Shown here: positions 1 to 64,000 of the stretch, piece by piece
How the letters are laid out: each line of letters starts with the position of its first letter
How positions within the stretch are numbered: the stretch's first letter is position 1
DNA from: Flavobacterium sp. Leaf82
GTDB taxonomy: Bacteria > Bacteroidota > Bacteroidia > Flavobacteriales > Flavobacteriaceae
Direction: 5' to 3'
DNA: 64,000 bases
Assembly (NCBI RefSeq): GCF_001422725.1
Contig: NZ_LMMA01000001.1
Coordinates: 684,691 to 748,690, forward strand
The notes under the pieces: model-generated
What the model was told of the DNA's origin: nothing
Databases searched by the model: none
Seen by the model: only the letters and a program-made list of their open reading frames with translations
Program-made: the position numbers and the translations under genes

Positions 1-24
1 TTTGTCGTTTCGTCAGTTTCGGGA

Positions 25-270
25 TTAAACAAGTCCATTTTTCCAGTTTTTATATTCAGTTTTCATACAATGTCCGCAAGGTCTGAAACCATTTTGTTTG
101 GCTTCATTTTCAGATAAAAAAAAGACACGATTTTCGCGTTTCATTCTTTTGCCCGACGAACATTTTAACGTTCCGTAGATTTTTAATTTTTGGTTTCCAC
201 CAAAGCAAATTTCCGCATTTTTAATTTTAATTCAAAGATTTGAATCTGAAATTTTATTGTGTTCGATCAT
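25..270 (-). pseudogene. Ada-type metal-binding domain protein, broken by an in-frame stop
   Basis: Reading leftward from an ATG at 270, 12 codons (MIEHNKISDSNL) are followed by a TGA at 232-234. The same frame then runs on for 68 codons to a TAA at 25-27. The continuation has GGNQKLKIYG, LKCSSGKRMKRENRVFF and GFRPCGHCMKTEY, which resembles the N-terminal metal-binding domain of Ada (PF02805 type), including the RPCxxC pair. A single C-to-T change of an Arg codon (CGA) would create this TGA. No ATG lies between the stop and the conserved core, so restart would need a rare ATT start. It sits upstream of a 2OG oxygenase and an AraC-Ogt protein on the same strand, which fits a split Ada response. 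It is either a recent pseudogene or a base-call error. Confidence 0.7.
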
Positions 271-363
271 TTGTTTGTTTTTTTTTGCCACAGATTAAAG
301 GATTAAAATGATTAAAAAATCTGCTCAATCTGCGTGAAAAAATTATCGGTTTTTATATTGTAG

Positions 364-383
364 AGACGCACAGCAGTGCGTCT
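364..383. repeat. Short palindrome, AGACGCAC-AGCA-GTGCGTCT family
   Basis: Perfect 8-bp arms with a 4-nt loop. Related copies occur at 43214-43238, inverted at 43294-43315, and in decayed form at 28070-28093. This is an intergenic dispersed repeat. Confidence 0.75.
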
Positions 384-401
384 AACTTTTTGGTTTTTTT
401 T

Positions 402-469
402 GCCACAAATTCACGAATTATTTTTAAAATCTATGCGAATAGAATTACCTTAATTCGTGAATTTGTGGC
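402..469. repeat. Inverted repeat, GCCACAAATTCACGAATTA family, copy 1
   Basis: Perfect 19-bp arms at 402-420 and 451-469 are separated by 30 bp, with T-rich and A-rich flanks. A second, diverged copy lies at 1218-1325, so the 2OG oxygenase gene is bracketed by two members. No ORF lies within it. Confidence 0.8.
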
Positions 470-478
470 GAAAAAAAA

Positions 479-1192
479 TCAAGAAAGGGCATCATGAAAA
501 ATAATTCCTAACGTATGTCGTTCTCCGGAATGTATTTCGCTAACACCATGTTTCATGTTTACACGATAATATCCTTTTGTGCCTTTTACAGGTCTAAAAT
601 TAGTTGTAAAAACCAGAATATCTCCTTTTTTAGGTTTCAGGACAATGGCTTTTGATTGTGCTCTGGGCGTTTGTTGCGTTAAAACAAATTCACCGCCCGT
701 AAAATCCTTATCAGGATCATTTAGAAAAAGCACGATTTGAATGGGGAAATAAACATCGCCATATAAATCCTGATGCAAAGTATTGAATCCGCTTTTACCA
801 TATTTTAAAATTAAAACAGTTGCTTTAAGTTGATTATTGGCGTGGCATTTTTCTAATAGTTTTTCATGAGTATCCGGAAAAACGGTATTTATATTTAACG
901 CTTTCATCCAGGCATTTGCAATTGGCGCTAATTTAGGATAAATCGAAGATCGAATATCTTGAATTAAATCAGGCAACGGATAATTAAAATATTTGTATTC
1001 GCCTAAACCAAAACGATAGCGCTCCATAACCACTGTTTTTCGATATAAAGCAGGATTATCATAATCGAATTTTAAATCTTCACATTGTTCGTTATTAAGC
1101 ACGTTTGAGATAATGGCAAATCCATTTTCGTGCATAGATTCAGTGATGCTTTCCCAATTAAGAGAAGCAATTTTTGATTGTATATTTTGCAT
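479..1192 (-). CDS. 2-oxoglutarate/Fe(II)-dependent oxygenase
   Basis: 237-residue soluble protein. It carries the double-stranded beta-helix iron triad: H140-x-D142 in TLHQDLYGD, the distal H215 in VNMKHGVS, and R225 ten residues later, the expected 2-oxoglutarate salt-bridge position. GGEFVLT and KKGDILVF are the usual core strands. These enzymes couple decarboxylation of 2-oxoglutarate to hydroxylation of a substrate. The gene lies between an Ada-type metal-binding ORF and an AraC-Ogt alkyltransferase on the same strand, which suggests, but does not prove, a role in removing alkyl damage as AlkB does. It is not an obvious AlkB orthologue, and a prolyl-hydroxylase-like role is possible. Confidence 0.8.
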   Translation of the reverse strand: MQNIQSKIASLNWESITESMHENGFAIISNVLNNEQCEDLKFDYDNPALYRKTVVMERYRFGLGEYKYFNYPLPDLIQDIRSSIYPKLAPIANAWMKALNINTVFPDTHEKLLEKCHANNQLKATVLILKYGKSGFNTLHQDLYGDVYFPIQIVLFLNDPDKDFTGGEFVLTQQTPRAQSKAIVLKPKKGDILVFTTNFRPVKGTKGYYRVNMKHGVSEIHSGERHTLGIIFHDALS

Positions 1193-1217
1193 AATAATTT
1201 TAGATTGAGATTTTTTT

Positions 1218-1325
1218 CGCCACTACCCGAGCGATAGCGAACGGACGAAGTAACTCACGAATTATTTTTTTACATTTAAAAAAAAATATACACGGCAGAA
1301 TTAGTTTAATTCGTGAATTCGTGGC
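1218..1325. repeat. Inverted repeat, GCCAC...TCACGAATTA family, copy 2 (interrupted arm)
   Basis: The right arm at 1307-1325 is intact (TAATTCGTGAATTCGTGGC). The left arm is split: GCCAC at 1219-1223 and TCACGAATTA at 1254-1263 are separated by about 30 bp of GC-richer sequence. Same family as 402-469. Confidence 0.7.
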
Positions 1326-1343
1326 AAAAAAATATGGATTTAT

Positions 1344-2189
1344 TTATGGATTTATCTGTGCGCCTTCCCAGCCAATTATAGCCGTTTTTCGGGTATTTCC
1401 CCACATATAACCGCCAAAGGTTCCTGAAGACTGAATTACGCGATGACACGGAATCAAAAAGGCTACAGGATTACTGCCAATCGCAGTTCCAACAGCCCGA
1501 GATGCATTTGGTTTCTCGATTTGTTGTGCAATAGAACCATAAGTAGAAAGTTGTCCCATTGGAATTTTAAGCAAGGTTTCCCAAACTTTCAATTGAAAAT
1601 CAGTTCCTTTTAAGTGCAGTTTTATTTCAGATAATTTACTCCAGTCGTTCTGAAAAATAAACAAGGCATTTTGTTGTGCTAAATCTAATTTTCTGGAGAA
1701 ACCTGCATTTGGAAATTTATTTTTTAGATCCTGAAATCCAGTTTCTTCATTTTCAGCGAAAGCCATAAAACAAACCCCTTTATTGGTCGAAGCTACAATA
1801 ATATTCCCAAACGGACTTTCAGCAAAACTGAAATTAATTTCTAAATTTTTACCGCCGTTTTTATATTCTGCCGGAGTCATTCCTTCGATGTTTACAAATA
1901 AATCATGAAGCCGGCTTGTTCCTGATAATCCGGTATCATAAGCGGCATCAAATAAAGTGGCGTGATTGTTTTCTTTAAGGATTTTTTTGGCGTGTTCAAC
2001 ACTTATATATTGCAAGAATTTCTTCGGACTGGTTCCTGCCCATTCTGTAAACAAGCGTTGAAAGTGAAACGGACTTAAATGTACTTTTTCAGCAACCTCA
2101 TCTAAGTTAGGTTGTTCATTAAAGTTGACTTTTATATAATCGATCGCATCTGCAATTCGATTATAATTGATAGTTTCCTGTGTGTTCAT
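1344..2189 (-). CDS. AraC-type HTH fused to methylated-DNA--cysteine S-methyltransferase (Ada/Ogt-like)
   Basis: Two modules. Residues about 10-110 are an AraC/XylS DNA-binding domain (HLSPFHFQRLFTEWAG, then GMTPAEYKNGG). The rest is an O6-alkylguanine-DNA alkyltransferase with the acceptor cysteine C248 in PCHRV, preceded by ASRAVGTAIGSNP. The frame is open back to 2273, but the ATG at 2189 (MNTQET) is preferred because the upstream 28 codons match no family N-terminus and run toward repeat DNA. Compared with E. coli Ada it lacks the N-terminal metal-binding domain. A separate Ada-type metal-binding ORF two genes away is broken. Expected role: direct reversal of O6-alkylguanine, perhaps with control of neighbouring repair genes. 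Confidence 0.92.
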   Translation of the reverse strand: MNTQETINYNRIADAIDYIKVNFNEQPNLDEVAEKVHLSPFHFQRLFTEWAGTSPKKFLQYISVEHAKKILKENNHATLFDAAYDTGLSGTSRLHDLFVNIEGMTPAEYKNGGKNLEINFSFAESPFGNIIVASTNKGVCFMAFAENEETGFQDLKNKFPNAGFSRKLDLAQQNALFIFQNDWSKLSEIKLHLKGTDFQLKVWETLLKIPMGQLSTYGSIAQQIEKPNASRAVGTAIGSNPVAFLIPCHRVIQSSGTFGGYMWGNTRKTAIIGWEGAQINP

Positions 2190-2264
2190 TTTTCTTTCAA
2201 TTTTATAATACAAAGATCGATTGGATTCCGCAGGTATAAAATCCGAAACTTGCGGTGTTTTCTT

Positions 2265-2440
2265 TAACCACAAAGTACGCTAAGATTTACGCAAAGTACG
2301 CAATAGTTTTGCTCGCAAAGACAGGGCAAAGTTTTTTTTCAACATTGTCACCCAGAGCGAAGTCGAAGGGCACAAAGTATGTCGACAAAGATTTGCATAA
2401 ACTTGAAACCTGGAACTTGAAACAATCTATTTATTAACAA
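2265..2440. repeat. Intergenic repeat patchwork
   Basis: The gap between the AraC-Ogt and SMR genes contains CACAAAGTACGCTAAGATTTACGCAAAG, which resembles the element at 23350-23466. It also has AGAGCGAAGTCGAAGGG, like 17005-17059, and a tail with ACTTGAAAC units. A 60-codon frame here is repeat-derived and not called. Confidence 0.5.
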
Positions 2441-2441
2441 T

Positions 2442-2774
2442 TTAATGCGCGGTAGTTTTCGAGAAAACATTAATAACCACAACACCAATCATAATCAAAG
2501 CCAATCCTATTATTGCAGGTAAATCCGGAATCTGTTTAAAGAATATAGCACCAATTATGGTAATCAAAACAATACCAACTCCAGACCAAATTGCATAAGC
2601 AATCCCAACCGGAATAGTTCTAATAGCAAAGCTCAAAAAGTAAAACGCAGCAAAATAACCCACAATCGTAACAATGCTTGGAATTAGCTGTGTAAACTGT
2701 TCTGATTTTTTTAATGCCGATGTTGCAATGATTTCGAATATAATGGCAATGCCTAAAAAGAAGAAGTTTTTCAT
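2442..2774 (-). CDS. Small multidrug resistance (SMR) family transporter
   Basis: 110 residues with four predicted transmembrane helices, the SMR size. E14 in the first helix (GIAIIFEIIATSALKKSE) is the conserved proton/drug-binding glutamate. IPVGIAYAIWSGVGIVLITIIG in helix 3 is the family signature. It acts as a dimeric antiporter in the inner membrane, exporting cationic compounds or guanidinium-type substrates; which subgroup cannot be told by eye. A TAACTTTG -7-like element lies at 2788-2795 only about 13 bp before the start, so the mRNA leader would be very short. Confidence 0.93.
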   Translation of the reverse strand: MKNFFFLGIAIIFEIIATSALKKSEQFTQLIPSIVTIVGYFAAFYFLSFAIRTIPVGIAYAIWSGVGIVLITIIGAIFFKQIPDLPAIIGLALIMIGVVVINVFSKTTAH

Positions 2775-2802
2775 ATTTGCGTTTTTGCAAAGTTAAGTTT
2801 GA

Positions 2803-3882
2803 TTATCTAAGATTGTCTTTGGCTAAAGAAACACTTATTAGCCTATATCCATTTTCAGTTCTTAAAAACTCAAAATGATCTTGTTTTCCATTTTTATTAG
2901 AGATCACAATATTTTTTACAGGATATTTCCATTCTTTAGATTGATTGCAATTATTAAAATATTCTTCAAATTCTTTTCCTTCATAAATAAATTGATTTAA
3001 GCTTTCAGCGAAAACATTATAATCGCAATTTTTAGTATTAAGTTCCGCTAATTTGGCTTTTATAACTTTATAATTTTTATCGAGAAATGTAGCTTTTGGT
3101 TCACTTATCCATCCGTTTGGTTCTTTCCAATAGGTGATTTTATCATAAGAGAATTTCAGCAAATTGCTTTTTGATAAATCAGTAAGTACGTTGGTCTTCA
3201 GCCAGAATTTAAATTCCTTGTCAAAATTTATAAACGAATAATATTGTCCGTCAATACCGGCAAAATTTTCTCTTATTTCATCTTTACTTGGCTCTTTTGA
3301 TTTTTGTAGAGAATAAAAGTTGAGTTCATCGTTATATCCAAAATTTTCGATTAGGATTTTATTATTGGTATCAAGAAGATATTCTTTACCACCAGACCAA
3401 TAATAATGTCCATCTCCGCCTGGTTCCACTATTTTTTTCGCATCTTTTAATGCGATGATCATTCCGTTTCTTACTCTGGTTAAATCGCTGTATTCAGCAG
3501 GAATTACAATTTTTCCGTCACCGTTAAACAATCCCATTTTGTCTGTTTTATAATCCTTAAAACGAATAAAACCTTCGTTCTCGCAATCTGGGCCATTATC
3601 AAAAACGTACAAACTATCACGGCCTGTTATTTTGCCGGATTTAGTTAAATAGTAACTTTTCCAGCTTTCATTTACTTCTTCAGAAACTACAATAATATCA
3701 TCAAATTTATTGGCAGAAGTGAGTCCCATAAATTTGGGTTCTATTTTTACTTTACCGCTTTTATCCTTAAAACCTATATGTGTGGTGTCTTTGTCCCAAA
3801 ATGAAACCCAGGTATCTTTATTTTGTGCAAACAAAAAAGAGGTTGTAAAAAACAGTGTGTAAAGAATAATACTTTTTTTCAT
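2803..3882 (-). CDS. Exported WG-repeat protein
   Basis: 359 residues. A signal peptide (MKKSIILYTLFFTTSFLFAQ) is followed by WG-type beta repeats, clearest around residues 36-54 (IGFKDKSGKVKIEPKF) and 116-135 (MGLFNGDGKIVIPAEYSDL). WG repeats are common in exported Bacteroidota proteins and probably serve as a binding scaffold. No catalytic motif is visible. It lies just downstream of a small cysteine-rich protein gene (10-bp gap) and may be cotranscribed with it. Function unknown. Confidence 0.75.
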   Translation of the reverse strand: MKKSIILYTLFFTTSFLFAQNKDTWVSFWDKDTTHIGFKDKSGKVKIEPKFMGLTSANKFDDIIVVSEEVNESWKSYYLTKSGKITGRDSLYVFDNGPDCENEGFIRFKDYKTDKMGLFNGDGKIVIPAEYSDLTRVRNGMIIALKDAKKIVEPGGDGHYYWSGGKEYLLDTNNKILIENFGYNDELNFYSLQKSKEPSKDEIRENFAGIDGQYYSFINFDKEFKFWLKTNVLTDLSKSNLLKFSYDKITYWKEPNGWISEPKATFLDKNYKVIKAKLAELNTKNCDYNVFAESLNQFIYEGKEFEEYFNNCNQSKEWKYPVKNIVISNKNGKQDHFEFLRTENGYRLISVSLAKDNLR

Positions 3883-3891
3883 GAGATTTAT

Positions 3892-4176
3892 TTATCGAAT
3901 ATGAATTTCTGCTTCATTGTTTTTGGCTTCATCAAAACAATCAGCACATAATATTTTAAAGTCGGCGTTGGTTTGAAAAACATCAGTCCATTCTTCGCCA
4001 TTGTCAAGAAGCCATTGTTCGCATTCTCCGCACCAGGCAATTTGCGGAAGATTTTCTTCGGCTTCAGAATAAAAAAAGCCAACCTTTTCTTTTTTATCTA
4101 TTGCCATCGCAATATGAATACAGGCAAAAGACATATCTTTTGAACCATGTTGTTCACATAAAACTTTTTCAATCAT
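3892..4176 (-). CDS. Small cysteine-rich, probably zinc-binding protein
   Basis: 94 acidic residues, no signal peptide or membrane segment. Cysteines at 7, 19, 49, 52, 77 and 80 include two CxxC pairs (WCGEC and LCADC), the layout of a small zinc-binding domain. I do not recognise a named family. A different-frame 64-codon ORF overlaps the same DNA; this frame is preferred for the cysteine pattern and balanced composition. Confidence 0.65.
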   Translation of the reverse strand: MIEKVLCEQHGSKDMSFACIHIAMAIDKKEKVGFFYSEAEENLPQIAWCGECEQWLLDNGEEWTDVFQTNADFKILCADCFDEAKNNEAEIHIR

Positions 4177-4237
4177 ATTTTATTGTTGTCTGTTTAATGA
4201 GATTTAATAATAATTTCAAAGATAAGATATAAAAGAA

Positions 4238-4270
4238 AAACCTTACTATAAATTGATATAGTAAGGGTTT
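4238..4270 (-). terminator. Rho-independent terminator after the coiled-coil protein gene
   Basis: On the minus strand CCTTACTATA pairs with TATAGTAAGG across a 6-nt loop, followed by TTTTTCTTTT. It lies about 25 bp after the stop codon at 4293. Confidence 0.8.
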
Positions 4271-4292
4271 GTTATATTGAAATGTGAAGTTT

Positions 4293-4877
4293 TTAATTTT
4301 TTGCAGCTTTCTTTTGTTGTTCTTTTTCCTCTTTCTCTTTTTGTTTCTTTTCTTTCTCTGCTTCTTTAGTCTTTTTTTCCTCTTCCTGCTTTTTGGTTAG
4401 TTCTTCTTTTTCTGCTTTAGAGGTTTCTATTTCTTTTTTGAAATCTTCTATTTTTTTGGCACTCGATTCTAGTTTAGCTTTGCTTTTGTTTAGTTTCTCT
4501 TCAGACTTTGCTATCTTTTGTTCCGATTTTTCGATGTTTTTTTGAAGATCAGAATTGTTTTCAGAGTTATTTTTAAGATTAGCCAATTGATCCTGATTTG
4601 TCTTTAGATCCGTATTGAGTTCGGCTGTTTTCTTTTCTAGTTTTTGTTTGTTTTTTTCTTCTTTGGCTAATTTATTCTCAGCACTCTGAATTTTATCTGT
4701 CTGAGATTTCATGTTGTTTCTCATTTGCCATTGCTGATCTGATGCTCTGCGCTCACTTGCCCATTTTTGATTCTGGTTGTTCATTTGCTGATGCATCGCT
4801 CTTGCCTGATTGTTGAATTGTGCAGAAGCAAAAAAAGGTAACATTATTAATAGCATTAAAATAAAACGTGTTCTCAT
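4293..4877 (-). CDS. Exported coiled-coil protein rich in Lys, Glu and Gln
   Basis: 194 residues. A signal peptide ends near ASAQ (residue 20). A Gln/Asn/Met-rich stretch follows (QARAMHQQMNNQNQ), then about 140 residues of charged heptads (NKLAKEEKNKQKLEKKTAEL, LNKSKAKLESSAKKI) typical of a long alpha-helical coiled coil. The C-terminus is almost pure Lys/Glu. Likely periplasmic; function unknown. Composition-driven similarity to other coiled coils would be uninformative. Confidence 0.7.
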   Translation of the reverse strand: MRTRFILMLLIMLPFFASAQFNNQARAMHQQMNNQNQKWASERRASDQQWQMRNNMKSQTDKIQSAENKLAKEEKNKQKLEKKTAELNTDLKTNQDQLANLKNNSENNSDLQKNIEKSEQKIAKSEEKLNKSKAKLESSAKKIEDFKKEIETSKAEKEELTKKQEEEKKTKEAEKEKKQKEKEEKEQQKKAAKN

Positions 4878-5049
4878 AATTTGGTTTTAGGTTTTTTTTG
4901 AATCCAAATGTAAATTATAATTTAAAAAATTATTCAAAAATATCTGATTAATTTTAAGCGTTTTTGAATAATATTTGCCTAGTAAACCCTTAAATAGTGG
5001 CACGCTCGGATAATTGTAGATTTTAGATTTCTGATTTTAGATTGAAAAA

Positions 5050-5083
5050 CAAAACCCGATAAGTTTTTAAAACTTATCGGGTT
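5050..5083 (-). terminator. Rho-independent terminator downstream of ahcY
   Basis: AAACCCGATAAGTTTT and AAACTTATCGGGTTT form a stem of about 15 bp with a very short loop and T-runs on both sides, 67 bp past the ahcY stop. It is flanked by ATCTAAAATC-type repeat units (5023-5040 and 5100-5147) that also form an inverted pair. Confidence 0.8.
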
Positions 5084-5149
5084 TGATATATGATTTGAAG
5101 AAATCTAAAATCTAAAATCTAAAATCAGAAATCTTCAATCTAAAATTAT

Positions 5150-6466
5150 TTAGTATCTGTAGTATTCTGGTTTGAAAGGACCTTCAACCGGAACACCAAT
5201 ATAAGCAGCCTGATCGTCACGTAAAGTTTCCAATTCAACTCCTAATTTAGCTAAGTGCAAAGCAGCAACTTTTTCATCTAAATGTTTAGGTAACATATAA
5301 ACGTCATTGTTGTAAGCAGCGCTGTTTTTCCATAATTCGATTTGTGCCAGAGTTTGGTTTGTAAATGAGTTACTCATTACAAAACTTGGGTGACCTGTAG
5401 CACAACCAAGGTTTACTAAACGACCTTCAGCAAGAATGATGATATCTTTTCCAGCGATAGTATATTTGTCAACCTGAGGTTTGATTTCGATTTTAGATGC
5501 ACCGTGGTTTTTGTTCAACCAAGCCATATCAATTTCGTTATCAAAGTGTCCGATGTTACAAACAACAGTTTTGTCTTTCATTTGCTCGAAGTGCTCTCCA
5601 AGAACGATATCTTTATTTCCAGTAGTTGTAATGATGATATCAGCATTAGCAATTACAGTATTTAATTTTTTAACTTCGTAACCGTCCATTGCAGCTTGTA
5701 AAGCACAAATTGGGTCAATTTCAGTGACAGTTACAATAGATCCTGCACCTCTGAAAGAAGCAGCAGTTCCTTTTCCAACATCACCATATCCACAAACGAT
5801 AACTCTTTTTCCAGCTAACATTAAGTCAGTTGCACGACGTACAGCATCTACAGCAGATTCTTTACAACCGTATTTGTTATCAAATTTAGATTTAGTAACA
5901 GAGTCATTAATGTTGATTGCAGGCATTGGTAAAGTTCCGGCTTTTACTCTTTCGTAAAGTCTGTGAACTCCAGTTGTAGTTTCTTCAGACAATCCTTTGA
6001 TTCCAGGAACCAATTCAGGGAAACGGTCAATAACCATATTTGTTAAATCTCCACCATCATCAAGAATCATGTTCAATGGTTTTCTGTCTTCACCAAAGAA
6101 TAAAGTTTGCTCAATACACCAGTCAAATGATTGCTCATCTAAACCTTTCCAGGCATAAACCTGAATTCCTGCAGCAGCAATAGCAGCAGCAGCCTGATCC
6201 TGAGTAGAGAAAATGTTACAAGAAGACCAGGTAACCTCTGCACCAAGAGCGATTAAAGTTTCGATTAAAACTGCAGTCTGGATCGTCATGTGTAAACATC
6301 CAGCGATACGAGCACCTGCAAGAGGTTGTTCGTCTTTATATTCAGCGCGAAGAGCCATTAAACCTGGCATTTCAGCTTCAGCTAATTCAATTTCTTTTCT
6401 TCCCCAAGCCGCTAGAGAGATGTCTTTTACTTTGAAAGCCACAAAAGGCGTAGTTGTAGTACTCAT
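5150..6466 (-). CDS. ahcY: Adenosylhomocysteinase (S-adenosyl-L-homocysteine hydrolase)
   Basis: 438 residues, the usual length. It hydrolyses S-adenosylhomocysteine to homocysteine and adenosine in the methyl cycle, using tightly bound NAD. Visible: the NAD-binding loop [22 protein letters not shown] with the conserved substrate-site residues, GHFDNEIDM, and the family C-terminus PFKPEYYRY. It appears monocistronic, with a terminator at 5050-5083 and a TAAATTTG -7 element upstream at 6498-6505. Confidence 0.97.
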
Positions 6467-6497
6467 TTATAGTATATTTGTAATTGTAAAATTTTTG

Positions 6498-6505
6498 CAA
6501 ATTTA
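6498..6505 (-). promoter_or_regulatory. ahcY promoter -7 element
   Basis: Minus-strand TAAATTTG matches the Bacteroidota TAnnTTTG element 31 bp before the ahcY ATG. No TTG is found at the expected -33 spacing, so only half the promoter is supported. Confidence 0.5.
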
Positions 6506-6622
6506 CGGAATAGGTTTTTAATTTTGACTACTTTCTATAAGATTTGTGAAATGTTTAATTTCTTAATCTTTAGAATATTAGTTGATTACTGCAGCTGTCA
6601 TATTGCGTATAGTCAAAATAAG

Positions 6623-6863
6623 AAGCTAATCCTGCTGTCCACTATATCTTTTCCTTGCTAAAGGAGCAAGAAAAAGGATGCCGTTTCCATCAGGGCTAAA
6701 AAGACCAGACTTTATATTTGAAACATATAAGCGATATAAGTTCATTTAAAAAGATTTTTAATATTTTAAATTGCTTCTTTAAATATACTTAATTGCGTAA
6801 ATTTATAATACCAGTTTTCAAACAGCCATATTATATTTACTTATATCACTTATATGGTTTAAA
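6623..6863. repeat. Composite intergenic repeat (no gene)
   Basis: The 425-bp gap between ahcY and the PPTase gene contains two parts. At 6623-6699 is a GC-richer element (GCTAATCCTGCTGTCC ... CCATCAGGGCTAA) with an inner hairpin around CCTTGCT/AGCAAG. At 6723-6750 and 6840-6863 are inverted arms (CATATAAGCGATATAAG versus CTTATATCACTTATATG) enclosing about 90 bp. No coding potential was seen. Confidence 0.55.
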
Positions 6864-6891
6864 ATAACTCATAATTCATAATTAAAAAAGC

Positions 6892-7542
6892 ATGCCTTTA
6901 TTCCAGACCATACAATTCAATGAAACTACCAAAATCTTAGTTTGGCACATAACCGAATCTTTTGAAGAGTTATTAAGTAAAGTAGTTTTAAAAGAAAAAA
7001 CACAACTTCGTCTAAACGGAATGAAGTCACAAATGCATCAGCGCGCTTTTTTGAGTGTACGTATGTTGATTCAGGAAATGGGTTTTACAGATAATGATTT
7101 GCATTATGACGAATTTGGAAAACCTTATTTTGATTGTCATAATTATATTTCTATTACACATTCGCACAATTTTGCAGCGATAATTGTAAGCCATGAAACA
7201 GTAGGTATCGATATGGAATTACAGCGTGAAAAAATCCTTCGTATCGCTGATAAATTTGTCGATGGCGAATTTGATTATTTAAACCCGGATATTTTAGAAG
7301 AATACATTAAAAAACTCACCATTATCTGGGGCGCAAAAGAAGCCATATTTAAAATCAGAAACGAAAAAGGAATCAGTTTTAAAGACCATATAAAAGTAGG
7401 AGACTTTTCTCTTACCAAAAATCAAACAGAAGCGAGTCTGCATTTTGATAATTTGGTCAAAGATTTTGATGTGCATTACAAAGAAATAAAATCAGATGCA
7501 TCCGGGCAGGATTTTACTTTGGTATATGCTTTTGAGAAGTAG
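6892..7542 (+). CDS. 4'-phosphopantetheinyl transferase superfamily protein
   Basis: 216 residues. These enzymes move phosphopantetheine from coenzyme A to a serine of carrier proteins. The motif GIDMEL (D107, E109) plus WGAKEAIFK (W146, K149, E150) is the Sfp/AcpS magnesium- and CoA-binding signature, and SITHSHNFAAI matches the strand before it. The size is closer to Sfp-type than AcpS-type enzymes. Monocistronic; partner carrier proteins are not in the window. The target could be fatty-acid ACP or a secondary-metabolite carrier. Confidence 0.88.
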   Translation: MPLFQTIQFNETTKILVWHITESFEELLSKVVLKEKTQLRLNGMKSQMHQRAFLSVRMLIQEMGFTDNDLHYDEFGKPYFDCHNYISITHSHNFAAIIVSHETVGIDMELQREKILRIADKFVDGEFDYLNPDILEEYIKKLTIIWGAKEAIFKIRNEKGISFKDHIKVGDFSLTKNQTEASLHFDNLVKDFDVHYKEIKSDASGQDFTLVYAFEK

Positions 7543-7590
7543 TTTTTATTCTCAGTTTTCAGTTGCAGTTTTCAGAGGTTGACCACAATC

Positions 7591-7642
7591 TTGTCATTTC
7601 GACCGGAGGGAGAAATCACACAAGAAGCTCTACAAAGATTGG
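7591..7642. repeat. Half copy of the TTGTCATTTCGAC palindromic repeat
   Basis: Contains TTGTCATTTCGAC, GGAGAAATCACA and AAGAAGCTC-TACAAAGATTG as in the full elements at 19847, 33889 and 40119, but lacks the right arm. Confidence 0.7.
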
Positions 7643-7659
7643 CGATTTTGTTAACGGAA

Positions 7660-8076
7660 TTAATTTAAACTATCTGTAGAAAACTCACTCATTTTCTTGC
7701 GATGCTCAAACATACTCATAAACAAAAACGTACTCATTTTTCTAGCGCGTCGTTTTAGCGTATCCGCATTTTCACCTTCAAAATATTCTTCGATAGTCTG
7801 AAACCAGTGATTCAGCCAGATTCCAAATACTTCTGCCGTAATATTACTTTCAAAATGAGCGTCTACTTCATTGTGTACCGTTTGCGGATTGCCTTTGTAT
7901 TTTTTTACTGCAAATAAATTAGTTTCCCAAAAATCAGTAAGTTTTTCCAGATGCGTTTCCCAGTCTTTAATCATCGTATTAAAATAAAAGCCGATCTCTT
8001 CATCGGCTCTTATCTTAGCATAGAACTGATGCACTAAATAGGAGATGTCAGCTCTGTTTTCTATTTGTTTTCTCAT
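7660..8076 (-). CDS. Group III truncated haemoglobin
   Basis: 138 residues with the 2-on-2 globin layout of group III: SYLVHQFYAKIRADEEIGFYF at the N-terminus, LTDFWETNLF (E helix), H68 or H74 as the proximal haem ligand, and VFGIWLNHWFQTI...FEGENAD near the end. Members bind oxygen or nitric oxide and are implicated in NO detoxification or microaerobic physiology. The start codon overlaps the stop of the upstream membrane-protein gene by 4 bp, indicating translational coupling. A Crp/Fnr regulator gene lies upstream on the same strand. Confidence 0.9.
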   Translation of the reverse strand: MRKQIENRADISYLVHQFYAKIRADEEIGFYFNTMIKDWETHLEKLTDFWETNLFAVKKYKGNPQTVHNEVDAHFESNITAEVFGIWLNHWFQTIEEYFEGENADTLKRRARKMSTFLFMSMFEHRKKMSEFSTDSLN

Positions 8077-8360
8077 AGTATAAAACTGTTCAGAAATATA
8101 AATAAAACACTTAATAAAGCGCTTAAAATAATAAGGTTAAAAACTACTTTATGTTTCATTTGTGCCAGGATTGAAGTGTTAGCAAAAACGCAGGCTAAAA
8201 CAATAATCGCCAGTTGAATCATTTGAACAATTGAGGTTCCGTGTGAAAGAATATACATTGCGGCTGCACCGCCTAAACAGCTTTGACCAATTACAGCCAT
8301 TGCTGCAGAACCCATGTAATTTTTATTGAAATTTTCGAATGTTGTTTGATATAGTGTCAT
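8073..8360 (-). CDS. Small three-helix membrane protein coupled to the truncated haemoglobin
   Basis: 95 residues from the ATG at 8360 (MTLYQTTFENFNKNYMGSAA). The frame is open to 8426, but that extension would cross the promoter -7 element and operator palindrome, so the internal start is preferred. Three hydrophobic segments are seen: GSAAMAVIGQSCLGGAAAMY, IVQMIQLAIIVLACVFANTS and VFNLIILSALLSVLFIFLNS. No named family is recognised. Its 4-bp overlap with the haemoglobin gene implies a shared process, perhaps respiration or NO/oxygen stress (inference). Confidence 0.7.
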   Translation of the reverse strand: MTLYQTTFENFNKNYMGSAAMAVIGQSCLGGAAAMYILSHGTSIVQMIQLAIIVLACVFANTSILAQMKHKVVFNLIILSALLSVLFIFLNSFIL

Positions 8361-8381
8361 GATATTGTGATTTTTATACCA

Positions 8382-8430
8382 CAAAGGTACATGCACAATA
8401 CAACTCCATTTTATGACTTTAATCATAAAA
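8382..8430 (-). promoter_or_regulatory. Promoter with a CRP-geometry palindrome at the activator position
   Basis: A perfect inverted repeat TTTTATGA (8409-8416), N6, TCATAAAA (8423-8430) has the TGA-N6-TCA geometry of CRP/FNR-family sites. A minus-strand TACCTTTG -7 element lies at 8382-8389. With a start 5-7 nt past that element, the palindrome centre (8419.5) falls about 42-45 bp upstream, the classic class II activator position. No TTG is found at -33. The neighbouring Crp/Fnr protein is the obvious candidate binder. Confidence 0.6.
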
Positions 8431-8441
8431 CAAGAACTTTT

Positions 8442-9038
8442 TTATCGGTATACTTTTCTGTTTATAATCTTCAAAATACCCTTTTTTTCTAACGCTTTTA
8501 TAGTTCTAATTACGGTTTCGACCCGTAAACCGGTTAAGTCTCCAATTTGCTGTCTTGTAAAATTGATGAGGTATCCGTTTTCCTCTTTCTTAAAATTAAA
8601 ATAAGCGATTCCGTGATCGATTAGTTTTAAAATGCGATGTTCGGGTTCTTGCGTAGACATCTCTGCCGCCATAACCGATTTGTAATACAATCGTTGCGCT
8701 AAATTCTCGATTATTTTAATACTGACCGTTGCGTTTTCTTCGAGCAATTGCATAAAGCTGCTTTTAGAAAGAAGCAGGATTTGAGCATCTTCAACGGCAA
8801 TTGCATTAGCAGGATAATTTTGATTTAAAAATAAAGGAGGTTCTCCAAAAGATTGGCCTTTATAGAAAATACCCTGAATAAATTCACGTCCGTCATCATT
8901 GTAATTGCTCATTTTTACTTCGCCGGAAATTATTTGATAGTAATGCGTTGGAAGATTGCCTTCTTCAAAAATAATTTCATTTTTATCGAAAGATTTTTTC
9001 AGGGCGCCATATTTTTCCAACAAATCAATTGCAATCAT
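8442..9038 (-). CDS. Crp/Fnr family transcriptional regulator
   Basis: 198 residues. An N-terminal cyclic-nucleotide-binding-type beta roll (FEEGNLPTHYYQIISGEVKM, KGQSFGEPPLFLN) and dimer helix are followed by a winged helix with FTRQQIGDLTGLRVETVIRT. The recognition helix keeps E and R of the ExxxR spacing used by CRP and FNR to read TGA half-sites. There are no cysteines, so it cannot hold an FNR-type iron-sulfur cluster; a haem or nucleotide ligand is possible. A minus-strand TATATTTG -7 element lies at 9060-9067. It probably controls the downstream membrane protein and haemoglobin genes. Confidence 0.9.
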   Translation of the reverse strand: MIAIDLLEKYGALKKSFDKNEIIFEEGNLPTHYYQIISGEVKMSNYNDDGREFIQGIFYKGQSFGEPPLFLNQNYPANAIAVEDAQILLLSKSSFMQLLEENATVSIKIIENLAQRLYYKSVMAAEMSTQEPEHRILKLIDHGIAYFNFKKEENGYLINFTRQQIGDLTGLRVETVIRTIKALEKKGILKIINRKVYR

Positions 9039-9120
9039 AATTTTGTTTTAGCTATAACACAAATATAATTCATTCAAAATAGTTCTTCTACATTAAAAAA
9101 CTTTTACTTTTACGCCCGTT

Positions 9121-9849
9121 ATGAGACAAAAAATACCCAATATACACCAACAAATTTTGGAAGCGAAAAAGGATGGACAAAAATTACTTGCCATACTTTT
9201 AGATCCTGATAAAATTGTTTGGGAAAATTTAGATCATTTATTGCTTAAAATAAATCAATCTCCTGCAACACATGTTTTTGTGGGAGGAAGTATTGTAGAA
9301 TCTACAATTTTAGAGGAATTAATTGCAGCATTAAAACAAAAAACAAATTTGCCTGTTGTAATATTTCCGGGTAATCCATCACAAATTTCACCTCAGGCCG
9401 ATGCTATTTTGTTCTTATCGTTATTATCAGGCCGAAATCCGGATTATTTAATAGAATATCAGGTTCAGGCAGCACCAATTCTTAAAAAAACAAATCTTGA
9501 GGTAATCTCGACAGGTTATATTTTAATCGAAAGCGGCAATGAAACTGCCGTAGCACGTGTAAGCAAAACGAAACCATTAAACAGAGAAAATTTTGATTTG
9601 GTTTTAGCCACTGCACAAGCCGGAGAAATGTTAGGCAATCAATTGATTTATCTGGAAGCCGGAAGCGGGGCAAAGCAACCCGTTCCGCTGGAAATGATAG
9701 CGTTAATTGCTCAAAATGTTGATATTCCTATTATTGTTGGAGGAGGAATTGTAGATTTGCACGGAATTCAAAATGCCTATAAAGCAGGCGCAGATCTGGT
9801 AGTTATAGGAACTGCTTTTGAAAATGACAGCCATTTTTTTGAATCATAA
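9121..9849 (+). CDS. pcrB: Geranylgeranylglyceryl/heptaprenylglyceryl phosphate synthase family protein
   Basis: 242-residue TIM barrel. Family signatures: LLDPDK near residue 23, HVFVGGS, VIFPGNPSQISPQADAILFLSLLSGRNPDYLI, YLEAGSGAKQPVP, and the phosphate-binding IIVGGGI and ADLVVIGTAFE. These enzymes join a polyprenyl diphosphate to glycerol-1-phosphate. Bacteroidota homologues behave like GGGP synthase. The gene is divergent from the Crp/Fnr gene and 27 bp ahead of pnuC. Confidence 0.92.
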   Translation: MRQKIPNIHQQILEAKKDGQKLLAILLDPDKIVWENLDHLLLKINQSPATHVFVGGSIVESTILEELIAALKQKTNLPVVIFPGNPSQISPQADAILFLSLLSGRNPDYLIEYQVQAAPILKKTNLEVISTGYILIESGNETAVARVSKTKPLNRENFDLVLATAQAGEMLGNQLIYLEAGSGAKQPVPLEMIALIAQNVDIPIIVGGGIVDLHGIQNAYKAGADLVVIGTAFENDSHFFES

Positions 9850-9876
9850 TAGAAACAATCCAAAACAACCCAAACA

Positions 9877-10500
9877 ATGATAGATTTTTTTCTCGAAAGT
9901 TACAAAAATGCTCCTCTATGGCATATTGCTTTAGAGTTTCTGGTTTTTGTTTGTGGGATATTAAGCGTTTGGTTTGCTAAAAAAGAAAACATCTGGGTAT
10001 ATCCAACAGGGTTAATTGCCACTTTAATCTCAGTCTATTTATTATATGTTGCGGGTTATATTGGCGATATGATTATTAATGGATATTTCTCTATAATGAG
10101 TATATATGGTTGGTATGTTTGGGCAAAAGGAGGAACTGTAGAAGATAATCTGCCTATTACGAGAACTAATACTAACGAAAAAATAATTGGAGTTATACTG
10201 TTTTTTGTTACCATTTTTGTAGTTTTCGGAATTTATAAATATTTTGATTATGAGATCAAAAACGACAATTATGTCGATATGATTTCGTCAGGAATATTTT
10301 TCGCAGGAATGTGGTATATGGCCAGAAAAAAGATCGAAAACTGGACGCTTTGGATCATTGGTGATATTATTGTAGTGCCTCTTTATGCTTATCGCGGCTT
10401 GGGGATGTTGTCGCTTCAGTATTTAATTTTTACAATTTTGGCTATTTCAGCTTATTTAGAATGGAGAAAAATCTTAGACAGCAAAAAACAGCTATCATAA
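9877..10500 (+). CDS. pnuC: PnuC-family nicotinamide riboside/mononucleotide transporter
   Basis: 207 residues with about seven membrane helices. Family features are WFAKKENIWVYPTGLIAT, SIYGWYVWAKGG and the later MWYMARKKIENWTLWIIGDI, where the Trp and Asn side chains line the substrate channel. It imports nicotinamide riboside across the inner membrane. It overlaps by 40 bp the next gene, whose N-terminal domain is NadR-like, so transport and phosphorylation of the riboside are coupled. Confidence 0.92.
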   Translation: MIDFFLESYKNAPLWHIALEFLVFVCGILSVWFAKKENIWVYPTGLIATLISVYLLYVAGYIGDMIINGYFSIMSIYGWYVWAKGGTVEDNLPITRTNTNEKIIGVILFFVTIFVVFGIYKYFDYEIKNDNYVDMISSGIFFAGMWYMARKKIENWTLWIIGDIIVVPLYAYRGLGMLSLQYLIFTILAISAYLEWRKILDSKKQLS

Positions 10501-12575
10501 AAATTGCTTTATTTGGTCCTGAAAGTACAGGTAAAACCACATTGGCAAAACAACTTGCGGAATATTACGAAACCGAATGGGTTCCTGAATTTGCACGCGA
10601 TTATTTGCAGAAAAAATGGGAAGAAAACCAACATATTTGCGTTGCAGATGATATGTTGCCTATTGCTTACGGTCAGGTTGCTTTAGAAAATAAAAAGCTT
10701 TCATCAGCAAAAAAATATTTGTTTTCTGATACCAACTTAATGGTTACCAAAGTTTTTTCTGAGATGTATTATGGTTATTCTGATCCGCTTTTAAACGAAG
10801 CAGCATTAGAACATGAATACGATTTGTTTTTTCTTACCGATATAGATGTTCCCTGGGAGAAAGATGATATAAGAGATACGCCTGATGGCAGAGAAACGGT
10901 ATTTTCAGTATTTAAACAAACCCTGATTGATGCCAAAAAGCCTTTTATAACTCTTTCAGGCAATAAGGAAGATCGCTTGGCAAAAGCAATTTCGATTATT
11001 GATAATCTATCGATTGCAAAACAACACGGTATTTCATCAGCAGATTTTGTTCAGATTTATGATCATGGAATTTCTTTTGATAAAATTTTGAAACAGTTAG
11101 AAGTTTTTAAAAACGGAATACTAAAAAGCAACTTAATTAGTCCGGCTACAATTAATCATGGTATTTTAAGTTTGTCAGAAGCTGAATTTGAAGAAAAAGC
11201 TCGTTTTTTTGATCTACAGAAAGAAAAATTTAAACTAAAGAAATTTGTTCCCGCTTCAGGCGCTGCAAGTAGAATGTTTAAGTTTTTAAGCGCTTTTTTA
11301 AATGATTTTGATCTTCAGACAGAAACGATCAACGCTTACATCAATAGAAAAAAAGACAGCAATTTGTCTATTTTTATTGTTGCAATGGATAAATTTCCTT
11401 TTTTCGAAGCTTTGGATAAAAAACTGAGAGAGATTTACCCTGACTTTGAAACTTTAGACAGAGACTATAAAAACTATTATTTTATAAAAACATTACTGGC
11501 TTCAGATTATTTTGATTTTGCAAATAAGCCAAAAGCGGTTTTGCCATTTCATCAATATAAAACGCATATTGCAAACCCCATAGAAGAGCATTTGAATGAA
11601 TGTGTGCATTATGCCACAGCAAATAAAATATCAAATTTACATTTTACTGTTTCTGAAATACATCAGGATTTGTTTGAAAATGAAGTTGAGATTCTTAAAG
11701 GTAAAGTTGAGGCAGTTTCCGGAGTTAAAATAGATATTGGTTATTCTTATCAGCATAAAAGCACAGATTCTATTTGCGTAGATGTAAAAAATATTCCGGT
11801 TAGGGACAAAGAGGATAATCTGGTTTTTAGACCAGGCGGACATGGAGCGCTTATCGAAAATTTAAATAAACTTGATTCAGATATTATTTTTATAAAAAAC
11901 ATCGACAATGTAATTCAAAACCATATTGATAAAATTTCATTGTATAAAAAAGCTTTGGCTGGCGTTTTAATTGAAGTACAACAAAAAGTTTTTGGATATT
12001 TAAATGCAATCGAAAAGCAGGAAATAAAAGAGAAAGATGTAGAAGAAATTGTTGCATTTTTATTACAGAAGCTAAATGTTGAATTAAATAGTGATTTTAA
12101 TAAATTTACTTTTGAAAATAAGATCAATAAAATCAAAGATTTACTCGACAGGCCAATTCGGGTTTGCGGAATGGTAAAAAATGAAGGAGAACCCGGAGGA
12201 GGACCATTTTGGGTAATGAATGACAAAGGTTTAGTTTCTTTACAGATAGTGGAAACTTCGCAAGTAGATCTTGCAAATAAAAAACAACAGCAAATTCTTG
12301 CCGAAGCAACCCATTTTAATCCGGTTGATTTAATTTGCGGAATCAGAAACTACAAAAACGAAAAATTTGATTTATTGAAATTTGTAGATCAAAAAGCAGG
12401 GTTTATTGTAGAGAAAAGTGTTGAAGGAAAAATTGTTAAAAGCTACGAATTGCCAGGATTATGGAATGGAGCAATGGCAAATTGGCTCACTATTTTTGTT
12501 GCAGTTCCCTTGATTACGTTTAATCCTGTAAAAACGGTAAATGATTTATTAAAACCGGCTCATCAGCCTCAATAA
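10461..12575 (+). CDS. NadR-like nicotinamide riboside kinase fused to a DUF4301 domain
   Basis: 704 residues, two parts. Residues 1 to about 190 are an AAA/NRK-type P-loop kinase: GPESTGKTT (19-27), VPEFARDYL, FSDTNLMVTKVFSEMYYG, FFLTDIDVPWEKDDIRD. This matches the kinase part of NadR, which phosphorylates nicotinamide riboside. Residues about 220-704 match DUF4301 (FVPASGAASRMFKF, CVHYATANKISNLHFTVSE, FRPGGHGALIENLN, EGEPGGGPFWV, GLWNGAMANW), a Bacteroidota family with a nucleotidyltransferase-like GAASR motif but no known function. No internal start or frame break separates the domains. The 40-bp overlap with pnuC supports an NAD-salvage role for at least the first domain. Confidence 0.88.
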   Translation: MEKNLRQQKTAIIKIALFGPESTGKTTLAKQLAEYYETEWVPEFARDYLQKKWEENQHICVADDMLPIAYGQVALENKKLSSAKKYLFSDTNLMVTKVFSEMYYGYSDPLLNEAALEHEYDLFFLTDIDVPWEKDDIRDTPDGRETVFSVFKQTLIDAKKPFITLSGNKEDRLAKAISIIDNLSIAKQHGISSADFVQIYDHGISFDKILKQLEVFKNGILKSNLISPATINHGILSLSEAEFEEKARFFDLQKEKFKLKKFVPASGAASRMFKFLSAFLNDFDLQTETINAYINRKKDSNLSIFIVAMDKFPFFEALDKKLREIYPDFETLDRDYKNYYFIKTLLASDYFDFANKPKAVLPFHQYKTHIANPIEEHLNECVHYATANKISNLHFTVSEIHQDLFENEVEILKGKVEAVSGVKIDIGYSYQHKSTDSICVDVKNIPVRDKEDNLVFRPGGHGALIENLNKLDSDIIFIKNIDNVIQNHIDKISLYKKALAGVLIEVQQKVFGYLNAIEKQEIKEKDVEEIVAFLLQKLNVELNSDFNKFTFENKINKIKDLLDRPIRVCGMVKNEGEPGGGPFWVMNDKGLVSLQIVETSQVDLANKKQQQILAEATHFNPVDLICGIRNYKNEKFDLLKFVDQKAGFIVEKSVEGKIVKSYELPGLWNGAMANWLTIFVAVPLITFNPVKTVNDLLKPAHQPQ

Positions 12576-12979
12576 TGGATATAGAAAAAATCATATCAGA
12601 GTTAAGTTTTAAAGCCGTAAGAAGTAGTGGCGCAGGCGGACAAAACGTGAACAAAGTATCTTCAAAAGTAGTATTGACTTTTGATTTAAATGCTTCTCAG
12701 GCTTTGTCTGAAGAGGAGAAACTGCTTTTGCTTACAAATATTGCATCACGTTTGACTACAGAAAATATCCTGATTTTAAATTGTGACGAAGACAGAAGTC
12801 AGCTTAAAAATAAAGATATTGTCATTAAACGTTTTTTAGAAATTATCAAAAAAGGATTGTTTGTCCCAAAAATTCGTAAAGCAACCAAAATCCCAAAATC
12901 AGTAATTAAAAAACGAATCAAAGACAAAAAGAATATCTCTGAAATCAAACAATCCCGCAGAAAACCAAATTTAGATTAA
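12575..12979 (+). CDS. arfB: Alternative ribosome-rescue factor / peptidyl-tRNA hydrolase
   Basis: 134 residues with the catalytic GGQ (21-23) in RSSGAGGQNVNKVSSKV, the class I release-factor motif. The basic C-terminal tail (KKRIKDKKNISEIKQSRRKPNLD) inserts into the mRNA channel of stalled ribosomes. The short length, lacking a codon-recognition domain, separates it from RF1/RF2. It overlaps the previous stop by one base, so it is probably cotranscribed with pnuC and the kinase-DUF4301 gene. Confidence 0.93.
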   Translation: MDIEKIISELSFKAVRSSGAGGQNVNKVSSKVVLTFDLNASQALSEEEKLLLLTNIASRLTTENILILNCDEDRSQLKNKDIVIKRFLEIIKKGLFVPKIRKATKIPKSVIKKRIKDKKNISEIKQSRRKPNLD

Positions 12980-13050
12980 GGAACATTTTTTGATTTTAAT
13001 TAAATTAAAAATCTAATTGCCAAACCATCTGAATATCTAAAAATCTTTCC

Positions 13051-13138
13051 TAAATTTGCCCTGTCTCAAAGGGGTGCTCTAAATAACGAGCTGAGATCAT
13101 ACCCAAAGAACCTGAGCGAGTAATGTCGCTAAGGGAAA
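13051..13138 (+). promoter_or_regulatory. TPP riboswitch (with -7 element) upstream of a TonB-dependent receptor
   Basis: The thi-box signatures are present in order: GGGGTGC (13071), GCTGAGATCATACCC, GAACCTGAGCGAGTAATGTCGCTAAGGGA. A TAAATTTG -7 element at 13051-13058 precedes the aptamer. Downstream, ACGACAA (13141-13147) can pair with TTGTCGT (13169-13175), and CGTAA/TTACG (13221-13235) forms a hairpin ending one base before the ATG, so translational control is plausible. Confidence 0.93.
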
Positions 13139-13236
13139 AAACGACAATTTTAGCGTGCACACTATATTTTGTCGTGAAACATTTATTAATTTAACAAAAA
13201 GAATAATTCCCCCTTTTATTCGTAATTTTTTTACGG

Positions 13237-15399
13237 ATGAAAACATTTTTTGAAAGTACTGAGGTACTAAGTTACAAAGGTTCTAAGTCTCATGAATCGA
13301 CAAGAATCAAACCTATTTTCTTTCTTCTATTTTCTTTTCTCTATTCTCTTTCCTCTATTTCACAAGAACAGGATTCTACAAAAGTCAATAAACTTGATGA
13401 TGTGTTAGTTTCTGCCGTTCGTGTTACTACAAAAACACCGGTAAGTTTTAGTAATTTGGATAAAAAAGATATTAAATATCGAAATCTTGGTCAGGATATT
13501 CCAATCTTGATGAATTATTTACCATCTGTTGTAACTACTTCTGATGCAGGAAATGGTTTTGGTTATACCGGAATCAGAGTTCGTGGAAGCGATGCAACTA
13601 GAGTGAATGTTACCATAAACGGAATCCCGTATAATGATGCTGAAAGTCAGGGAACATTTTGGGTAAACATGCCAGATTTTGCTTCTTCTGTAGAGAGTCT
13701 GCAATTGCAAAGAGGAGTAGGAACTTCTACGAATGGTTCATCAGCTTTTGGTGCCAGTTTAAACATGTTGACAGATAATTATGCTACTAAAGCTATCGGA
13801 GAAGTTTCAAGTTCTTACGGAAGTTTTAATTCGAATAAAAATACAGTAAAATTTAGCACAGGTTTGTTAAATGATCATTTTGAACTTGCGGGCCGTTTGT
13901 CTACACTTAAATCAGATGGTTATATCGACAGAGCAAGTTCTGATTTAAAATCATATTTTCTGCAAGGTACTTATGTGGGAAAAACAACTTTGATCAAAGC
14001 ATTGGTTTTTGGCGGAACCGAGAAAACATATCAATCCTGGAACGGAATCGACGCTGAAACGTTAAATAGCAACAGAACTTATAATTCGGCAGGGCAATAT
14101 ACTGATGAAGCCGGAAATACGCGTTATTATGATAACGAGACAGATAATTACAAGCAAGATCATTATCAGTTGCATTGGAGCGAATCATTCTCTGATAAAT
14201 GGAGCAGTAACCTGGCGATACATTATACAAAAGGAAAAGGGTATTACGATAATTATAAAGAAGATGCTGATATGGCTGATTATAATTTACAGCCGGTTGG
14301 TGCAATAACTACAACCGATTTAGTACGTCAGAAATGGTTAGACAATGATTTTTACGGAACTACTTTTTCTGTAAAATACAAAGAAGAAAAACTGGATGTT
14401 ATCTTAGGCGGTGGTTGGAATAGATATGAAGGCGATCATTTTGGAAAAGTAATCTGGGCAAGATATGCTTCTCAGTCAGAACCGGGAGATCATTATTATG
14501 ATGATTCATCGACTAAAACAGATGGAAATATTTTTGCAAAAGCCAATTATCAGTTTACTGAAAAGTTGAGTTTTTATGGTGATTTGCAGTATAGAAATGT
14601 AAAGTATAAAGCCAATAGTAATGAAACAGGATTAGTTGATGATAATTTTGATTTCTTTAATCCAAAAGCAGGTTTGAACTATGAAATCAATGGCAGGAAT
14701 ACACTTTATTTTTCATATGCCAGAGCCAATCGTGAGCCTAACAGAACGGATTATGAAGGCGGAAATGTGAAACCCGAAAAATTGAATGATTTTGAATTGG
14801 GCTGGAGATTCAATTCAGAGAAATTTCAATTGAACTCGAATGTGTATTATATGGCATACAAAGATCAGTTAATCCTAACAGGAAGACTTGATGATGTTGG
14901 AGCTCCCATTCGTGCAAATACCGAAAAAAGTTACCGTTTAGGATTTGAAGTAGATGCTACAATCAAGCTTTCGGAGAAATTTATTCTTAGACCAAACTTT
15001 ACATTAAGCAGCAATAAAAACCTTGATTTAGCAGTTGAAGGAGAATATTACGGAACAACTAATATTGCTTATTCGCCAAATGTTATCGCAGGAAACATTA
15101 TTGTCTACAGTCCTTTAGAAAGCTTACATATCTCTTTATTGCAGAAATATGTAGGAGAACAATACATGAATAACATCGAATTACCGGCAGCTAAATTAGC
15201 AGATTACTTTGTAAATGATCTGAATATATCTTATGAAATAAAACCAAAATCGATTTTTAAATCTATTATGATTACCGGTTTGGTAAATAATATTTTAGAT
15301 AAAAAGTATGTTTCAAACGGATATATGTATGACGTTTATCCATACTATTATCCTCAGGCAGGAATAAATTTTCTGGCAGGATTAACGCTGAAATTCTAG
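13237..15399 (+). CDS. TonB-dependent receptor, predicted outer-membrane thiamine transporter
   Basis: 720 residues. A signal peptide core (FFLLFSFLYSLSSISQ) is preceded by an unusually long charged n-region. It is followed by a TonB-box-like DDVLVSA, a plug domain (VRGSDATRVNVTINGIPYND, VGTSTNGSSAFGASLN) and a long beta-barrel ending in aromatic LTLKF. It imports a ligand across the outer membrane using TonB energy. The TPP riboswitch directly upstream makes thiamine or its phosphates the likely ligand. The first 25 codons overlap a degenerate GGTACTAAG/GGTTCTAAG repeat that may have been inserted in frame. Confidence 0.9.
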   Translation: MKTFFESTEVLSYKGSKSHESTRIKPIFFLLFSFLYSLSSISQEQDSTKVNKLDDVLVSAVRVTTKTPVSFSNLDKKDIKYRNLGQDIPILMNYLPSVVTTSDAGNGFGYTGIRVRGSDATRVNVTINGIPYNDAESQGTFWVNMPDFASSVESLQLQRGVGTSTNGSSAFGASLNMLTDNYATKAIGEVSSSYGSFNSNKNTVKFSTGLLNDHFELAGRLSTLKSDGYIDRASSDLKSYFLQGTYVGKTTLIKALVFGGTEKTYQSWNGIDAETLNSNRTYNSAGQYTDEAGNTRYYDNETDNYKQDHYQLHWSESFSDKWSSNLAIHYTKGKGYYDNYKEDADMADYNLQPVGAITTTDLVRQKWLDNDFYGTTFSVKYKEEKLDVILGGGWNRYEGDHFGKVIWARYASQSEPGDHYYDDSSTKTDGNIFAKANYQFTEKLSFYGDLQYRNVKYKANSNETGLVDDNFDFFNPKAGLNYEINGRNTLYFSYARANREPNRTDYEGGNVKPEKLNDFELGWRFNSEKFQLNSNVYYMAYKDQLILTGRLDDVGAPIRANTEKSYRLGFEVDATIKLSEKFILRPNFTLSSNKNLDLAVEGEYYGTTNIAYSPNVIAGNIIVYSPLESLHISLLQKYVGEQYMNNIELPAAKLADYFVNDLNISYEIKPKSIFKSIMITGLVNNILDKKYVSNGYMYDVYPYYYPQAGINFLAGLTLKF

Positions 15400-15411
15400 A
15401 ATATTCAAAAA

Positions 15412-15450
15412 TTAAAAAAGCCTGAAAATCTAAACTTTCAGGCTTTTTTA
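15412..15450. terminator. Bidirectional terminator between convergent genes
   Basis: AAAAAAGCCTGAAA and TTTCAGGCTTTTTT flank an 8-nt loop, with T-runs in both directions. It serves the TonB receptor on the right-going side and the Rieske-like lipoprotein on the left-going side. Confidence 0.88.
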
Positions 15451-15453
15451 ATT

Positions 15454-15867
15454 TTAATTATATACGTGAATTACCGTTCCTATAACTTCGACTCTATATT
15501 GTTTTAACGGATATTCTTTTCCGCCAAGTCCGGTAAACAAACTATATTCTGCTTTATCGCAAGAGCAAATTGCATTTATACCATTAATTGTCATAGCTGT
15601 GCATGAAGTCAACGCCTGATTAGGACAAGCTGCATCAAATGCATTATAACCACTTCCTGCATTAAAAATAATAACTCCCTTTGCACCGTAATTTGGAATA
15701 ATAACGCCGTTGCTTACAAATTTAAGATTTGAATAAGCAGGCAAATTCATATCAACTGATAAATTAACAGAATAACTAGGAATGTAAGGATTTTTATTCC
15801 TGGTGTCATTATCACTACAAGAAAAAAGGATAGAAACAAATACGATTAAGAGCCAGAATTTTTTCAT
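15454..15867 (-). CDS. Rieske-fold-like lipoprotein lacking the histidine ligands
   Basis: 137 residues. The lipobox ends at C17 (SILFSC) followed by SDND, which resembles the Bacteroidota surface-export signal. The C-terminal half resembles a Rieske [2Fe-2S] domain: C81-P-N83 where C-x-H is expected, C101-S-C103-D104 where CxCH is expected, then YSLFTG and a final beta strand. Both His ligands are replaced (Asn, Asp), so a normal cluster is unlikely. C89 and C103 might form a disulfide. Role unknown; the Rieske assignment is inference from spacing. Confidence 0.6.
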   Translation of the reverse strand: MKKFWLLIVFVSILFSCSDNDTRNKNPYIPSYSVNLSVDMNLPAYSNLKFVSNGVIIPNYGAKGVIIFNAGSGYNAFDAACPNQALTSCTAMTINGINAICSCDKAEYSLFTGLGGKEYPLKQYRVEVIGTVIHVYN

Positions 15868-15941
15868 TATTTTAATAAGAATTAGTGAAACAAAAATAAT
15901 TTATTTAGATTTGATTTTTATATGATTAACATATAATTATG

Positions 15942-15997
15942 TACTATTAAAAATAATAGTATATTTGTAATACAAAATCCCGTTCCGATGGGATTTT
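15942..15997 (+). promoter_or_regulatory. greA promoter with palindrome and 5'-terminal hairpin
   Basis: A perfect inverted repeat TACTATTA-N4-TAATAGTA (15942-15961) overlaps the TATATTTG -7 element (15960-15967). AAAATCCC (15974-15981) then pairs with GGGATTTT (15990-15997), followed by TTGT. The hairpin starts about where transcription should begin. It looks like an intrinsic terminator or mRNA 5' stabiliser. Confidence 0.6.
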
Positions 15998-16022
15998 TTG
16001 TATTTATATAAACGACGAAGTT

Positions 16023-16499
16023 ATGAGTAAAGTATCTTATTATACAGCAGAAGGATTAAAAAAGTTAAAAGATGAGTTGGAGCATTTAAAAAGTGTAATG
16101 CGTCCAAAGGCATCTCAAGATATAGCAGAAGCAAGAGACAAAGGTGATTTATCTGAAAACGCCGAATATGATGCAGCAAAAGAAGCACAAGGTTTGTTAG
16201 AAATGAGAATTGCTAAAATGGAAGAAGTATATTCTAACGCAAGATTAATAGACGAATCACAACTGGATGTTTCAAAAGCATTGGTACTTTCGAATGTAAA
16301 AATAAAGAACCAAAGCAACGGAATGGAAATGAAATATACGCTTGTTGCTGAAAGTGAAGCGGACTTGAAAACTGGGAAAATCTCAGTAACATCACCTATT
16401 GGTAAAGGCTTATTAGGGAAATCTGTTGGAGAAGTAGCCGAAATTACAGTTCCAAACGGAGTATTAAAATTCGAAATATTAGAAATCACAAGAGACTAA
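16023..16499 (+). CDS. greA: Transcription elongation factor GreA
   Basis: 158 residues, the usual length. The N-terminal coiled coil carries the acidic tip DLSENAEYDAAKEAQ that reaches through the RNA polymerase secondary channel and stimulates cleavage of backtracked RNA. The C-terminal domain has SPIGKGLLGKSVGE. It precedes the HIT gene by 84 bp, probably in one transcript. The leader has a terminator-like hairpin. Confidence 0.96.
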   Translation: MSKVSYYTAEGLKKLKDELEHLKSVMRPKASQDIAEARDKGDLSENAEYDAAKEAQGLLEMRIAKMEEVYSNARLIDESQLDVSKALVLSNVKIKNQSNGMEMKYTLVAESEADLKTGKISVTSPIGKGLLGKSVGEVAEITVPNGVLKFEILEITRD

Positions 16500-16583
16500 T
16501 TCCTTGCGAGGAACGAAGCAATCTCACTATTAAGATTTAAATCGTTAAACCGATTTAAAGAATAAACAAATAACGAACAAACA

Positions 16584-16973
16584 ATGTCATCAATATTTAC
16601 CAAAATAGTAAACGGAGAAATTCCTGCATATAAAATTGCTGAAGACGATAATTATTTGGCTTTTTTAGATGTAAACCCAAATGCAAAAGGACACACACTT
16701 TGTATTCCTAAACAAGAAATCGATAAGATTTTTGATATGGATGATGAGTTGTATTTAGGATTAATGAAGTTTTCTAAGAAAATTGCAATTGCCTTAGAGA
16801 AAACAGTTACTTGCAAAAGAGTTGGGATTGCCGTTGTGGGTTTAGAAGTTCCTCATGCGCACGTACATTTAATTCCGTTAAACGAAATGGATGAAATGCG
16901 TTTTCATAACAAGGTAAAACTTTCTAAAGAAGAATTTGAAGCTTTGGCTAAAAGTATTCAGGCGAATTTGTAG
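16584..16973 (+). CDS. HIT family nucleotide-binding protein
   Basis: 129 residues. The histidine triad is HAHVHLIP (91-95), with FTKIVNGEIPAYKI at the N-terminus and the family phrase PNAKGHTLCIPK. HIT proteins hydrolyse nucleotidyl-phosphoramidate or related bonds (Hint branch). The physiological substrate cannot be predicted. It lies downstream of greA in the same direction. Confidence 0.93.
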   Translation: MSSIFTKIVNGEIPAYKIAEDDNYLAFLDVNPNAKGHTLCIPKQEIDKIFDMDDELYLGLMKFSKKIAIALEKTVTCKRVGIAVVGLEVPHAHVHLIPLNEMDEMRFHNKVKLSKEEFEALAKSIQANL

Positions 16974-17004
16974 TTTGATAATAATTGTTTTGACGGAGTC
17001 AGGC

Positions 17005-17059
17005 TGAGCGAAGTCGAAGCCAAGTCCTGATTGAACATAAAGTGTTTCGACTTCGCTCA
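17005..17059. repeat. Inverted repeat, TGAGCGAAGTCGAA family
   Basis: Perfect 14-bp arms at 17005-17018 and 17046-17059. A single-arm relative (AGAGCGAAGTCGAAGGG) occurs near 2354. It lies in the convergent gap between the HIT and histidine kinase genes. Confidence 0.75.
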
Positions 17060-17087
17060 ACTTGGCAAAAAGTTCAGAAAAAAAACA

Positions 17088-17125
17088 TTAAAAGTGTAGC
17101 AAAGTAATTTTTGCTACACTTTTTT
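17088..17125. terminator. Terminator overlapping the histidine kinase stop codon
   Basis: AAAAGTGTAGCAAA pairs with TTTTGCTACACTTTT and both ends carry T/A runs. The kinase TAG at 17114-17116 lies inside the stem, so the terminator must act while ribosomes clear the end of the gene; it also serves the HIT gene from the other side. Confidence 0.8.
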
Positions 17126-18262
17126 ATTTAGTGAGATCTGAAAAGTAGTTCCTTTTCCAATTTCAGAATGCAGGACCTTTATTTTTCCACTATGATATTC
17201 CTCAACAATACGTTTAGTTAAAGAAAGTCCTAATCCCCAGCCACGTTTTTTTGTAGTAAAGCCCGGTTCGAATATCGTTTTGAATTGTTTTTTAGAAATT
17301 CCGGTTCCGGAATCTTTCACATTTATTTTCACATATTGTGCGTCTTGCTCAATTTGAAGATCCAGAGATCCTTTTCCTTTCATGGCGTCAATGGCATTTT
17401 TTACCAAATTTTCGATCGTCCAACTATGCAATGTTGGATTTATCATTGCCATAATAGGTTCTTTAGGGGCGTTTTGAGAGAAGGCAACTTGTTTAGAAAA
17501 ACGCGACTGCAAATATTCATAAGTATCAAGAGTTGCTGCAACAATGTCTTGCTCTTCTAAAACCGGAACAGATCCAATCTTAGAAAAACGATCCGTAATA
17601 GTTTGAAGCCGTTCAATATCTTTTTCTATTTCTGTAGTTATCGAAGGATCAATTTCTTCGGTTTTTAATATTTCGACCCATCCAATTAATGACGATAAAG
17701 GCGTACCTATTTGATGTGCAGTTTCTTTTGCCATTCCCGCCCAAAGTTTATTTTGAGTCGCCATTTTTGTGCTTCTGTAAAAATTATAAATTAAAGCAGC
17801 AAATAAAAAGATAATCAATAGTAAAGCAACGGGATAATATTTGAGTTTATTAAGTAAGGCAGAGTTTCCATAATATACTTCCTGATGTTTTCCGGGAGCA
17901 TATTCGATCATTATAGGCTCATTTTCGTTTTTCAAATTATTTAAATACGACATAGATTTCTTCTTGTCTGCCAGAATTTCTTCAGGAACATTTACAGAAC
18001 TAATCACTTTGTCATACATCGTCAGCATAACAGGAACGGACGTGTTATTGTTTAAAATATTAAGTGGTAAATCTAAGTCTGTGTTTTCATCTGCGTTAAC
18101 CAATGTTTTTTGTGCATTTGCCCAAAGGTTCATTTTTAGTCTTTCTTCATTTTTAAAAATTTGAAAAAAAGTATAAGTATTCCACAGAATCAGAGAAATG
18201 ATTAAAAAGGAAATTGAAATAATGATCCAACGAGTTGTATTTCTACTTTCAGAAAAACGCAT
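17114..18262 (-). CDS. Membrane sensor histidine kinase (orphan here)
   Basis: 382 residues. Membrane helices lie at about 12-32 and 143-162 and bracket a periplasmic sensor of about 110 residues. The phosphoacceptor is H183 in an unusual H-box, AHQIGTPLSSLIGW. HATPase motifs are ENLVKNAIDAM, DSGTGI and KKRGWGLGLSLTKRIVE. No HAMP domain is obvious. The AHQIGTP variant is typical of a Bacteroidota kinase group. No response regulator is adjacent. Confidence 0.9.
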   Translation of the reverse strand: MRFSESRNTTRWIIISISFLIISLILWNTYTFFQIFKNEERLKMNLWANAQKTLVNADENTDLDLPLNILNNNTSVPVMLTMYDKVISSVNVPEEILADKKKSMSYLNNLKNENEPIMIEYAPGKHQEVYYGNSALLNKLKYYPVALLLIIFLFAALIYNFYRSTKMATQNKLWAGMAKETAHQIGTPLSSLIGWVEILKTEEIDPSITTEIEKDIERLQTITDRFSKIGSVPVLEEQDIVAATLDTYEYLQSRFSKQVAFSQNAPKEPIMAMINPTLHSWTIENLVKNAIDAMKGKGSLDLQIEQDAQYVKINVKDSGTGISKKQFKTIFEPGFTTKKRGWGLGLSLTKRIVEEYHSGKIKVLHSEIGKGTTFQISLNKKV

Positions 18263-18360
18263 AAACTAATTTTTGAGGTATAAATATAACGAAATAAACA
18301 CATTTAATATTTTGTGGGACTTTAAAAGATTTTTTTGTTTTTAAGTCCTAAACTATTTCT

Positions 18361-18409
18361 TTGGCAAAAACGATTTCTATACTTTTGTACTTGCCGAAAT
18401 GAGATTCGG
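18361..18409 (+). promoter_or_regulatory. Promoter and leader hairpin of the flavin reductase gene
   Basis: TTG (18361-18363), N16, TACTTTTG (18380-18387) approximates the Bacteroidota consensus. CCGAA (18394-18398) pairs with TTCGG (18405-18409) in the short leader. Confidence 0.5.
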
Positions 18410-18426
18410 TTAAAACCAAAAAATTT

Positions 18427-19302
18427 ATGATTAGCATCGATCCTAAAGAAATTACTACGGCAAAATTGCAAGGCTATCTGCAAAGTGCTGTCGGACCAAG
18501 ACCTATTGCATTTGCCAGTACAATTAGTGCAAAGGGAATCCCGAATTTGTCTCCATTTAGTTTCTTTAATGTGTTTAGTGCCAATCCGCCAATTTTAGTT
18601 TTCTCACCGGCGCGTCGTGTTCGTGACAATACCGTAAAACATACTTTAATCAATGCCGAAGCAACTCGTGAAGTTGTGATAAACGTAGTTAATTATGATT
18701 TGGTACAACAAACTTCATTAGCAAGCACTGAATATGGAGACGGAGTAAATGAATTTATAAAAGCAGGATTAACACAAATTCCGTCAGATTTTGTAAAACC
18801 ATATCGAGTAAAAGAGTCGCCCGTTCAGTTTGAGTGCAAAGTCACGCAGATTATTCCGTTAGGAGATCAAGGCGGAGCTGGAAATTTGATACTTTGCGAA
18901 GTAGTCAAAATTCATATTCACGAAGATGTTTTAGACGAAGACGGAGCTATTGATCAGCATAAAATAGACTTGGTTTCGAGATTAGGAAGTAATTGGTATT
19001 CAAGATCTAATCAGGGACTTTTTGAAGTGCCAAAACCCCTGACAACATTAGGAGTTGGTGTAGATGTTATACCAAATTATATCAAGGAAAGCCCCGTTTT
19101 TAACGGAAATGATCTTGGAAAATTAGGTAATATTGAAGCCTTGCCTACAAAGGAAGAAGTTAGTATATTTGTGAAAGAAAACTTTTCAGTAAAAGGAGTA
19201 TTAAGCTCGGATGATCAGGAAAAGGTACATCTGGAAGCTAAAAAATACCTGAACAATGATGATATTTCATCGGCATGGAAAGTGCTTTTAGCAAAAAAAT
19301 AG
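18427..19302 (+). CDS. Flavin reductase-like FMN-binding split-barrel protein
   Basis: 291 residues. The first 210 residues are a flavin-reductase-like split barrel: GPRPIAFASTIS, NLSPFSFFNVFSANPPILVFSPARR, and the VINVVNYDLVQQTSLAS segment. FMN binds this fold, and members reduce flavin or other substrates with NAD(P)H. The last 80 residues are an extension seen in longer homologues. It is followed 31 bp later by the DUF3127 gene. Confidence 0.88.
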   Translation: MISIDPKEITTAKLQGYLQSAVGPRPIAFASTISAKGIPNLSPFSFFNVFSANPPILVFSPARRVRDNTVKHTLINAEATREVVINVVNYDLVQQTSLASTEYGDGVNEFIKAGLTQIPSDFVKPYRVKESPVQFECKVTQIIPLGDQGGAGNLILCEVVKIHIHEDVLDEDGAIDQHKIDLVSRLGSNWYSRSNQGLFEVPKPLTTLGVGVDVIPNYIKESPVFNGNDLGKLGNIEALPTKEEVSIFVKENFSVKGVLSSDDQEKVHLEAKKYLNNDDISSAWKVLLAKK

Positions 19303-19333
19303 AGAACAGAAACAATAATTAATATAGAAGAAG

Positions 19334-19705
19334 ATGGAAGTTACAGGAAAAGTAAAAGTGGTGAACCCAGAGCAACAAGTTAGTGCTGCATTCAAAAAAA
19401 GAGAGTTGGTTGTTACCACAGATGAGCAGTATCCACAGCATATTTTGATCGAATTTACGCAAGATAAATGTGATTTATTAAGTAGCTACAAACAAGGTGA
19501 GGCAGTAAAAGTTTCTATCAATTTAAGAGGAAGAGAATGGGTTAATCCACAAGGAGAAACCAGATATTTCAATAGTATTCAAGGTTGGAGAATCGAAAGA
19601 TTAGCACCAGAAGGTCCTGGACAAACTCCTCCAATGCCTGCTGCAGAAGCTTTTGCTCCGGCAACTAATTTAAACGAAGACGAACCAGACGATTTACCGT
19701 TCTAA
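19334..19705 (+). CDS. DUF3127 protein (SSB-like OB fold)
   Basis: 123 residues. VTGKVKVVNPEQQVSAAFKK at the start, QHILIEFTQDKCDLL and VKVSINLRGREWVNPQGE match DUF3127, a Bacteroidota family predicted to adopt an OB fold. The C-terminus ends in an acidic tail with Pro and Phe (EDEPDDLPF), strikingly like the SSB C-terminal tip that recruits DNA-processing partners. A single-strand DNA-binding role is inferred, not shown. Confidence 0.85.
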   Translation: MEVTGKVKVVNPEQQVSAAFKKRELVVTTDEQYPQHILIEFTQDKCDLLSSYKQGEAVKVSINLRGREWVNPQGETRYFNSIQGWRIERLAPEGPGQTPPMPAAEAFAPATNLNEDEPDDLPF

Positions 19706-19846
19706 TAAGTTTAAATCTCAAAAATTAAATTCCAAATTCCAATTCATAAATATGTAATTGGAGTTTGGAATTTTGTTTTTACTCTCGGTTTTTGTCAAAT
19801 GCCAAGGTTGTAAGGAACTTTATTATTACACAAAACAACCATAATA

Positions 19847-19950
19847 ATTGTCATTTCGACGAAGGAGAAATCTTCGCGAGGAGCTCGACAAAGATTGGGT
19901 TTTCGTTGCGGAGTTTCTTACGGAGATTTCTCCTTCGTCAAAATGACAAT
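19847..19950. repeat. Long palindromic repeat, TTGTCATTTCGAC family, copy A
   Basis: Arms of about 26 bp at 19847-19872 and 19925-19950 (one mismatch) enclose a loop with GAGCTCGACAAAGATTG. The same design recurs at 33889 and 40119. AATTCCAA-type inverted repeats lie just upstream (19722-19775). No gene in 19706-19992. Confidence 0.85.
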
Positions 19951-19992
19951 ATGAATACAGATATTTAAGAAATTTGGAATTTTATCTAAAAA

Positions 19993-20649
19993 ATGTACTA
20001 CATAATCAAAGACTTATTTTTTCCTCCAGTTTCAGAGTCCGATGAAGAAGGAATTCTTGCCATTGGTGGCGACTTAGATCCGGAAAGATTGAAATTAGCT
20101 TACAAAAGCGGAATTTTTCCTTGGTTTAATGAAGGAGATCCAATTATTTGGTGGTCACCTGATCCAAGAATGGTTTTGTTTCCGGATGAATTAATTGTAT
20201 CTAAAAGTATGCGGAATATCTTGAATAGAAATCAGTTTAAAGTTACGTTTAATCAAAGCTTTAGAGACGTAATTTCGAATTGTAAAAACATCACGCGTGA
20301 TGGACAAAACGGAACCTGGATTTCCAACGAAATGGTTGATGCTTATTGTAAATTGAATGAAAAGGGAATTGCAAAATCTGTTGAAGTTTGGCAAGATGAG
20401 GTTTTAGTTGGAGGTTTATATGGTATCGATTTAGGTCATGTTTTTTGCGGAGAAAGTATGTTTTCGAAAGTATCAAATGCATCAAAAACAGCTTTCATTG
20501 CTTTGGTGAATTATTTAAAAAAAGAGAATTACAAACTTTTGGATTGTCAGGTTTATAATCCGCATTTAGAAAGTTTAGGCTGCCGCGAAATCGATCGTGA
20601 AGAATTTATGTCTATATTAAAAAGTAACAACAATGAGCGCAATTTATAG
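19993..20649 (+). CDS. aat: Leucyl/phenylalanyl-tRNA--protein transferase
   Basis: 218 residues. Signatures GILAIGGDLDPERLKLAYKSGIFPWF and IIWWSPDPRMVLFP are diagnostic. GVYGIDLG-type GGLYGIDLGHVFCGESMFS and LLDCQVYNPHLESLGCREIDREEF follow. It adds Leu or Phe to the N-terminal Arg/Lys of proteins, creating an N-degron for ClpS/ClpAP. It overlaps the MOSC gene by 17 bp. Confidence 0.96.
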   Translation: MYYIIKDLFFPPVSESDEEGILAIGGDLDPERLKLAYKSGIFPWFNEGDPIIWWSPDPRMVLFPDELIVSKSMRNILNRNQFKVTFNQSFRDVISNCKNITRDGQNGTWISNEMVDAYCKLNEKGIAKSVEVWQDEVLVGGLYGIDLGHVFCGESMFSKVSNASKTAFIALVNYLKKENYKLLDCQVYNPHLESLGCREIDREEFMSILKSNNNERNL

Positions 20650-21427
20650 TGTAAAAGAGATTTATATCTATCCGATAAAAAGTTTAGCCGGAATTAGCTG
20701 TGAGAATGCCGTAGCACAAGAAATGGGCTTTGAAAATGACCGCAGATGGATGTTGGTTGATAGTGAAAATCAAATGATAACTCAAAGAGAACACCGAATC
20801 ATGAGTCAGTTTTATCCACAAATTTCAAATGGAAAAATCAGCATTACTTTTCAGGATCAAAAGCATGAATTTTATATTGATGAACATCTAGAAAACTCAT
20901 TAAATGTTAATGTTTGGGATGATAAAAGCGAAGTCGTTGAGGTAAATCACACCACTTCAAAATGGTTTAGTGAACACTTGGGATTTGAATGCAAACTCGT
21001 TAAAATTATTAGAATTGGAGACCGTAAACATGAAAGTTCTACATCAAAAGAAATTTTCAATGTAAGTCTGGCTGATGGATATCCGTATTTATTAATTGGA
21101 ACTAAAAGCTTGGATTTTCTAAATGAAAAATTAACAGATAAAATTACCGTTTTAAGATTCCGTCCCAATATTGTAATAAGCAGCCAGAATCCTCATGAAG
21201 AAGATGATTTTGATACTTTTAAAATTGGAGAAGTTCAGTTTAAAAATATAAAACCCTGCGGAAGATGTATCATGGTGAATAATGATCCTGAAAATGGTAA
21301 ATTAAAAAAAGAACCTCTTAAAACCTTAAGTAAATATCGAGTTGTTAATCATTCTGTTTTATTCGGGACAAATATTGTGAGTTTAAATTCTGGTATTATT
21401 AATGTTGGTGATGAAATTATTTTTTAG
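20633..21427 (+). CDS. MOSC domain protein (molybdenum-cofactor-type sulfur carrier)
   Basis: 264 residues. The N-terminal beta-barrel domain (IYPIKSLAGISCENAVAQEMGFENDRRWMLV) and C-terminal MOSC domain (FRPNIVISSQ, FKNIKPCGRCIMVNNDP) resemble YcbX and the mARC family. The cysteine in KPCGRC is the predicted sulfur- or molybdenum-liganding residue. Such proteins reduce N-hydroxylated compounds or transfer sulfur. The 3' end overlaps thiF from the opposite strand by 4 bp. Confidence 0.88.
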   Translation: MSAIYSVKEIYIYPIKSLAGISCENAVAQEMGFENDRRWMLVDSENQMITQREHRIMSQFYPQISNGKISITFQDQKHEFYIDEHLENSLNVNVWDDKSEVVEVNHTTSKWFSEHLGFECKLVKIIRIGDRKHESSTSKEIFNVSLADGYPYLLIGTKSLDFLNEKLTDKITVLRFRPNIVISSQNPHEEDDFDTFKIGEVQFKNIKPCGRCIMVNNDPENGKLKKEPLKTLSKYRVVNHSVLFGTNIVSLNSGIINVGDEIIF

Positions 21428-22134
21428 AAATTCAGTTTTGTAAAACTCCAGTTTAAGGTATTAAAAAGTACCAATTCATTTTTTAAAGTAGGTAATTCCA
21501 GAATTAACTTAAGAGTTTCGTGCGCCATCATGGTACCAATAATTCCGGGTAAAGTTCCTAAAACACCATTCAAATTACAATTAGGCACATCTTTTGGATC
21601 TGGCATTTCAGGAAATAAATCACGTAAATTTTTACTTCCATTATGATTGAAAACCGCAACTTGTCCTTCAAATTTTAAAATACTTCCGTAAACTAACGGT
21701 TTTTGTAAAGTCACACAAGTATCGTTTACCAAATAACGCGTTGTAAAATTGTCTGAACCATCTACGACAATATCATATTGTTCAATGATTTTTGATGCAT
21801 TTTCTAAAGTCAGTTTCTCAGTAATAGCTTCAACTTTTATCAAAGGATTTAATTCTGAAAGAACTTCTTTGGCAACAACAGCTTTCAGTTGACCAATTTC
21901 GTTTTCGGTATATAAAATCTGGCGATGCAAATTATGAATTTCGATAGTATCAAAATCGATAATTCCAATAAAGCCAACTCCGGCAGTCGAAATATATTGT
22001 AGAATCGGACAGCCTAAACCTCCGGCGCCAATAACCAAAACTTTAGCTTTTTTTAGTTTTTCCTGTCCTTCGTCACCAATTTCAGGTAATATGGTTTGTC
22101 TGTTATAGCGAAGGAATTCTTGTATGATGCTCAT
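21424..22134 (-). CDS. thiF: ThiF-type adenylyltransferase
   Basis: 236 residues. The nucleotide-binding loop GAGGLG (36-41), DFDTIEIHNLHRQILY and GSDNFTTRYLVND identify an E1-like ThiF/MoeB enzyme. It adenylates the Gly-Gly end of ThiS before sulfur transfer. C186 (VPNCNLNGVLGTLPG) sits where the conserved cysteine of the family lies. The two CxxC pairs that bind zinc in many ThiF/MoeB proteins are missing. Last gene of the thi operon, convergent with the MOSC gene. Confidence 0.9.
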   Translation of the reverse strand: MSIIQEFLRYNRQTILPEIGDEGQEKLKKAKVLVIGAGGLGCPILQYISTAGVGFIGIIDFDTIEIHNLHRQILYTENEIGQLKAVVAKEVLSELNPLIKVEAITEKLTLENASKIIEQYDIVVDGSDNFTTRYLVNDTCVTLQKPLVYGSILKFEGQVAVFNHNGSKNLRDLFPEMPDPKDVPNCNLNGVLGTLPGIIGTMMAHETLKLILELPTLKNELVLFNTLNWSFTKLNF

Positions 22135-22193
22135 TTAATAATTTTAGATTGTTGATTTTAGATTGTTGAAGTAGGATTTAAAAAATCAGAAAT

Positions 22194-23321
22194 CTAAAAT
22201 CTAAAATTTGAAATAAAATTTCTGTCCCAATCTTTCCAAACGGGTTCGTAACCTGAGTTCATTATAATTTGTGCGATTTCTTTAGCCGAACGTTCATCGC
22301 TGATTTCGAATTGTTCCAAAGATTGCGGATCTACCACATAACCACCCGGATTGGTTTTAGAACCCGCGCTCATACTTGTAACGCCAATAGGGATAATGTT
22401 GTTTCTAAATTTTTCGTTTTCACGGGTCGAAATAGAAATTTCAAGATCTTCATTCCACAAACGATACGCGCAAATAAGTTGGGTCAGATCTTTATCATCC
22501 ATAATAAAATTAGGTTCGATAATACCTTCGGCAGGACGTAATCTGGGGAAAGAAACAGAGTATTTAGTCTGCCAGTATTTTTTTTGAAGATAATCCAGAT
22601 GCAAAGCATTAAAAAAACTATCTGTTCGCCAGTCTTCCAATCCTAATAAAACGCCTAAACCTATTTTGTGAATTCCAGCTGTTCCAATTCTGTCAGGAGT
22701 TTCTAATCGATAATCGAAATTTGATTTTTTACCTTTTGTATGGTACTTTTTATACACTTCCTGATGATAGGTTTCCTGATACACCAAAACCGAATAAACA
22801 CCTGCTTCATGCAAACGTTCATAATCTTGAGTAGAAAGTGGCTGAACTTCAACCGAAATAATCGAAAATTCTTTTCGAATTAAAGCAATTGCATTCAGGA
22901 AATAATTGATGTTAACGGTATAATTTGCTTCGCCTGTAACCAATAAAACATGATCGAAACCAAGATTTTTTAGAGCTTCCACTTCAAGTTTAATTTCTGA
23001 ATCAGAAAGGGTTTTTCGCTTGATTTTATTGTCTAAACTAAAACCGCAATACGTGCAAATGTTTTGGCATTCGTTACTTAAATAAAGCGGTGCATACATT
23101 TGGATCGTTTTGCCAAAACGTTTTTTGGTTATTTCGTGGCATTCTTGTGCCATTTGCTCCAGATAATTTTGTGCAACAGGAGAAATCAAAACCAAAAAAT
23201 CATCGAGATTTCGTTTGGTTTTAGACAAAGAACGTTCTACATCTTTTGATGTGGTTTGGTATATTTTAGATTGAATAGTATCCCAATCATGGTTTTCAAA
23301 AACCGATTTGAATGTTTTCAT
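22194..23321 (-). CDS. thiH: 2-iminoacetate synthase, radical SAM enzyme of thiazole synthesis
   Basis: 375 residues. The radical SAM cluster motif is C85-x3-C89-x2-C92 in NECQNICTYCGF. Other signatures: VLLVTGE, QETYHQEVYKKYHTKGKKSNF, GIHKIGLGVLLGLEDWR and ISTRENEKFRN. ThiH cleaves tyrosine to give dehydroglycine for the thiazole ring. Its presence, with no ThiO, shows the tyrosine route. It is separated from thiG by 149 bp containing a repeat. Confidence 0.96.
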   Translation of the reverse strand: MKTFKSVFENHDWDTIQSKIYQTTSKDVERSLSKTKRNLDDFLVLISPVAQNYLEQMAQECHEITKKRFGKTIQMYAPLYLSNECQNICTYCGFSLDNKIKRKTLSDSEIKLEVEALKNLGFDHVLLVTGEANYTVNINYFLNAIALIRKEFSIISVEVQPLSTQDYERLHEAGVYSVLVYQETYHQEVYKKYHTKGKKSNFDYRLETPDRIGTAGIHKIGLGVLLGLEDWRTDSFFNALHLDYLQKKYWQTKYSVSFPRLRPAEGIIEPNFIMDDKDLTQLICAYRLWNEDLEISISTRENEKFRNNIIPIGVTSMSAGSKTNPGGYVVDPQSLEQFEISDERSAKEIAQIIMNSGYEPVWKDWDRNFISNFRF

Positions 23322-23349
23322 TGGATTGTGTTTTAGCTGCGAGTTTTTT

Positions 23350-23466
23350 TACCGCAAAGTGCGCTAAGATTTACGCAAAGTTCGCTAAGCTTTGTGTTCT
23401 TTATGTTTGTCTAAAAGTTCGCAAAGCTTAGCGAACTTTGCGAAAAAACCTTGCGAACTTTGCGGT
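23350..23466. repeat. Nested inverted repeat inside the thi operon
   Basis: Perfect 19-bp arms at 23376-23394 and 23422-23440 surround a 27-nt loop. Outer arms (ACCGCAAAGTGCG and CGAACTTTGCGGT) extend the palindrome. It fills the thiG-thiH gap. A related unit occurs near 2268-2300. The transcript would fold into a long hairpin without a T-run. Confidence 0.8.
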
Positions 23467-23470
23467 TAAA

Positions 23471-24247
23471 TTATTCGTAAAGAAATGATGTCAAAGGACT
23501 AGAAGCCACAGCATAATTCTGCTGATTCGCAATTCGGGCTTCAAAAGCTTTTCGACCGGCAATAACAGCTTCTCTGAAAGCTTCAGCCATTAATTTCGGA
23601 TTTCCAGCGACAGCAATTGCGGTGTTTACCAAAACAGCATCGGCACCAATTTCCATTGCTTTTGCAGCGTCAGATGGAGCTCCAATTCCGGCATCTACAA
23701 TTACAGGAACATTGCTTTGTTCTATTATAATCTCGAGGAAATCTATTGTTTTAAGACCTTTATTACTTCCAATTGGTGAACCCAAAGGCATAACGGCAGA
23801 AGTTCCTGCATTCTCTAAATGTTTGCATAAAACAGGATCAGCATGAATATAAGGCAGAACAAAAAAACCAAGTTTAGCCAGTTCTTCCGTAGCTTTTAAG
23901 GTTTCAATAGGATCCGGCATTAAGTATTTAGGATCCGGATGAATCTCTAATTTTAGCCAATTTGTTTCTAAAGCTTCTCTTGCTAATTGCGCTGCAAAAA
24001 CAGCTTCTTTGGCATTTCTTGCTCCAGAAGTATTGGGTAGCAAATGAATATTGGGATGTTGCAAATGCGATAAAATAGCATCAGTTTCTGTTTCTAAATC
24101 GATACGTTTTAAAGCAACAGTCACCAACTCACTTCCTGATGCTAAAATAGCTTCTTCCATTTCAAGGTTCGAACCAAATTTTCCCGTTCCTAAAAATAGG
24201 CGGGAGGTTAAGGTTTTATCTCCAATTTTAAACAATGACGTTTGCAT
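23471..24247 (-). CDS. thiG: Thiazole synthase
   Basis: 258-residue TIM barrel. Signatures: [106 protein letters not shown]. It condenses deoxyxylulose phosphate, ThiS-thiocarboxylate and dehydroglycine into the thiazole moiety. Its start overlaps the end of thiE by 20 bp. Confidence 0.97.
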
Positions 24248-24866
24248 ATAACTTTTCGTTTATTTGTTGAATTAATTTTTTCTTTTGATCGCTATTTGTA
24301 ATCATTCCCGAAACTGCAATACCATGAATTCCGGTTTCCATTAACGGATTTATATCTCTTAAGTCGATTCCTCCAATAGCATAAACGGGTATTTGTATTT
24401 TATCCTTTTTCATTTTTTGAAGAATCTCAAAGTACCCTGACAATCCTAAAATAGGACTTAATTTTTCTTTCGTACTGGTAAACCTAAAAGGTCCTAGACC
24501 AATATAATCACAGCCGTTTTTTACATGGTTTTTAATATCATCAAAAGTATTAGCAGTTCCTCCAATTATTTTGGTGCTGCCTAAAATGGCTCTGGCTTCA
24601 TCAATTTTCATATCTGTGAGTCCTAAATGTACCCCGTCTGCAGCAACTTGCTGAGCGAGATATAGGTTGTCATTTACAATAAAATTGGCGAGATATTCTT
24701 CGCATAAAAATTTTACAGCTTCTGCCAATGCAAATGTGTCTTTTTCAGTTTGATCCTTAAATCGCATTTGTACCCAATCGCATCCTGCATCTAATGCCTG
24801 ATGAATGTTGTACAATTGTTCTTCGATCGTATTTCCTTGTGAGATGTATTGCAGTTTATGGTACAT
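24228..24866 (-). CDS. thiE: Thiamine-phosphate synthase
   Basis: 212 residues. The pyrophosphate/pyrimidine site motifs are intact: [53 protein letters not shown] and VYAIGGI. It joins HMP-pyrophosphate to thiazole phosphate to give thiamine phosphate. Of the two ThiE-like proteins in the operon this one retains the full catalytic set. It overlaps thiD by 11 bp. Confidence 0.94.
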
Positions 24867-25611
24867 AGTGATATCCGATTAAATTTGAAGTTGAACTCAG
24901 GTATTTTTCAATATAGGTTTTAGCATTTTTACAAGAATCGGTAAGGGAGTAATTCAAAGCTAAATTTGCTGTAATTGCAGATGACAATACACATCCCGAA
25001 CCATGTTTTTCAAAACATTTTTTTCTGGAAGGCAATAAATCAATAATTTCATTTTCAAGAAATAAACGATCCGTTCCAATCTCAGAAGAATTATGCCCGC
25101 CTTTTAATAAAACAGAAGTTGAAATTTGATTTTGTAACCAAAGTTTCTCTGAAATAAATCCCGGAAACAAAACTTCTATTTCGTTATAATTTGGTGTAAT
25201 CAAATCGACTTTTGATAAAATTTTATTTAGATCCAATTGATCTTTCATTTTCATGAATTCGAATTCCGTGGTCGATTTTAAAACCGGATCCCAAACAATT
25301 TGAGTTTTTGGAGATAACAGTTTTATAGTCGAAAGAATTCGGTTTAAATAATGCAAAGAAGGCACAATTCCAATTTTCACTGTTTTGATAGAATAGCTTT
25401 TAAATAAAATTTCAATTGATCTAATTACAAAACTCAAATCTGTCCATTCAATAGTCTCAAACTTATTTTCGGTCTGGATGGTATTGGCAGTTGTAATTGC
25501 AAATCCGGTAACCTGATGTTGCTCAAATGTTTTGACATCAGCCAAAACACCAGCGCCGCCAGTTGGATCAAAACCGGCTATACTTAGCGCGAAAGGACGA
25601 TTTTCTGACAT
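24856..25611 (-). CDS. thiD: Hydroxymethylpyrimidine/phosphomethylpyrimidine kinase
   Basis: 251 residues, ribokinase-like fold. GFDPTGGAGVLADVKTFEQH, TANTIQTEN, WDPVLKSTT, LITPNYNEIEVLFP and the anion-hole HGSGCVLSSAI are diagnostic. It phosphorylates HMP and HMP-phosphate. It overlaps the upstream TenI/ThiE-like gene by 28 bp and thiE by 11 bp. Confidence 0.94.
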   Translation of the reverse strand: MSENRPFALSIAGFDPTGGAGVLADVKTFEQHQVTGFAITTANTIQTENKFETIEWTDLSFVIRSIEILFKSYSIKTVKIGIVPSLHYLNRILSTIKLLSPKTQIVWDPVLKSTTEFEFMKMKDQLDLNKILSKVDLITPNYNEIEVLFPGFISEKLWLQNQISTSVLLKGGHNSSEIGTDRLFLENEIIDLLPSRKKCFEKHGSGCVLSSAITANLALNYSLTDSCKNAKTYIEKYLSSTSNLIGYHYVP

Positions 25612-26168
25612 AATTTGAATTGTTTTATTGGTTTTTCGCTATTCCAGATACTTCCTAAAAGAGCTACATCATCAAAACCATTTTCAAGTGCTTTTTGAAT
25701 GTTTTTTGAATCAATTCCGCCTAAAGCAATGACTTTTATATTGTGGTTTGTTTTTAATTTTAAAGCTTCAAAAAGGTTTGCTTTTGGATGATAATTTTCT
25801 TTAGAAATACTTGTAAAAACAGGACTTAAAAAAGCATAATCAAAATCATTTTCTAAAGAATTGAAATCCTCAATAGAATGTGTTGATGTTGAAAATATCT
25901 TTCTCTCAGAATCAATTAAAGAACTATTTCTTCTTTCTTTTTCAGAAAAATGAATCCGATTAATTCCAAAATCTTCCGCCAATTGATGATGATGGTGTAT
26001 TACCAAACGATCGCGATATTCTGGTTTTATCTGATCAATAAATTGAGTCATTTCAATCACAGTAAAGGCAGGTTTCCTAATATGAAGCAAAGACAAACCT
26101 TCTTTAAACAAGGAATCAATAATGCTGATTTCGTTTGCAATTGCAGAAGGATTTGTGATTACGATCAT
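25584..26168 (-). CDS. TenI/ThiE-like protein, possible thiazole tautomerase
   Basis: 194 residues, TIM-barrel fold of the ThiE/TenI family (LLHIRKPAFTVIEM, LVIHHHHQLAEDFGINRIHFSE, STSTHSIEDF, ALGGIDSKNIQKALENGFDDVALLGSIW). The region equivalent to the ThiE TxTK loop reads LSPVFTSISKENYHP, and the DGVHLG motif is altered to NRIHFSE, so it is probably not a second synthase. TenI-type thiazole tautomerase activity is the best guess. It lies between thiC (33-bp gap) and thiD (28-bp overlap). Confidence 0.75.
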   Translation of the reverse strand: MIVITNPSAIANEISIIDSLFKEGLSLLHIRKPAFTVIEMTQFIDQIKPEYRDRLVIHHHHQLAEDFGINRIHFSEKERRNSSLIDSERKIFSTSTHSIEDFNSLENDFDYAFLSPVFTSISKENYHPKANLFEALKLKTNHNIKVIALGGIDSKNIQKALENGFDDVALLGSIWNSEKPIKQFKLCQKIVLSR

Positions 26169-26201
26169 ATCTATTCTCTTTATTCTTTCTTCTATTTTCT
26201 C

Positions 26202-28319
<2,118 letters not shown>

Positions 28320-28526
28320 TTATCCTCCTTGTGTTGCTGAAATAATTAAGATTTCGTCGGTTTCGTGTACGAGATGTTGGCTCCAGTTTGTTTTTGGAAC
28401 AACGGTGTTGTTGATGGCAACGGCGATTCCGTTTTGTTTGTGCGGAATTTCGAGATCGAGCAATGATTGAACGCTAAGCGATTCAGCATTGAAATGTTTT
28501 GTTTGTTGATTGATTTTTAGTTCCAT
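28320..28526 (-). CDS. thiS: Sulfur carrier protein ThiS
   Basis: 68 residues of ubiquitin-like fold ending in the required Gly-Gly (ISATQGG). LEIPHKQNGIAVAINNTVVPKTNW is the central family signature. The C-terminal glycine is adenylated by ThiF and thiocarboxylated to supply sulfur for thiazole. First gene of the thi operon; its AAGGAATGG start region can pair with an upstream segment. Confidence 0.95.
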   Translation of the reverse strand: MELKINQQTKHFNAESLSVQSLLDLEIPHKQNGIAVAINNTVVPKTNWSQHLVHETDEILIISATQGG

Positions 28527-28609
28527 TCCTTAGTTTTTTTGGTTTATATAAGATTCACTTGGGTGAATCTATACCTTAGGAATGGCTACAATTGCGCATA
28601 GAAATGCGC
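28523..28609 (-). promoter_or_regulatory. Expression platform masking the thiS start
   Basis: AGGAATGG, containing the thiS ATG, is complementary to CCATTCCT in the leader (plus-strand arms 28523-28530 and 28578-28585). Between the arms AGATTCAC/GTGAATCT (28551-28570) forms a perfect hairpin, and GCGCAT/ATGCGC (28594-28609) another. No T-run follows, which favours control of translation over termination. Confidence 0.6.
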
Positions 28610-28623
28610 GCAGAAGTCATCTT

Positions 28624-28704
28624 ACTTTTCCCTACGCTAGTATGAACTAGATCAGGTTCAGAGGGTAAAATCTCAGCCTACAAAGTTGTAGACACCCCTA
28701 AAGT
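28624..28704 (-). promoter_or_regulatory. TPP riboswitch of the thi operon
   Basis: Minus-strand order: P1 ACTTT, GGGGTG, GGCTGAGATTTTACCC, GAACCTGATCTAGTTCATACTAGCGTAGGGA, closing AAAGT. All thi-box core elements are present. A TATATTTG -7 element lies at 28711-28718. It senses thiamine pyrophosphate and lowers expression of the biosynthetic operon. Confidence 0.96.
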
Positions 28705-28817
28705 GTGAAGCAAATATAATCTTTTTTTTAAAGTTTTCAGTTTTCAGTCGCAGTTTTCAGTCTTTAACTTAAAAATATCAGGTTTTAAAAATTGAAAACT
28801 GAGACTAAAAACTGCGA

Positions 28818-29381
28818 CTATTTCCCTTTTCTGGTAAAGCAATCTTCGATATGATCGTTGACCATTCCGGTGGCTTGCATGTGTGCGTAAATTACGGTTG
28901 AACCTACGAATTTAAAGCCTCTTTTTTTTAAATCTTTACTTATTTCGTCTGAAAGTGGAGTAGTGGCAGGAACATCTTTTAATGTTTTGGGATTGTTATT
29001 TATGGGTTTGCCATTGGTGAATTTCCAGATATACGTGGAGAAACTGCCAAATTCTTCCTGAATTTTCATGAAAGACTGGGCGTTTGTAACAGCTGAACGA
29101 ATTTTTAATTTGTTACGGATAATTCCGGTATCCTGAAGTAATGCTTCGATTTTTTCTTCGGGATAATTGGCTATTTTTTTATAATCAAAATGATCAAAAG
29201 CAACCCTGAAGTTTTCTCTTTTATTTAAAATTGTAATCCAGCTTAAACCTGCTTGAAAAGTTTCTAATATTAAAAACTCAAATAATGACTCATCGTCGTA
29301 AACGGGTTTTCCCCATTCTTCGTCATGATATTTTTTATATAAATCGCTGGCAGAACACCAGCCGCATCTTATTGGTTCCAT
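28818..29381 (-). CDS. tag: DNA-3-methyladenine glycosylase I
   Basis: 187 residues. The zinc ligands of the family are placed at C6, H19, H177 and C181. RCGWCSASDLYKKYHDEEWGKP at the start, FEFLILETFQAGLSWITILNKRENF and GFKFVGSTVIYAHMQATGMVNDH are diagnostic. It excises 3-methyladenine from DNA. An orphan gene in this position, thematically related to the alkyltransferase at the left end but 27 kb away. Confidence 0.96.
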   Translation of the reverse strand: MEPIRCGWCSASDLYKKYHDEEWGKPVYDDESLFEFLILETFQAGLSWITILNKRENFRVAFDHFDYKKIANYPEEKIEALLQDTGIIRNKLKIRSAVTNAQSFMKIQEEFGSFSTYIWKFTNGKPINNNPKTLKDVPATTPLSDEISKDLKKRGFKFVGSTVIYAHMQATGMVNDHIEDCFTRKGK

Positions 29382-29402
29382 TTTTTATTTCAAATGTATA
29401 AA

Positions 29403-29430
29403 AAAACCTCAAACCGTTAGGTTTGAGGTT
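29403..29430 (-). terminator. Terminator after the lipocalin-like gene
   Basis: AAACCTCAAACC, GTTA loop, GGTTTGAGGTTT: a perfect 12-bp stem with a T-run on the minus strand, 22 bp beyond the stop codon at 29452. Confidence 0.9.
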
Positions 29431-29451
29431 TTGAATAAATGTATATAATTA

Positions 29452-29892
29452 TTATTTTCTTTCTAAAAGAGTAATCATAATCAGACTATTTGTATTATCA
29501 ATTTTTTCAGTATATTTTACTTTTAAAGTACTTTTAGTTAATTCCAGAACTTCTACTGTATTTACTTCAGTTTCACCATCATAAATTGTAGATAAAATAT
29601 TGTCCTTTAACGTCCATGTTCCTTTATCAGTTAAAGGTGTACATTTGTTGTTTTCGAATTCATATTCAATGTCAGTGAATTTTCCGCCAGAAATATATTC
29701 AATTGTATTATTATCACATTTGCCATCATTAGGTATGTTAACTAATACTTCTTGTCCGTTTACAACGCTTCCCATTTTTACAGGTGTCCATTTTCCTTCA
29801 ATAGATCCTGAGTTATCATCGTCGCTGCTACAAGATACACTTGCTAATCCTAATGCCAATACTGACAAAAATAAAATGCTTAGTTTTTTCAT
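29452..29892 (-). CDS. Lipocalin-like lipoprotein
   Basis: 146 residues. The lipobox ends at C21 followed by SSDDDN, a Bacteroidota surface-export-type signal. EGKWTPVK is the lipocalin-like N-terminal strand (G-x-W) and the rest is a string of beta strands (GTWTLKDNILSTIYDGE, LTKSTLKVKYTEK). Two cysteines (in GKCDNN and NNKCTP) may form a disulfide. Ligand unknown. Such proteins are abundant in Flavobacterium. Confidence 0.75.
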   Translation of the reverse strand: MKKLSILFLSVLALGLASVSCSSDDDNSGSIEGKWTPVKMGSVVNGQEVLVNIPNDGKCDNNTIEYISGGKFTDIEYEFENNKCTPLTDKGTWTLKDNILSTIYDGETEVNTVEVLELTKSTLKVKYTEKIDNTNSLIMITLLERK

Positions 29893-30034
29893 TTTTTTGT
29901 TGATTTTATTTGTTAAAAATTCGTTAACAAAAGTAAAATCTTTTTCTTTAAAACCAAAAGTTAAGCAGGATTTTTCGTGTTTATTTTTACTAGAAATTAA
30001 CGTATTGAAAATGAGACTTTTTGTTTAAAATAAT

Positions 30035-30676
30035 CTATTTCCCAATTTTCCAGTGATATCCTTTTACAGAAGGAATATAGGCTGAGTTCCCGATGATGAT
30101 TAAATCGTTGTAAATCTTTTTATTGTATTTTATTCCGATTGCTTTTCCTGAGGTGTACATTTTGTTTGCCTCGAATTTAATTTTCATTCGTGCATCTGTG
30201 AATTTAGCATCAGAAATTTTTTCAACAAACCATGTCGATTTCCATTTAATGGCAATCTCGTCTTCGGCAGTTTTAGTGATGCTTTTAATTAATTTTACAC
30301 CTTCTTTAGGAATGTTATGATCTTCGATTAATTCTTTTTGAGTTAACGTTTCTCCTGTCTTACAAGTCAAAAGTAGTTTTTTGAAATAGCTAAAACCTTT
30401 CAGTTTTTCAGTATCTGGATTTCCTATTTCAGTGCTGTCTTTTGCAGAACTTGCTTCTTCTGTAATGGTCTTGTTGTTTTTTATTTTCTTTGGAACAAAT
30501 GTTTTCGCAATCGAATCTGTAACAGCTGTTATGGTTTCGGCCGTGCTTTTTGAAATGTCTTTTATTTTCTCAGAAATGCTTGTAGTTGATTTCAGCAAGT
30601 TTTCCCGATCATTTTTATTACAGTTAAAAAGACATAATGAAAGGATAATTACTAAAATTAAATTTTGATTTTTCAT
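30035..30676 (-). CDS. Predicted lipoprotein of unknown function
   Basis: 213 residues. The lipobox ends at C19 (CLFNC), followed by NKNDRE. A Ser/Thr/Lys-rich linker (residues 25-90) leads to a compact C-terminal part with ITKTAEDEIAIKWKSTWFVEKISDAKF and IGNSAYIPSVKGYHWKIGK. Not recognised as a named family. It overlaps the upstream queuosine-transporter gene by 4 bp (ATGA), implying coupled translation although no functional link is evident. Confidence 0.65.
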   Translation of the reverse strand: MKNQNLILVIILSLCLFNCNKNDRENLLKSTTSISEKIKDISKSTAETITAVTDSIAKTFVPKKIKNNKTITEEASSAKDSTEIGNPDTEKLKGFSYFKKLLLTCKTGETLTQKELIEDHNIPKEGVKLIKSITKTAEDEIAIKWKSTWFVEKISDAKFTDARMKIKFEANKMYTSGKAIGIKYNKKIYNDLIIIGNSAYIPSVKGYHWKIGK

Positions 30677-31377
30677 TCGTTAGTGCCTTCTTTTGTCTCT
30701 ATAGCTTTGTCTTCTTCAAGATACTTTTTAATCAAATGATGACCTAAATATATTAATGGAGTTAATACAACGGCCACTGAAAGCTTAAAAAGATATCCTG
30801 TTAAACCAGAAGATATAAAAGTTTTAAAATCAATTTTTCCGGGTAGCCAAAATGCAATTCCTAACACAATAAAGGAATCAAATAACTGGGAAATTACAGT
30901 TGATCCTGTTGTTCTAAGCCAAATTTTTCTTTCTCCTGTTCGTCGTTTAAAGAACCAGAATATCCAGACATCGATTAACTGAGAAGCCATAAAGGCAATT
31001 AAACTACCTACAATTATCCACATACTTTGACCAAAAACAGCCTGAAATTGCTCGTCGTTTACGGGGCTAATTCCTTTTGCAGCAGGAATTACGATTGCCA
31101 TAAATAATATTAAAAAAGCATATGCAATAAGACACGCCGTTATAAGAGATAGTTTTTTTACGCCTTTTTCGCCAAAATATTCATTTATCAAATCTGTGGT
31201 TAAAAAAACTATTGGCCAGGGTAATATACCAATACTCATTACAAACGGACCAATTTGAATTAATTTTCCTCCAATAAGTTCAGCAACGACCGCATTCGTT
31301 ATAAAGATTCCTGCTAATATTACAAAAACAATTTCTTTTCTGGTTTTAAACATGTGATTTGGTAAATGATGTCCCAA
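30673..31377 (-). CDS. yhhQ: Queuosine precursor transporter (YhhQ/VUT family)
   Basis: 234 residues, six membrane helices. ELIGGKLIQIGPFVMSIGILPWPIVFLTTDLINEYFGEKG is the family hallmark (conserved DLINE), and LIAFMASQLIDVWIFWFFKRRTGERKIWLRTTGSTVISQLFDS follows. It imports 7-cyano-7-deazaguanine or a related queuine precursor. The start could also be MFKTRKE nine codons downstream. Confidence 0.92.
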   Translation of the reverse strand: MGHHLPNHMFKTRKEIVFVILAGIFITNAVVAELIGGKLIQIGPFVMSIGILPWPIVFLTTDLINEYFGEKGVKKLSLITACLIAYAFLILFMAIVIPAAKGISPVNDEQFQAVFGQSMWIIVGSLIAFMASQLIDVWIFWFFKRRTGERKIWLRTTGSTVISQLFDSFIVLGIAFWLPGKIDFKTFISSGLTGYLFKLSVAVVLTPLIYLGHHLIKKYLEEDKAIETKEGTNE

Positions 31378-31528
31378 ATTTAAACTATTTCTCTATAACT
31401 TTTAAAGGATAATTTTAAATTAAACGATGGTTTATAGAGAATCTGAAAGTTAAAATTTTCATTTGAATGCTGATTTTTAGTTACATTTGGTACAATAACA
31501 TGTAATATTTTTATATTAAATCAAATTA

Positions 31529-33652
31529 ATGATAATGAAAAAATTAATGACAATTTTTCTCATGGGAACAACCTTATTCGCGGCCAACGCACAAACGACT
31601 TCCGATAATCCATTGCTTAAAAAATGGACAGGACCTTATGGTGGAGTTCCTGCTTTTAATGAGTATAAGGTTTCAGATTTTAAACCTGCAATTCAATTTG
31701 CGATTCAGGAAAAACTAAGTGAGATCGATGCTATCGTAAATAATCCAAAAGCACCAACTTTTGATAATACTATTGCTGCTTTAGAGCGCTCTGGAAAAAC
31801 AATGTCCAGAATTTATACTGTTTACGGAATTTATGGTTCTACTTTAAGTACTCCGGAATTCGATGCAGTTGAAACCGAAATGTCTCCAAAATTATCTGAG
31901 TTTAGTGATAAAATTGTTCAAAATAAAAAGCTGTTTACTAAAATAGAAACTTTATATAACTCAAAAGAAAGTAAAAAACTTACCAGTGAGCAACAACGTT
32001 TAATTTGGTTGTATTATACTGATTTTGTTCGTGAAGGAGCTAAATTAAATGTACAGGATAAAGAAAAAGTTGCTAAAATTAATCAGGAATTAGCAAGTCT
32101 TTTTACAAAGTTCAGTCAAAATTTATTGGCAGAAGAACACAACCAATACGTAGCCTTAAAAACAGAAAGCGATTTTGATGGTTTGCCAACCGAGGTGAAA
32201 AATGCTGCAATAGCTGAGGCTAAAAGCAGAAAACTGGATGTTATGGGTTGTATTGCTAACACACGTTCGTCTATTGAACCATTTTTAACTTTCTCAACAC
32301 GTAGAGATTTAAGAGAAAAAGCATTTGATATTTTTGTGAAACGTGGTGATAATGGTAATGCAAATGATAACAATTCAACTCTAGTTTCTATTTTACAATT
32401 GCGTACTCAAAAAGCAAAATTGTTAGGTTTTCCTACTTTTGCTGATTGGAGTTTGTCTAATAAAATGGCAAAAGATCCTAAGAAAACAATAGATTTGATG
32501 ATGTCAGTTTGGGAACCTGCTGTAGAAAAAGTACATCAGGACGTTGCCGAAATGCAAAAAATTGTAGATGCTGAAGGAGGTAAATTTAAAATTCAACCTT
32601 GGGATTATCGTTACTACGCTGAAAAAGTTAGAAAAGCAAAATACGATTTAGATCAAAATGAGGTTAAGCCTTATTTGCAATTAGAAAACTTACGTGAAGG
32701 TATGTTTTGGGTTGCAGGTGAATTATTTAATTTGAGTTTTAAACAAATTACGACTGTTCCTGTATATCATCCGGATGTGCGTGTTTGGGAAGTAAGTAAT
32801 AAGCTTACTGGAAAAGTAGTTGGATTATGGTATTTTGATCCTTATGCGCGTACAGGAAAACGTTCTGGTGCATGGATGAATGCTTATCGTGATCAACAAA
32901 AAATGGATGGAGACGTTCTTACTATCGTTTCTAATAATTGTAATTTTATAAAAGGAACTGCAAACGAGCCGGTTTTGATTTCCTGGGAAGACGCTACAAC
33001 TCTTTTTCATGAATTTGGACACGCCCTTCACGGATTATGTTCTAATGTAACATACCCAAGTTTAGCGGGAACGAGTGTTGCGAGAGATTACGTAGAGTTT
33101 CCTTCTCAGTTATTAGAGCACTGGTTAGCGACTCCAGAGGTATTGAACAAGTTTGCTTTGCATTATAAAACAAATCAGCCATTACCACAAGCTTTAGTAG
33201 ACAGAATCGAAAAAGCATCTACTTTTGGTGAAGGTTTTTCTACAGTAGAAACTATTTCAAGCTCTTTGATTGATATGAAATTACATTTAACGACTTCTCC
33301 TATCGATCCTCATAAATTCGAAAAAGAAACTTTAGATGCACTTCATATGCCGTCAGAAATTGTAATGCGTCATAGAATTCCACAATTCGGACATATTTTT
33401 TCAGGAGATGGATATGCAGCTGGATACTACAGTTATTTATGGGCTGATGTTATCAATGCAGATGCTTATGAAGCTTTTACAGAAGGAAAAGGGCCTTATG
33501 ATAAAGAAGTTGCTAAACGTCTTTATGATAATGTTTTTAGTGTAGGAAACACTATAGATCAGGAGAAAGCTTATGAAAACTTTAGAGGCAGAGCTCCTAA
33601 ATCTGATGCTTTAATGCGTGCTAGAAATTTTCCGATTAAGGATAAAAAATAG
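31529..33652 (+). CDS. M3 family peptidyl-dipeptidase (Dcp-like)
   Basis: 707 residues. A signal peptide (MGTTLFAANAQ) places it in the periplasm. The zinc motif is H494-E-F-G-H498 in LFHEFGHALHGL; the third ligand is expected in the EFPSQLLEHW region. The C-terminus GYAAGYYSYLWADVINADAY is characteristic of Dcp. It removes C-terminal dipeptides. A TACATTTG -7 element lies at 31492-31499. Either of two closely spaced ATGs (31529, 31535) could start it. Confidence 0.95.
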   Translation: MIMKKLMTIFLMGTTLFAANAQTTSDNPLLKKWTGPYGGVPAFNEYKVSDFKPAIQFAIQEKLSEIDAIVNNPKAPTFDNTIAALERSGKTMSRIYTVYGIYGSTLSTPEFDAVETEMSPKLSEFSDKIVQNKKLFTKIETLYNSKESKKLTSEQQRLIWLYYTDFVREGAKLNVQDKEKVAKINQELASLFTKFSQNLLAEEHNQYVALKTESDFDGLPTEVKNAAIAEAKSRKLDVMGCIANTRSSIEPFLTFSTRRDLREKAFDIFVKRGDNGNANDNNSTLVSILQLRTQKAKLLGFPTFADWSLSNKMAKDPKKTIDLMMSVWEPAVEKVHQDVAEMQKIVDAEGGKFKIQPWDYRYYAEKVRKAKYDLDQNEVKPYLQLENLREGMFWVAGELFNLSFKQITTVPVYHPDVRVWEVSNKLTGKVVGLWYFDPYARTGKRSGAWMNAYRDQQKMDGDVLTIVSNNCNFIKGTANEPVLISWEDATTLFHEFGHALHGLCSNVTYPSLAGTSVARDYVEFPSQLLEHWLATPEVLNKFALHYKTNQPLPQALVDRIEKASTFGEGFSTVETISSSLIDMKLHLTTSPIDPHKFEKETLDALHMPSEIVMRHRIPQFGHIFSGDGYAAGYYSYLWADVINADAYEAFTEGKGPYDKEVAKRLYDNVFSVGNTIDQEKAYENFRGRAPKSDALMRARNFPIKDKK

Positions 33653-33670
33653 TAGATTAAATCTTTAATG

Positions 33671-33711
33671 AAATCCCTGCATAATGTATTTTATGCAGGG
33701 ATTTTTTTGTG
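33671..33711 (+). terminator. Terminator of the M3 peptidase gene
   Basis: AAATCCCTGCATAA pairs perfectly with TTATGCAGGGATTT over a 6-nt loop and runs into TTTTTTT. Confidence 0.92.
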
Positions 33712-33888
33712 AAGTTTAGAGTTGAGTTTTAACTACAGATTTTAAGGATTAAAAAGATTTTTACATTCTTTTCATTATTATAGTAATAAATTCGAATAAC
33801 CGATTTGCCAGATTAGCTGTTGGTTTTTGTTAAATTTTTATGTCAAAATTGTAGATAAGATTATTTTTAGGCAAAATAACCACAATCA

Positions 33889-33991
33889 TTGTCATTTCGA
33901 CAAAGGAGAAATCTTCGCAAGAAGCTCGACAAAGATTGAATTCTTATTGCGGAGTTACTTAGGAAAATTTCTCCTTTGTCGAAATGACAAA
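33889..33991. repeat. Long palindromic repeat, TTGTCATTTCGAC family, copy B
   Basis: Left arm TTGTCATTTCGACAAAGGAG and right arm CTCCTTTGTCGAAATGACAA, both extending into AAATT/AATTT. The internal GAAGCTCGACAAAGATTG is shared with other copies. The arms carry a compensatory change (CAAAGG/CCTTTG) relative to the CGAAGG copies. It occupies the otherwise empty gap 33712-34086. Confidence 0.88.
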
Positions 33992-34086
33992 AAATGAGCA
34001 GATCAACTTAAAATTAGGGTTTTATAAAAAAACTTCTCGGATTCAAAGTTTTAAACTTTGATCAAGTTCTATTCGAACTATTAAAA

Positions 34087-34126
34087 CAAAAAAAGCCCTG
34101 AATAAATAAATATTCAGGGCTTTTTT
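34087..34126 (-). terminator. Terminator of tsf
   Basis: AAAAAGCCCTGAATA and TATTCAGGGCTTTTT form a strong stem with a 6-nt loop, 17 bp past the tsf stop. It ends the rplM-rpsI-rpsB-tsf cluster. Confidence 0.9.
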
Positions 34127-34142
34127 ATATTGAAATAATATA

Positions 34143-35105
34143 TTAACCTAAAGTAACTCTTTTGAAACCTGTGATTTCAACGTTGTATCCTTTAACGTAA
34201 TCACCAACTTTTTTACTATCGTCTTTGATAAAGTTTTGATCTAACAAAGCTTTCTCTTGATCTAAAGTAGTGTTATCAGAGATAAAACGTTGAACTTTCC
34301 CTGGGATAATTTTGTCCCAAATTTGCTCTGGTTTACCTTCAGCTTTTAATTCAGCTTTAGCATCTTCTTCAGCTTGTTTTAAAACTTCTTCAGTTAATTG
34401 AGAGAAAGAAATATATTTAGGAACATTTTTTAAAGTTTTTCCTAAACGTTTTGCTTCTTCATTATCTTTTTCGATTACAGCAATACGAGCAGCAAGTTCA
34501 GATTCAACGAAAGCAGGATCAAAATCTTTGTAAGATAATGTATCAGCTCCCATAGAAGCTACTTGCATAGAAACATCTTTAGTTAAAACGTCAGCGTTAG
34601 GAATTGCAGCAGAAATTGCAGTTAATGCAGCAATTTTGTTAACGTGAACATAAGATCCAACGAAAGCACCTTCTAAAATTTCAAAACCACCGATTTCGAT
34701 TTTTTCTCCGATAACTCCAGTTTGCTCGATTAATTTTTCAGCAACAGTAATTCCGTTGAAATCTGAAGCTAAAAATTCTTCTTTAGAAGAGAAGTTAATA
34801 GCTCTTTCTACTAATTCTTTAGCTAAAGTTACGAAAGCCTCATTTTTACCTACGAAATCAGTTTCGCAATTTAAAGTGATGATAGCTCCTTTAGTATTGT
34901 CAGCATTGATAAAAGAAACAGCAGCTCCTTCAGAAGACTCACGGTCAGAACGGTTAGCAGCAACTTTTTGTCCTTTTTCTCTAAGAACTTGTATAGCTTT
35001 ATCGAAATCTCCGTCAGCCTCAACTAAAGCTTTTTTACAGTCCATCATTCCGGCACCTGTAGATTGTCTTAATTTATTTACGTCTGCAGCAGTAATTGTT
35101 GCCAT
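34143..35105 (-). CDS. tsf: Translation elongation factor Ts
   Basis: 320 residues. The N-terminal UBA-like domain (VNKLRQSTGAGMMDCKKALVEADGDFDKAIQVLREKG) and NCETDFVGKNEAF are diagnostic. It exchanges GDP on EF-Tu. Longer than E. coli EF-Ts by an insert in the core, as usual for Bacteroidota. 136 bp of A/T-rich DNA with TTTAGAATTT/AAATTTGGAATTT repeats separates it from rpsB. Confidence 0.97.
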   Translation of the reverse strand: MATITAADVNKLRQSTGAGMMDCKKALVEADGDFDKAIQVLREKGQKVAANRSDRESSEGAAVSFINADNTKGAIITLNCETDFVGKNEAFVTLAKELVERAINFSSKEEFLASDFNGITVAEKLIEQTGVIGEKIEIGGFEILEGAFVGSYVHVNKIAALTAISAAIPNADVLTKDVSMQVASMGADTLSYKDFDPAFVESELAARIAVIEKDNEEAKRLGKTLKNVPKYISFSQLTEEVLKQAEEDAKAELKAEGKPEQIWDKIIPGKVQRFISDNTTLDQEKALLDQNFIKDDSKKVGDYVKGYNVEITGFKRVTLG

Positions 35106-35241
35106 AATATTTTGAATTTTAATGTTAAAAGTAAAAATTCCATCTTTTAAATTCTAAACTCCAATTTTATTAAATTATCAACATAACGTTTTTAATTTGT
35201 GTTTGGATTTTAGAATTTAAAATTTGGAATTTAAATTTGAT

Positions 35242-36033
35242 TTATTCTTCAGTTGCAGGAGCAGCAGCTTCAACAGCTGGTGCAGCTTCTACAGCAGGAG
35301 TAGCAGTAGCTTCTTCTGTTGTAGCTTCAGTTTCTTTTTCAGAACCTCTGTCAGAAAGACCGTCGATTACAGCAGCAGTAACTAAAGATAAAATTTTGTC
35401 AATTGATTTAGAAGCATCATCATTTGCAGGAATAACGTAATCAACCTCTCTTGGGTCAGAATTCGTATCAACCATTGCGAAAACTGGAATGTTTAATTTT
35501 TGTGCTTCTTTTATTGCGATATGTTCAGCTTTGATATCTACTACGAACAATGCAGCTGGTAGTCTAGACATGTCAGCAATTGAACCTAAGTTTTTCTCTA
35601 GTTTCGCACGTAGACGATCAACTTGCAAACGCTCTTTTTTAGATAACGTCATGAAAGTACCATCTTTCTTCATTTTATCAATAGAAGACATTTTTTTAAC
35701 TGCCTTTCTGATAGTTACAAAGTTAGTTAGCATTCCACCAGGCCATCTTTCAGTGATGTAAGGCATGTTTGCAGCTTTTGCTTTTTCAGCAACGATGTCT
35801 TTTGCTTGTTTTTTGGTAGCTACGAATAAGATTTTTCTACCTGATGCAGCGATTTTTTTCAAAGCTTCGTTAGCTTCTTCAATTTTAGCTGCAGTTTTAT
35901 ATAGATTGATAATGTGAATACCATTACGCTCCATATAAATGTAAGGGGCCATATTTGGATCCCATTTTCTAGTCATGTGTCCAAAGTGAACACCTGCTTC
36001 TAGTAAGTCTTTTACTTCTATTTTGTTTGCCAT
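35242..36033 (-). CDS. rpsB: 30S ribosomal protein S2
   Basis: 263 residues. VKDLLEAGVHFGHMTRKWDPNMAPYI, NRKAVK-type TERWPGGMLTNFVTIRKAVKK and VDTNSDPREVDYVIPANDDA are family signatures. A C-terminal Ala/Glu-rich tail (TATPAVEAAPAVEAAAPATEE) extends the core. It follows rpsI after a 176-bp structured gap and precedes tsf. Confidence 0.98.
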   Translation of the reverse strand: MANKIEVKDLLEAGVHFGHMTRKWDPNMAPYIYMERNGIHIINLYKTAAKIEEANEALKKIAASGRKILFVATKKQAKDIVAEKAKAANMPYITERWPGGMLTNFVTIRKAVKKMSSIDKMKKDGTFMTLSKKERLQVDRLRAKLEKNLGSIADMSRLPAALFVVDIKAEHIAIKEAQKLNIPVFAMVDTNSDPREVDYVIPANDDASKSIDKILSLVTAAVIDGLSDRGSEKETEATTEEATATPAVEAAPAVEAAAPATEE

Positions 36034-36209
36034 TTTTGTACTAGTTTACGTTCTGTTGATTAGCAATGTGTAAATGGCGGTTTCCCAGGCTTTATACATT
36101 TAGATGCTAAACTATTTCCTACCTCGATAGGAGAGCAACAACAACTGTGTTTTTTAATTTCAATAAATAATTGATCATGTCTTGTCCTAATTGAACAAGA
36201 CAGGTAATA
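36034..36209 (-). promoter_or_regulatory. Structured rpsI-rpsB intergenic leader
   Basis: On the minus strand TGTCTTGT pairs with ACAAGACA (36178-36202, 9-nt loop) just after the rpsI stop, without a T-run. CCTA/TAGG elements follow near 36118-36133. The GC-richer patch AAGCCTGGGAAACCGCC lies before rpsB. Possibly an S2-binding leader; no consensus promoter was found. Confidence 0.4.
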
Positions 36210-36596
36210 TTAACGTTTAGAGAATTGGAATCTCTTACGAGCTTTCTTCTGACCGAATTTCTTACGTTCAACCATTCTTGGATCTCTTGTTAATAAACCT
36301 TCTGGTTTTAAGATAGCTCTGTTTTCAGCATTTACTTCACACATAACGCGTGCTAATGCCATTCTTACAGCTTCTGCCTGACCAGTTGAACCACCTCCGT
36401 AAACGTTTACTTTAACATCAAAGTTGTTTACATTTTCTGTCATAGACATTGGTTGTAAAACTTTGTATTGTAAAGTTGCAGTTGGAAAGTAAGTTGCGAA
36501 TTCTTTTTTGTTTACAGTGATTTTTCCTGTTCCTTCAGAAACATATACACGTGCAACAGCGGTTTTTCTTCTACCGATTTTGTGAATAACTCCCAT
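36210..36596 (-). CDS. rpsI: 30S ribosomal protein S9
   Basis: 128 residues. GRRKTAVARVYVSEGTGKITVN, GGGSTGQAEAVRMALARV and the basic tail DPRMVERKKFGQKKARKRFQFSKR that reaches the P-site tRNA are all present. Its start abuts the rplM stop. Confidence 0.98.
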   Translation of the reverse strand: MGVIHKIGRRKTAVARVYVSEGTGKITVNKKEFATYFPTATLQYKVLQPMSMTENVNNFDVKVNVYGGGSTGQAEAVRMALARVMCEVNAENRAILKPEGLLTRDPRMVERKKFGQKKARKRFQFSKR

Positions 36597-37051
36597 TACT
36601 TAAGATCGTTTAGGTTAACAGTTCTAGGTTTTTGAGCTCCTTGTTTGTGCTCAGGTCCTACAACAACATTTAGATTTCTAAAAAGTTCAGCTCCTAATTT
36701 ATTTTTAGGTAACATTCCTTTTACAGCTTTCTCTACTAATAATGCAGGGTTTTTAGATTGCAATACTTTAGCAGTTAAAGTTCTTTGTCCTCCTGGGTAA
36801 CCTGTATGACGCATGTAAATTTTGTCATTCATTTTTGTACCTGTAAGGTTAATTTTTTCTGAGTTGATAACAATTACGTTATCTCCACAGTCAACGTGCG
36901 GTGTGTAACTTGGTTTGTACTTACCTCTTAAGATCATAGCAACCTTTGAAGCAAGACGACCTAAGTTATGACCTTCAGCGTCTACAACGATCCACTCTTT
37001 CGTTACAGTGGCTTTGTTAGCTGAAATTGTCTTGTAGCTTAATGCGTCCAT
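36596..37051 (-). CDS. rplM: 50S ribosomal protein L13
   Basis: 151 residues. WIVVDAEGHNLGRLASKVAMILRGKYKPSYTPHVDCGDNVIVIN and HTGYPGGQRTLTAK are diagnostic. rplM-rpsI pairing is conserved across bacteria. A consensus promoter with a palindrome at the transcription start lies just upstream. Confidence 0.98.
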   Translation of the reverse strand: MDALSYKTISANKATVTKEWIVVDAEGHNLGRLASKVAMILRGKYKPSYTPHVDCGDNVIVINSEKINLTGTKMNDKIYMRHTGYPGGQRTLTAKVLQSKNPALLVEKAVKGMLPKNKLGAELFRNLNVVVGPEHKQGAQKPRTVNLNDLK

Positions 37052-37074
37052 AATATTATTTTAATTAAACATTC

Positions 37075-37124
37075 CATCCCCAATAAAGGGGATGCAAAAG
37101 TACAATTAATTATTTTAAAACCAA
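37075..37124 (-). promoter_or_regulatory. rplM promoter with start-site palindrome
   Basis: Minus-strand TTG (37122-37124), N19, TACTTTTG (37095-37102) fits the Bacteroidota consensus. It directly abuts a perfect palindrome CATCCCC-N6-GGGGATG (37075-37094). The expected start falls inside the palindrome, which could be an operator or a leader hairpin. Confidence 0.7.
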
Positions 37125-37192
37125 ATACCTTAAAAGAATATTTTATCTGCTGAAAATCAGGGCATCAGTTTTCTATTTAAAACAATAAAAAA

Positions 37193-37223
37193 AAACCACC
37201 TTCACAATAACGCGAAGGTGGTT
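37193..37223 (-). terminator. Terminator of the ferritin-like gene pair
   Basis: AACCACCTTC and GAAGGTGGTT form a 10-bp stem with a 10-nt loop, followed on the minus strand by a run of nine or more T. Confidence 0.88.
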
Positions 37224-37244
37224 CAATATTTAGAATTGTTTTTA

Positions 37245-38057
37245 CTAAACAATAAATAAATTTGCAATGTCAACGACTTGTTGTGTCGTAAGTGGTTCAT
37301 CATAAGCTTCTGAGCCTGCAGCAGGTCCAAATGCAGCAGAGGTATTAAATCCTGCCTGCACAGTTACTCCCTCGCCATCATAAACGGCTTGGGTTGCAGG
37401 AGGCATTCCTGTGCCTCGTTCACTATTCGAAATCCAGCCTTTTAATCCTCTTAATCTTCGTACTTCAGATGCATGACGTGCTTCTACAGAATGAATTTGC
37501 AATGCAGCTGTTAATAAGTCCGGTGCTGTGATTAAATTTGCTGCCTGACCTTTATAAGCTCTTACGCCTGTATCTTCAAAAGCTTGTGCCAATGCTAAAA
37601 AGGTTTGATAGTTGCTAAACGGGTCAAATGCTCCGCCAACGGTGAAATCAAAAGTAGGTTTAGCAACGAAGTTTGCGCTTCCTGGTCCTCCCAATCCTGC
37701 AATTAAAAATTTAACATGACTAGACTCATGCGCTGCTATTTGCTGAAAAACTTTTAAATCACGACCTCCATTTTCAGATGCAGGAATTACCCCTGAATCT
37801 AATGCCATTGCATAGAATTCGTTTTCCAGGTATTCTAATGTTAATGCAAATTGCAAGGCTCCAATAGGTGTAGCCGGCGTTGCAGTAATATCTTTTGCTA
37901 ATGCTTTATTTGCCATAGCTGATAATCCAAATGGGATTGATGCATATGCCAGTGTTTTTCCTATGTTTCCAAACTGATTAAAACTATCTCTTCGAGAGCT
38001 GGTGCTTCTCATTAAGCTATCATCAGTAAATGTTTCTATAAATTTTAAAATATTCAT
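37245..38057 (-). CDS. Exported ferritin-like protein (downstream member of pair)
   Basis: 270 residues. The four-helix ferritin-like metal site is suggested by LEYLENEFYAMAL, AAHESSHVKFL, AFEDTGVRAYKG and IHSVEARHASEVRRL, giving two E..ExxH sets. This is the ferritin_2/desiccation-associated (PCC13-62-like) family. The N-terminal hydrophobic stretch (TLAYASIPFGLSAMANKALA) may be a signal. Its gene is 26 bp after a related gene. Iron oxidation is untested in most members. Confidence 0.82.
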   Translation of the reverse strand: MNILKFIETFTDDSLMRSTSSRRDSFNQFGNIGKTLAYASIPFGLSAMANKALAKDITATPATPIGALQFALTLEYLENEFYAMALDSGVIPASENGGRDLKVFQQIAAHESSHVKFLIAGLGGPGSANFVAKPTFDFTVGGAFDPFSNYQTFLALAQAFEDTGVRAYKGQAANLITAPDLLTAALQIHSVEARHASEVRRLRGLKGWISNSERGTGMPPATQAVYDGEGVTVQAGFNTSAAFGPAAGSEAYDEPLTTQQVVDIANLFIV

Positions 38058-38083
38058 AATTTCTAAGTTTTAGCTAGTTAAGA

Positions 38084-38836
38084 TTAAGGTAAATATTTGG
38101 CAGTAAATTTTGTGGTAATAAAACCTCCGGCAATTGGCAGAATTTTAGAAGGGTCTTTAGCAACATCTAAACCAGTAGATGCACTAATGATATCGTCACC
38201 GGCAAAATCCTTAGAATTAGGATTAATCAAACTTCTAATAGCTGCTGCATGTCTGGCTTCTACTGAGACAATTTTTCCTGCTAATAGTAAGTAATCAGCA
38301 CTTTTAATTAATTTTCCGGCTCCGTTATAAGCAGCAACTCCTGTGTCTTCTAGTGCTTTTGCTGTTGCAAGAACTTCGGTACGGCTATTAAAGTTCAGAG
38401 AACCATAATTAAAAGCTAGTGTAGGAAGTAATTGTGAGCTTGGATTTGGAAGTGCTCCGGATAAAGCAGCTTTAAAAAAGTCTCTGTGAATTACTTCGTG
38501 ATGATACAAATCAGTTAAAACCTGACGTTCAGTATCATTAAAGGCACTGTTAAAACTTGTAGAATTTACAACTTTAGTATAAAAGTCGGCTTCTAGTTGT
38601 TCAAGAGCATAAGCATAAGTTAATACTCCAAAATCTCCAGAGCCTAAATCAAAAACACCATTTCTAACTCCTGGCAGCGACGTATCTTCAGGTCCGTTGT
38701 CATTATCATCATTGCTGCAACCAGCTATTACGAGACCTGCGCCTGCTAATGCCAGACCGCTGAGCTTAAGAAAGCTCCTTCTGTTATTCAATGAAGGGTC
38801 AACCTCATGAATTTTAACTTCGTTTTTCATAATCAA
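38084..38836 (-). CDS. Ferritin-like lipoprotein with Tat-like signal
   Basis: 250 residues. The N-terminus has R19-R20-SFLKLSG followed by a hydrophobic run and a lipobox at C40 (AGC-SNDDND), combining a Tat-like and a lipoprotein signal. The domain matches its neighbour: ALEQLEADFYTKVV, HHEVIHRDFFKAAL, ALEDTGVAAYNGAG, SVEARHAAAIRSL. The acidic residues after the Cys suggest surface export. An inverted repeat TTAATA-N5-TATTAA near 38862-38878 lies in its upstream region. The gene is divergent from the LacI regulator. Confidence 0.82.
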   Translation of the reverse strand: MIMKNEVKIHEVDPSLNNRRSFLKLSGLALAGAGLVIAGCSNDDNDNGPEDTSLPGVRNGVFDLGSGDFGVLTYAYALEQLEADFYTKVVNSTSFNSAFNDTERQVLTDLYHHEVIHRDFFKAALSGALPNPSSQLLPTLAFNYGSLNFNSRTEVLATAKALEDTGVAAYNGAGKLIKSADYLLLAGKIVSVEARHAAAIRSLINPNSKDFAGDDIISASTGLDVAKDPSKILPIAGGFITTKFTAKYLP

Positions 38837-38968
38837 GGTTTTTTAAAAAAGGTTAATAACATGTATTAAGGTATTAACGAAATTTTTGTAAGTGCGGTTT
38901 TGAGAAATCGAGTTATTTTTATTTTATTTCGGAAAGACCTTATATTTTTAAATACTGGTAGGTGATTT

Positions 38969-39000
38969 TTGTTTTATTTTAGGTAATTCTACTATATTTG
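38969..39000 (+). promoter_or_regulatory. Promoter of the LacI-family gene
   Basis: TTG (38969-38971), N21, TATATTTG (38993-39000), 26 bp before the ATG. Confidence 0.55.
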
Positions 39001-39026
39001 TATTAATTACATAAAATTATTTTTAA

Positions 39027-40052
39027 ATGAAAGCTAAAGCAACTCTAAAACAAATTGCGAAAGAATTAGGTGTTTCTGTGTCTACGGTTTCTAAGGCATT
39101 AAACGATAGTCCGGAAATTAGTGAGCAAACGAAGGTGAAGATTAAGGAGTATGCCAAACTCAAAAATTATAAACCGAATGTTATTGGTCTGAATTTAAAG
39201 AATCGTAAGACCAAAACAATTGGTGTAATTATACCTAATATATTAAACTCCTTTTTTGCAAAGGTTTTTAGTGGTATCGAAAAAGTAGCCGATAAAAAAG
39301 GATATAATGTAATTACCTGTATTTCGAATGAATCTTTAGAGAAAGAAATTCATACACTTGAAATGCTAAGCAACGGAACAATCGACGGATTTATCCTTTC
39401 TGTTTCTGAAGAAGCTCAAAAATTGCAAGATTACAGTCACTTTTCGGCGATTATAAACGACGGAACTCCAATTGTAATGTTTGATCGTATTGCAGATGAA
39501 GTAGAATGTGATAAAGTTGTAGTTGATGATTTCGATTCGGCTTTAAACTCTACTCAGCATTTAATTAATTTAGGATGTAAAAATATCGCCTTGATCTCTT
39601 CTGTTGATAATTTAAGCGTTGGAAAATTAAGAGCAGATGGATATTTGAAAGCTTTGGCTGATAATAATATTCTGGTAAACGAAAAGATTATTCTTCGTAC
39701 CGATTCTGAGGATGATATGAAAGCTAAAATTGATGCCATTTTCGATCATAAAATTGATGCTATTTTTGCTTTGGATGAAAATGATTCAGTTGCTGCTTTA
39801 CGCGTAAGTTTGAAAAAAGGGTATAAAGTTCCTGAAGATATATCAATAATAGGTTTTGCTGATGGAATCTTAGCTTCAAGACGTTTATCGCCAAGTTTAA
39901 CAACAGTAAGCCAACACGGAATCGAAATTGGAGAAGTTGCTGCCAAACAATTAATCAAACGTTTAGAAGAATCAGAAGAAGAAACTTCCGATTATGAAAC
40001 CATTGTTATCAAGACGAAGTTGAAAGAACGAGAATCAACAAGAAAAGTATAA
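39027..40052 (+). CDS. LacI family transcriptional regulator
   Basis: 341 residues. The HTH and hinge TLKQIAKELGVSVSTVSKALNDSPEIS...NYKPNVIGLNLKNRKT are followed by a periplasmic-binding-protein-like sensor (TIGVIIPNILNSFFAKVFSGIE, VDDFDSALNSTQHLINLGCKNIALIS, DISIIGFADGILASRRLSPSLTTVSQ). It is related to CcpA-like regulators. No sugar operon is adjacent, so its targets are probably elsewhere. Confidence 0.93.
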   Translation: MKAKATLKQIAKELGVSVSTVSKALNDSPEISEQTKVKIKEYAKLKNYKPNVIGLNLKNRKTKTIGVIIPNILNSFFAKVFSGIEKVADKKGYNVITCISNESLEKEIHTLEMLSNGTIDGFILSVSEEAQKLQDYSHFSAIINDGTPIVMFDRIADEVECDKVVVDDFDSALNSTQHLINLGCKNIALISSVDNLSVGKLRADGYLKALADNNILVNEKIILRTDSEDDMKAKIDAIFDHKIDAIFALDENDSVAALRVSLKKGYKVPEDISIIGFADGILASRRLSPSLTTVSQHGIEIGEVAAKQLIKRLEESEEETSDYETIVIKTKLKERESTRKV

Positions 40053-40072
40053 ATATCTATATAGATTATAAA

Positions 40073-40105
40073 AAAAAGACTGTCCGAGAAGACAGTCTTT
40101 TTTTT
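40073..40105 (+). terminator. Terminator of the LacI-family gene
   Basis: AAAGACTGTC, CGAGAA loop, GACAGTCTTT, followed by TTTTT. Confidence 0.9.
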
Positions 40106-40118
40106 GTTTATACAATTT

Positions 40119-40220
40119 TTGTCATTTCGACGAAGGAGAAATCACACTCGGGATTCGACAAAGATTGTCGATTTTGATTGTAGAGTTTCTAGTGTGATTT
40201 CTCCTTCGTCGAAATGACAA
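40119..40220. repeat. Long palindromic repeat, TTGTCATTTCGAC family, copy C (perfect arms)
   Basis: 30-bp perfectly complementary arms at 40119-40148 and 40191-40220 enclose 42 bp with ATTCGACAAAGATTG. Immediately followed by ATCTAAAATCTACAATC units (40231-40256) like those at 5023-5147 and 22140-22207. No ORF. Confidence 0.92.
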
Positions 40221-40265
40221 GATTGGGTAGAAATCTAAAATCTACAATCAAAAATCTTAAATAAA

Positions 40266-43106
40266 TTAATGCGCTGCCAGCCAATCCAGACCTAAACCAA
40301 GTTCTACATCTAAAGGAACACTCATCATAAATGCGTTTTCCATTTCATGTTTAATCATAGGTTGGATTTTTTCGAGTTCGTCATTATGAACATCGAACAC
40401 AAGCTCATCATGAACCTGAAGTAACATTCTGGATTTCCAGTTTTCTTCTTTTAGTTTTTTATGAATGTTGATCATTGCGATTTTAATAACATCGGCAGCA
40501 CTTCCCTGAATCGGTGCGTTTACAGCATTTCTTTCGGCAGCACTACGAACTACAGCATTTGCAGAGTTGATGTCTTTTAAATATCTACGACGTCCAAGGA
40601 TAGTTTGTACATATCCTTTTTCGCGGGCAAATTCTATTTGCTCATTAATATAAGATCTTAATCTTGGATATGTTTTGTAATACGCTTCGATCAAAGCAGC
40701 ACTTTCGCTACGTGATAATGAAGTTTGATTGCTTAGTCCAAAAGCAGAAACACCGTAAATAATACCAAAGTTTACTGTTTTAGCATTACTTCTTTGTTCG
40801 CGTGAAACTTCTTCTAAAGGAACATCAAATACTTTTGCAGCGGTTGCTTTATGAATGTCTTCTCCGTTCTGGAAAGCGGCAATCATGTTTTCTTCGCCAC
40901 TTAATGCGGCAATAATTCTTAATTCTATTTGCGAGTAATCGGCAGATATTAAAGTATGGTTTTCATCGCGGGCAACAAATGCCTTACGAATCTGACGGCC
41001 TCTTTCTGTACGAATTGGAATATTTTGCAAGTTCGGATTATTAGAACTCAAACGGCCTGTAGCCGCAACAGTTTGCATATAATCCGTATGAACGCGTAAA
41101 GTCTTTTTGTCTACTTGTTCCGGCAAAGCAAGGATATAAGTGCTTTGCAATTTTACCATTTGACGCCAATCCAGAATTTGTTTTACAATTGGGTTGTCAT
41201 TTGCTAAATATGTCAAAACTTCTTCGCCAGTTGCATATTGACCCGTTTTGGTTTTCTTTTGTTTTGCTCCGCCAATTTTTAGTTTATCAAATAAGATATC
41301 TCCTAATTGTTTTGGAGAAGCCAGATTGAATTTTTCTCCTGCAGTTTCGTATATTTTTTCTTCCAGAGATTTAATCTCGATTTCCATTTCTTTAGACATT
41401 ATGCTTAAAAACTCAACATCTAAACGAATTCCTTCGGTTTCCATATCGGCCAAAACACTAACTAACGGAATTTCGATTTCATCGAATAATTTTTTAGTCT
41501 CGGTTTTGTCTAATTCAGCAGTAAAAATCTCTTTTAATTGTAATGTAATATCGGCATCTTCGGCAGCATATTCCTTGATTTCTTCAAGTGCAACGTCGCG
41601 CATTGTGAGTTGGTTTTTTCCCTTTTTACCAATTAAAGTTTCAATTGATTTTGGAGAATACTTCAAATAGGTTTCGGCTAAAATATCCATATTATGACGC
41701 ATATCCGGATTGATTAGATAATGCGCAATCATGGTGTCAAAAAGCTTTCCTTTTACGACAACTCCATAATTAGAAAGGATTTTTAGGTCATATTTTAAGT
41801 TCTGACCAATTTTTTCGATGTTTTCATTCTCAAAAAACGGCTTGAACTTATCTACTAAAGTCTGAGCTTCTTCCTGGCTTTCCGGAAACGGAACGTAAAA
41901 TGCTTTTCCTTTTTCATAAGCAAAAGACATTCCAACCAATTCAGCATGCAAAGCATCCAGACCAGTAGTTTCAGTGTCAAAGCAAACAGAAGTCTGTTTT
42001 TGTAAATTTTGTAACAATAATTTAATTCCTAAATCACCTTCTACAGCTTGATAGGAGTGAGGTGTGTTTTCTAAGGTATTATAAAACGAAGTTCTTTCTT
42101 CGGTATTTTCATCTATAGTTGCACCGCCGCCAAAAAGATCAAATTGATCTTCGTTTTTAGGTTGTGGTTTTTTGTATAATTTGGCTTCATCACCTTTATT
42201 GGCTAATTCGTTTCCACCACCAAATTTAAACAGATTATCAAATTGTTCTGCCATTCTTCTAAATTCCAATTCCTGAAAAATAGCATCTGTCTTTTCGATA
42301 TCAGGACGTGAAAGTTCATAATCATTTTCATTAAAAACAACATCGCAATCACATATAATAGTAGCCAGTTTTTTAGATAAAATACCTTTTTCTTTATTGG
42401 CTTCGATATTCTCTTTCATTTTGCCTTTTAGTAAATGGGTATTTTCTAAAAGATTTTCCATCGAACCAAATTCTTTCAAAAACTTTTTGGCAGTTACTTC
42501 ACCAACTCCTGGTAATCCCGGAATATTGTCGACAGCATCTCCCATCATTCCAAGAAAATCAATTACTTGTTCCGGTTTTTCGATTTCGAATTTTGCCAAA
42601 ACTTCTGGAACTCCCCAGATTTCTATACCATTTCCCATTCGGGCTGGCTTATACATAAAGATATTTTCAGACACTAATTGTGCAAAATCCTTGTCCGGAG
42701 TCACCATAAAAACTTTGTAGTTTTCTTTTTCGGCTTGTTTCGCAATTGTTCCAATCAAATCATCGGCTTCACAGCCTTCTATTTCGATAATAGGAATATG
42801 CATTGCTCTTAATAAATCCTGTATATAAGGTATAGCAATTTTAATTGCTTCTGGAGTAGCATCCCGATTGGCTTTGTATTCAACAAACATTTCAGTTCTT
42901 ACATGGCTTCCTCCTTTATCAAAAGCTACAGCCAAATGGTCTGGTTTTTCACGTTTAATAACATCCAAAAGCGAATTCATGAATCCCATAATCGCTGATG
43001 TATCCATTCCTTTAGAGTTAATTCGCGGATTTTTTATAAAGGCATAATAACCACGAAAAATTAAAGCGTAAGCATCGAGAAGAAAAAGACGTTTTTGAGT
43101 TGACAT
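40266..43106 (-). CDS. polA: DNA polymerase I
   Basis: 946 residues with all three domains. 5'-nuclease at 1 to about 290 (AFDKGGSHVRTEMFVEYKANRDATP, TPDKDFAQLV, GLPGVGEVTAKKFL). 3'-5' exonuclease with the active DTETTGL motif at about 370-560. Polymerase at about 570-946 (SADYSQIELRIIAALSGE, RSNAKTVNFGIIYGVSAFGL, QVHDELVFDV). The acidic proofreading residues are present, so proofreading is likely active. Monocistronic, with a TAAATTTG -7 element at 43177-43184. Confidence 0.97.
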   Translation of the reverse strand: MSTQKRLFLLDAYALIFRGYYAFIKNPRINSKGMDTSAIMGFMNSLLDVIKREKPDHLAVAFDKGGSHVRTEMFVEYKANRDATPEAIKIAIPYIQDLLRAMHIPIIEIEGCEADDLIGTIAKQAEKENYKVFMVTPDKDFAQLVSENIFMYKPARMGNGIEIWGVPEVLAKFEIEKPEQVIDFLGMMGDAVDNIPGLPGVGEVTAKKFLKEFGSMENLLENTHLLKGKMKENIEANKEKGILSKKLATIICDCDVVFNENDYELSRPDIEKTDAIFQELEFRRMAEQFDNLFKFGGGNELANKGDEAKLYKKPQPKNEDQFDLFGGGATIDENTEERTSFYNTLENTPHSYQAVEGDLGIKLLLQNLQKQTSVCFDTETTGLDALHAELVGMSFAYEKGKAFYVPFPESQEEAQTLVDKFKPFFENENIEKIGQNLKYDLKILSNYGVVVKGKLFDTMIAHYLINPDMRHNMDILAETYLKYSPKSIETLIGKKGKNQLTMRDVALEEIKEYAAEDADITLQLKEIFTAELDKTETKKLFDEIEIPLVSVLADMETEGIRLDVEFLSIMSKEMEIEIKSLEEKIYETAGEKFNLASPKQLGDILFDKLKIGGAKQKKTKTGQYATGEEVLTYLANDNPIVKQILDWRQMVKLQSTYILALPEQVDKKTLRVHTDYMQTVAATGRLSSNNPNLQNIPIRTERGRQIRKAFVARDENHTLISADYSQIELRIIAALSGEENMIAAFQNGEDIHKATAAKVFDVPLEEVSREQRSNAKTVNFGIIYGVSAFGLSNQTSLSRSESAALIEAYYKTYPRLRSYINEQIEFAREKGYVQTILGRRRYLKDINSANAVVRSAAERNAVNAPIQGSAADVIKIAMINIHKKLKEENWKSRMLLQVHDELVFDVHNDELEKIQPMIKHEMENAFMMSVPLDVELGLGLDWLAAH

Positions 43107-43210
43107 AAAAAAAAATATTAGTGTGTAAAAATAAACAATTGGGTTTTAAAAATGATTCGGTTCTGAAAAATAAACGCAAATTTAAAATGAGATTGGTTTT
43201 CTATCCTAAT

Positions 43211-43323
43211 ATGTAGAGGCGCACAGCAGTACGTCTATGGTTTAGGAGAATTTTAGTATGATAAGAGTTAAATTATTTGTTTGTATCCTAATAAAAGACG
43301 CATTGCTGTGCGCCTTACATTGT
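43211..43323. repeat. Inverted pair of GCGCACAGCAG palindromes
   Basis: TGTAGAGGCGCACAGCAG (43212-43229) and CTGCTGTGCGCCTTACA-like sequence (43303-43321, one change in the central part) face each other. ATCCTAATA is repeated next to both arms. Same family as 364-383. Fills the gap before the small-protein promoter. Confidence 0.7.
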
Positions 43324-43379
43324 AATAGAAAGCACATCAATAGTTAATGTCAAGTTAAAATATTTAGCGCCAGGGATTT

Positions 43380-43414
43380 CTTCATTTTGTCTTCATATTA
43401 CAGAGGTACATTTG
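43380..43414 (+). promoter_or_regulatory. Small-protein promoter 1 with CTTCAT-N5-CTTCAT direct repeat
   Basis: CTTCAT at 43380-43385 and again at 43391-43396 (11-bp period, one helical turn). TTG (43387-43389), N17, TACATTTG (43407-43414) form a consensus promoter, so the repeat straddles the -33 element. Spacing is identical to 46127-46161. A candidate OmpR/PhoB-type response regulator site. Confidence 0.72.
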
Positions 43415-43456
43415 ATCTGTAAAATAAAAGGTATTAATTTTTAAATAGTAGAAATC

Positions 43457-43654
43457 ATGAGAAATTTATTGATGTTATTAGTAGCAGTTTTAGGTACAAG
43501 TGTGATGGTAAGTGCTTTTCCTGCAAAAGATGTTAAAGCAGCTCCTGCAAAAGAAGTTAAAGCGACAAAACACCCAAAAACCAAATCTGATAAAAAAGTG
43601 AAATCAGAAAAAAGCGAAGCTACAAAAGTAGAGAGTGCTAAAGTAAAAAAATAA
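43457..43654 (+). CDS. Small exported Lys/Ala-rich protein, paralogue 1
   Basis: 65 residues. A signal peptide (MRNLLMLLVAVLGTSVMVSA) is followed by about 45 residues made mostly of Lys, Ala, Glu, Val, Ser and Thr (AKEVKATKHPKTKSDKKVKS), with no Cys or Trp. Probably disordered and strongly basic in the periplasm. Composition recalls the enterobacterial acid-shock protein Asr, but homology is not claimed. The first of a tandem pair; the promoter carries the CTTCAT direct repeat. Confidence 0.75.
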   Translation: MRNLLMLLVAVLGTSVMVSAFPAKDVKAAPAKEVKATKHPKTKSDKKVKSEKSEATKVESAKVKK

Positions 43655-43704
43655 GAAAAGGTTGTTGTAAAATAAAAGGTTAATTAATTTAAAATTTAAA
43701 AATC

Positions 43705-43887
43705 ATGAAAAATTTATTGATGTTATTAGTAGCAGTTTTAGGAACAACTGCAATGGTGAGTGCACAAACAACTCCAACTCAGGCTGCCCCTGCAAAAGAA
43801 GTTAAAGCTACAAAACACCACAAAAACAAAGGAGATAAAAAAGAAAAAGCGGAGGCCCCAAAAGCAGAAGCGACTAAAATGAAATAA
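43705..43887 (+). CDS. Small exported Lys/Ala-rich protein, paralogue 2
   Basis: 60 residues. The signal peptide MKNLLMLLVAVLGTTAMVSAQ is nearly identical, also at DNA level, to that of the gene 50 bp upstream. The mature part has AAPAKEVKATKHHKNKGDKKEK and is Lys/Ala/Glu-rich. The 5' untranslated segments of both genes share TGTAAAATAAAAGGT, indicating a tandem duplication. No separate promoter is seen, so it is probably cotranscribed with paralogue 1. Confidence 0.75.
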   Translation: MKNLLMLLVAVLGTTAMVSAQTTPTQAAPAKEVKATKHHKNKGDKKEKAEAPKAEATKMK

Positions 43888-43965
43888 TAAAAGTTGGTTT
43901 TGTTTTGCTTTCAAAGAATTGTAAAGGAGGCAAAACAGAAGTAATGATTATTAGAATGCAGATGG

Positions 43966-43999
43966 AGAAAGCTGGTAAAGAAATTTATCAGCTTTTTTT
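43966..43999 (+). terminator. Terminator of the small-protein pair
   Basis: AAAGCTGGTAAA, GAAA, TTTATCAGCTTT followed by TTTT (one G-T pair). Nearly the same sequence terminates the third paralogue at 46465-46497. Confidence 0.85.
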
Positions 44000-44076
44000 G
44001 ATTCGTTAATTTTTTAATAATGCGCAATAATTTTTTTTAGAATTGCTTAAATTTATTTGCGCTTAAACGCTGTATT

Positions 44077-44751
44077 ATGAATATTCTAATTGTTGAAGAT
44101 AATAAGGAGCTTGCTGTTGAAGTTTATGATTTTTTATGCAACACAGGTTACGTTTGCAAGATTGCCCATACTTGCAGCGATGCTCTTGAAGAAGTGAATA
44201 GTAACGATTATGATGCGATGCTTCTTGATCTTGGTTTGCCTGACGGAGATGGATTTGAGGTTTTAAAAACGGTTCGTAAATCAAAGTCAAAAATGGCCGT
44301 TATTGTACTTACGGCACGAGGCGAATTAGATGACAGGATAAATGGTTTGCATCTTGGTGCAGATGATTATTTGACAAAACCTTTTGCGCTGACAGAACTT
44401 AGCGCACGATTATTTGCTGTAATTCGCAGGATTCATGGATTTACTTTGAATAGTTTGAGTATTCACGGATTTTTATTGCAGCTTCAGGATTATAAAGTGA
44501 GTTATAGCGAAACACCTATTAGTCTTACCAAAAAAGAATTTGATATTTTTCAATATCTGGTTTTAAATAAAAACAGGGTAATTACGAGATTGCAATTGAC
44601 AGAGCATATCTGGGGAGACATTCTGGAAGTGAATTCAGACTCTAATTTTATTGATGTTCATGTTCGAAATCTTCGAAAAAAACTGGACAAACATACCGCA
44701 ATAGAGTGGTTCGAAACAGTAAGAAATGTTGGTTATCGTATAAATGAGTAA
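44077..44751 (+). CDS. OmpR/PhoB-family response regulator
   Basis: 224 residues. The receiver domain has acidic E7/D8 in LIVEDN, phosphoacceptor D51 in MLLDLGLPDGDG, T79 and K101 (YLTKPF). The C-terminal winged helix has LTKKEFDIFQYLVLNKNRVITRLQLTEHIWG and VHVRNLRKKLD. It pairs with the kinase 9 bp downstream. Flanked by three small Lys-rich exported protein genes, two of whose promoters share an 11-bp-period direct repeat of the type this family binds. Confidence 0.95.
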   Translation: MNILIVEDNKELAVEVYDFLCNTGYVCKIAHTCSDALEEVNSNDYDAMLLDLGLPDGDGFEVLKTVRKSKSKMAVIVLTARGELDDRINGLHLGADDYLTKPFALTELSARLFAVIRRIHGFTLNSLSIHGFLLQLQDYKVSYSETPISLTKKEFDIFQYLVLNKNRVITRLQLTEHIWGDILEVNSDSNFIDVHVRNLRKKLDKHTAIEWFETVRNVGYRINE

Positions 44752-44760
44752 ACAAATATT

Positions 44761-46086
44761 GTGAAGATAAAACATCAACTGGCGATTTTTAATGCACTAA
44801 CAAGATTGTTGGTAATTTTAGTATTATGGCTTATGTTGCCAATATTGGTCGAAAATGTTGTTTACAGACATATTAATAATGGATTGCTGGAGAAAAAGCA
44901 AAAATTTATTGAGCATTTAGATCAAAATGAAATTAATGATTTTATCGAAAACTCAGATGATTCGACAGAAACATATTCGCAGTTTTCTACACTGCACAGT
45001 GAGTTTCTGGTGCTTTCGAAATCTCCTGTAAAAGCCAATCAAAAAAAAGCTGTTTTTAATAATGAATACCGCATTATCGAAGGTGAAGAAAATGAATACA
45101 GAATTCTTCAATATCATTTTATTTACGAAAATCAAGGTTATCAACTCGAAATAGGGAGTAGTCTTAGTGAGGTAAATGATCTTACTTTTATAATCAGGTT
45201 TTTTATTATAATTGTATTTGTGGTCATATTATTCATAACTTTTCTGGCAGATACTTTTTACATAGAATACCTGCTGAAGCCTTTTTATAAAATCATTGAT
45301 ACAAAAATAAGGCGTGTTAACGAACCTGAAGCTTTTGATCATACACCAATAAAGGCCAGATCGAGGGATTTTAGGGAACTAGATTTTGTTTTAAATCAAA
45401 TGATGGATCGTATCACGGAGCTTTTTAAAAAAGAAAAACAATTCATATCAAATGTTTCTCATGAATTGCTTACACCAATTGCCTTACTTAAAAATAAGTT
45501 CGAGAACCTGCTTCAAAACGATTCGTTAGATGATAATGCTTTTGATAAAATTGCAGGTTCGTTAAGAACATTGGATATGCTGAAAAAAATAATCAATAAT
45601 TTATTGTTGATTTCCAGAATCGAAAATAATCAATACGAGGCAAATGAGAATATAAATTTTCATGAGATTATTACTGATCTGCAAGAAGATTTACAAGATC
45701 GTATTGATGATAGGGAAATTCGGTTTTTAAATAAAATGGATCATGATTTTACCTTTACAGGAAATAAAACGCTTATTCATATTCTGATTTATAATCTGGT
45801 TACCAATGCCATTAAATACAATAAACCAAAAGGAAGCATTGAAGTAGCAGACGGTGTTTTAGAAAACAATTATTTTATTTCTATAAAAGATTCCGGAATA
45901 GGAATGACTACTTCTCAAATTGAAAACATATTCAACAGATTCGCCAGAATTAGTTCAGATCAGGAAGGGCAGGGCTTAGGGCTTGCTATTGCAGCCAGTA
46001 TTGCTTCTTTTCATCATATTGAGATAAAAGTGGTTTCCCAGATAAACGAAGGAACAACCTTTATGTTATTGTTTCCTGAAGCCTAA
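44761..46086 (+). CDS. Sensor histidine kinase, partner of the upstream response regulator
   Basis: 441 residues starting at GTG. Membrane helices near 10-32 and 147-168 bracket a periplasmic sensor of about 115 residues with many Glu, Asp and Asn. H234 is in the H-box FISNVSHELLTPIALLKNKFE. HATPase motifs: NLVTNAIKYN, KDSGIGM, GQGLGLAIA. The acidic sensor could respond to cations or pH (inference). The stop is 40 bp before the next CTTCAT direct repeat. Confidence 0.93.
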   Translation: MKIKHQLAIFNALTRLLVILVLWLMLPILVENVVYRHINNGLLEKKQKFIEHLDQNEINDFIENSDDSTETYSQFSTLHSEFLVLSKSPVKANQKKAVFNNEYRIIEGEENEYRILQYHFIYENQGYQLEIGSSLSEVNDLTFIIRFFIIIVFVVILFITFLADTFYIEYLLKPFYKIIDTKIRRVNEPEAFDHTPIKARSRDFRELDFVLNQMMDRITELFKKEKQFISNVSHELLTPIALLKNKFENLLQNDSLDDNAFDKIAGSLRTLDMLKKIINNLLLISRIENNQYEANENINFHEIITDLQEDLQDRIDDREIRFLNKMDHDFTFTGNKTLIHILIYNLVTNAIKYNKPKGSIEVADGVLENNYFISIKDSGIGMTTSQIENIFNRFARISSDQEGQGLGLAIAASIASFHHIEIKVVSQINEGTTFMLLFPEA

Positions 46087-46126
46087 AAAATACAATTAAA
46101 AGTTAATTTTTTCAAAGTCGTATAAT

Positions 46127-46161
46127 CTTCATTTTGTCTTCATTTAACGAATATATCTTTG
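46127..46161 (+). promoter_or_regulatory. Small-protein promoter 2 with CTTCAT-N5-CTTCAT direct repeat
   Basis: CTTCAT at 46127-46132 and 46138-46143; TTG (46134-46136), N17, TATCTTTG (46154-46161). Repeat, -33 and -7 positions superimpose exactly on those at 43380-43414, while flanking DNA differs. Confidence 0.72.
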
Positions 46162-46206
46162 AGGTATAATAAATGAAAATAGTAATAATCATAAAAACTT
46201 CAAATC

Positions 46207-46395
46207 ATGAAAAAATTAGTAATGTTAGTAGTATTAGTTTTAGGAACAACTGGAATGGTAAACGCTCAGACTACTCCAGTTCAAACAACTCCTGTAAAAG
46301 AAGCTAAAGCGCCTAAGAAAGACAAAAAAGCAGATAAAAAAGCTAAAAAAGCCGAAGCTAAACCAGAAGCAGCTAAGCCAGAAGCTAAAAAATAA
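46207..46395 (+). CDS. Small exported Lys/Ala-rich protein, paralogue 3
   Basis: 62 residues. The signal peptide MKKLVMLVVLVLGTTGMVNAQ is followed by TTPVQTTPVKEAKAPKKDKK and a tail of Lys/Ala/Glu/Pro. Same architecture as the genes at 43457 and 43705, but more diverged. It stands on the other side of the two-component genes and has its own promoter with the same direct repeat. Confidence 0.75.
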   Translation: MKKLVMLVVLVLGTTGMVNAQTTPVQTTPVKEAKAPKKDKKADKKAKKAEAKPEAAKPEAKK

Positions 46396-46464
46396 AACAG
46401 CACATGTTTGTGAAGGCAAACCGTGTTGTGGATTATAAAGGTTTTAAAAAATTTGGTAGAGAAA

Positions 46465-46498
46465 AAGCTGGTAGAGAAATCTATCAGCTTTTTGTTTT
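46465..46498 (+). terminator. Terminator of small-protein paralogue 3
   Basis: AAAAGCTGGTAGA, GAAA, TCTATCAGCTTTTT. Close copy of the terminator at 43966. Confidence 0.82.
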
Positions 46499-46572
46499 AT
46501 TTCAGTTAAAATTTTGATAATAAAAAGCAATAAAAAATTCATTCTTTGTTACTTTGCTTAAAACTATAAATA

Positions 46573-47808
46573 ATGATCTTACGTTTTGTAATTCTGTGTG
46601 CTCTTTTTTTATTTATTGAGTTCTATTCTTATCAAGCCTTTCGTACCTTAGTAAAATTGAGATGGGTTTTGGTGAGTTATCAAATTATAAGTTTACTGCT
46701 TTTAATTTTTATCATTTACTCTTTTACACAATTTGATCGTTCTGTTGGACAGACCAAACAAACCATGTTTACAATGGGTTTGATGTTATTGGTATATGTT
46801 CCTAAAATAGTTTTGACGCTTGTGATGTTTGGTGAAGATATTTTTAGGATTGGAGCAAGTATTTTGAATTATTTCATGTATAATGTTCCAAGAAAAGACA
46901 TTATGCCGGACAGAAGAAAGTTTATTAGTCAAGTGGCATTAGGGTTGGCTGCCGTTCCTTTTTTATCATTGCTTTACGGAATTTTTGAAGGTAAGTATAA
47001 TTTTAAAGTTTTTAAGCAGACTATCTATTTTCCTGATTTACCGGATGCATTTGATGGTTTTAAAATTACTCAGATCTCAGACGTTCATAGCGGAAGTTTT
47101 GATAATCCGGATAAAATAAATTATGCCATTGATTTGATTAATGAGCAGGAAGCAGATATGATTTTGTTTACAGGCGATATTGTAAATACTCATGCCAAAG
47201 AAATGCATCCATGGCTGGAGACTTTCAATAGAATAAAAGAGTATAAATACGGAAAATTTTCAGTTTTAGGAAATCATGATTATGGCGAATATGTAACATG
47301 GCCTTCTGAAAAACAAAAAGACGAAAACTTTCAGGAAATAAAAAGCCTTTACGGGCAGATAGGTTTTGAGCTTTTGCTTAATGAACATACTTATATTCAA
47401 AAAGGCGATGATAAAATTGCTTTGATTGGAGTAGAGAATTGGGGTCAGAATTTTAAGAAAGCAGGAGATTTAAATAAAGCGTCTCAAAACGTGCATCAGG
47501 ATGATTTTAAGGTGTTGATGAGTCATGATCCGAGTCATTGGGAATATGAAATAAAAAACCACCCTAAAAACTTTCATTTGACTTTGTCAGGTCATACGCA
47601 TGGTATGCAATTTGGAATTGAAATTCCGGGATATTTCAAATGGAGTCTGGCTCAGTATATTTACAAACAATGGGCAGGTTTATATGAAAACGTTGGCCGT
47701 TATGTTTATGTAAATCGCGGATTTGGTTTTCATGCTTATCCCGGTAGAGTGGGTATTATGCCCGAAATTACAGTGATTGAACTAAAAAAAGGGAACAATG
47801 TGGCTTAA
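46573..47808 (+). CDS. Membrane-anchored metallophosphoesterase
   Basis: 411 residues. Three or four N-terminal membrane helices (residues 1-105) and a Tat-like DRRKFISQVALGLAAVPFL segment precede a calcineurin-like domain: QISDVHSG, FTGDIVN, LGNHDYGEY, MSHDPSHWEY, LSGHTHGMQFG. These supply the two-metal site. YaeI/LpxG-like enzymes of this build act on UDP-2,3-diacylglucosamine in lipid A synthesis, but the substrate here is not proven. Confidence 0.9.
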   Translation: MILRFVILCALFLFIEFYSYQAFRTLVKLRWVLVSYQIISLLLLIFIIYSFTQFDRSVGQTKQTMFTMGLMLLVYVPKIVLTLVMFGEDIFRIGASILNYFMYNVPRKDIMPDRRKFISQVALGLAAVPFLSLLYGIFEGKYNFKVFKQTIYFPDLPDAFDGFKITQISDVHSGSFDNPDKINYAIDLINEQEADMILFTGDIVNTHAKEMHPWLETFNRIKEYKYGKFSVLGNHDYGEYVTWPSEKQKDENFQEIKSLYGQIGFELLLNEHTYIQKGDDKIALIGVENWGQNFKKAGDLNKASQNVHQDDFKVLMSHDPSHWEYEIKNHPKNFHLTLSGHTHGMQFGIEIPGYFKWSLAQYIYKQWAGLYENVGRYVYVNRGFGFHAYPGRVGIMPEITVIELKKGNNVA

Positions 47809-47882
47809 TTCGTTAAAAATGCTACATTTGTATATAACTATCTCTTTTTAACAGAATAAAAAAGAATTAAATTTTTGGTTTT

Positions 47883-48185
47883 ATGTCAAAATTTGGAGAA
47901 CTTATAAATGCTCAAGTCCCAGTGTTAATTGATTTTTACACGGATTGGAATGAATCATCGGTATCGATGCATCCTGTAATTAAGGATGTTGCGGCTGCAC
48001 TAGGCGATAAAGCCAAAGTGATTAAGATAGATGTAGATAAAAATCAGGAATTGGCAGAAGCGTTGCGTATAAAAGGATTACCTACTTTAATGATTTATAA
48101 AGAAGGGCAAATGATATGGAGACAATCAGGTGAACTTGATGCAAATACAATTATAGGAATTGTTCAGGAACAATTCAGTTTATAA
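47883..48185 (+). CDS. Thioredoxin-fold protein without active-site cysteines
   Basis: 100 residues with the full thioredoxin fold: VPVLIDFYTDW, VIKIDVDKNQELAEALRIKGLPTLMIYKEGQ, including the cis-proline. Where thioredoxin has W-C-G-P-C it has W22-N-E-S-S26; the protein contains no cysteine. It therefore cannot do disulfide exchange and may act as a binding or folding partner. A TACATTTG -7 element lies at 47823-47830. Confidence 0.88.
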   Translation: MSKFGELINAQVPVLIDFYTDWNESSVSMHPVIKDVAAALGDKAKVIKIDVDKNQELAEALRIKGLPTLMIYKEGQMIWRQSGELDANTIIGIVQEQFSL

Positions 48186-48207
48186 ATACTACCCTTTGTG
48201 ATGTTAT

Positions 48208-48843
48208 TTAGTGAATAATGTCAAATGTATAGCCGTTTTCCTTTAAAAAATGTAAAGTTTTAGGCAATGCAAATTTTAAATTAGGTGAAGCTTTTATGCT
48301 GTCATGAAATACAATTACACTTCCTGATTTTACGTTTTTAGTAACGTTTTCAAGGCACTTTTCAGGAGTAATAGTCTGATCAAAATCAGCGCTTAAAACA
48401 TCCCACATAATTATTTTGTACCCTAGTTTTCTTAGGATTTTGGATTGTGCTTTTTTGATTTTCCCGTAAGGCGGGCGAAATATCATGTTGCACGTTTTTT
48501 CTTCTTCTAAAATAGCAGCACAGTTTTTTACATTCTCAATATAATCATTGTTATTGCTTTTCCATCCATTTACATGGTTCATGGTATGGTTTCCTATAGA
48601 ATGTCCTTCAGTAATTAATTTTTCGAATAAAGCCAGGTTGGCTTTTATGTTTTTTCCTATGCAGAAGAAAGTAGCTTTTGCATCAAACTTTTTCAATTCA
48701 GATAAAACCCAATCTGTAATCTCCGGAGTTGGGCCATCATCAAAAGTCAGGTATATTTTCTTTTCGTTGTTTGGAATATCCCAACAATATTTAGAAAATA
48801 CCCTTTTGATAAATGAATTAGTTTTTACCCAATAAAAGCTCAT
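48208..48843 (-). CDS. Polysaccharide deacetylase (NodB-like) family protein
   Basis: 211 residues. The NodB motifs are KIYLTFDDGPTPEIT (metal and base Asp pair), GHSIGNHTMNH (His ligands), FRPPYGK and the later VIVFHDS. These enzymes remove N-acetyl groups from peptidoglycan or other polysaccharides. No signal peptide is obvious, although the N-terminus is short and basic. Its start is 92 bp from the stop of the DUF2723 gene upstream. Confidence 0.92.
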   Translation of the reverse strand: MSFYWVKTNSFIKRVFSKYCWDIPNNEKKIYLTFDDGPTPEITDWVLSELKKFDAKATFFCIGKNIKANLALFEKLITEGHSIGNHTMNHVNGWKSNNNDYIENVKNCAAILEEEKTCNMIFRPPYGKIKKAQSKILRKLGYKIIMWDVLSADFDQTITPEKCLENVTKNVKSGSVIVFHDSIKASPNLKFALPKTLHFLKENGYTFDIIH

Positions 48844-48872
48844 TTTGATTTGATTTACAGATATGTAAAAAT

Positions 48873-48916
48873 AAAAAATGCAACGCTATTTATCAAATTG
48901 CGCTGCATTTTTTTAA
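48873..48916. terminator. Terminator after the DUF2723 gene
   Basis: AAAAAATGCA-CGC and GCG-TGCATTTTTT pair around a loop of about 13 nt with T/A runs at both ends. Confidence 0.75.
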
Positions 48917-48935
48917 TTGCTATGTTTTTCGTATA

Positions 48936-51900
48936 TTATTCTTTTTCTCTTCCAAAACGTTCAAAAACATTAACATAAGTATTAAATGTCGTTTTCTGTT
49001 TTTCGTAGAAACCAAGATCTTTATTTTCTTTCATAACTTGTAATAAACTTCTGTAACGCTCAATATCTGTAATGATATCAATTGCAAGGTCAGTTTGATC
49101 AACAGGCGTTAATGTTGCATAATAATTTAGTTCCTCTTTATATTTCTGAACTAGCTTGTTTAGTAAATCTTGTGCTTTTGCAGTATCTCCAACTTTATAA
49201 TATCCTCCGGCAAATGGCTCTACTAAAGAATAGTATCCAAATTTATCCAAAGGCATTTTTGTCATCGCTAAATTGATAATGTTTTTGGCTTTGTCAATTT
49301 TACCTTCTGCAATAAGCTGGTTCATTAAACGAGATAAATTCGTGCGATAAGTTATGCTGTTTCTTCTGGTTTCCGGATCGTGATAAATTTTATCACTTTC
49401 GCTATTACCCCAATCCCATTTCATTACAATATCATACATCTTGTCGGCATCAATTTGTCCCATATCCATTGGTCCGCCATCTTTTGAAGGCGTATTTTTT
49501 ACAGGAACTAATTTATAGACCATTCCGTCTAATTGTAAATAATCCTTAAGCCATAAATAATCCTCATCGTCAAAAGCACCTCCGCTAAAATAAATTGGTC
49601 TTTTCCAATTGTTGTTAGCAAGAATGTCCAGCATCATTAAACGATTTTTGTATATAGCGCTTCCTTTAATGTCAATATCCATGTAGGGTACGATAGAATC
49701 GTTATACTTAGGGTTCACAACTTTGTTTTTGATAATTGTATTTTTATCAACAGGAACTCTGATTTTATTTGTTGGATAAAAGTGAATTGTCTGTCCGTTT
49801 TGTAAACCTACAGTCGATTTTGGGTTTTTAATGAAGCTAATAAAGTCATTAATGTTCCAACGAGTTTCAATTTTTGGTATGTGAGCTACATAATCCAGTT
49901 TATCTCCAACATATTCATCGTGTGTAAAAGATATTGGTAAAGGATCAGATTCATAAGCTTTTGCTTTCATTTGATCAATGTACCAATCTGTCATAAATAA
50001 ACTCGTATTTACAATCTTAACATCTGTTCTAATGCCTTCAATTTCCTGCGCATACCATAACGGGAACGTATCATTGTCTCCAATGGTAAATAAAATTGCA
50101 TCTTTATCACAGGAATTCAAATACGCTTTTGCCATTGCAACCGCAGTATATTTTCCTGATCTGTCGTGATCGTCCCAGTTTTGAGCGGCCATTAAAACAG
50201 GAGCTGCTAATAAACTTGCGCCAATAATAATTGGTCCTGCAATTTTAGGGGCAATATATTTCTGAATACTTTCATAGAGCGAATAAACCCCAAATCCTAT
50301 CCAGATCGCAAATACATAAAACGATCCTACAAGGGCATAATCTCTTTCACGAGGCTCAAAAGGTCTTTCGTTCAGGTATATTTTTAAGGCAATTCCGGTA
50401 AATAAAAATAAAGCTAAAAGCACATAAAAGCTTTTAAGATCTTTATTAGCATGATACATTAGTCCTATAAGACCAAGAATAAAAGGCAGGAAGAAATAAA
50501 CGTTTCTTCCTTTGTTGTTTAAAACATCTGATGGTAAGTTGTCCTGAGAACCAAGGTGTAATGAGTCAAGCGCTTTTATACCGCTAATCCAGTTTCCGTC
50601 AAGATTATCATATTTACCCTGAACATCACTTTGACGTCCAACGAAATTCCACATTAGATACCTCCAATACATATATCCAAATTGATATTCGAACATAAAA
50701 CTGAAATTATCAACAGCCGATGGCTTTTCGATAATTAAATAATCACCGTAACTTTTCAAGAATTTTGTATAGCCTTCGTTGTCAATTTGCTTTTGAGCAT
50801 ATGCTTTTCTGAATTCAGAAACTGTTTTTTCAACTTCATTGCGCAATTGCGCTGTCGCTTTATTGTATTCTTCTTCGCTTAACTGGCTAGGATCAATTCC
50901 GTATTTGCCTAAATCCTGTTCATAATCATAGTTAGGATTTATTTTAAATTTAGGAGGATTTGTAAAGCTAATATAGTTTTGAATGTGTCCTGTTTCAGTG
51001 CTCCACATTCTTGGCAGAATCGTTTTTTGGTTATCGTCAGTATTTTGTTCTGCGTTTTTGAAATTATTGGTAATGATATATTTACCAGTTTTATAATCTC
51101 TCTCGTAGTTAGGTTTTTTGTCTAAATAAGGTGTTTTTGCATCAAGACCAGAGAAAACTTCTGTGTATTGAGGGCCGTAAAACAAAGGATTTACTCCATA
51201 TTGCTCACGATTGTAATAAGCTAAAACCTCTGCAGCATCTGATGGTTTGTTCTCGTTAATTACTGTGTTTGCGTTAGCACGAACAGGTAACATCATCCAG
51301 GTAGAGAATCCGATAAAAATAAATAAGATGCAAAGAATTATGGTGTTATAGAAAACCAGGCCTTTTTGTTTGGTGTATTTTAATCCAAAATAAAAGAATG
51401 CAATTAATATTAGGGCTACAAATATAGTTCCGGAGTTAAAAGGCAATCCAATACTGTTAACCATAAAAACTTCAGTATCTGCAAAAGCTTCCATTGTTAG
51501 CGGTAAAAGCAGTTTGAATATAAATAGCAAAATACCAATTACTACAACATTGGCAATAAGAAAGTTTTTGATTGTAACTTTTTCGTAATGTTTGAAATAG
51601 TAAAGAAAACCTATCGAAGGAATAGTTAAAAGTGCCATAAAGTGAACTCCAAATGAAAGTCCTACTACTAATGAAATAACCAATAACCATTTGTTTCCTT
51701 TTGGTTTATCCATATCTTGTTCCCAGCGTAAACCAAGCCAGAAAAGCAATGCAATTAATAAAGAAGCCATTGCATAAACTTCGGCTTCAACTGCATTAAA
51801 CCAGAAACTGTCAGAGAAAGTGTAGGCAAGAGCCCCAACAAAAGAGCTTCCTAATATAACAATCGAATTGTTTTGATTGATTTCTGAAAAACGCTCTATA

Positions 51901-52217
51901 ATCTTTTTCAAAATCATAGATGAAGACCAGAATAAAAACAAAATAGTAAAAGCGCTTGAAAAAACAGACATCATATTAACCATCACGGCTACATGTTGGG
52001 CATCGATAGCAAACATGGCAAAAAATGCGCCCATCATCTGGAATAAAGGTGCTCCCGGAGGGTGACCAACTTCTAGTTTAGCTGCTGTGGCAATATATTC
52101 GCCACAATCCCAAAAACTCATAGTGGGTTCAACTGTTAATGTATAGGTAATTAATGCGATTGCAAATGCAAACCAACCAATAATTGTATTCCATTTATTG
52201 AAATTGAATTGTGCCAT
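48936..52217 (-). CDS. Large DUF2723 membrane protein, glycosyltransferase-like
   Basis: 1093 residues. The N-terminal half has about 12 membrane helices and the DUF2723 signature TLTVEPTMSFWDCGEYIATAAKLEVGHPPGAPLF, with the conserved acidic pair near the first loop seen in protein O-mannosyltransferase-like GT-C enzymes. The C-terminal part (about 700-1093) is soluble with TPR-like helices near the end (LINLAMTKMPLDKFGYYSLV, DTAKAQDLLNKLV). Probably transfers a lipid-linked sugar to exported proteins in the Bacteroidota O-glycosylation or a related pathway (inference). Confidence 0.88.
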   Translation of the reverse strand: MAQFNFNKWNTIIGWFAFAIALITYTLTVEPTMSFWDCGEYIATAAKLEVGHPPGAPLFQMMGAFFAMFAIDAQHVAVMVNMMSVFSSAFTILFLFWSSSMILKKIIERFSEINQNNSIVILGSSFVGALAYTFSDSFWFNAVEAEVYAMASLLIALLFWLGLRWEQDMDKPKGNKWLLVISLVVGLSFGVHFMALLTIPSIGFLYYFKHYEKVTIKNFLIANVVVIGILLFIFKLLLPLTMEAFADTEVFMVNSIGLPFNSGTIFVALILIAFFYFGLKYTKQKGLVFYNTIILCILFIFIGFSTWMMLPVRANANTVINENKPSDAAEVLAYYNREQYGVNPLFYGPQYTEVFSGLDAKTPYLDKKPNYERDYKTGKYIITNNFKNAEQNTDDNQKTILPRMWSTETGHIQNYISFTNPPKFKINPNYDYEQDLGKYGIDPSQLSEEEYNKATAQLRNEVEKTVSEFRKAYAQKQIDNEGYTKFLKSYGDYLIIEKPSAVDNFSFMFEYQFGYMYWRYLMWNFVGRQSDVQGKYDNLDGNWISGIKALDSLHLGSQDNLPSDVLNNKGRNVYFFLPFILGLIGLMYHANKDLKSFYVLLALFLFTGIALKIYLNERPFEPRERDYALVGSFYVFAIWIGFGVYSLYESIQKYIAPKIAGPIIIGASLLAAPVLMAAQNWDDHDRSGKYTAVAMAKAYLNSCDKDAILFTIGDNDTFPLWYAQEIEGIRTDVKIVNTSLFMTDWYIDQMKAKAYESDPLPISFTHDEYVGDKLDYVAHIPKIETRWNINDFISFIKNPKSTVGLQNGQTIHFYPTNKIRVPVDKNTIIKNKVVNPKYNDSIVPYMDIDIKGSAIYKNRLMMLDILANNNWKRPIYFSGGAFDDEDYLWLKDYLQLDGMVYKLVPVKNTPSKDGGPMDMGQIDADKMYDIVMKWDWGNSESDKIYHDPETRRNSITYRTNLSRLMNQLIAEGKIDKAKNIINLAMTKMPLDKFGYYSLVEPFAGGYYKVGDTAKAQDLLNKLVQKYKEELNYYATLTPVDQTDLAIDIITDIERYRSLLQVMKENKDLGFYEKQKTTFNTYVNVFERFGREKE

Positions 52218-52412
52218 ATTTAGGTGTTATAATTATGTATGTTTTCTATCCTACAAAGAAAATGTTTTTTTGTTGAAAGAGAAGAGCATTAACATAAAAT
52301 TCTGCAAAAGTATTTGTTTGTAGTAATGCGTTGTTTGTGAAATACTTGTAGAATTATTACGGATTGTTGAGATGGAAAAATGAAAAAAAATGATTTTTTT
52401 TTGTCAAAAAGT

Positions 52413-52442
52413 TTGCGCAAACTAAAAAAAGCTTTAAATTTG
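52413..52442 (+). promoter_or_regulatory. Promoter of tRNA-Gln copy 1
   Basis: TTG (52413-52415), N19, TAAATTTG (52435-52442), 20 bp before the tRNA. Confidence 0.75.
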
Positions 52443-52462
52443 CACTCGCTTAACAGCAACGC

Positions 52463-52533
52463 TGGTCTATGGTGTAATGGTAACACAACTGTTTTTGGTG
52501 CAGTCTTTCAAGGTTCGAGTCCTTGTAGACCAA
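52463..52533 (+). tRNA. tRNA-Gln (anticodon UUG), copy 1
   Basis: 71 nt. The acceptor stem TGGTCTA/TAGACCA is perfect, the anticodon loop TTTTGGT reads UUG (codon CAA), and the T arm is AAGGTTCGAGTCCTT. Discriminator A; CCA is not encoded. Its own consensus promoter precedes it and a terminator follows immediately. Confidence 0.96.
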
Positions 52534-52536
52534 CAT

Positions 52537-52566
52537 AAAAAGCCTCTCAATCGAGAGGCTTTTTTA
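52537..52566 (+). terminator. Terminator of tRNA-Gln copy 1
   Basis: AGCCTCTC, AATC, GAGAGGCT, then TTTTT. Confidence 0.92.
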
Positions 52567-52579
52567 TTCAAAAATAAAG

Positions 52580-52609
52580 TTGTGCAAACTAAAAAAAGCT
52601 TTAAATTTG
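52580..52609 (+). promoter_or_regulatory. Promoter of tRNA-Gln copy 2
   Basis: TTG (52580-52582), N19, TAAATTTG (52602-52609). The stretch GCAAACTAAAAAAAGCTT is identical to the first promoter. Confidence 0.75.
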
Positions 52610-52630
52610 CATTCGCGTAAGCATTCTTAT

Positions 52631-52701
52631 TGGTCTATGGTGTAATGGTAACACAACTGTTTTTGGTGCAGTCTTTCAAGGTTCGAGTCCTTGTAGACCA
52701 A
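52631..52701 (+). tRNA. tRNA-Gln (anticodon UUG), copy 2
   Basis: Identical in all 71 nt to the copy 168 bp upstream, with its own promoter and terminator. A tandem duplication of the whole transcription unit. Confidence 0.96.
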
Positions 52702-52703
52702 CA

Positions 52704-52734
52704 TAAAAAGCCTCTCAATTGAGAGGCTTTTTTT
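52704..52734 (+). terminator. Terminator of tRNA-Gln copy 2
   Basis: AGCCTCTC, AATT, GAGAGGCT, then TTTTTT. One loop change from copy 1. Confidence 0.92.
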
Positions 52735-52799
52735 ATGCAATAAACTTTTTTATTGGTGTTTTTTATTTCTAAGATCTATTTTGTTGATTTTGAATTGGC

Positions 52800-53606
52800 T
52801 TATTTCGTAAATAAAGAAGATGGGACAATTCCGAATTTCTTTTTAAATGAAAATGAAAAATGCGATAAGTCTTCGAAGCCCACGCCAATATAGACTTCTG
52901 ATGGAGATTTTCCCTGCTTGATTAAGTAATATGCTTCTTGCAGTCTTTTGTTTAAAAGCCATTTTCCGGGTGTTTCCTGAAATGTCTTTTGAAAGTCTCT
53001 TTTAAAAGTAGCTAAACTTCTGCCGGTGAGATATGCAAAACGGGTAAGATGAACGTTGAAATGAAAATTCTTATTCATAAAAGCTTCAAGATCGATTTTG
53101 CCGGGCTCATTAAAATCAAATAAGATATCTTTTAATTCTGGATTTACTTTAAGTAAAAGATGTACGGCTTCTTTTATTTTTAAATTAAATAATCCTTCGT
53201 TATTTTCTTGTTCTACTTCGAGGTAAGATATCAGTGATTCCATAAAAGCTTTATAAAGAGGATTTGGTGTTAATGAAATCATGGCTTTAGAATCTGTTTT
53301 CTTGCTGATTCTAAAGTCGTACTCTTTGCTTATTTCACGTAAGATTTCCTGATCTAAGAAAAGAGAGATTGTTTTGAATTCACCTCCTTCGGGTGGAATT
53401 TTAATAAATTTTGCTAAATGGTTTCTTTTGCTAAAACGAAAATCACCTTCTTTTGAAATGTAGCTATTCTTGCTGTCAGAAGCGATCATTTCTCCTGAAA
53501 TCTGGTAACTAAATACATGTTCCGGTATAAAGTTTTCTCCTTCACGACTTCTTGCGTAGTAGCAGGAGTAGAGTATTTTGGGTTTTGTGATTGGTTTTGC
53601 TGTCAT
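52800..53606 (-). CDS. AraC family transcriptional regulator
   Basis: 268 residues. An N-terminal cupin-like effector part (residues 20-120) is followed by a helical linker and a C-terminal double HTH (FAYLTGRSLATFKRDFQKTFQETPGKWLLNKRLQEAYYLI, then VYIGVGFEDLSHFSFSFKKKFGIVPS). It lies 61 bp after the aldehyde dehydrogenase gene on the same strand, so local control of that gene is plausible. Effector unknown. Confidence 0.92.
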   Translation of the reverse strand: MTAKPITKPKILYSCYYARSREGENFIPEHVFSYQISGEMIASDSKNSYISKEGDFRFSKRNHLAKFIKIPPEGGEFKTISLFLDQEILREISKEYDFRISKKTDSKAMISLTPNPLYKAFMESLISYLEVEQENNEGLFNLKIKEAVHLLLKVNPELKDILFDFNEPGKIDLEAFMNKNFHFNVHLTRFAYLTGRSLATFKRDFQKTFQETPGKWLLNKRLQEAYYLIKQGKSPSEVYIGVGFEDLSHFSFSFKKKFGIVPSSLFTK

Positions 53607-53667
53607 AACGTAAAGTTACTAAAAGATCCGGAAATCTTACTTGTGAAGGCTTCCGGATCCGGTTTAT

Positions 53668-55083
53668 TTATCGAATTAATGCTTTTGGTTCAAGATATGC
53701 TTCAAGACCAATTGTTCCAAATTCCCTGCCTATTCCTGATTGTTTAAATCCTCCAAAAGGCGCCATGGGATCATGACCTATTCCGTTTATTTGTACGCGG
53801 CCAGCATTTATTTGTGAGGCAACGCTATGAGCTCTTTTTTCGTCTGATGAGCTTATATATGCTTGTAGTCCGTAATTAGTGTCATTGGCAATTTCAATGG
53901 CTTCTTCTTCGGTTTTGTAAGTTATAATAGATAAAACAGGACCAAAAATTTCTTCTCTTGCAATTCGCATTTGATTGTTTACGTTTGCAAAAACGGTTGG
54001 TTTTACAAAGTTTCCTTTTTCTAATCCTTCTGGTTTACCTAAACCTCCAATTAGTATTTCGGCACCTTCATCGATTCCAATCTGGATGTAATTTTGAACG
54101 CGTTCATATTGTTTTAGGCTTACCATTGGGCCAACTGCTGTTGTTTTGTTTTTTGGATTGTCAACAATAGTATTTGAGACGACTTCTTTTATTAATTTTT
54201 TTACCTCTTCGAATCGATTTTCCGGAACTAACAATCTGGTTCCGGCAATACATGCCTGTCCGCTATTCATATAAGCGGCAATGACGGCAAGCGGAATTGC
54301 TTTTGAAAAATCAGCATCATCAAGAATGATATTAGGTGATTTTCCTCCAAGTTCCAGTGTAACACGCTTCATGGTTTCTACTGCTTCTTTAGCGATAATT
54401 TTTCCAACATTTGTAGATCCGGTAAAAGAGATTTTTGCAACATCAGGATTTCGGCTTATTTCTGCACCAACTATTTCGCCTAATCCATTAACGATATTAA
54501 AAACTCCTTTTGGCAATCCTGCTTCGTGAAGACATTCTGTCATTAATTGAGTTTGTTGCGCGCTCATTTCGCTTGGTTTAATCACTGTAGTGCATCCTGC
54601 GGCAATTGCGGTTGATAATTTGCTGGCAATAAAACCATTGCTGGAATTCCAAGGAATAATTATTCCAACTACACCAATCGGCGTCATCTGAACCTCAGAT
54701 TCTCCCATGGTTTTGGTGAAACTGTAAGTATTTAATAAGTTTATTGCCGAGTCGAAGCTTTTTAACATATAATCAAAACTTATAGTCGAAAATTGTAATG
54801 TTCCGCCGTATTCTTCAATCATAACATCGATAAAATCTTCTTTTCTTTTTTCGATAGAAGCCTGAATGTTTTTTAAATACTGAATTCTCTCTGTTGTTGT
54901 GGTTTTAGAAAAACTTTTAAAAGCTTCTTTAGCTGCGGCTATCGCGTTTTTAGTATCATCCTCATTTCCTAAAAGCACCTGTCCTAATTTTTCATTTGTG
55001 GTTGGGCTGATAAGGTCAAAATATTGTTTTCCTTGTGGAGTTATAAATTCTCCGTTAATGTAAATTTTGTCTATTGATTTCAT
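53668..55083 (-). CDS. NAD(P)-dependent aldehyde dehydrogenase
   Basis: 471 residues from the ATG at 55083 (MKSIDKIYINGEFITP); a frame extension to 55113 is not supported by the family. Catalytic residues: E244 in ELGGKSP and C278 in NSGQACIAGTR. The cofactor loop is IIPWNSSNG and FTGSTNVGK, the end region EEIFGPVLSI and PFGGFKQSGIGRE. It oxidises an aldehyde to the acid; the substrate cannot be predicted. IPWNSS replaces the more common IPWNFP/IPWNGP. Confidence 0.93.
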   Translation of the reverse strand: MKSIDKIYINGEFITPQGKQYFDLISPTTNEKLGQVLLGNEDDTKNAIAAAKEAFKSFSKTTTTERIQYLKNIQASIEKRKEDFIDVMIEEYGGTLQFSTISFDYMLKSFDSAINLLNTYSFTKTMGESEVQMTPIGVVGIIIPWNSSNGFIASKLSTAIAAGCTTVIKPSEMSAQQTQLMTECLHEAGLPKGVFNIVNGLGEIVGAEISRNPDVAKISFTGSTNVGKIIAKEAVETMKRVTLELGGKSPNIILDDADFSKAIPLAVIAAYMNSGQACIAGTRLLVPENRFEEVKKLIKEVVSNTIVDNPKNKTTAVGPMVSLKQYERVQNYIQIGIDEGAEILIGGLGKPEGLEKGNFVKPTVFANVNNQMRIAREEIFGPVLSIITYKTEEEAIEIANDTNYGLQAYISSSDEKRAHSVASQINAGRVQINGIGHDPMAPFGGFKQSGIGREFGTIGLEAYLEPKALIR

Positions 55084-55237
55084 GTTGTATTTTTTATGAA
55101 TTTTATTTGACAAAGATCTGGATTAACGGGACGGTCAGCTTTGTTGTAAAGCTCAAATAAGCTTTGTTAAAAAGCTCATTATTTAAGTAGTTTTTAATAA
55201 TGAGAAATTGAAAAAAAGAAAAAGTGGTGTATATAAA

Positions 55238-55262
55238 AAAACCTTTCGGCTGAAAGGTTTGT
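55238..55262 (-). terminator. Terminator of the universal stress protein gene
   Basis: AAACCTTTC, GGCT, GAAAGGTTT with a minus-strand T-run, 26 bp past the stop. Confidence 0.88.
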
Positions 55263-55286
55263 GTTTGAGAGTTGAAATAATGTTAT

Positions 55287-56111
55287 TTAAATTTTAAAAG
55301 TTATCACAGGTTTTACAGCATGATTTACCAGGCCTTCACTAATGCTTCCGTTAAAAAAATGAGCAAAACCGGTTCTTCCGTGCGTGCACATTCCGATAAT
55401 GTCTGTGTTTATACTGTTCGAAAAATTGATAATTCCTTTTTCAATATTAGTGTCGTTATAAATGTGGGTTTCGTAGTTAACAAGGTTGAATTCAGATACG
55501 AATTCATTCATTGTTTTTTCTATTGTATGAGTTGGTTTAAAGCTGTTTGGCGTGCAAATGGTTACCAAATGTATTTTAGATTCAAAGAATTTGGTAAAAT
55601 TTAAAAGTTTTTGAAAAGGTTTTTTAGCTTCATCTGAAAAATCAGATGCAAAAACGATATTTGACGCGTTAAAATTTGCAGCGTCTTTTTTAATAACTAA
55701 GACAGGAATTTCAGAATTACGAACCACTTTTTCAGTATTAGAGCCAATTAATAGTTCTTCAATTCCTGAAGATCCGTGAGATCCCATTATTATTAAATCA
55801 ACATCATAATCTTTGCTTACTTGTGAAATTCCATGAATAGGCTTGTCCATTTTTACGATTTCAGTTACCGGAATCCCGTCTAAATACGGTCGTGAAGAAA
55901 CTTCGTCAAGCATTTCATTGGCTTTTTTCATAAAAAGCATGGTTTCGGGAATACTTGCGCCACCAAGTACTGCATCGTTCATTTGGCTTGGTAATTCAAG
56001 CATGTGTAAAACGATGATTTCAGAGTTGTTTTTTTTAGCAATTTGCGCAGCAACTTTTAGGGCGTCTTCAGCATGTTCTGAGAAGTCGGTAGGTACTAGA
56101 ATTCGTTTCAT
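55287..56111 (-). CDS. Tandem universal stress protein
   Basis: 274 residues, two Usp domains. Domain 1 (1 to about 145) starts KRILVPTDFSEHAEDAL and has the ATP-binding-type GSHGSSGIEELLIGSNTEKVV. Domain 2 (about 150-274) has IVFASDFSDEAKKPF and GMCTHGRTGFAHFFNGSISEGLV. Domain 2 keeps a G-x2-G-x9-G-like pattern as well. Role in stress adaptation is assumed. Divergent from rimP. Confidence 0.93.
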   Translation of the reverse strand: MKRILVPTDFSEHAEDALKVAAQIAKKNNSEIIVLHMLELPSQMNDAVLGGASIPETMLFMKKANEMLDEVSSRPYLDGIPVTEIVKMDKPIHGISQVSKDYDVDLIIMGSHGSSGIEELLIGSNTEKVVRNSEIPVLVIKKDAANFNASNIVFASDFSDEAKKPFQKLLNFTKFFESKIHLVTICTPNSFKPTHTIEKTMNEFVSEFNLVNYETHIYNDTNIEKGIINFSNSINTDIIGMCTHGRTGFAHFFNGSISEGLVNHAVKPVITFKI

Positions 56112-56196
56112 AGTTTTTTGGGTTAAATAATGTGAAATTCTATTGTTTTAATGCTCTTATAAAGATAAGAAATATTTTTAGAGCAATCTATTTATT

Positions 56197-56224
56197 TTGA
56201 TTTATAAAAAAAACACTATATTTG
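56197..56224 (+). promoter_or_regulatory. Promoter of the rimP-nusA-infB operon
   Basis: TTG (56197-56199), N17, TATATTTG (56217-56224): an exact Bacteroidota consensus promoter. Confidence 0.85.
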
Positions 56225-56252
56225 CACCGTTATTTATTAAAATCTAAATAAT

Positions 56253-56280
56253 GAGGGGACTAAGTGTCCCCTCTTTTTAT
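56253..56280 (+). terminator. Terminator-like hairpin in the rimP leader
   Basis: GAGGGGAC (56253-56260), TAAGT loop, GTCCCCTC (56266-56273), then TTTTTAT. It lies between the promoter and the rimP ATG at 56287, so it could attenuate the operon. An open frame upstream (ATG at 56251) lies in the hairpin and is not taken as the start. Confidence 0.75.
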
Positions 56281-56286
56281 AAAATT

Positions 56287-56751
56287 ATGACATTTAAAGA
56301 AAAAGTAAACGGATTAATTGCGGAGGCTCTTTTAGAAAAGCCATCAATCTTTTTGATTGATCTGGCTATTTCAGATTCTTTCAAAATTAGTGTAGGTTTA
56401 GATGGGGATAATGGAGTGGCGTTGCAGGATTGTATTGATGTGAGTCGTGCAATCGAGAATAATCTGGATCGTGAAGAGCAGGATTTTTCGCTTGAAGTTG
56501 CATCGGTTGGAGTAGGATCGCCATTGAAATTGACAAGGCAATACAAGAAAAATATTGGTAGAACATTGATTGTTACTACAAATACTGAAAAAATTGAAGC
56601 AGAATTAGTAGAAGCTAACGATGTTTTTATAATTTTGTCTTGGGAAGCAAGAGAACCGAAAAAAGTAGGAAAAGGAAAAGAAACAGTTCAAAAAGAGCAA
56701 CAAATACCTTATACAGAAATTAAAGAGGCAATTGTTACAGTAACATTTTAA
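56287..56751 (+). CDS. rimP: Ribosome maturation factor RimP
   Basis: 154 residues from ATG 56287 ([15 protein letters not shown]). [25 protein letters not shown] corresponds to the family's EVSSPGLDRPL segment, and [15 protein letters not shown] is the C-terminal SH3-like strand. It assists 30S assembly. First gene of rimP-nusA-infB, the arrangement conserved across bacteria. Confidence 0.94.
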
Positions 56752-56764
56752 TTAAAGAATTCGC

Positions 56765-58012
56765 ATGGAAAATTTAGCATTAATCGATTCATTCTCAGAG
56801 TTTAAAGATAATAAACTTATTGATCGTGTAACGCTTATGGCAATTTTAGAGGACGTGTTTAGAAATGCATTAAAGAAAAAATACGGTTCTGATGATAACT
56901 TCGATATTATTATTAATCCTGACAAAGGAGATATGGAAATATGGAGAAGAAGAGTAATTGTTGCTGATGAAGATCTTGATTTTGAGAACGAAGAAATTAC
57001 GTTAACAGAAGCTAGAATGATCGAAGCGGATTTTGAAATTGGTGAAGAAGTTTCTGAAGAAGTTAAATTGATTGATTTAGGAAGAAGAGCTATTTTGGCA
57101 TTGCGTCAAAACTTAATATCTAAAATTCACGAACACGATAATACAAATCTTTACAAGCAATTTAAAGATATTATTGGTGATATTTATACTGCCGAAGTAC
57201 ACCATGTTCGCCCAAGAGTTGTAATTTTGGTCGATGATGAAGGAAATGAAATTGTTCTTCCAAAAGAAAAACAAATTCCATCTGACTTTTTCCGTAAAGG
57301 AGATAACGTTCGAGGAATTATTGAAAGCGTTGAATTAAAAGGAAATAAACCTCAAATTATTATGTCAAGAACTTCTGAGAAGTTCTTAGAAAAATTGTTT
57401 GAACAAGAAATTCCAGAAGTATTCGACGGTTTGATTACAGTGAAAAATGTAGTTCGTATTCCGGGTGAAAAAGCAAAAGTAGCTGTAGATTCTTATGATG
57501 ACAGAATTGATCCTGTTGGAGCTTGTGTTGGTATGAAAGGATCTCGTATTCACGGAATTGTTCGTGAGTTAGGAAACGAAAATATCGACGTAATCAACTA
57601 CACAAGTAATATTCAGTTGTTTATTACGAGAGCATTAAGTCCTGCTAAAGTTTCTTCAATCAAAATTGATGAAGAAAATAAAAGAGCTGAAGTGTTCTTG
57701 AAATTAGAAGAAGTTTCTAAAGCAATTGGTAGAGGTGGTCATAATATAAAATTAGCAGGTCAGCTAACAGGCTACGAGCTAGATGTTATCAGAGAAGGTG
57801 ATGTTGCTAGTGGCGAAGATGATGACGTTGAATTAACTGAGTTTTCAGATGAAATTGAAGGCTGGGTTATCGAAGAATTTGCAAAAATTGGTTTAGATAC
57901 AGCTAGAAGTATCTTAAAGCAAGAAGTAGAAGATTTAGTAAGAAGAACAGATTTAGAAGAGGAAACTATTCTTGATGTTATGAAAATACTAAAAGAAGAG
58001 TTTGATAGCTAG
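56765..58012 (+). CDS. nusA: Transcription termination/antitermination factor NusA
   Basis: 415 residues. An N-terminal polymerase-binding domain (1 to about 125), S1 domain (YTAEVHHVRPRVVILVDDEGNEIVLPKEKQIP), and two KH domains (DPVGACVGMKGSRIHGIVRELGNENIDVI; EVSKAIGRGGHNIKLAGQLTGYELDVI) are present. It lacks the long C-terminal acidic repeats of E. coli NusA, having only a short acidic tail. It could act back on its own leader hairpin. Confidence 0.97.
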   Translation: MENLALIDSFSEFKDNKLIDRVTLMAILEDVFRNALKKKYGSDDNFDIIINPDKGDMEIWRRRVIVADEDLDFENEEITLTEARMIEADFEIGEEVSEEVKLIDLGRRAILALRQNLISKIHEHDNTNLYKQFKDIIGDIYTAEVHHVRPRVVILVDDEGNEIVLPKEKQIPSDFFRKGDNVRGIIESVELKGNKPQIIMSRTSEKFLEKLFEQEIPEVFDGLITVKNVVRIPGEKAKVAVDSYDDRIDPVGACVGMKGSRIHGIVRELGNENIDVINYTSNIQLFITRALSPAKVSSIKIDEENKRAEVFLKLEEVSKAIGRGGHNIKLAGQLTGYELDVIREGDVASGEDDDVELTEFSDEIEGWVIEEFAKIGLDTARSILKQEVEDLVRRTDLEEETILDVMKILKEEFDS

Positions 58013-58060
58013 TTATCTGCTCTAACAACACAACGAAAAAGGTAATAATAAAAAGGTTAT

Positions 58061-60949
58061 ATGTCTGAAGAGAGAGTAATAAGAATAAACAAGGTTTTAA
58101 GGGAATTAAATATTTCGTTAGAAAGAGCTGTTGATTATCTAAAAGATAAGGGAATTGCTATTGATGCAAATCCAAATGCGAAAATTTCTGATAGCGAATT
58201 TAATATCCTACAAAGCCAATTTGCGGGCGATAAGGGGAATAAAGAAGCTTCTAAGGAAGTGGGGGAAGAGAAAAGAAAAGAAAAAGAAGCTTTACGTGTA
58301 GAGCGTGAAAAAGAAATTGAAGACAAACGCAGACAAGACGAGGAACGCCAAAAACAACAAGAAGTTATAAAAGCGAGAGCTGTTGTAACCGGACCTGTTC
58401 AGGTTGGTAAAATTGATTTAAATCCTAAGAAACCTGCAGTTGTTGCTACTCCTGTTGAGGAGCCTGCTAAAGTTGAAGAACCAAAAGCAGTTGTTGCTCC
58501 AACTCAACCAGAAAAACCTGTTCAAAAAGAAATTGTACAGCCTGAGCCACCAGTGGTTCCTGTAGTTTCTGAAGAGAAAAAGGTTGAAAAACCTATTATT
58601 ACTGAGAAAAAAGAAGTAAAAGAAGTAAAAGTGGAAGCTCCTAAAGTTGCTCAGGAACCAGTTGTTTCAACTGATCCGGCAACAGCTGAAGAAACTATTA
58701 CTACGCAATATCAAAAATTATCCGGAACTACCCTTACTGGTCAAACAATTGATTTATCTCAATTTAATAAACCTAAGAAAAAGAAGGAAGATCCAAAAAT
58801 TACTCCTAATAAACCGGGAGCTCCAGGAGCTGGAAATAACGCTAATAAAAATAAGCGTAAAAGAATTGCTCCTAAGCCTGGTGCGCCAGGTGCGCCAAAA
58901 CCTGCTACAGGTAATGCACCGGGAACTCCAAATCCTAATAAAATTACGCCAAATACTGGTGGTGGAGGATTTAATGCTAACAGAAGCGCAAGACCTGGTT
59001 TTGTAAAAGGAAACCGTCCGGCAATTGTAGCAAAAGTAGAGCCTACTGAAGAGGAAGTAAAAAACCAAATTAGAGAGACTCTTGAAAAACTTCAGGGTAA
59101 AGGTGGAAAATCAAAAGCTGCTAAATACAGAAGAGATAAAAGAGATACACACCGTCAGAAATCTGATGAAGAGCAAAGAGCGCTTGACGAAGGAAGTAAA
59201 ACTATTAAAGTTACTGAGTTTGTTACTGTAGGTGAAATTGCAATCATGATGGATGTGCCGATTACTAAAGTAATTGGGACTTGTATGTCTCTTGGTATCA
59301 TGGTAACCATGAACCAGCGTTTAGATGCTGAAACATTAACTATTGTAGCTGATGAATTTGGTTACGAAGTTGAGTTTATTACAGTTGATATCGAAGAAGC
59401 TATTGAAGTAGTTGAAGATAAAGAAGAAGATTTAGTTGTAAGAGCGCCAATTGTTACTGTAATGGGTCACGTCGATCACGGTAAAACATCTTTGCTGGAT
59501 TATATTCGTAAAGAAAATGTTATCGCTGGTGAGTCTGGAGGTATTACACAACACATTGGAGCTTACGGAGTAACTTTAGATAATGGTCAGAAAATTGCAT
59601 TCTTAGATACACCGGGTCACGAGGCGTTTACCGCGATGCGTGCACGTGGAGCTCAAGTTACCGATATCGCTATTATTGTTGTTGCTGCGGATGATGATAT
59701 CATGCCACAAACAAAAGAAGCAATTTCTCACGCACAAGCGGCGGGAGTGCCAATTATATTTGCAATCAATAAAATTGATAAACCAAATGCTAATGTTGAG
59801 AAAATTAAAGAGCGTTTGGCTAGTATGAACTTACTTGTTGAAGATTGGGGTGGAAAAATTCAGTCACATGATATTTCTGCAAAAGTTGGAACAGGTGTGA
59901 AAGAATTACTAGAGAAAGTTTTATTAGAAGCAGAAATCTTAGATTTAAAATCGAATCCAAACAAAGCGGCTCAAGGAACAGTTGTTGAGGCGTTCTTAGA
60001 TAAAGGAAAAGGATATGTTTCTACAATTTTAGTTCAACACGGAACTTTAAAAGTAGGAGATTATATGTTGGCAGGTAAGCATCATGGTAAAATTAAAGCT
60101 ATGCATGACGAACGTGGACATATTGTTAAAGAAGCTGGTCCTTCGACTCCTGTATCTGTTTTAGGTTTAGATGGTGCAGCTACTGCAGGTGATAAATTCA
60201 ATGTATTTGAAGATGAAAAAGAAGCAAAACAAATTGCATCTAAACGTTCTCAATTAATGCGTGAACAATCTGTACGTACACAAAGACATATTACACTTGA
60301 TGAAATTGGTCGTCGTATTGCACTTGGTCAGTTTAAAGAATTGAACGTGATCCTTAAAGGAGACGTTGATGGATCTGTTGAAGCATTATCAGATTCGTTC
60401 TCTAAATTGTCTACTGAAGAAATTCAAATTAATATTATTCATAAAGGTGTTGGAGCAATTACTGAAACTGACGTTATGTTGGCTTCTGCTTCTGATGCGA
60501 TCATTATTGGATTTAACGTTCGTCCTGCTGGAAATGCGAGACAACTTGCAGATAAAGAAGAAATCGATATCCGTTACTATTCTATTATCTACGCAGCTAT
60601 CGATGACTTGAAAGATGCAATGGAAGGAATGTTAGCTCCTGAGATGAAAGAAGAAATTTTAGGAACTGCTGAGATCCGTGAGATCTTCAAAATTTCTAAA
60701 GTGGGTTCAATCGCTGGTTGTATGGTTATGGACGGTAAAATCATGAGATCTTCTAAAATTAGAGTTATCAGAGAAGGAGTAGTAGTGCATACTGGTGAAC
60801 TTGTTGCATTGAAACGTTTCAAAGATGATGTTAAAGAAGTTTCTAAAGGTTATGATTGTGGTATTCAAATTAAAGGCTACAACGACATCGAAGAAAGAGA
60901 TGTTATTGAAGCATACCATGAAGTTGCAATCAAAAAGAAATTGAAATAA
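58061..60949 (+). CDS. infB: Translation initiation factor IF-2
   Basis: 962 residues. The first 330 residues are an extended low-complexity region (Lys/Glu then Pro/Ala/Gly/Asn-rich). The G domain starts at about 460 with GHVDHGKT (469-476), then [15 protein letters not shown] and NKIDKPNAN. Domains II-IV follow ([49 protein letters not shown]). It places initiator tRNA on the 30S subunit. Last gene of the operon. Confidence 0.98.
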
Positions 60950-60967
60950 TATTCAATAATTATAATA

Positions 60968-60999
60968 TAAAGTCCCAATGAAAATTGGGACTTTTTTTA
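60968..60999 (+). terminator. Terminator of rimP-nusA-infB
   Basis: AAAGTCCCAAT, GAAA, ATTGGGACTTT, then TTTT. Confidence 0.93.
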
Positions 61000-61106
61000 T
61001 GGCAGTATTTTAAGGTTATAATAATTGTATGAGTTAATTTGGAATAAAAAAAACAGACTTTATCTATTTCAAATTTTAATGTTATTTTTGTTCAAATTAT
61101 TTAAAT

Positions 61107-61616
61107 ATGAAACGATTAATATACTCAGTTATTTTGATTATTGGTATTTCAGTTCAGTCTTTTGCTCAGGAAGATGTGGAAAAAAAATCGCCTCCTGTTG
61201 GAAATGCGCTGGCAGGTGATTATTATGGGGCTGATATATCTGGTGTTTCTGAGAGTAAAGCGATTTCGATTGCAGAGCTTGATGGTGTATTGAGGAAGGA
61301 AAAAACAGTAAAGAATGTTGCTGTAAAAGGAGTTGTAACTGACGTTTGTAAAAAACGTGGATGTTGGATAACTCTCAAAACTGCTGATGGTTCTTCTTTC
61401 TTTGTTAAAATGAAAGATTATGCCTTTTTTGTACCTGTTGCCTTAAAAGGAAAGAATGTTGTTTTGGAAGGTAATGCTGAAAGAGAAGTTACATCTGTCG
61501 ATGAGTTGAAACATTACGCTAAAGATGCTAAAAAACCGCAATCTGAGATAGATGCAATTACTTCTCCAAAAGAAGAGATTAGGTTTTTAGCGAATGGAAT
61601 AAAAGTTGTGGACTAA
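61107..61616 (+). CDS. DUF4920 exported protein
   Basis: 169 residues. A signal peptide (MKRLIYSVILIIGISVQSFAQ) is followed by the DUF4920 core: GVVTDVCKKRGCWITLKTADGSSFFVKMKDYAFFVPVALKGKNVVLEGNAE. The VCKKRGCW cysteine pair is the family hallmark. The fold is probably an OB-like beta barrel; the cysteines may bind metal or form a disulfide. Function unknown. A TATTTTTG -7 element lies at 61083-61090. Confidence 0.87.
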   Translation: MKRLIYSVILIIGISVQSFAQEDVEKKSPPVGNALAGDYYGADISGVSESKAISIAELDGVLRKEKTVKNVAVKGVVTDVCKKRGCWITLKTADGSSFFVKMKDYAFFVPVALKGKNVVLEGNAEREVTSVDELKHYAKDAKKPQSEIDAITSPKEEIRFLANGIKVVD

Positions 61617-61640
61617 TTTAATAATCCAATTTAATAGTAT

Positions 61641-61674
61641 CAAAGTCCCAATGTATCTGGGGCTTTTTTTTATT
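61641..61674 (+). terminator. Terminator of the DUF4920 gene
   Basis: AAAGTCCCA, ATGTAT, CTGGGGCTTT with two wobble/mismatch positions, then TTTTT. It resembles the infB terminator 670 bp upstream. The following 290 bp (61675-61962) is AT-rich with no gene seen. Confidence 0.7.
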
Positions 61675-61961
61675 AAAACAAATCTTATAGATTTTTATCT
61701 TTTTTTATCACAGGTTTGAAAGTTGTTTTGCAGTAAAGCTTTGTATTTGGATATGTAGTGTGTTGAATTGTGGATTAATTGTAGTGCTTTTGTATTGTTA
61801 ATTGTCAATTTTGCCTTTTCTGTAAGGTGTAATTCCTGATGGAGAAGTGTAATATAAGACTTGTTTTGAGTGATGTTTATGTGGAGTTTTTTGTTTTATA
61901 ATTACCTTTTACTGTTTTATGTGGTTTAAACAAAGTTCGTTCTAAAGCTTAGTAATGACAT

Positions 61962-61995
61962 AAAAAAAAGCGAGATCTAATCTCGCTTTTTTTAT
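61962..61995 (-). terminator. Terminator of the SPOR-domain gene
   Basis: AAAAAAAGCGAGAT, CTA, ATCTCGCTTTTTTT, symmetric, so usable from either side. Confidence 0.88.
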
Positions 61996-62011
61996 ATCGT
62001 TAAGACATGTT

Positions 62012-62401
62012 TTATTTGCTGGGTTTGATTAAAAAGACACTTTTGTATCTCTTTTTGATCTCAGCTAAATTACGTTCTGCCTCTATTCTTGTTTTGAAAT
62101 TCCCAACCATTACTTTATAGTTTGGTGTATTGAAAATTATTGTTCCGTCGATATTGCTATATTCTCTTTTAAAATCAGACAGCGTTTTTTTTGCTTCTTC
62201 GCTTTTTCCGCTAAAGATTTGAATTTTATAAGTATCGTTTGTGTTTATTGACGTGTTAATTTTGCGTTTGTCATTGAGTAGTTGATCAAATTTGGGGTCT
62301 TGATTGAGTGTTAAATTTTGGTCTTGAGCATGAATATTATATGCTAAAGTAAACATTGTTAATGTTAAGAAAACTCTTTTTGAAGGGGTTAAAATTCTCA
62401 T
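62012..62401 (-). CDS. SPOR-domain exported protein
   Basis: 129 residues from ATG 62401 (MRILTPSKRVFL); the frame extends to 62422. A signal peptide (VFLTLTMFTLAYNIHAQ) is followed by a short linker and a SPOR domain: YKIQIFSGKSEEAKKTLSDF ... YKVMVGNFKTRIEAERNLAEIKKRYKSVFLI. SPOR domains bind peptidoglycan lacking stem peptides, mainly at septa. The single domain leaves a cell-envelope role the only safe statement. Confidence 0.88.
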   Translation of the reverse strand: MRILTPSKRVFLTLTMFTLAYNIHAQDQNLTLNQDPKFDQLLNDKRKINTSINTNDTYKIQIFSGKSEEAKKTLSDFKREYSNIDGTIIFNTPNYKVMVGNFKTRIEAERNLAEIKKRYKSVFLIKPSK

Positions 62402-62504
62402 AATGTGATGGTTTTTATGCAAAAATAGTATTTAAAATTTGTATGGAAAATATTGATATTATTTAGAATTGATATAAATTGATATTTAAGAGTATTTTAA
62501 GGTT

Positions 62505-62533
62505 TTGAGAATAGTTCATAAGTCGTATTTTTG
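62505..62533 (+). promoter_or_regulatory. Promoter of the alternative complex III operon
   Basis: TTG (62505-62507), N18, TATTTTTG (62526-62533), 87 bp before the cytochrome gene. Confidence 0.65.
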
Positions 62534-62620
62534 TGCAAGTTTTAAAAGAAGGTATTAGTTTTTCGTTGATTTACTACAGAAAAAATCATACCAAAAATTA
62601 GTAGATAATTATTATACTAT

Positions 62621-63952
62621 ATGAAAAAGGTGGGTAACCATAATTCGATCTCAAGAAAATTACTACTTAGCTTATCGCTAACGTTAATTTTCTCCCTAAC
62701 TTCATTTGCTCAAGATGCTGCTGCTCCGGCGGCGCCTGAAGCTGCTGCTCCGGCTGCTGCTGCGGGTGGTGATCCAGTAAAAGGGAAAGAACTTTTTAAT
62801 GCAAATTGCGCTGCATGTCACAAATTAGATGCTAAATCAACTGGTCCTGCCCTAAGAGGCGTTGCCGGTAAACATGATATGGCCTGGATTTACAAGTGGG
62901 TGCATAACAGCTCTGAAATGATTAAATCAGGGGATGCTGTTGCAGTTAAATTATTTGAAGAAAACAATAAGTCTGTAATGACTTCTTTTCCTCAATTGTC
63001 TACAGGTGATATTGATAATATTATTGCTTATACTTCTGAAGTAAAAGCTGAGCCTGCTCCTGGTCCTAATGGTGCAGCAACTCCTCCTGGGACTAATGTT
63101 GAAGGTGGCGGAATTTCTAATAACATTATTTTAGGAGCTCTTGCTCTTGTAATGGCTATTTTGGTTGTTATGTTGTTCATGGTGAACAAAGTGTTGACTA
63201 AAGTGGCAAGTAATAATGGTATTGTAGTTGCTCCAAAAGAAGCAAGGACTCCAATCTGGAAAGCATTTGCTAAAAACCAATTTTTGGTTTTAGTAACTTC
63301 TATATTTTTGCTTTTGGCAAGTGGTTATTTCGTGTATGCATTCTTAATGCAGGTAGGTGTTGATCAAAATTATGAGCCAATTCAGCCAATTCACTATTCT
63401 CACAAGATACACGCTGGTGATAACGAAATCAATTGTAAATATTGTCACTCTGCTGCCCGTGTAAGTAAGAATGCTGGTATTCCTTCTTTGAATGTTTGTA
63501 TGAACTGTCATAAAAACATTTCTGAAGTTGCTGAAACTACAGCTACTGCTGAATATAGCAAAGCTTTTTACGATGCTCAAATCCAAAAATTGTATGATGC
63601 AGTTGGTTGGGATAAGGCGAAACAAGCTTATACCGGAAAAACGCAGCCTGTAAAATGGGTTCGTATTCATAATCTTCCTGATTTTGTTTACTTCAATCAC
63701 TCTCAACACGTTTCTGTTGCAGGAGTTGAATGTCAAACTTGTCACGGTCCAGTGCAGGAATTTGAGATCATGAAGCAATATTCTAAATTAACAATGGGAT
63801 GGTGTATTGATTGCCATAGAAAAACTGATGTTAAGATGGAAGGAAACGCTTACTATGATAAAATTCATGCTGAACTTTCTAAAAAATACGGTGTAGAAAA
63901 ATTGACTGCAGCGCAAATGGGAGGTTTAGAATGCGGTAAATGCCACTATTAA
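62621..63952 (+). CDS. actA: Multihaem cytochrome c subunit of alternative complex III (ActA-like)
   Basis: 443 residues. A signal peptide is followed by an Ala/Pro linker and a mono-haem cytochrome c domain (C63-A-A-C66-H). Then come two membrane helices (about 165-190 and 220-245) and a C-terminal multihaem domain with five more CxxCH motifs: CKYCH (272-276), CMNCH, CQTCH, CIDCH, CGKCH. The five-haem part with flanking helix matches ActA of the quinol:cytochrome c oxidoreductase. The N-terminal cytochrome c domain makes six haem motifs in one chain. It is followed 32 bp later by the start of the next gene. Confidence 0.88.
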   Translation: MKKVGNHNSISRKLLLSLSLTLIFSLTSFAQDAAAPAAPEAAAPAAAAGGDPVKGKELFNANCAACHKLDAKSTGPALRGVAGKHDMAWIYKWVHNSSEMIKSGDAVAVKLFEENNKSVMTSFPQLSTGDIDNIIAYTSEVKAEPAPGPNGAATPPGTNVEGGGISNNIILGALALVMAILVVMLFMVNKVLTKVASNNGIVVAPKEARTPIWKAFAKNQFLVLVTSIFLLLASGYFVYAFLMQVGVDQNYEPIQPIHYSHKIHAGDNEINCKYCHSAARVSKNAGIPSLNVCMNCHKNISEVAETTATAEYSKAFYDAQIQKLYDAVGWDKAKQAYTGKTQPVKWVRIHNLPDFVYFNHSQHVSVAGVECQTCHGPVQEFEIMKQYSKLTMGWCIDCHRKTDVKMEGNAYYDKIHAELSKKYGVEKLTAAQMGGLECGKCHY

Positions 63953-63984
63953 TCGAATTATTAAGATTTTAATATTTATATACA

Positions 63985-64000
63985 ATGTCATCAAACAAAA
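63985..64000 (+). CDS. Start of the next gene, probably actB (truncated by window end)
   Basis: ATG at 63985 begins MSSNK and runs off the window. The position directly after an ActA-like gene suggests the iron-sulfur/molybdopterin-like ActB subunit. Only five codons are visible, so this rests on context. Confidence 0.5.

Follow-up and report, generated by a model that had tools for sequence, protein, structure and literature searches.

What is a two-component system doing between three tiny lysine-rich genes, and does its regulator read the direct repeat that the flanking promoters share? This question is raised by a locus in a 64,000-nucleotide stretch of the Flavobacterium sp. Leaf82 genome, hereafter the window, in whose coordinates all positions are given. 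The reading we favour, with a probability of about one half, is that a dedicated PmrA-like two-component switch turns on small Lys-rich, exported, disordered proteins that serve as a disposable envelope polycation. The locus comprises the following features.

43380..43396, + strand: box 1, CTTCAT-N5-CTTCAT, in the upstream promoter, where the regulator is proposed to bind
43407..43414, + strand: -7 element of the upstream promoter, TACATTTG, at a fixed N10 from the box
43457..43654, + strand: Lys-rich small protein 1, 65 aa, export and disorder predicted
43705..43887, + strand: Lys-rich small protein 2, 60 aa, export and disorder predicted
43965..43997, + strand: terminator-like hairpin 3' of the small-gene pair, 91% identical to the 46461 hairpin, -17 kcal/mol
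44077..44751, + strand: response regulator, OmpR/PmrA-type, 224 aa, PF00072 and PF00486 above cut-off
44761..46086, + strand: membrane histidine kinase with a GTG start, 441 aa, PF00512 and PF02518 both above cut-off
46127..46143, + strand: box 2, CTTCAT-N5-CTTCAT, in the downstream promoter, where the regulator is proposed to bind
46154..46161, + strand: -7 element of the downstream promoter, TATCTTTG
46207..46395, + strand: Lys-rich small protein 3, 62 aa, export and disorder predicted
46461..46493, + strand: terminator-like hairpin 3' of small gene 3, -20 kcal/mol, reported by a consensus scan

The box and its co-occurrence with the kinase

The shared repeat that the initial annotation saw in the two promoters is real. 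The CTTCATTTTGTCTTCAT box lies at 43380 and 46127, against an average of 0.00 over 100 shuffles, and CTTCAT-N5-CTTCAT has exactly two copies in the 5.67-Mb genome, both at the promoters flanking the regulator and kinase. The full site, which we define as box-N10-TAnnTTTG, also has two exact genomic matches, the next best carrying two to three mismatches; up to three mismatches, there are 17 matches compared with 29 for a reversed-pattern control in the same genome, and near-matches are thus no commoner than this control. At both promoters, same-genus loci show near-invariant half-sites and a near-invariant -7 element (1.95–2.00 bits), which stay fixed at kinase identities from 53 to 100%, whereas the spacers drift (0.88–0.93 bits for the 10-bp spacer, 0.79–1.00 for the flanks). 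The equal TTG-N17-TAnnTTTG spacing reported for the two promoters was recovered in the source genome. The -33-like TTG between the repeats did not hold up as a conserved part, its G standing at 61% in upstream and below 60% in downstream promoters.

The distribution of the box within the genus ties it closely to the kinase. In a sample of 199 same-genus genomes, 51 with the kinase and 148 without, the exact full site is present in all 51 kinase-bearing genomes and in none of the others, and the pair therefore likely switches the small proteins on. Small Lys-rich proteins follow the same pattern (51 of 51 against 1 of 148), and the single kinase-less genome that encodes one has no box. The proposal had been made to depend on conservation of the repeat before orthologous small genes, and this is what the loci display: the downstream box is exact in all 51, and the upstream box lies within two mismatches in 46, being exact in 42. 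Left out of these counts were low-scoring matches to the small-protein profile within open frames of about 700 aa (genomes G035, G086, G092 and G104, and a second match in G014), as were matches to other, box-less small proteins (G160, and a second match in G156).

The promoter-gene-terminator cassettes are clearly paralogous, with 75% identity over 44 nt of promoter and 91% over the 33 nt of the two hairpins. The near-identical terminators of the initial annotation thus stand as sequences, and both fold (-17 and -20 kcal/mol), but a consensus terminator scan missed the hairpin at 43965 and reported only that at 46461. An Rfam search of positions 43100–46700 gave no match.

A PmrA-like regulator and its kinase

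The regulator and kinase between the small genes, as annotated earlier, have intact Pfam domains and belong to the OmpR/PhoB-type two-component systems, with the phospho-acceptor D51, T79 and K101 invariant in 23 regulators and H234 and the G-box residues invariant in 35 kinases. The recognition helix is nearly unchanged among the 23 regulator orthologs, and the regulator retains six of the eight modelled PmrA–DNA contacts; binding of the CTTCAT-N5-CTTCAT box by this regulator is predicted from these sequences. The PmrA-like contact residues and the co-occurrence together lend the proposed box–regulator link strong support.

Comparison with known systems places this circuit beside PmrAB (BasRS) and outside it. 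The enterobacterial PmrA box, defined as head-to-tail half-sites CTTAAG/NTTAAT or CTTAAT/CCTAAG at N5, is read by an OmpR-type regulator, the type encoded here, and is likewise made of two 6-bp half-sites, and the box here, judged by its sequence, is a site that works like a PmrA box without being a member, identical in layout with a CTTCAT half-site one base from CTTAAT. The proteins fall well short of the PmrA and PmrB families (regulator 185.9 bits against a cut-off of 330 for NF007928; kinase 130.6 against 314 for NF008025). PmrAB targets lipid A modification genes, whereas the targets here are small proteins with predicted export. A Pho box is also an 11-bp-period repeat, lying 10 bp 5' of the -10 in place of the -35, and the box here sits at the same distance from the -7 element in place of a -33; the regulator, however, scores 168.6 bits against the PhoB cut-off of 296.2, and no phosphate genes were seen with the box. 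Among NCBIfam families the kinase matches the PorY-family kinases of Bacteroidota (NF052314) best, along residues 3–423, but at 256.8 bits this match lies below the cut-off of 350, and the partner of the kinase here is the adjacent OmpR-type regulator. A Foldseek search with the kinase model returned only kinase cores among its top 50 matches, none of them on the sensor domain.

These features suggest a mechanism in which the periplasmic domain of the kinase would sense a signal from the envelope and the phosphorylated regulator would form head-to-tail dimers between about -39 and -23, replacing the -33 element and recruiting RNA polymerase at both flanking promoters. The small Lys-rich proteins would then be made and exported and, remaining disordered, would serve as a disposable envelope polycation, shielding acidic envelope surfaces or, by analogy with Asr, holding unfolded proteins.

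What the small proteins may do

The initial annotation had described three tiny Lys-rich proteins with near-identical N-termini, and the open reading frames at 43457–43654, 43705–43887 and 46207–46395 bear this out, each N-terminus being followed by a Lys-rich tail. Their dN/dS of 0.28–0.31 over 33 loci indicates that they behave as genes under coding constraint. The 112 small proteins that we collected contain 23–38% Lys, carry net charges of +5 to +14 and all have a negative FoldIndex; the structure model of small protein 3 is a single N-terminal helix followed by coil, with a mean pLDDT of 60. None of the 112 contains Cys, and for this reason metal-binding peptides of the Cys-rich type were rejected.

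E. coli Asr, which is under RstBA control, offers a likeness in kind, as a small, basic, exported and disordered protein, properties predicted here, and some relatives of the small proteins carry the UniRef name acid shock protein. The likeness to Asr noted earlier survives as one of composition; at E 0.1 the three small proteins had no match to an Asr family in Pfam or NCBIfam, and unlike asr these genes flank their own regulator in several copies, with a different box and a different kinase. Asr is described as a disordered chaperone in passages of PMC10746267. The small proteins here perhaps protect the cell envelope, and the step of our explanation that we hold least firmly is the protection that an exported polycation would give. 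The view of the locus as an envelope-stress unit accordingly divides: box, regulator and small genes do co-occur as a unit, and envelope stress is what we infer.

Two other functions for the small proteins appear unlikely. As CpxP does for CpxA, they could act as feedback ligands that bind the periplasmic domain of the kinase and damp or prime it, which would fit genes that flank the kinase and co-occur with it, and a predicted sensor stretch that is mildly acidic (median net charge -4 in 35 kinases). The charge of this stretch nevertheless varies from -12 to +2, two to three gene copies behind a strong-looking promoter suggest a bulk product rather than a ligand, and regulator orthologs of 61–62% identity were found with no small gene nearby. 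It is equally improbable that these Lys/His-rich proteins bind a ligand sensed by the kinase, such as metal ions, phosphate polymers or polysaccharide. Some copies do have His runs, and one boxed protein (L195), from a relative that is uncultured, is His/Asp-rich, but His forms no conserved column in the small-protein profile, Cys is absent throughout, and the small proteins match no family.

On the polycation reading, envelope charge would be changed by a protein-based route. We found no description of this circuit in the open-licence PMC literature, subscription papers lying outside the search, in keeping with the earlier remark that the unit was not recognised. It provides a sharply defined regulator-box-target circuit for Bacteroidota and links disordered exported proteins, missed by the family libraries used, to one signal pathway, so that their function becomes testable by deleting a few genes; the circuit is very probably also present in the genetically tractable Flavobacterium johnsoniae.

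Boxed genes elsewhere

By its sequence signature the circuit is wider than the initial annotation supposed, recurring in other Bacteroidota with other targets of predicted export. In a phylum sample of 395 genomes exact sites occur in 12, all of which have the regulator. Among 58 exact boxes in other Bacteroidota, 38 precede low-complexity proteins with signal-like starts (controls, 4.4–5.4%), and 22 occur together with a regulator of 45% identity or more in the same stretch, in every case on the same strand. It is very improbable that the shared repeat is merely a remnant of cassette duplication, read by another regulator or by none, because, clear as the paralogy of the cassettes is, the half-sites and -7 element stay fixed while spacers drift, exact sites are missing where the kinase is absent, and those 22 boxes accompany the same regulator type. 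The box is missing at most sampled regulator orthologs outside the genus; at 13 loci from other families, with regulators 45–62% identical, there was no exact box and one convincing box with two mismatches.

In Chitinophaga the boxed targets have little basic character (net charge +3 to +4) and a positive FoldIndex, and acidic lipoproteins also occur among boxed targets, so polycationic character cannot be the common property. We tentatively entertain a Bacteroidota-wide dedicated switch, with PmrA-like regulator, kinase and box/-7 promoter, whose conserved output might be a physical property (exported, low-complexity, disordered) rather than a protein family, the lysine polycations of Flavobacterium being the equivalent, in protein form, of the cationic lipid A made under PmrAB.

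MprF, a lysyl-phosphatidylglycerol synthase, adds lysine charge to the envelope, and across the 199 genomes only one exact site is unlinked, about 32 bp 5' of an MprF-type lysyl-lipid synthase gene. This target, unlike the small proteins, is a lipid enzyme and is boxed in a single genome; in 11 further genomes tested, MprF was not found. A near-box with two mismatches precedes kdsA in the source genome, and similar one-mismatch sequences occur in 15 other same-genus genomes (gene identity by family match in G006 and by likeness to the G006 gene in G000, G158 and G100). We set kdsA aside as a regulon member because G100, which has no kinase, also carries the box-like sequence. In two relatives a box lies about 118 bp directly 5' of the regulator gene itself, as autoregulation would predict.

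Conservation of the locus within the genus

The window lies in a 5.67 Mb genome, and between its DNA polymerase I-like and metallophosphoesterase genes the plus strand carries a pair of small genes, then the response regulator and histidine kinase genes, then a third small gene:

40266-43106, minus strand, DNA polymerase I-like gene (polA, a name assigned from its sequence)
43380, upstream box (CTTCAT-N5-CTTCAT) in the promoter of small genes 1 and 2
44077-44751, plus strand, OmpR/PmrA-type response regulator
44761-46086, plus strand, membrane histidine kinase
46127, downstream box in the promoter of small gene 3
46573-47808, metallophosphoesterase gene

Pfam searches assigned receiver and winged-helix domains to the regulator and HisKA and HATPase domains to the kinase, and no Pfam or NCBIfam family exceeded its cut-off for the three small proteins. 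An inverted repeat at 43217-43315 (20-nt arms, 90% complementary, 59 nt apart), between polA and the upstream box, is a possible REP-like element.

The kinase was matched at E<=1e-60 in 51 of 199 same-genus genomes and, among 299 genomes sampled across the family, at E<=1e-80 only in the window's own genome. Inspection of all 51 loci (L003-L052 and L106) revealed the regulator in each, at 71-100% identity. The initial annotation had staked its reading on conservation of the box before orthologous small genes, and this held, with the downstream box exact in 51/51 loci and the upstream box present at <=2 mismatches in 46 and exact in 42. A small Lys-rich gene stands behind the downstream box in 49 loci by filter and in the remaining two by eye (L048, 59 aa; L106, 65 aa), while upstream small genes occur in 45 loci, as two copies in 18 and one in 27. 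Four loci (L042, L045, L049, L051) have neither upstream box nor upstream small gene; in L046 and L052 the box is retained but stands ahead of a PepSY-like gene whose product begins with a signal-like sequence (PF11396, 16.6 and 26.7 bits, both below the cut-off of 28.3); L048 keeps an upstream small gene with altered box spacing; in L047 and L050 there is an additional upstream box that no small gene immediately follows; and the kinase frame of L106 (genome G164) is broken into two ORFs.

Exact full sites, in which the box is followed after 10 bp by the -7 element TAnnTTTG, were found in 51/51 kinase-bearing versus 0/148 kinase-less genomes of the genus. One-mismatch sites occurred once each in three kinase-less genomes (G017, G087, G100), and a reversed control gave 5 matches in total at <=1 mismatch across the 199 genomes (table count by reading). 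A small-protein profile matched 57/199 genomes at E<=1e-5 and 52/199 at E<=1e-9, the latter being the 51 kinase-bearing genomes and G137. The G137 locus (L318) encodes a same-family small Lys-rich protein, with no box at <=3 mismatches, no regulator and no kinase within the 10 kb fetched. Of 395 genomes sampled across the phylum, 35 gave a regulator match at E<=1e-52 and 12 carried exact full sites; those 12 are all same-genus and all have the regulator at 77-100% identity, and 21 further genomes gave 1-mismatch matches only. Shared ancestry makes these co-occurrence counts non-independent, but kinase identity ranges over 53-100%.

Promoter geometry and the putative reader of the box

The window has two copies of CTTCAT-N5-CTTCAT, the only two in the genome, and both stand 10 bp before TAnnTTTG. 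At <=3 mismatches the full site gave 17 genome-wide matches versus 29 for its reversed control, and apart from the two exact sites all of the 17 fell in the 2-3-mismatch background. By the F. johnsoniae -7 numbering, as given in PMC6847099, the box would span about -39 to -23, the region normally taken by the -33 element. In aligned promoters (46 upstream, 51 downstream), chosen at <=2 mismatches and so biased in favour of the box, with the downstream set requiring no mismatch, mean information was 1.95 and 2.00 bits for the half-sites, 1.97 and 2.00 for the -7 element, 1.42 and 1.41 for the 5-bp spacer inside the box, 0.88 and 0.93 for the 10-bp spacer to the -7 element, and 0.79-1.00 for the flanks. 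The TTG stressed in the initial annotation was not fixed in either set.

The best NCBIfam score of the regulator is to PmrA (185.9 bits, below the cut-off of 330), and among its solved relatives PmrA/BasR (8jo2, 4s04) comes after DrrD (1kgs). PMC3973317 gives PmrA half-sites CTTAAT and CCTAAG, arranged head to tail, and eight DNA-contact residues from a docking model. Mapped through alignment to PmrA/BasR, six of these eight modeled contacts are identical in the regulator, and two are changed (T187 to Ser189, H195 to Arg197); both the box and the reading head are PmrA-like, each slightly altered. The recognition helix, DSN-[FY]-[IV]-D-[VA]-H-[VI]-[RK]-N-[LI]-R-[KN]-KL, is nearly constant in 23 orthologs across the phylum. 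Among the steps of the mechanism we propose from sequence, the best supported is that the regulator would read the box and activate from the -33 position. The parts of this circuit are of known kinds, the regulator-box-target pairing, the box itself and their breadth look new, and we found no description of the regulator-box-small-protein circuit in the open-licence PMC literature. The model organism F. johnsoniae very probably carries the system.

Properties of the small proteins

With dN/dS values of 0.31 and 0.28 over 33 loci, the small genes show the evolutionary pattern of protein-coding DNA. The 112 filter-collected proteins are FoldIndex negative, with a net charge of +5 to +14, 23-38% Lys in the mature part and no Cys. 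For small protein 3, AlphaFold predicts a single N-terminal helix with coil thereafter (mean pLDDT 60). Judged by their signal-like N-termini, these proteins would reach the periplasm, and we favour a role in which they may serve as an envelope shield or holdase. As rivals to the shield or holdase reading, they could instead give feedback on the kinase or bind a chemical.

Occurrences of the box elsewhere

The sole exact unlinked site in the 199 genomes (L094 on contig G094:C57, near 2490, minus strand) lies about 32 bp ahead of an MprF-type lysyl-phosphatidylglycerol synthase gene, whose product scored 515 bits versus an NCBIfam cut-off of 600, a lone case that points to surface charge. None of the 11 other genomes tested had an MprF match at E<=1e-80. 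One-mismatch sites precede similar PepSY-like genes in G015 (Pfam 24.0 bits, under the cut-off) and in G042 and G161 (no NCBIfam match), and in L183 and L208 the box lies about 118 bp directly ahead of the regulator. The sequence CTTCAT-N5-ATTCAT-N10-TAnnTTTG recurs just ahead of kdsA (G000:C32:440215 in L055 and L103; relatives L095, L105, L109), in a kinase-less genome too, and is perhaps read by another OmpR-type regulator. In L100 and L102 a similar near-box, at about position 2500, stands ahead of a phosphoglycerol transferase/LTA-synthase-like gene that is oriented divergently from the gene of another response regulator.

An exact-site scan of an 84,980-species collection returned at least 119 stretches, some records giving more than one, and all 119 listed were analysed and sorted by database record names; signal-like starts were called with a regular expression rather than a trained predictor, and ORFs were counted within 130 bp of the box. 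Among the matches listed, Flavobacteriaceae contributed 61 stretches with 91 boxes; 88 of these boxes precede a signal-like ORF, 87 a signal-like ORF of low complexity, and 80 share their stretch with the regulator. Other Bacteroidota contributed 51 listed stretches with 58 boxes, 49 followed by a signal-like ORF, 38 by a low-complexity ORF with such a start, and 22 sharing their stretch with a regulator at least 45% identical, on the same strand in 22/22. Within these 51 stretches, control frequencies of signal-like and low-complexity ORFs were 11.8% and 4.4% at 5,596 random positions and 13.3% and 5.4% at 315 box-less TAnnTTTG elements. Seven listed stretches with other-phylum names held 2 signal-like ORFs, 1 low-complexity ORF and no regulator. 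The regulator lies downstream in 21 of the 22 listed regulator-paired boxes, 1.3-2.8 kb past the box in 19, so that Pontibacter, Rufibacter, Chitinophaga, Adhaeribacter and Bacteroidales-type records share the layout box, low-complexity protein, regulator. Counting against a universal regulator-box pairing, no exact box turned up at 13 loci around 45-62%-identity regulators from other families, and just one 2-mismatch box there was convincing (L265); at six of these loci a Lys-rich gene whose product has a signal-like start is close to the regulator.

Boxed proteins outside the family vary, from K/A/E-rich proteins of about 235-445 aa and Q/T/E/K-rich repeats to 56-75-aa Lys-rich proteins, whose stretches lack the regulator. 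The Chitinophaga proteins are only slightly basic, and behind some boxes the protein is an acidic lipoprotein or a DUF4382 protein. In Bacteroidales-type L129, L156 and L226, the boxed proteins are related acidic lipoproteins about 300 aa long (NESYA..VFDEIEDIGDEA), and the L129 copy matched no Pfam family. A 105-114-aa Lys-rich protein (KEVAKAKKQPKPEK-like) with a signal-like start and no CTTCAT box lies near distant regulator orthologs in L263, L264, L266, L270 and L271. The boxed 60-aa protein of L195, His/Asp/Lys-rich with a signal-like start, is a possible metal binder.
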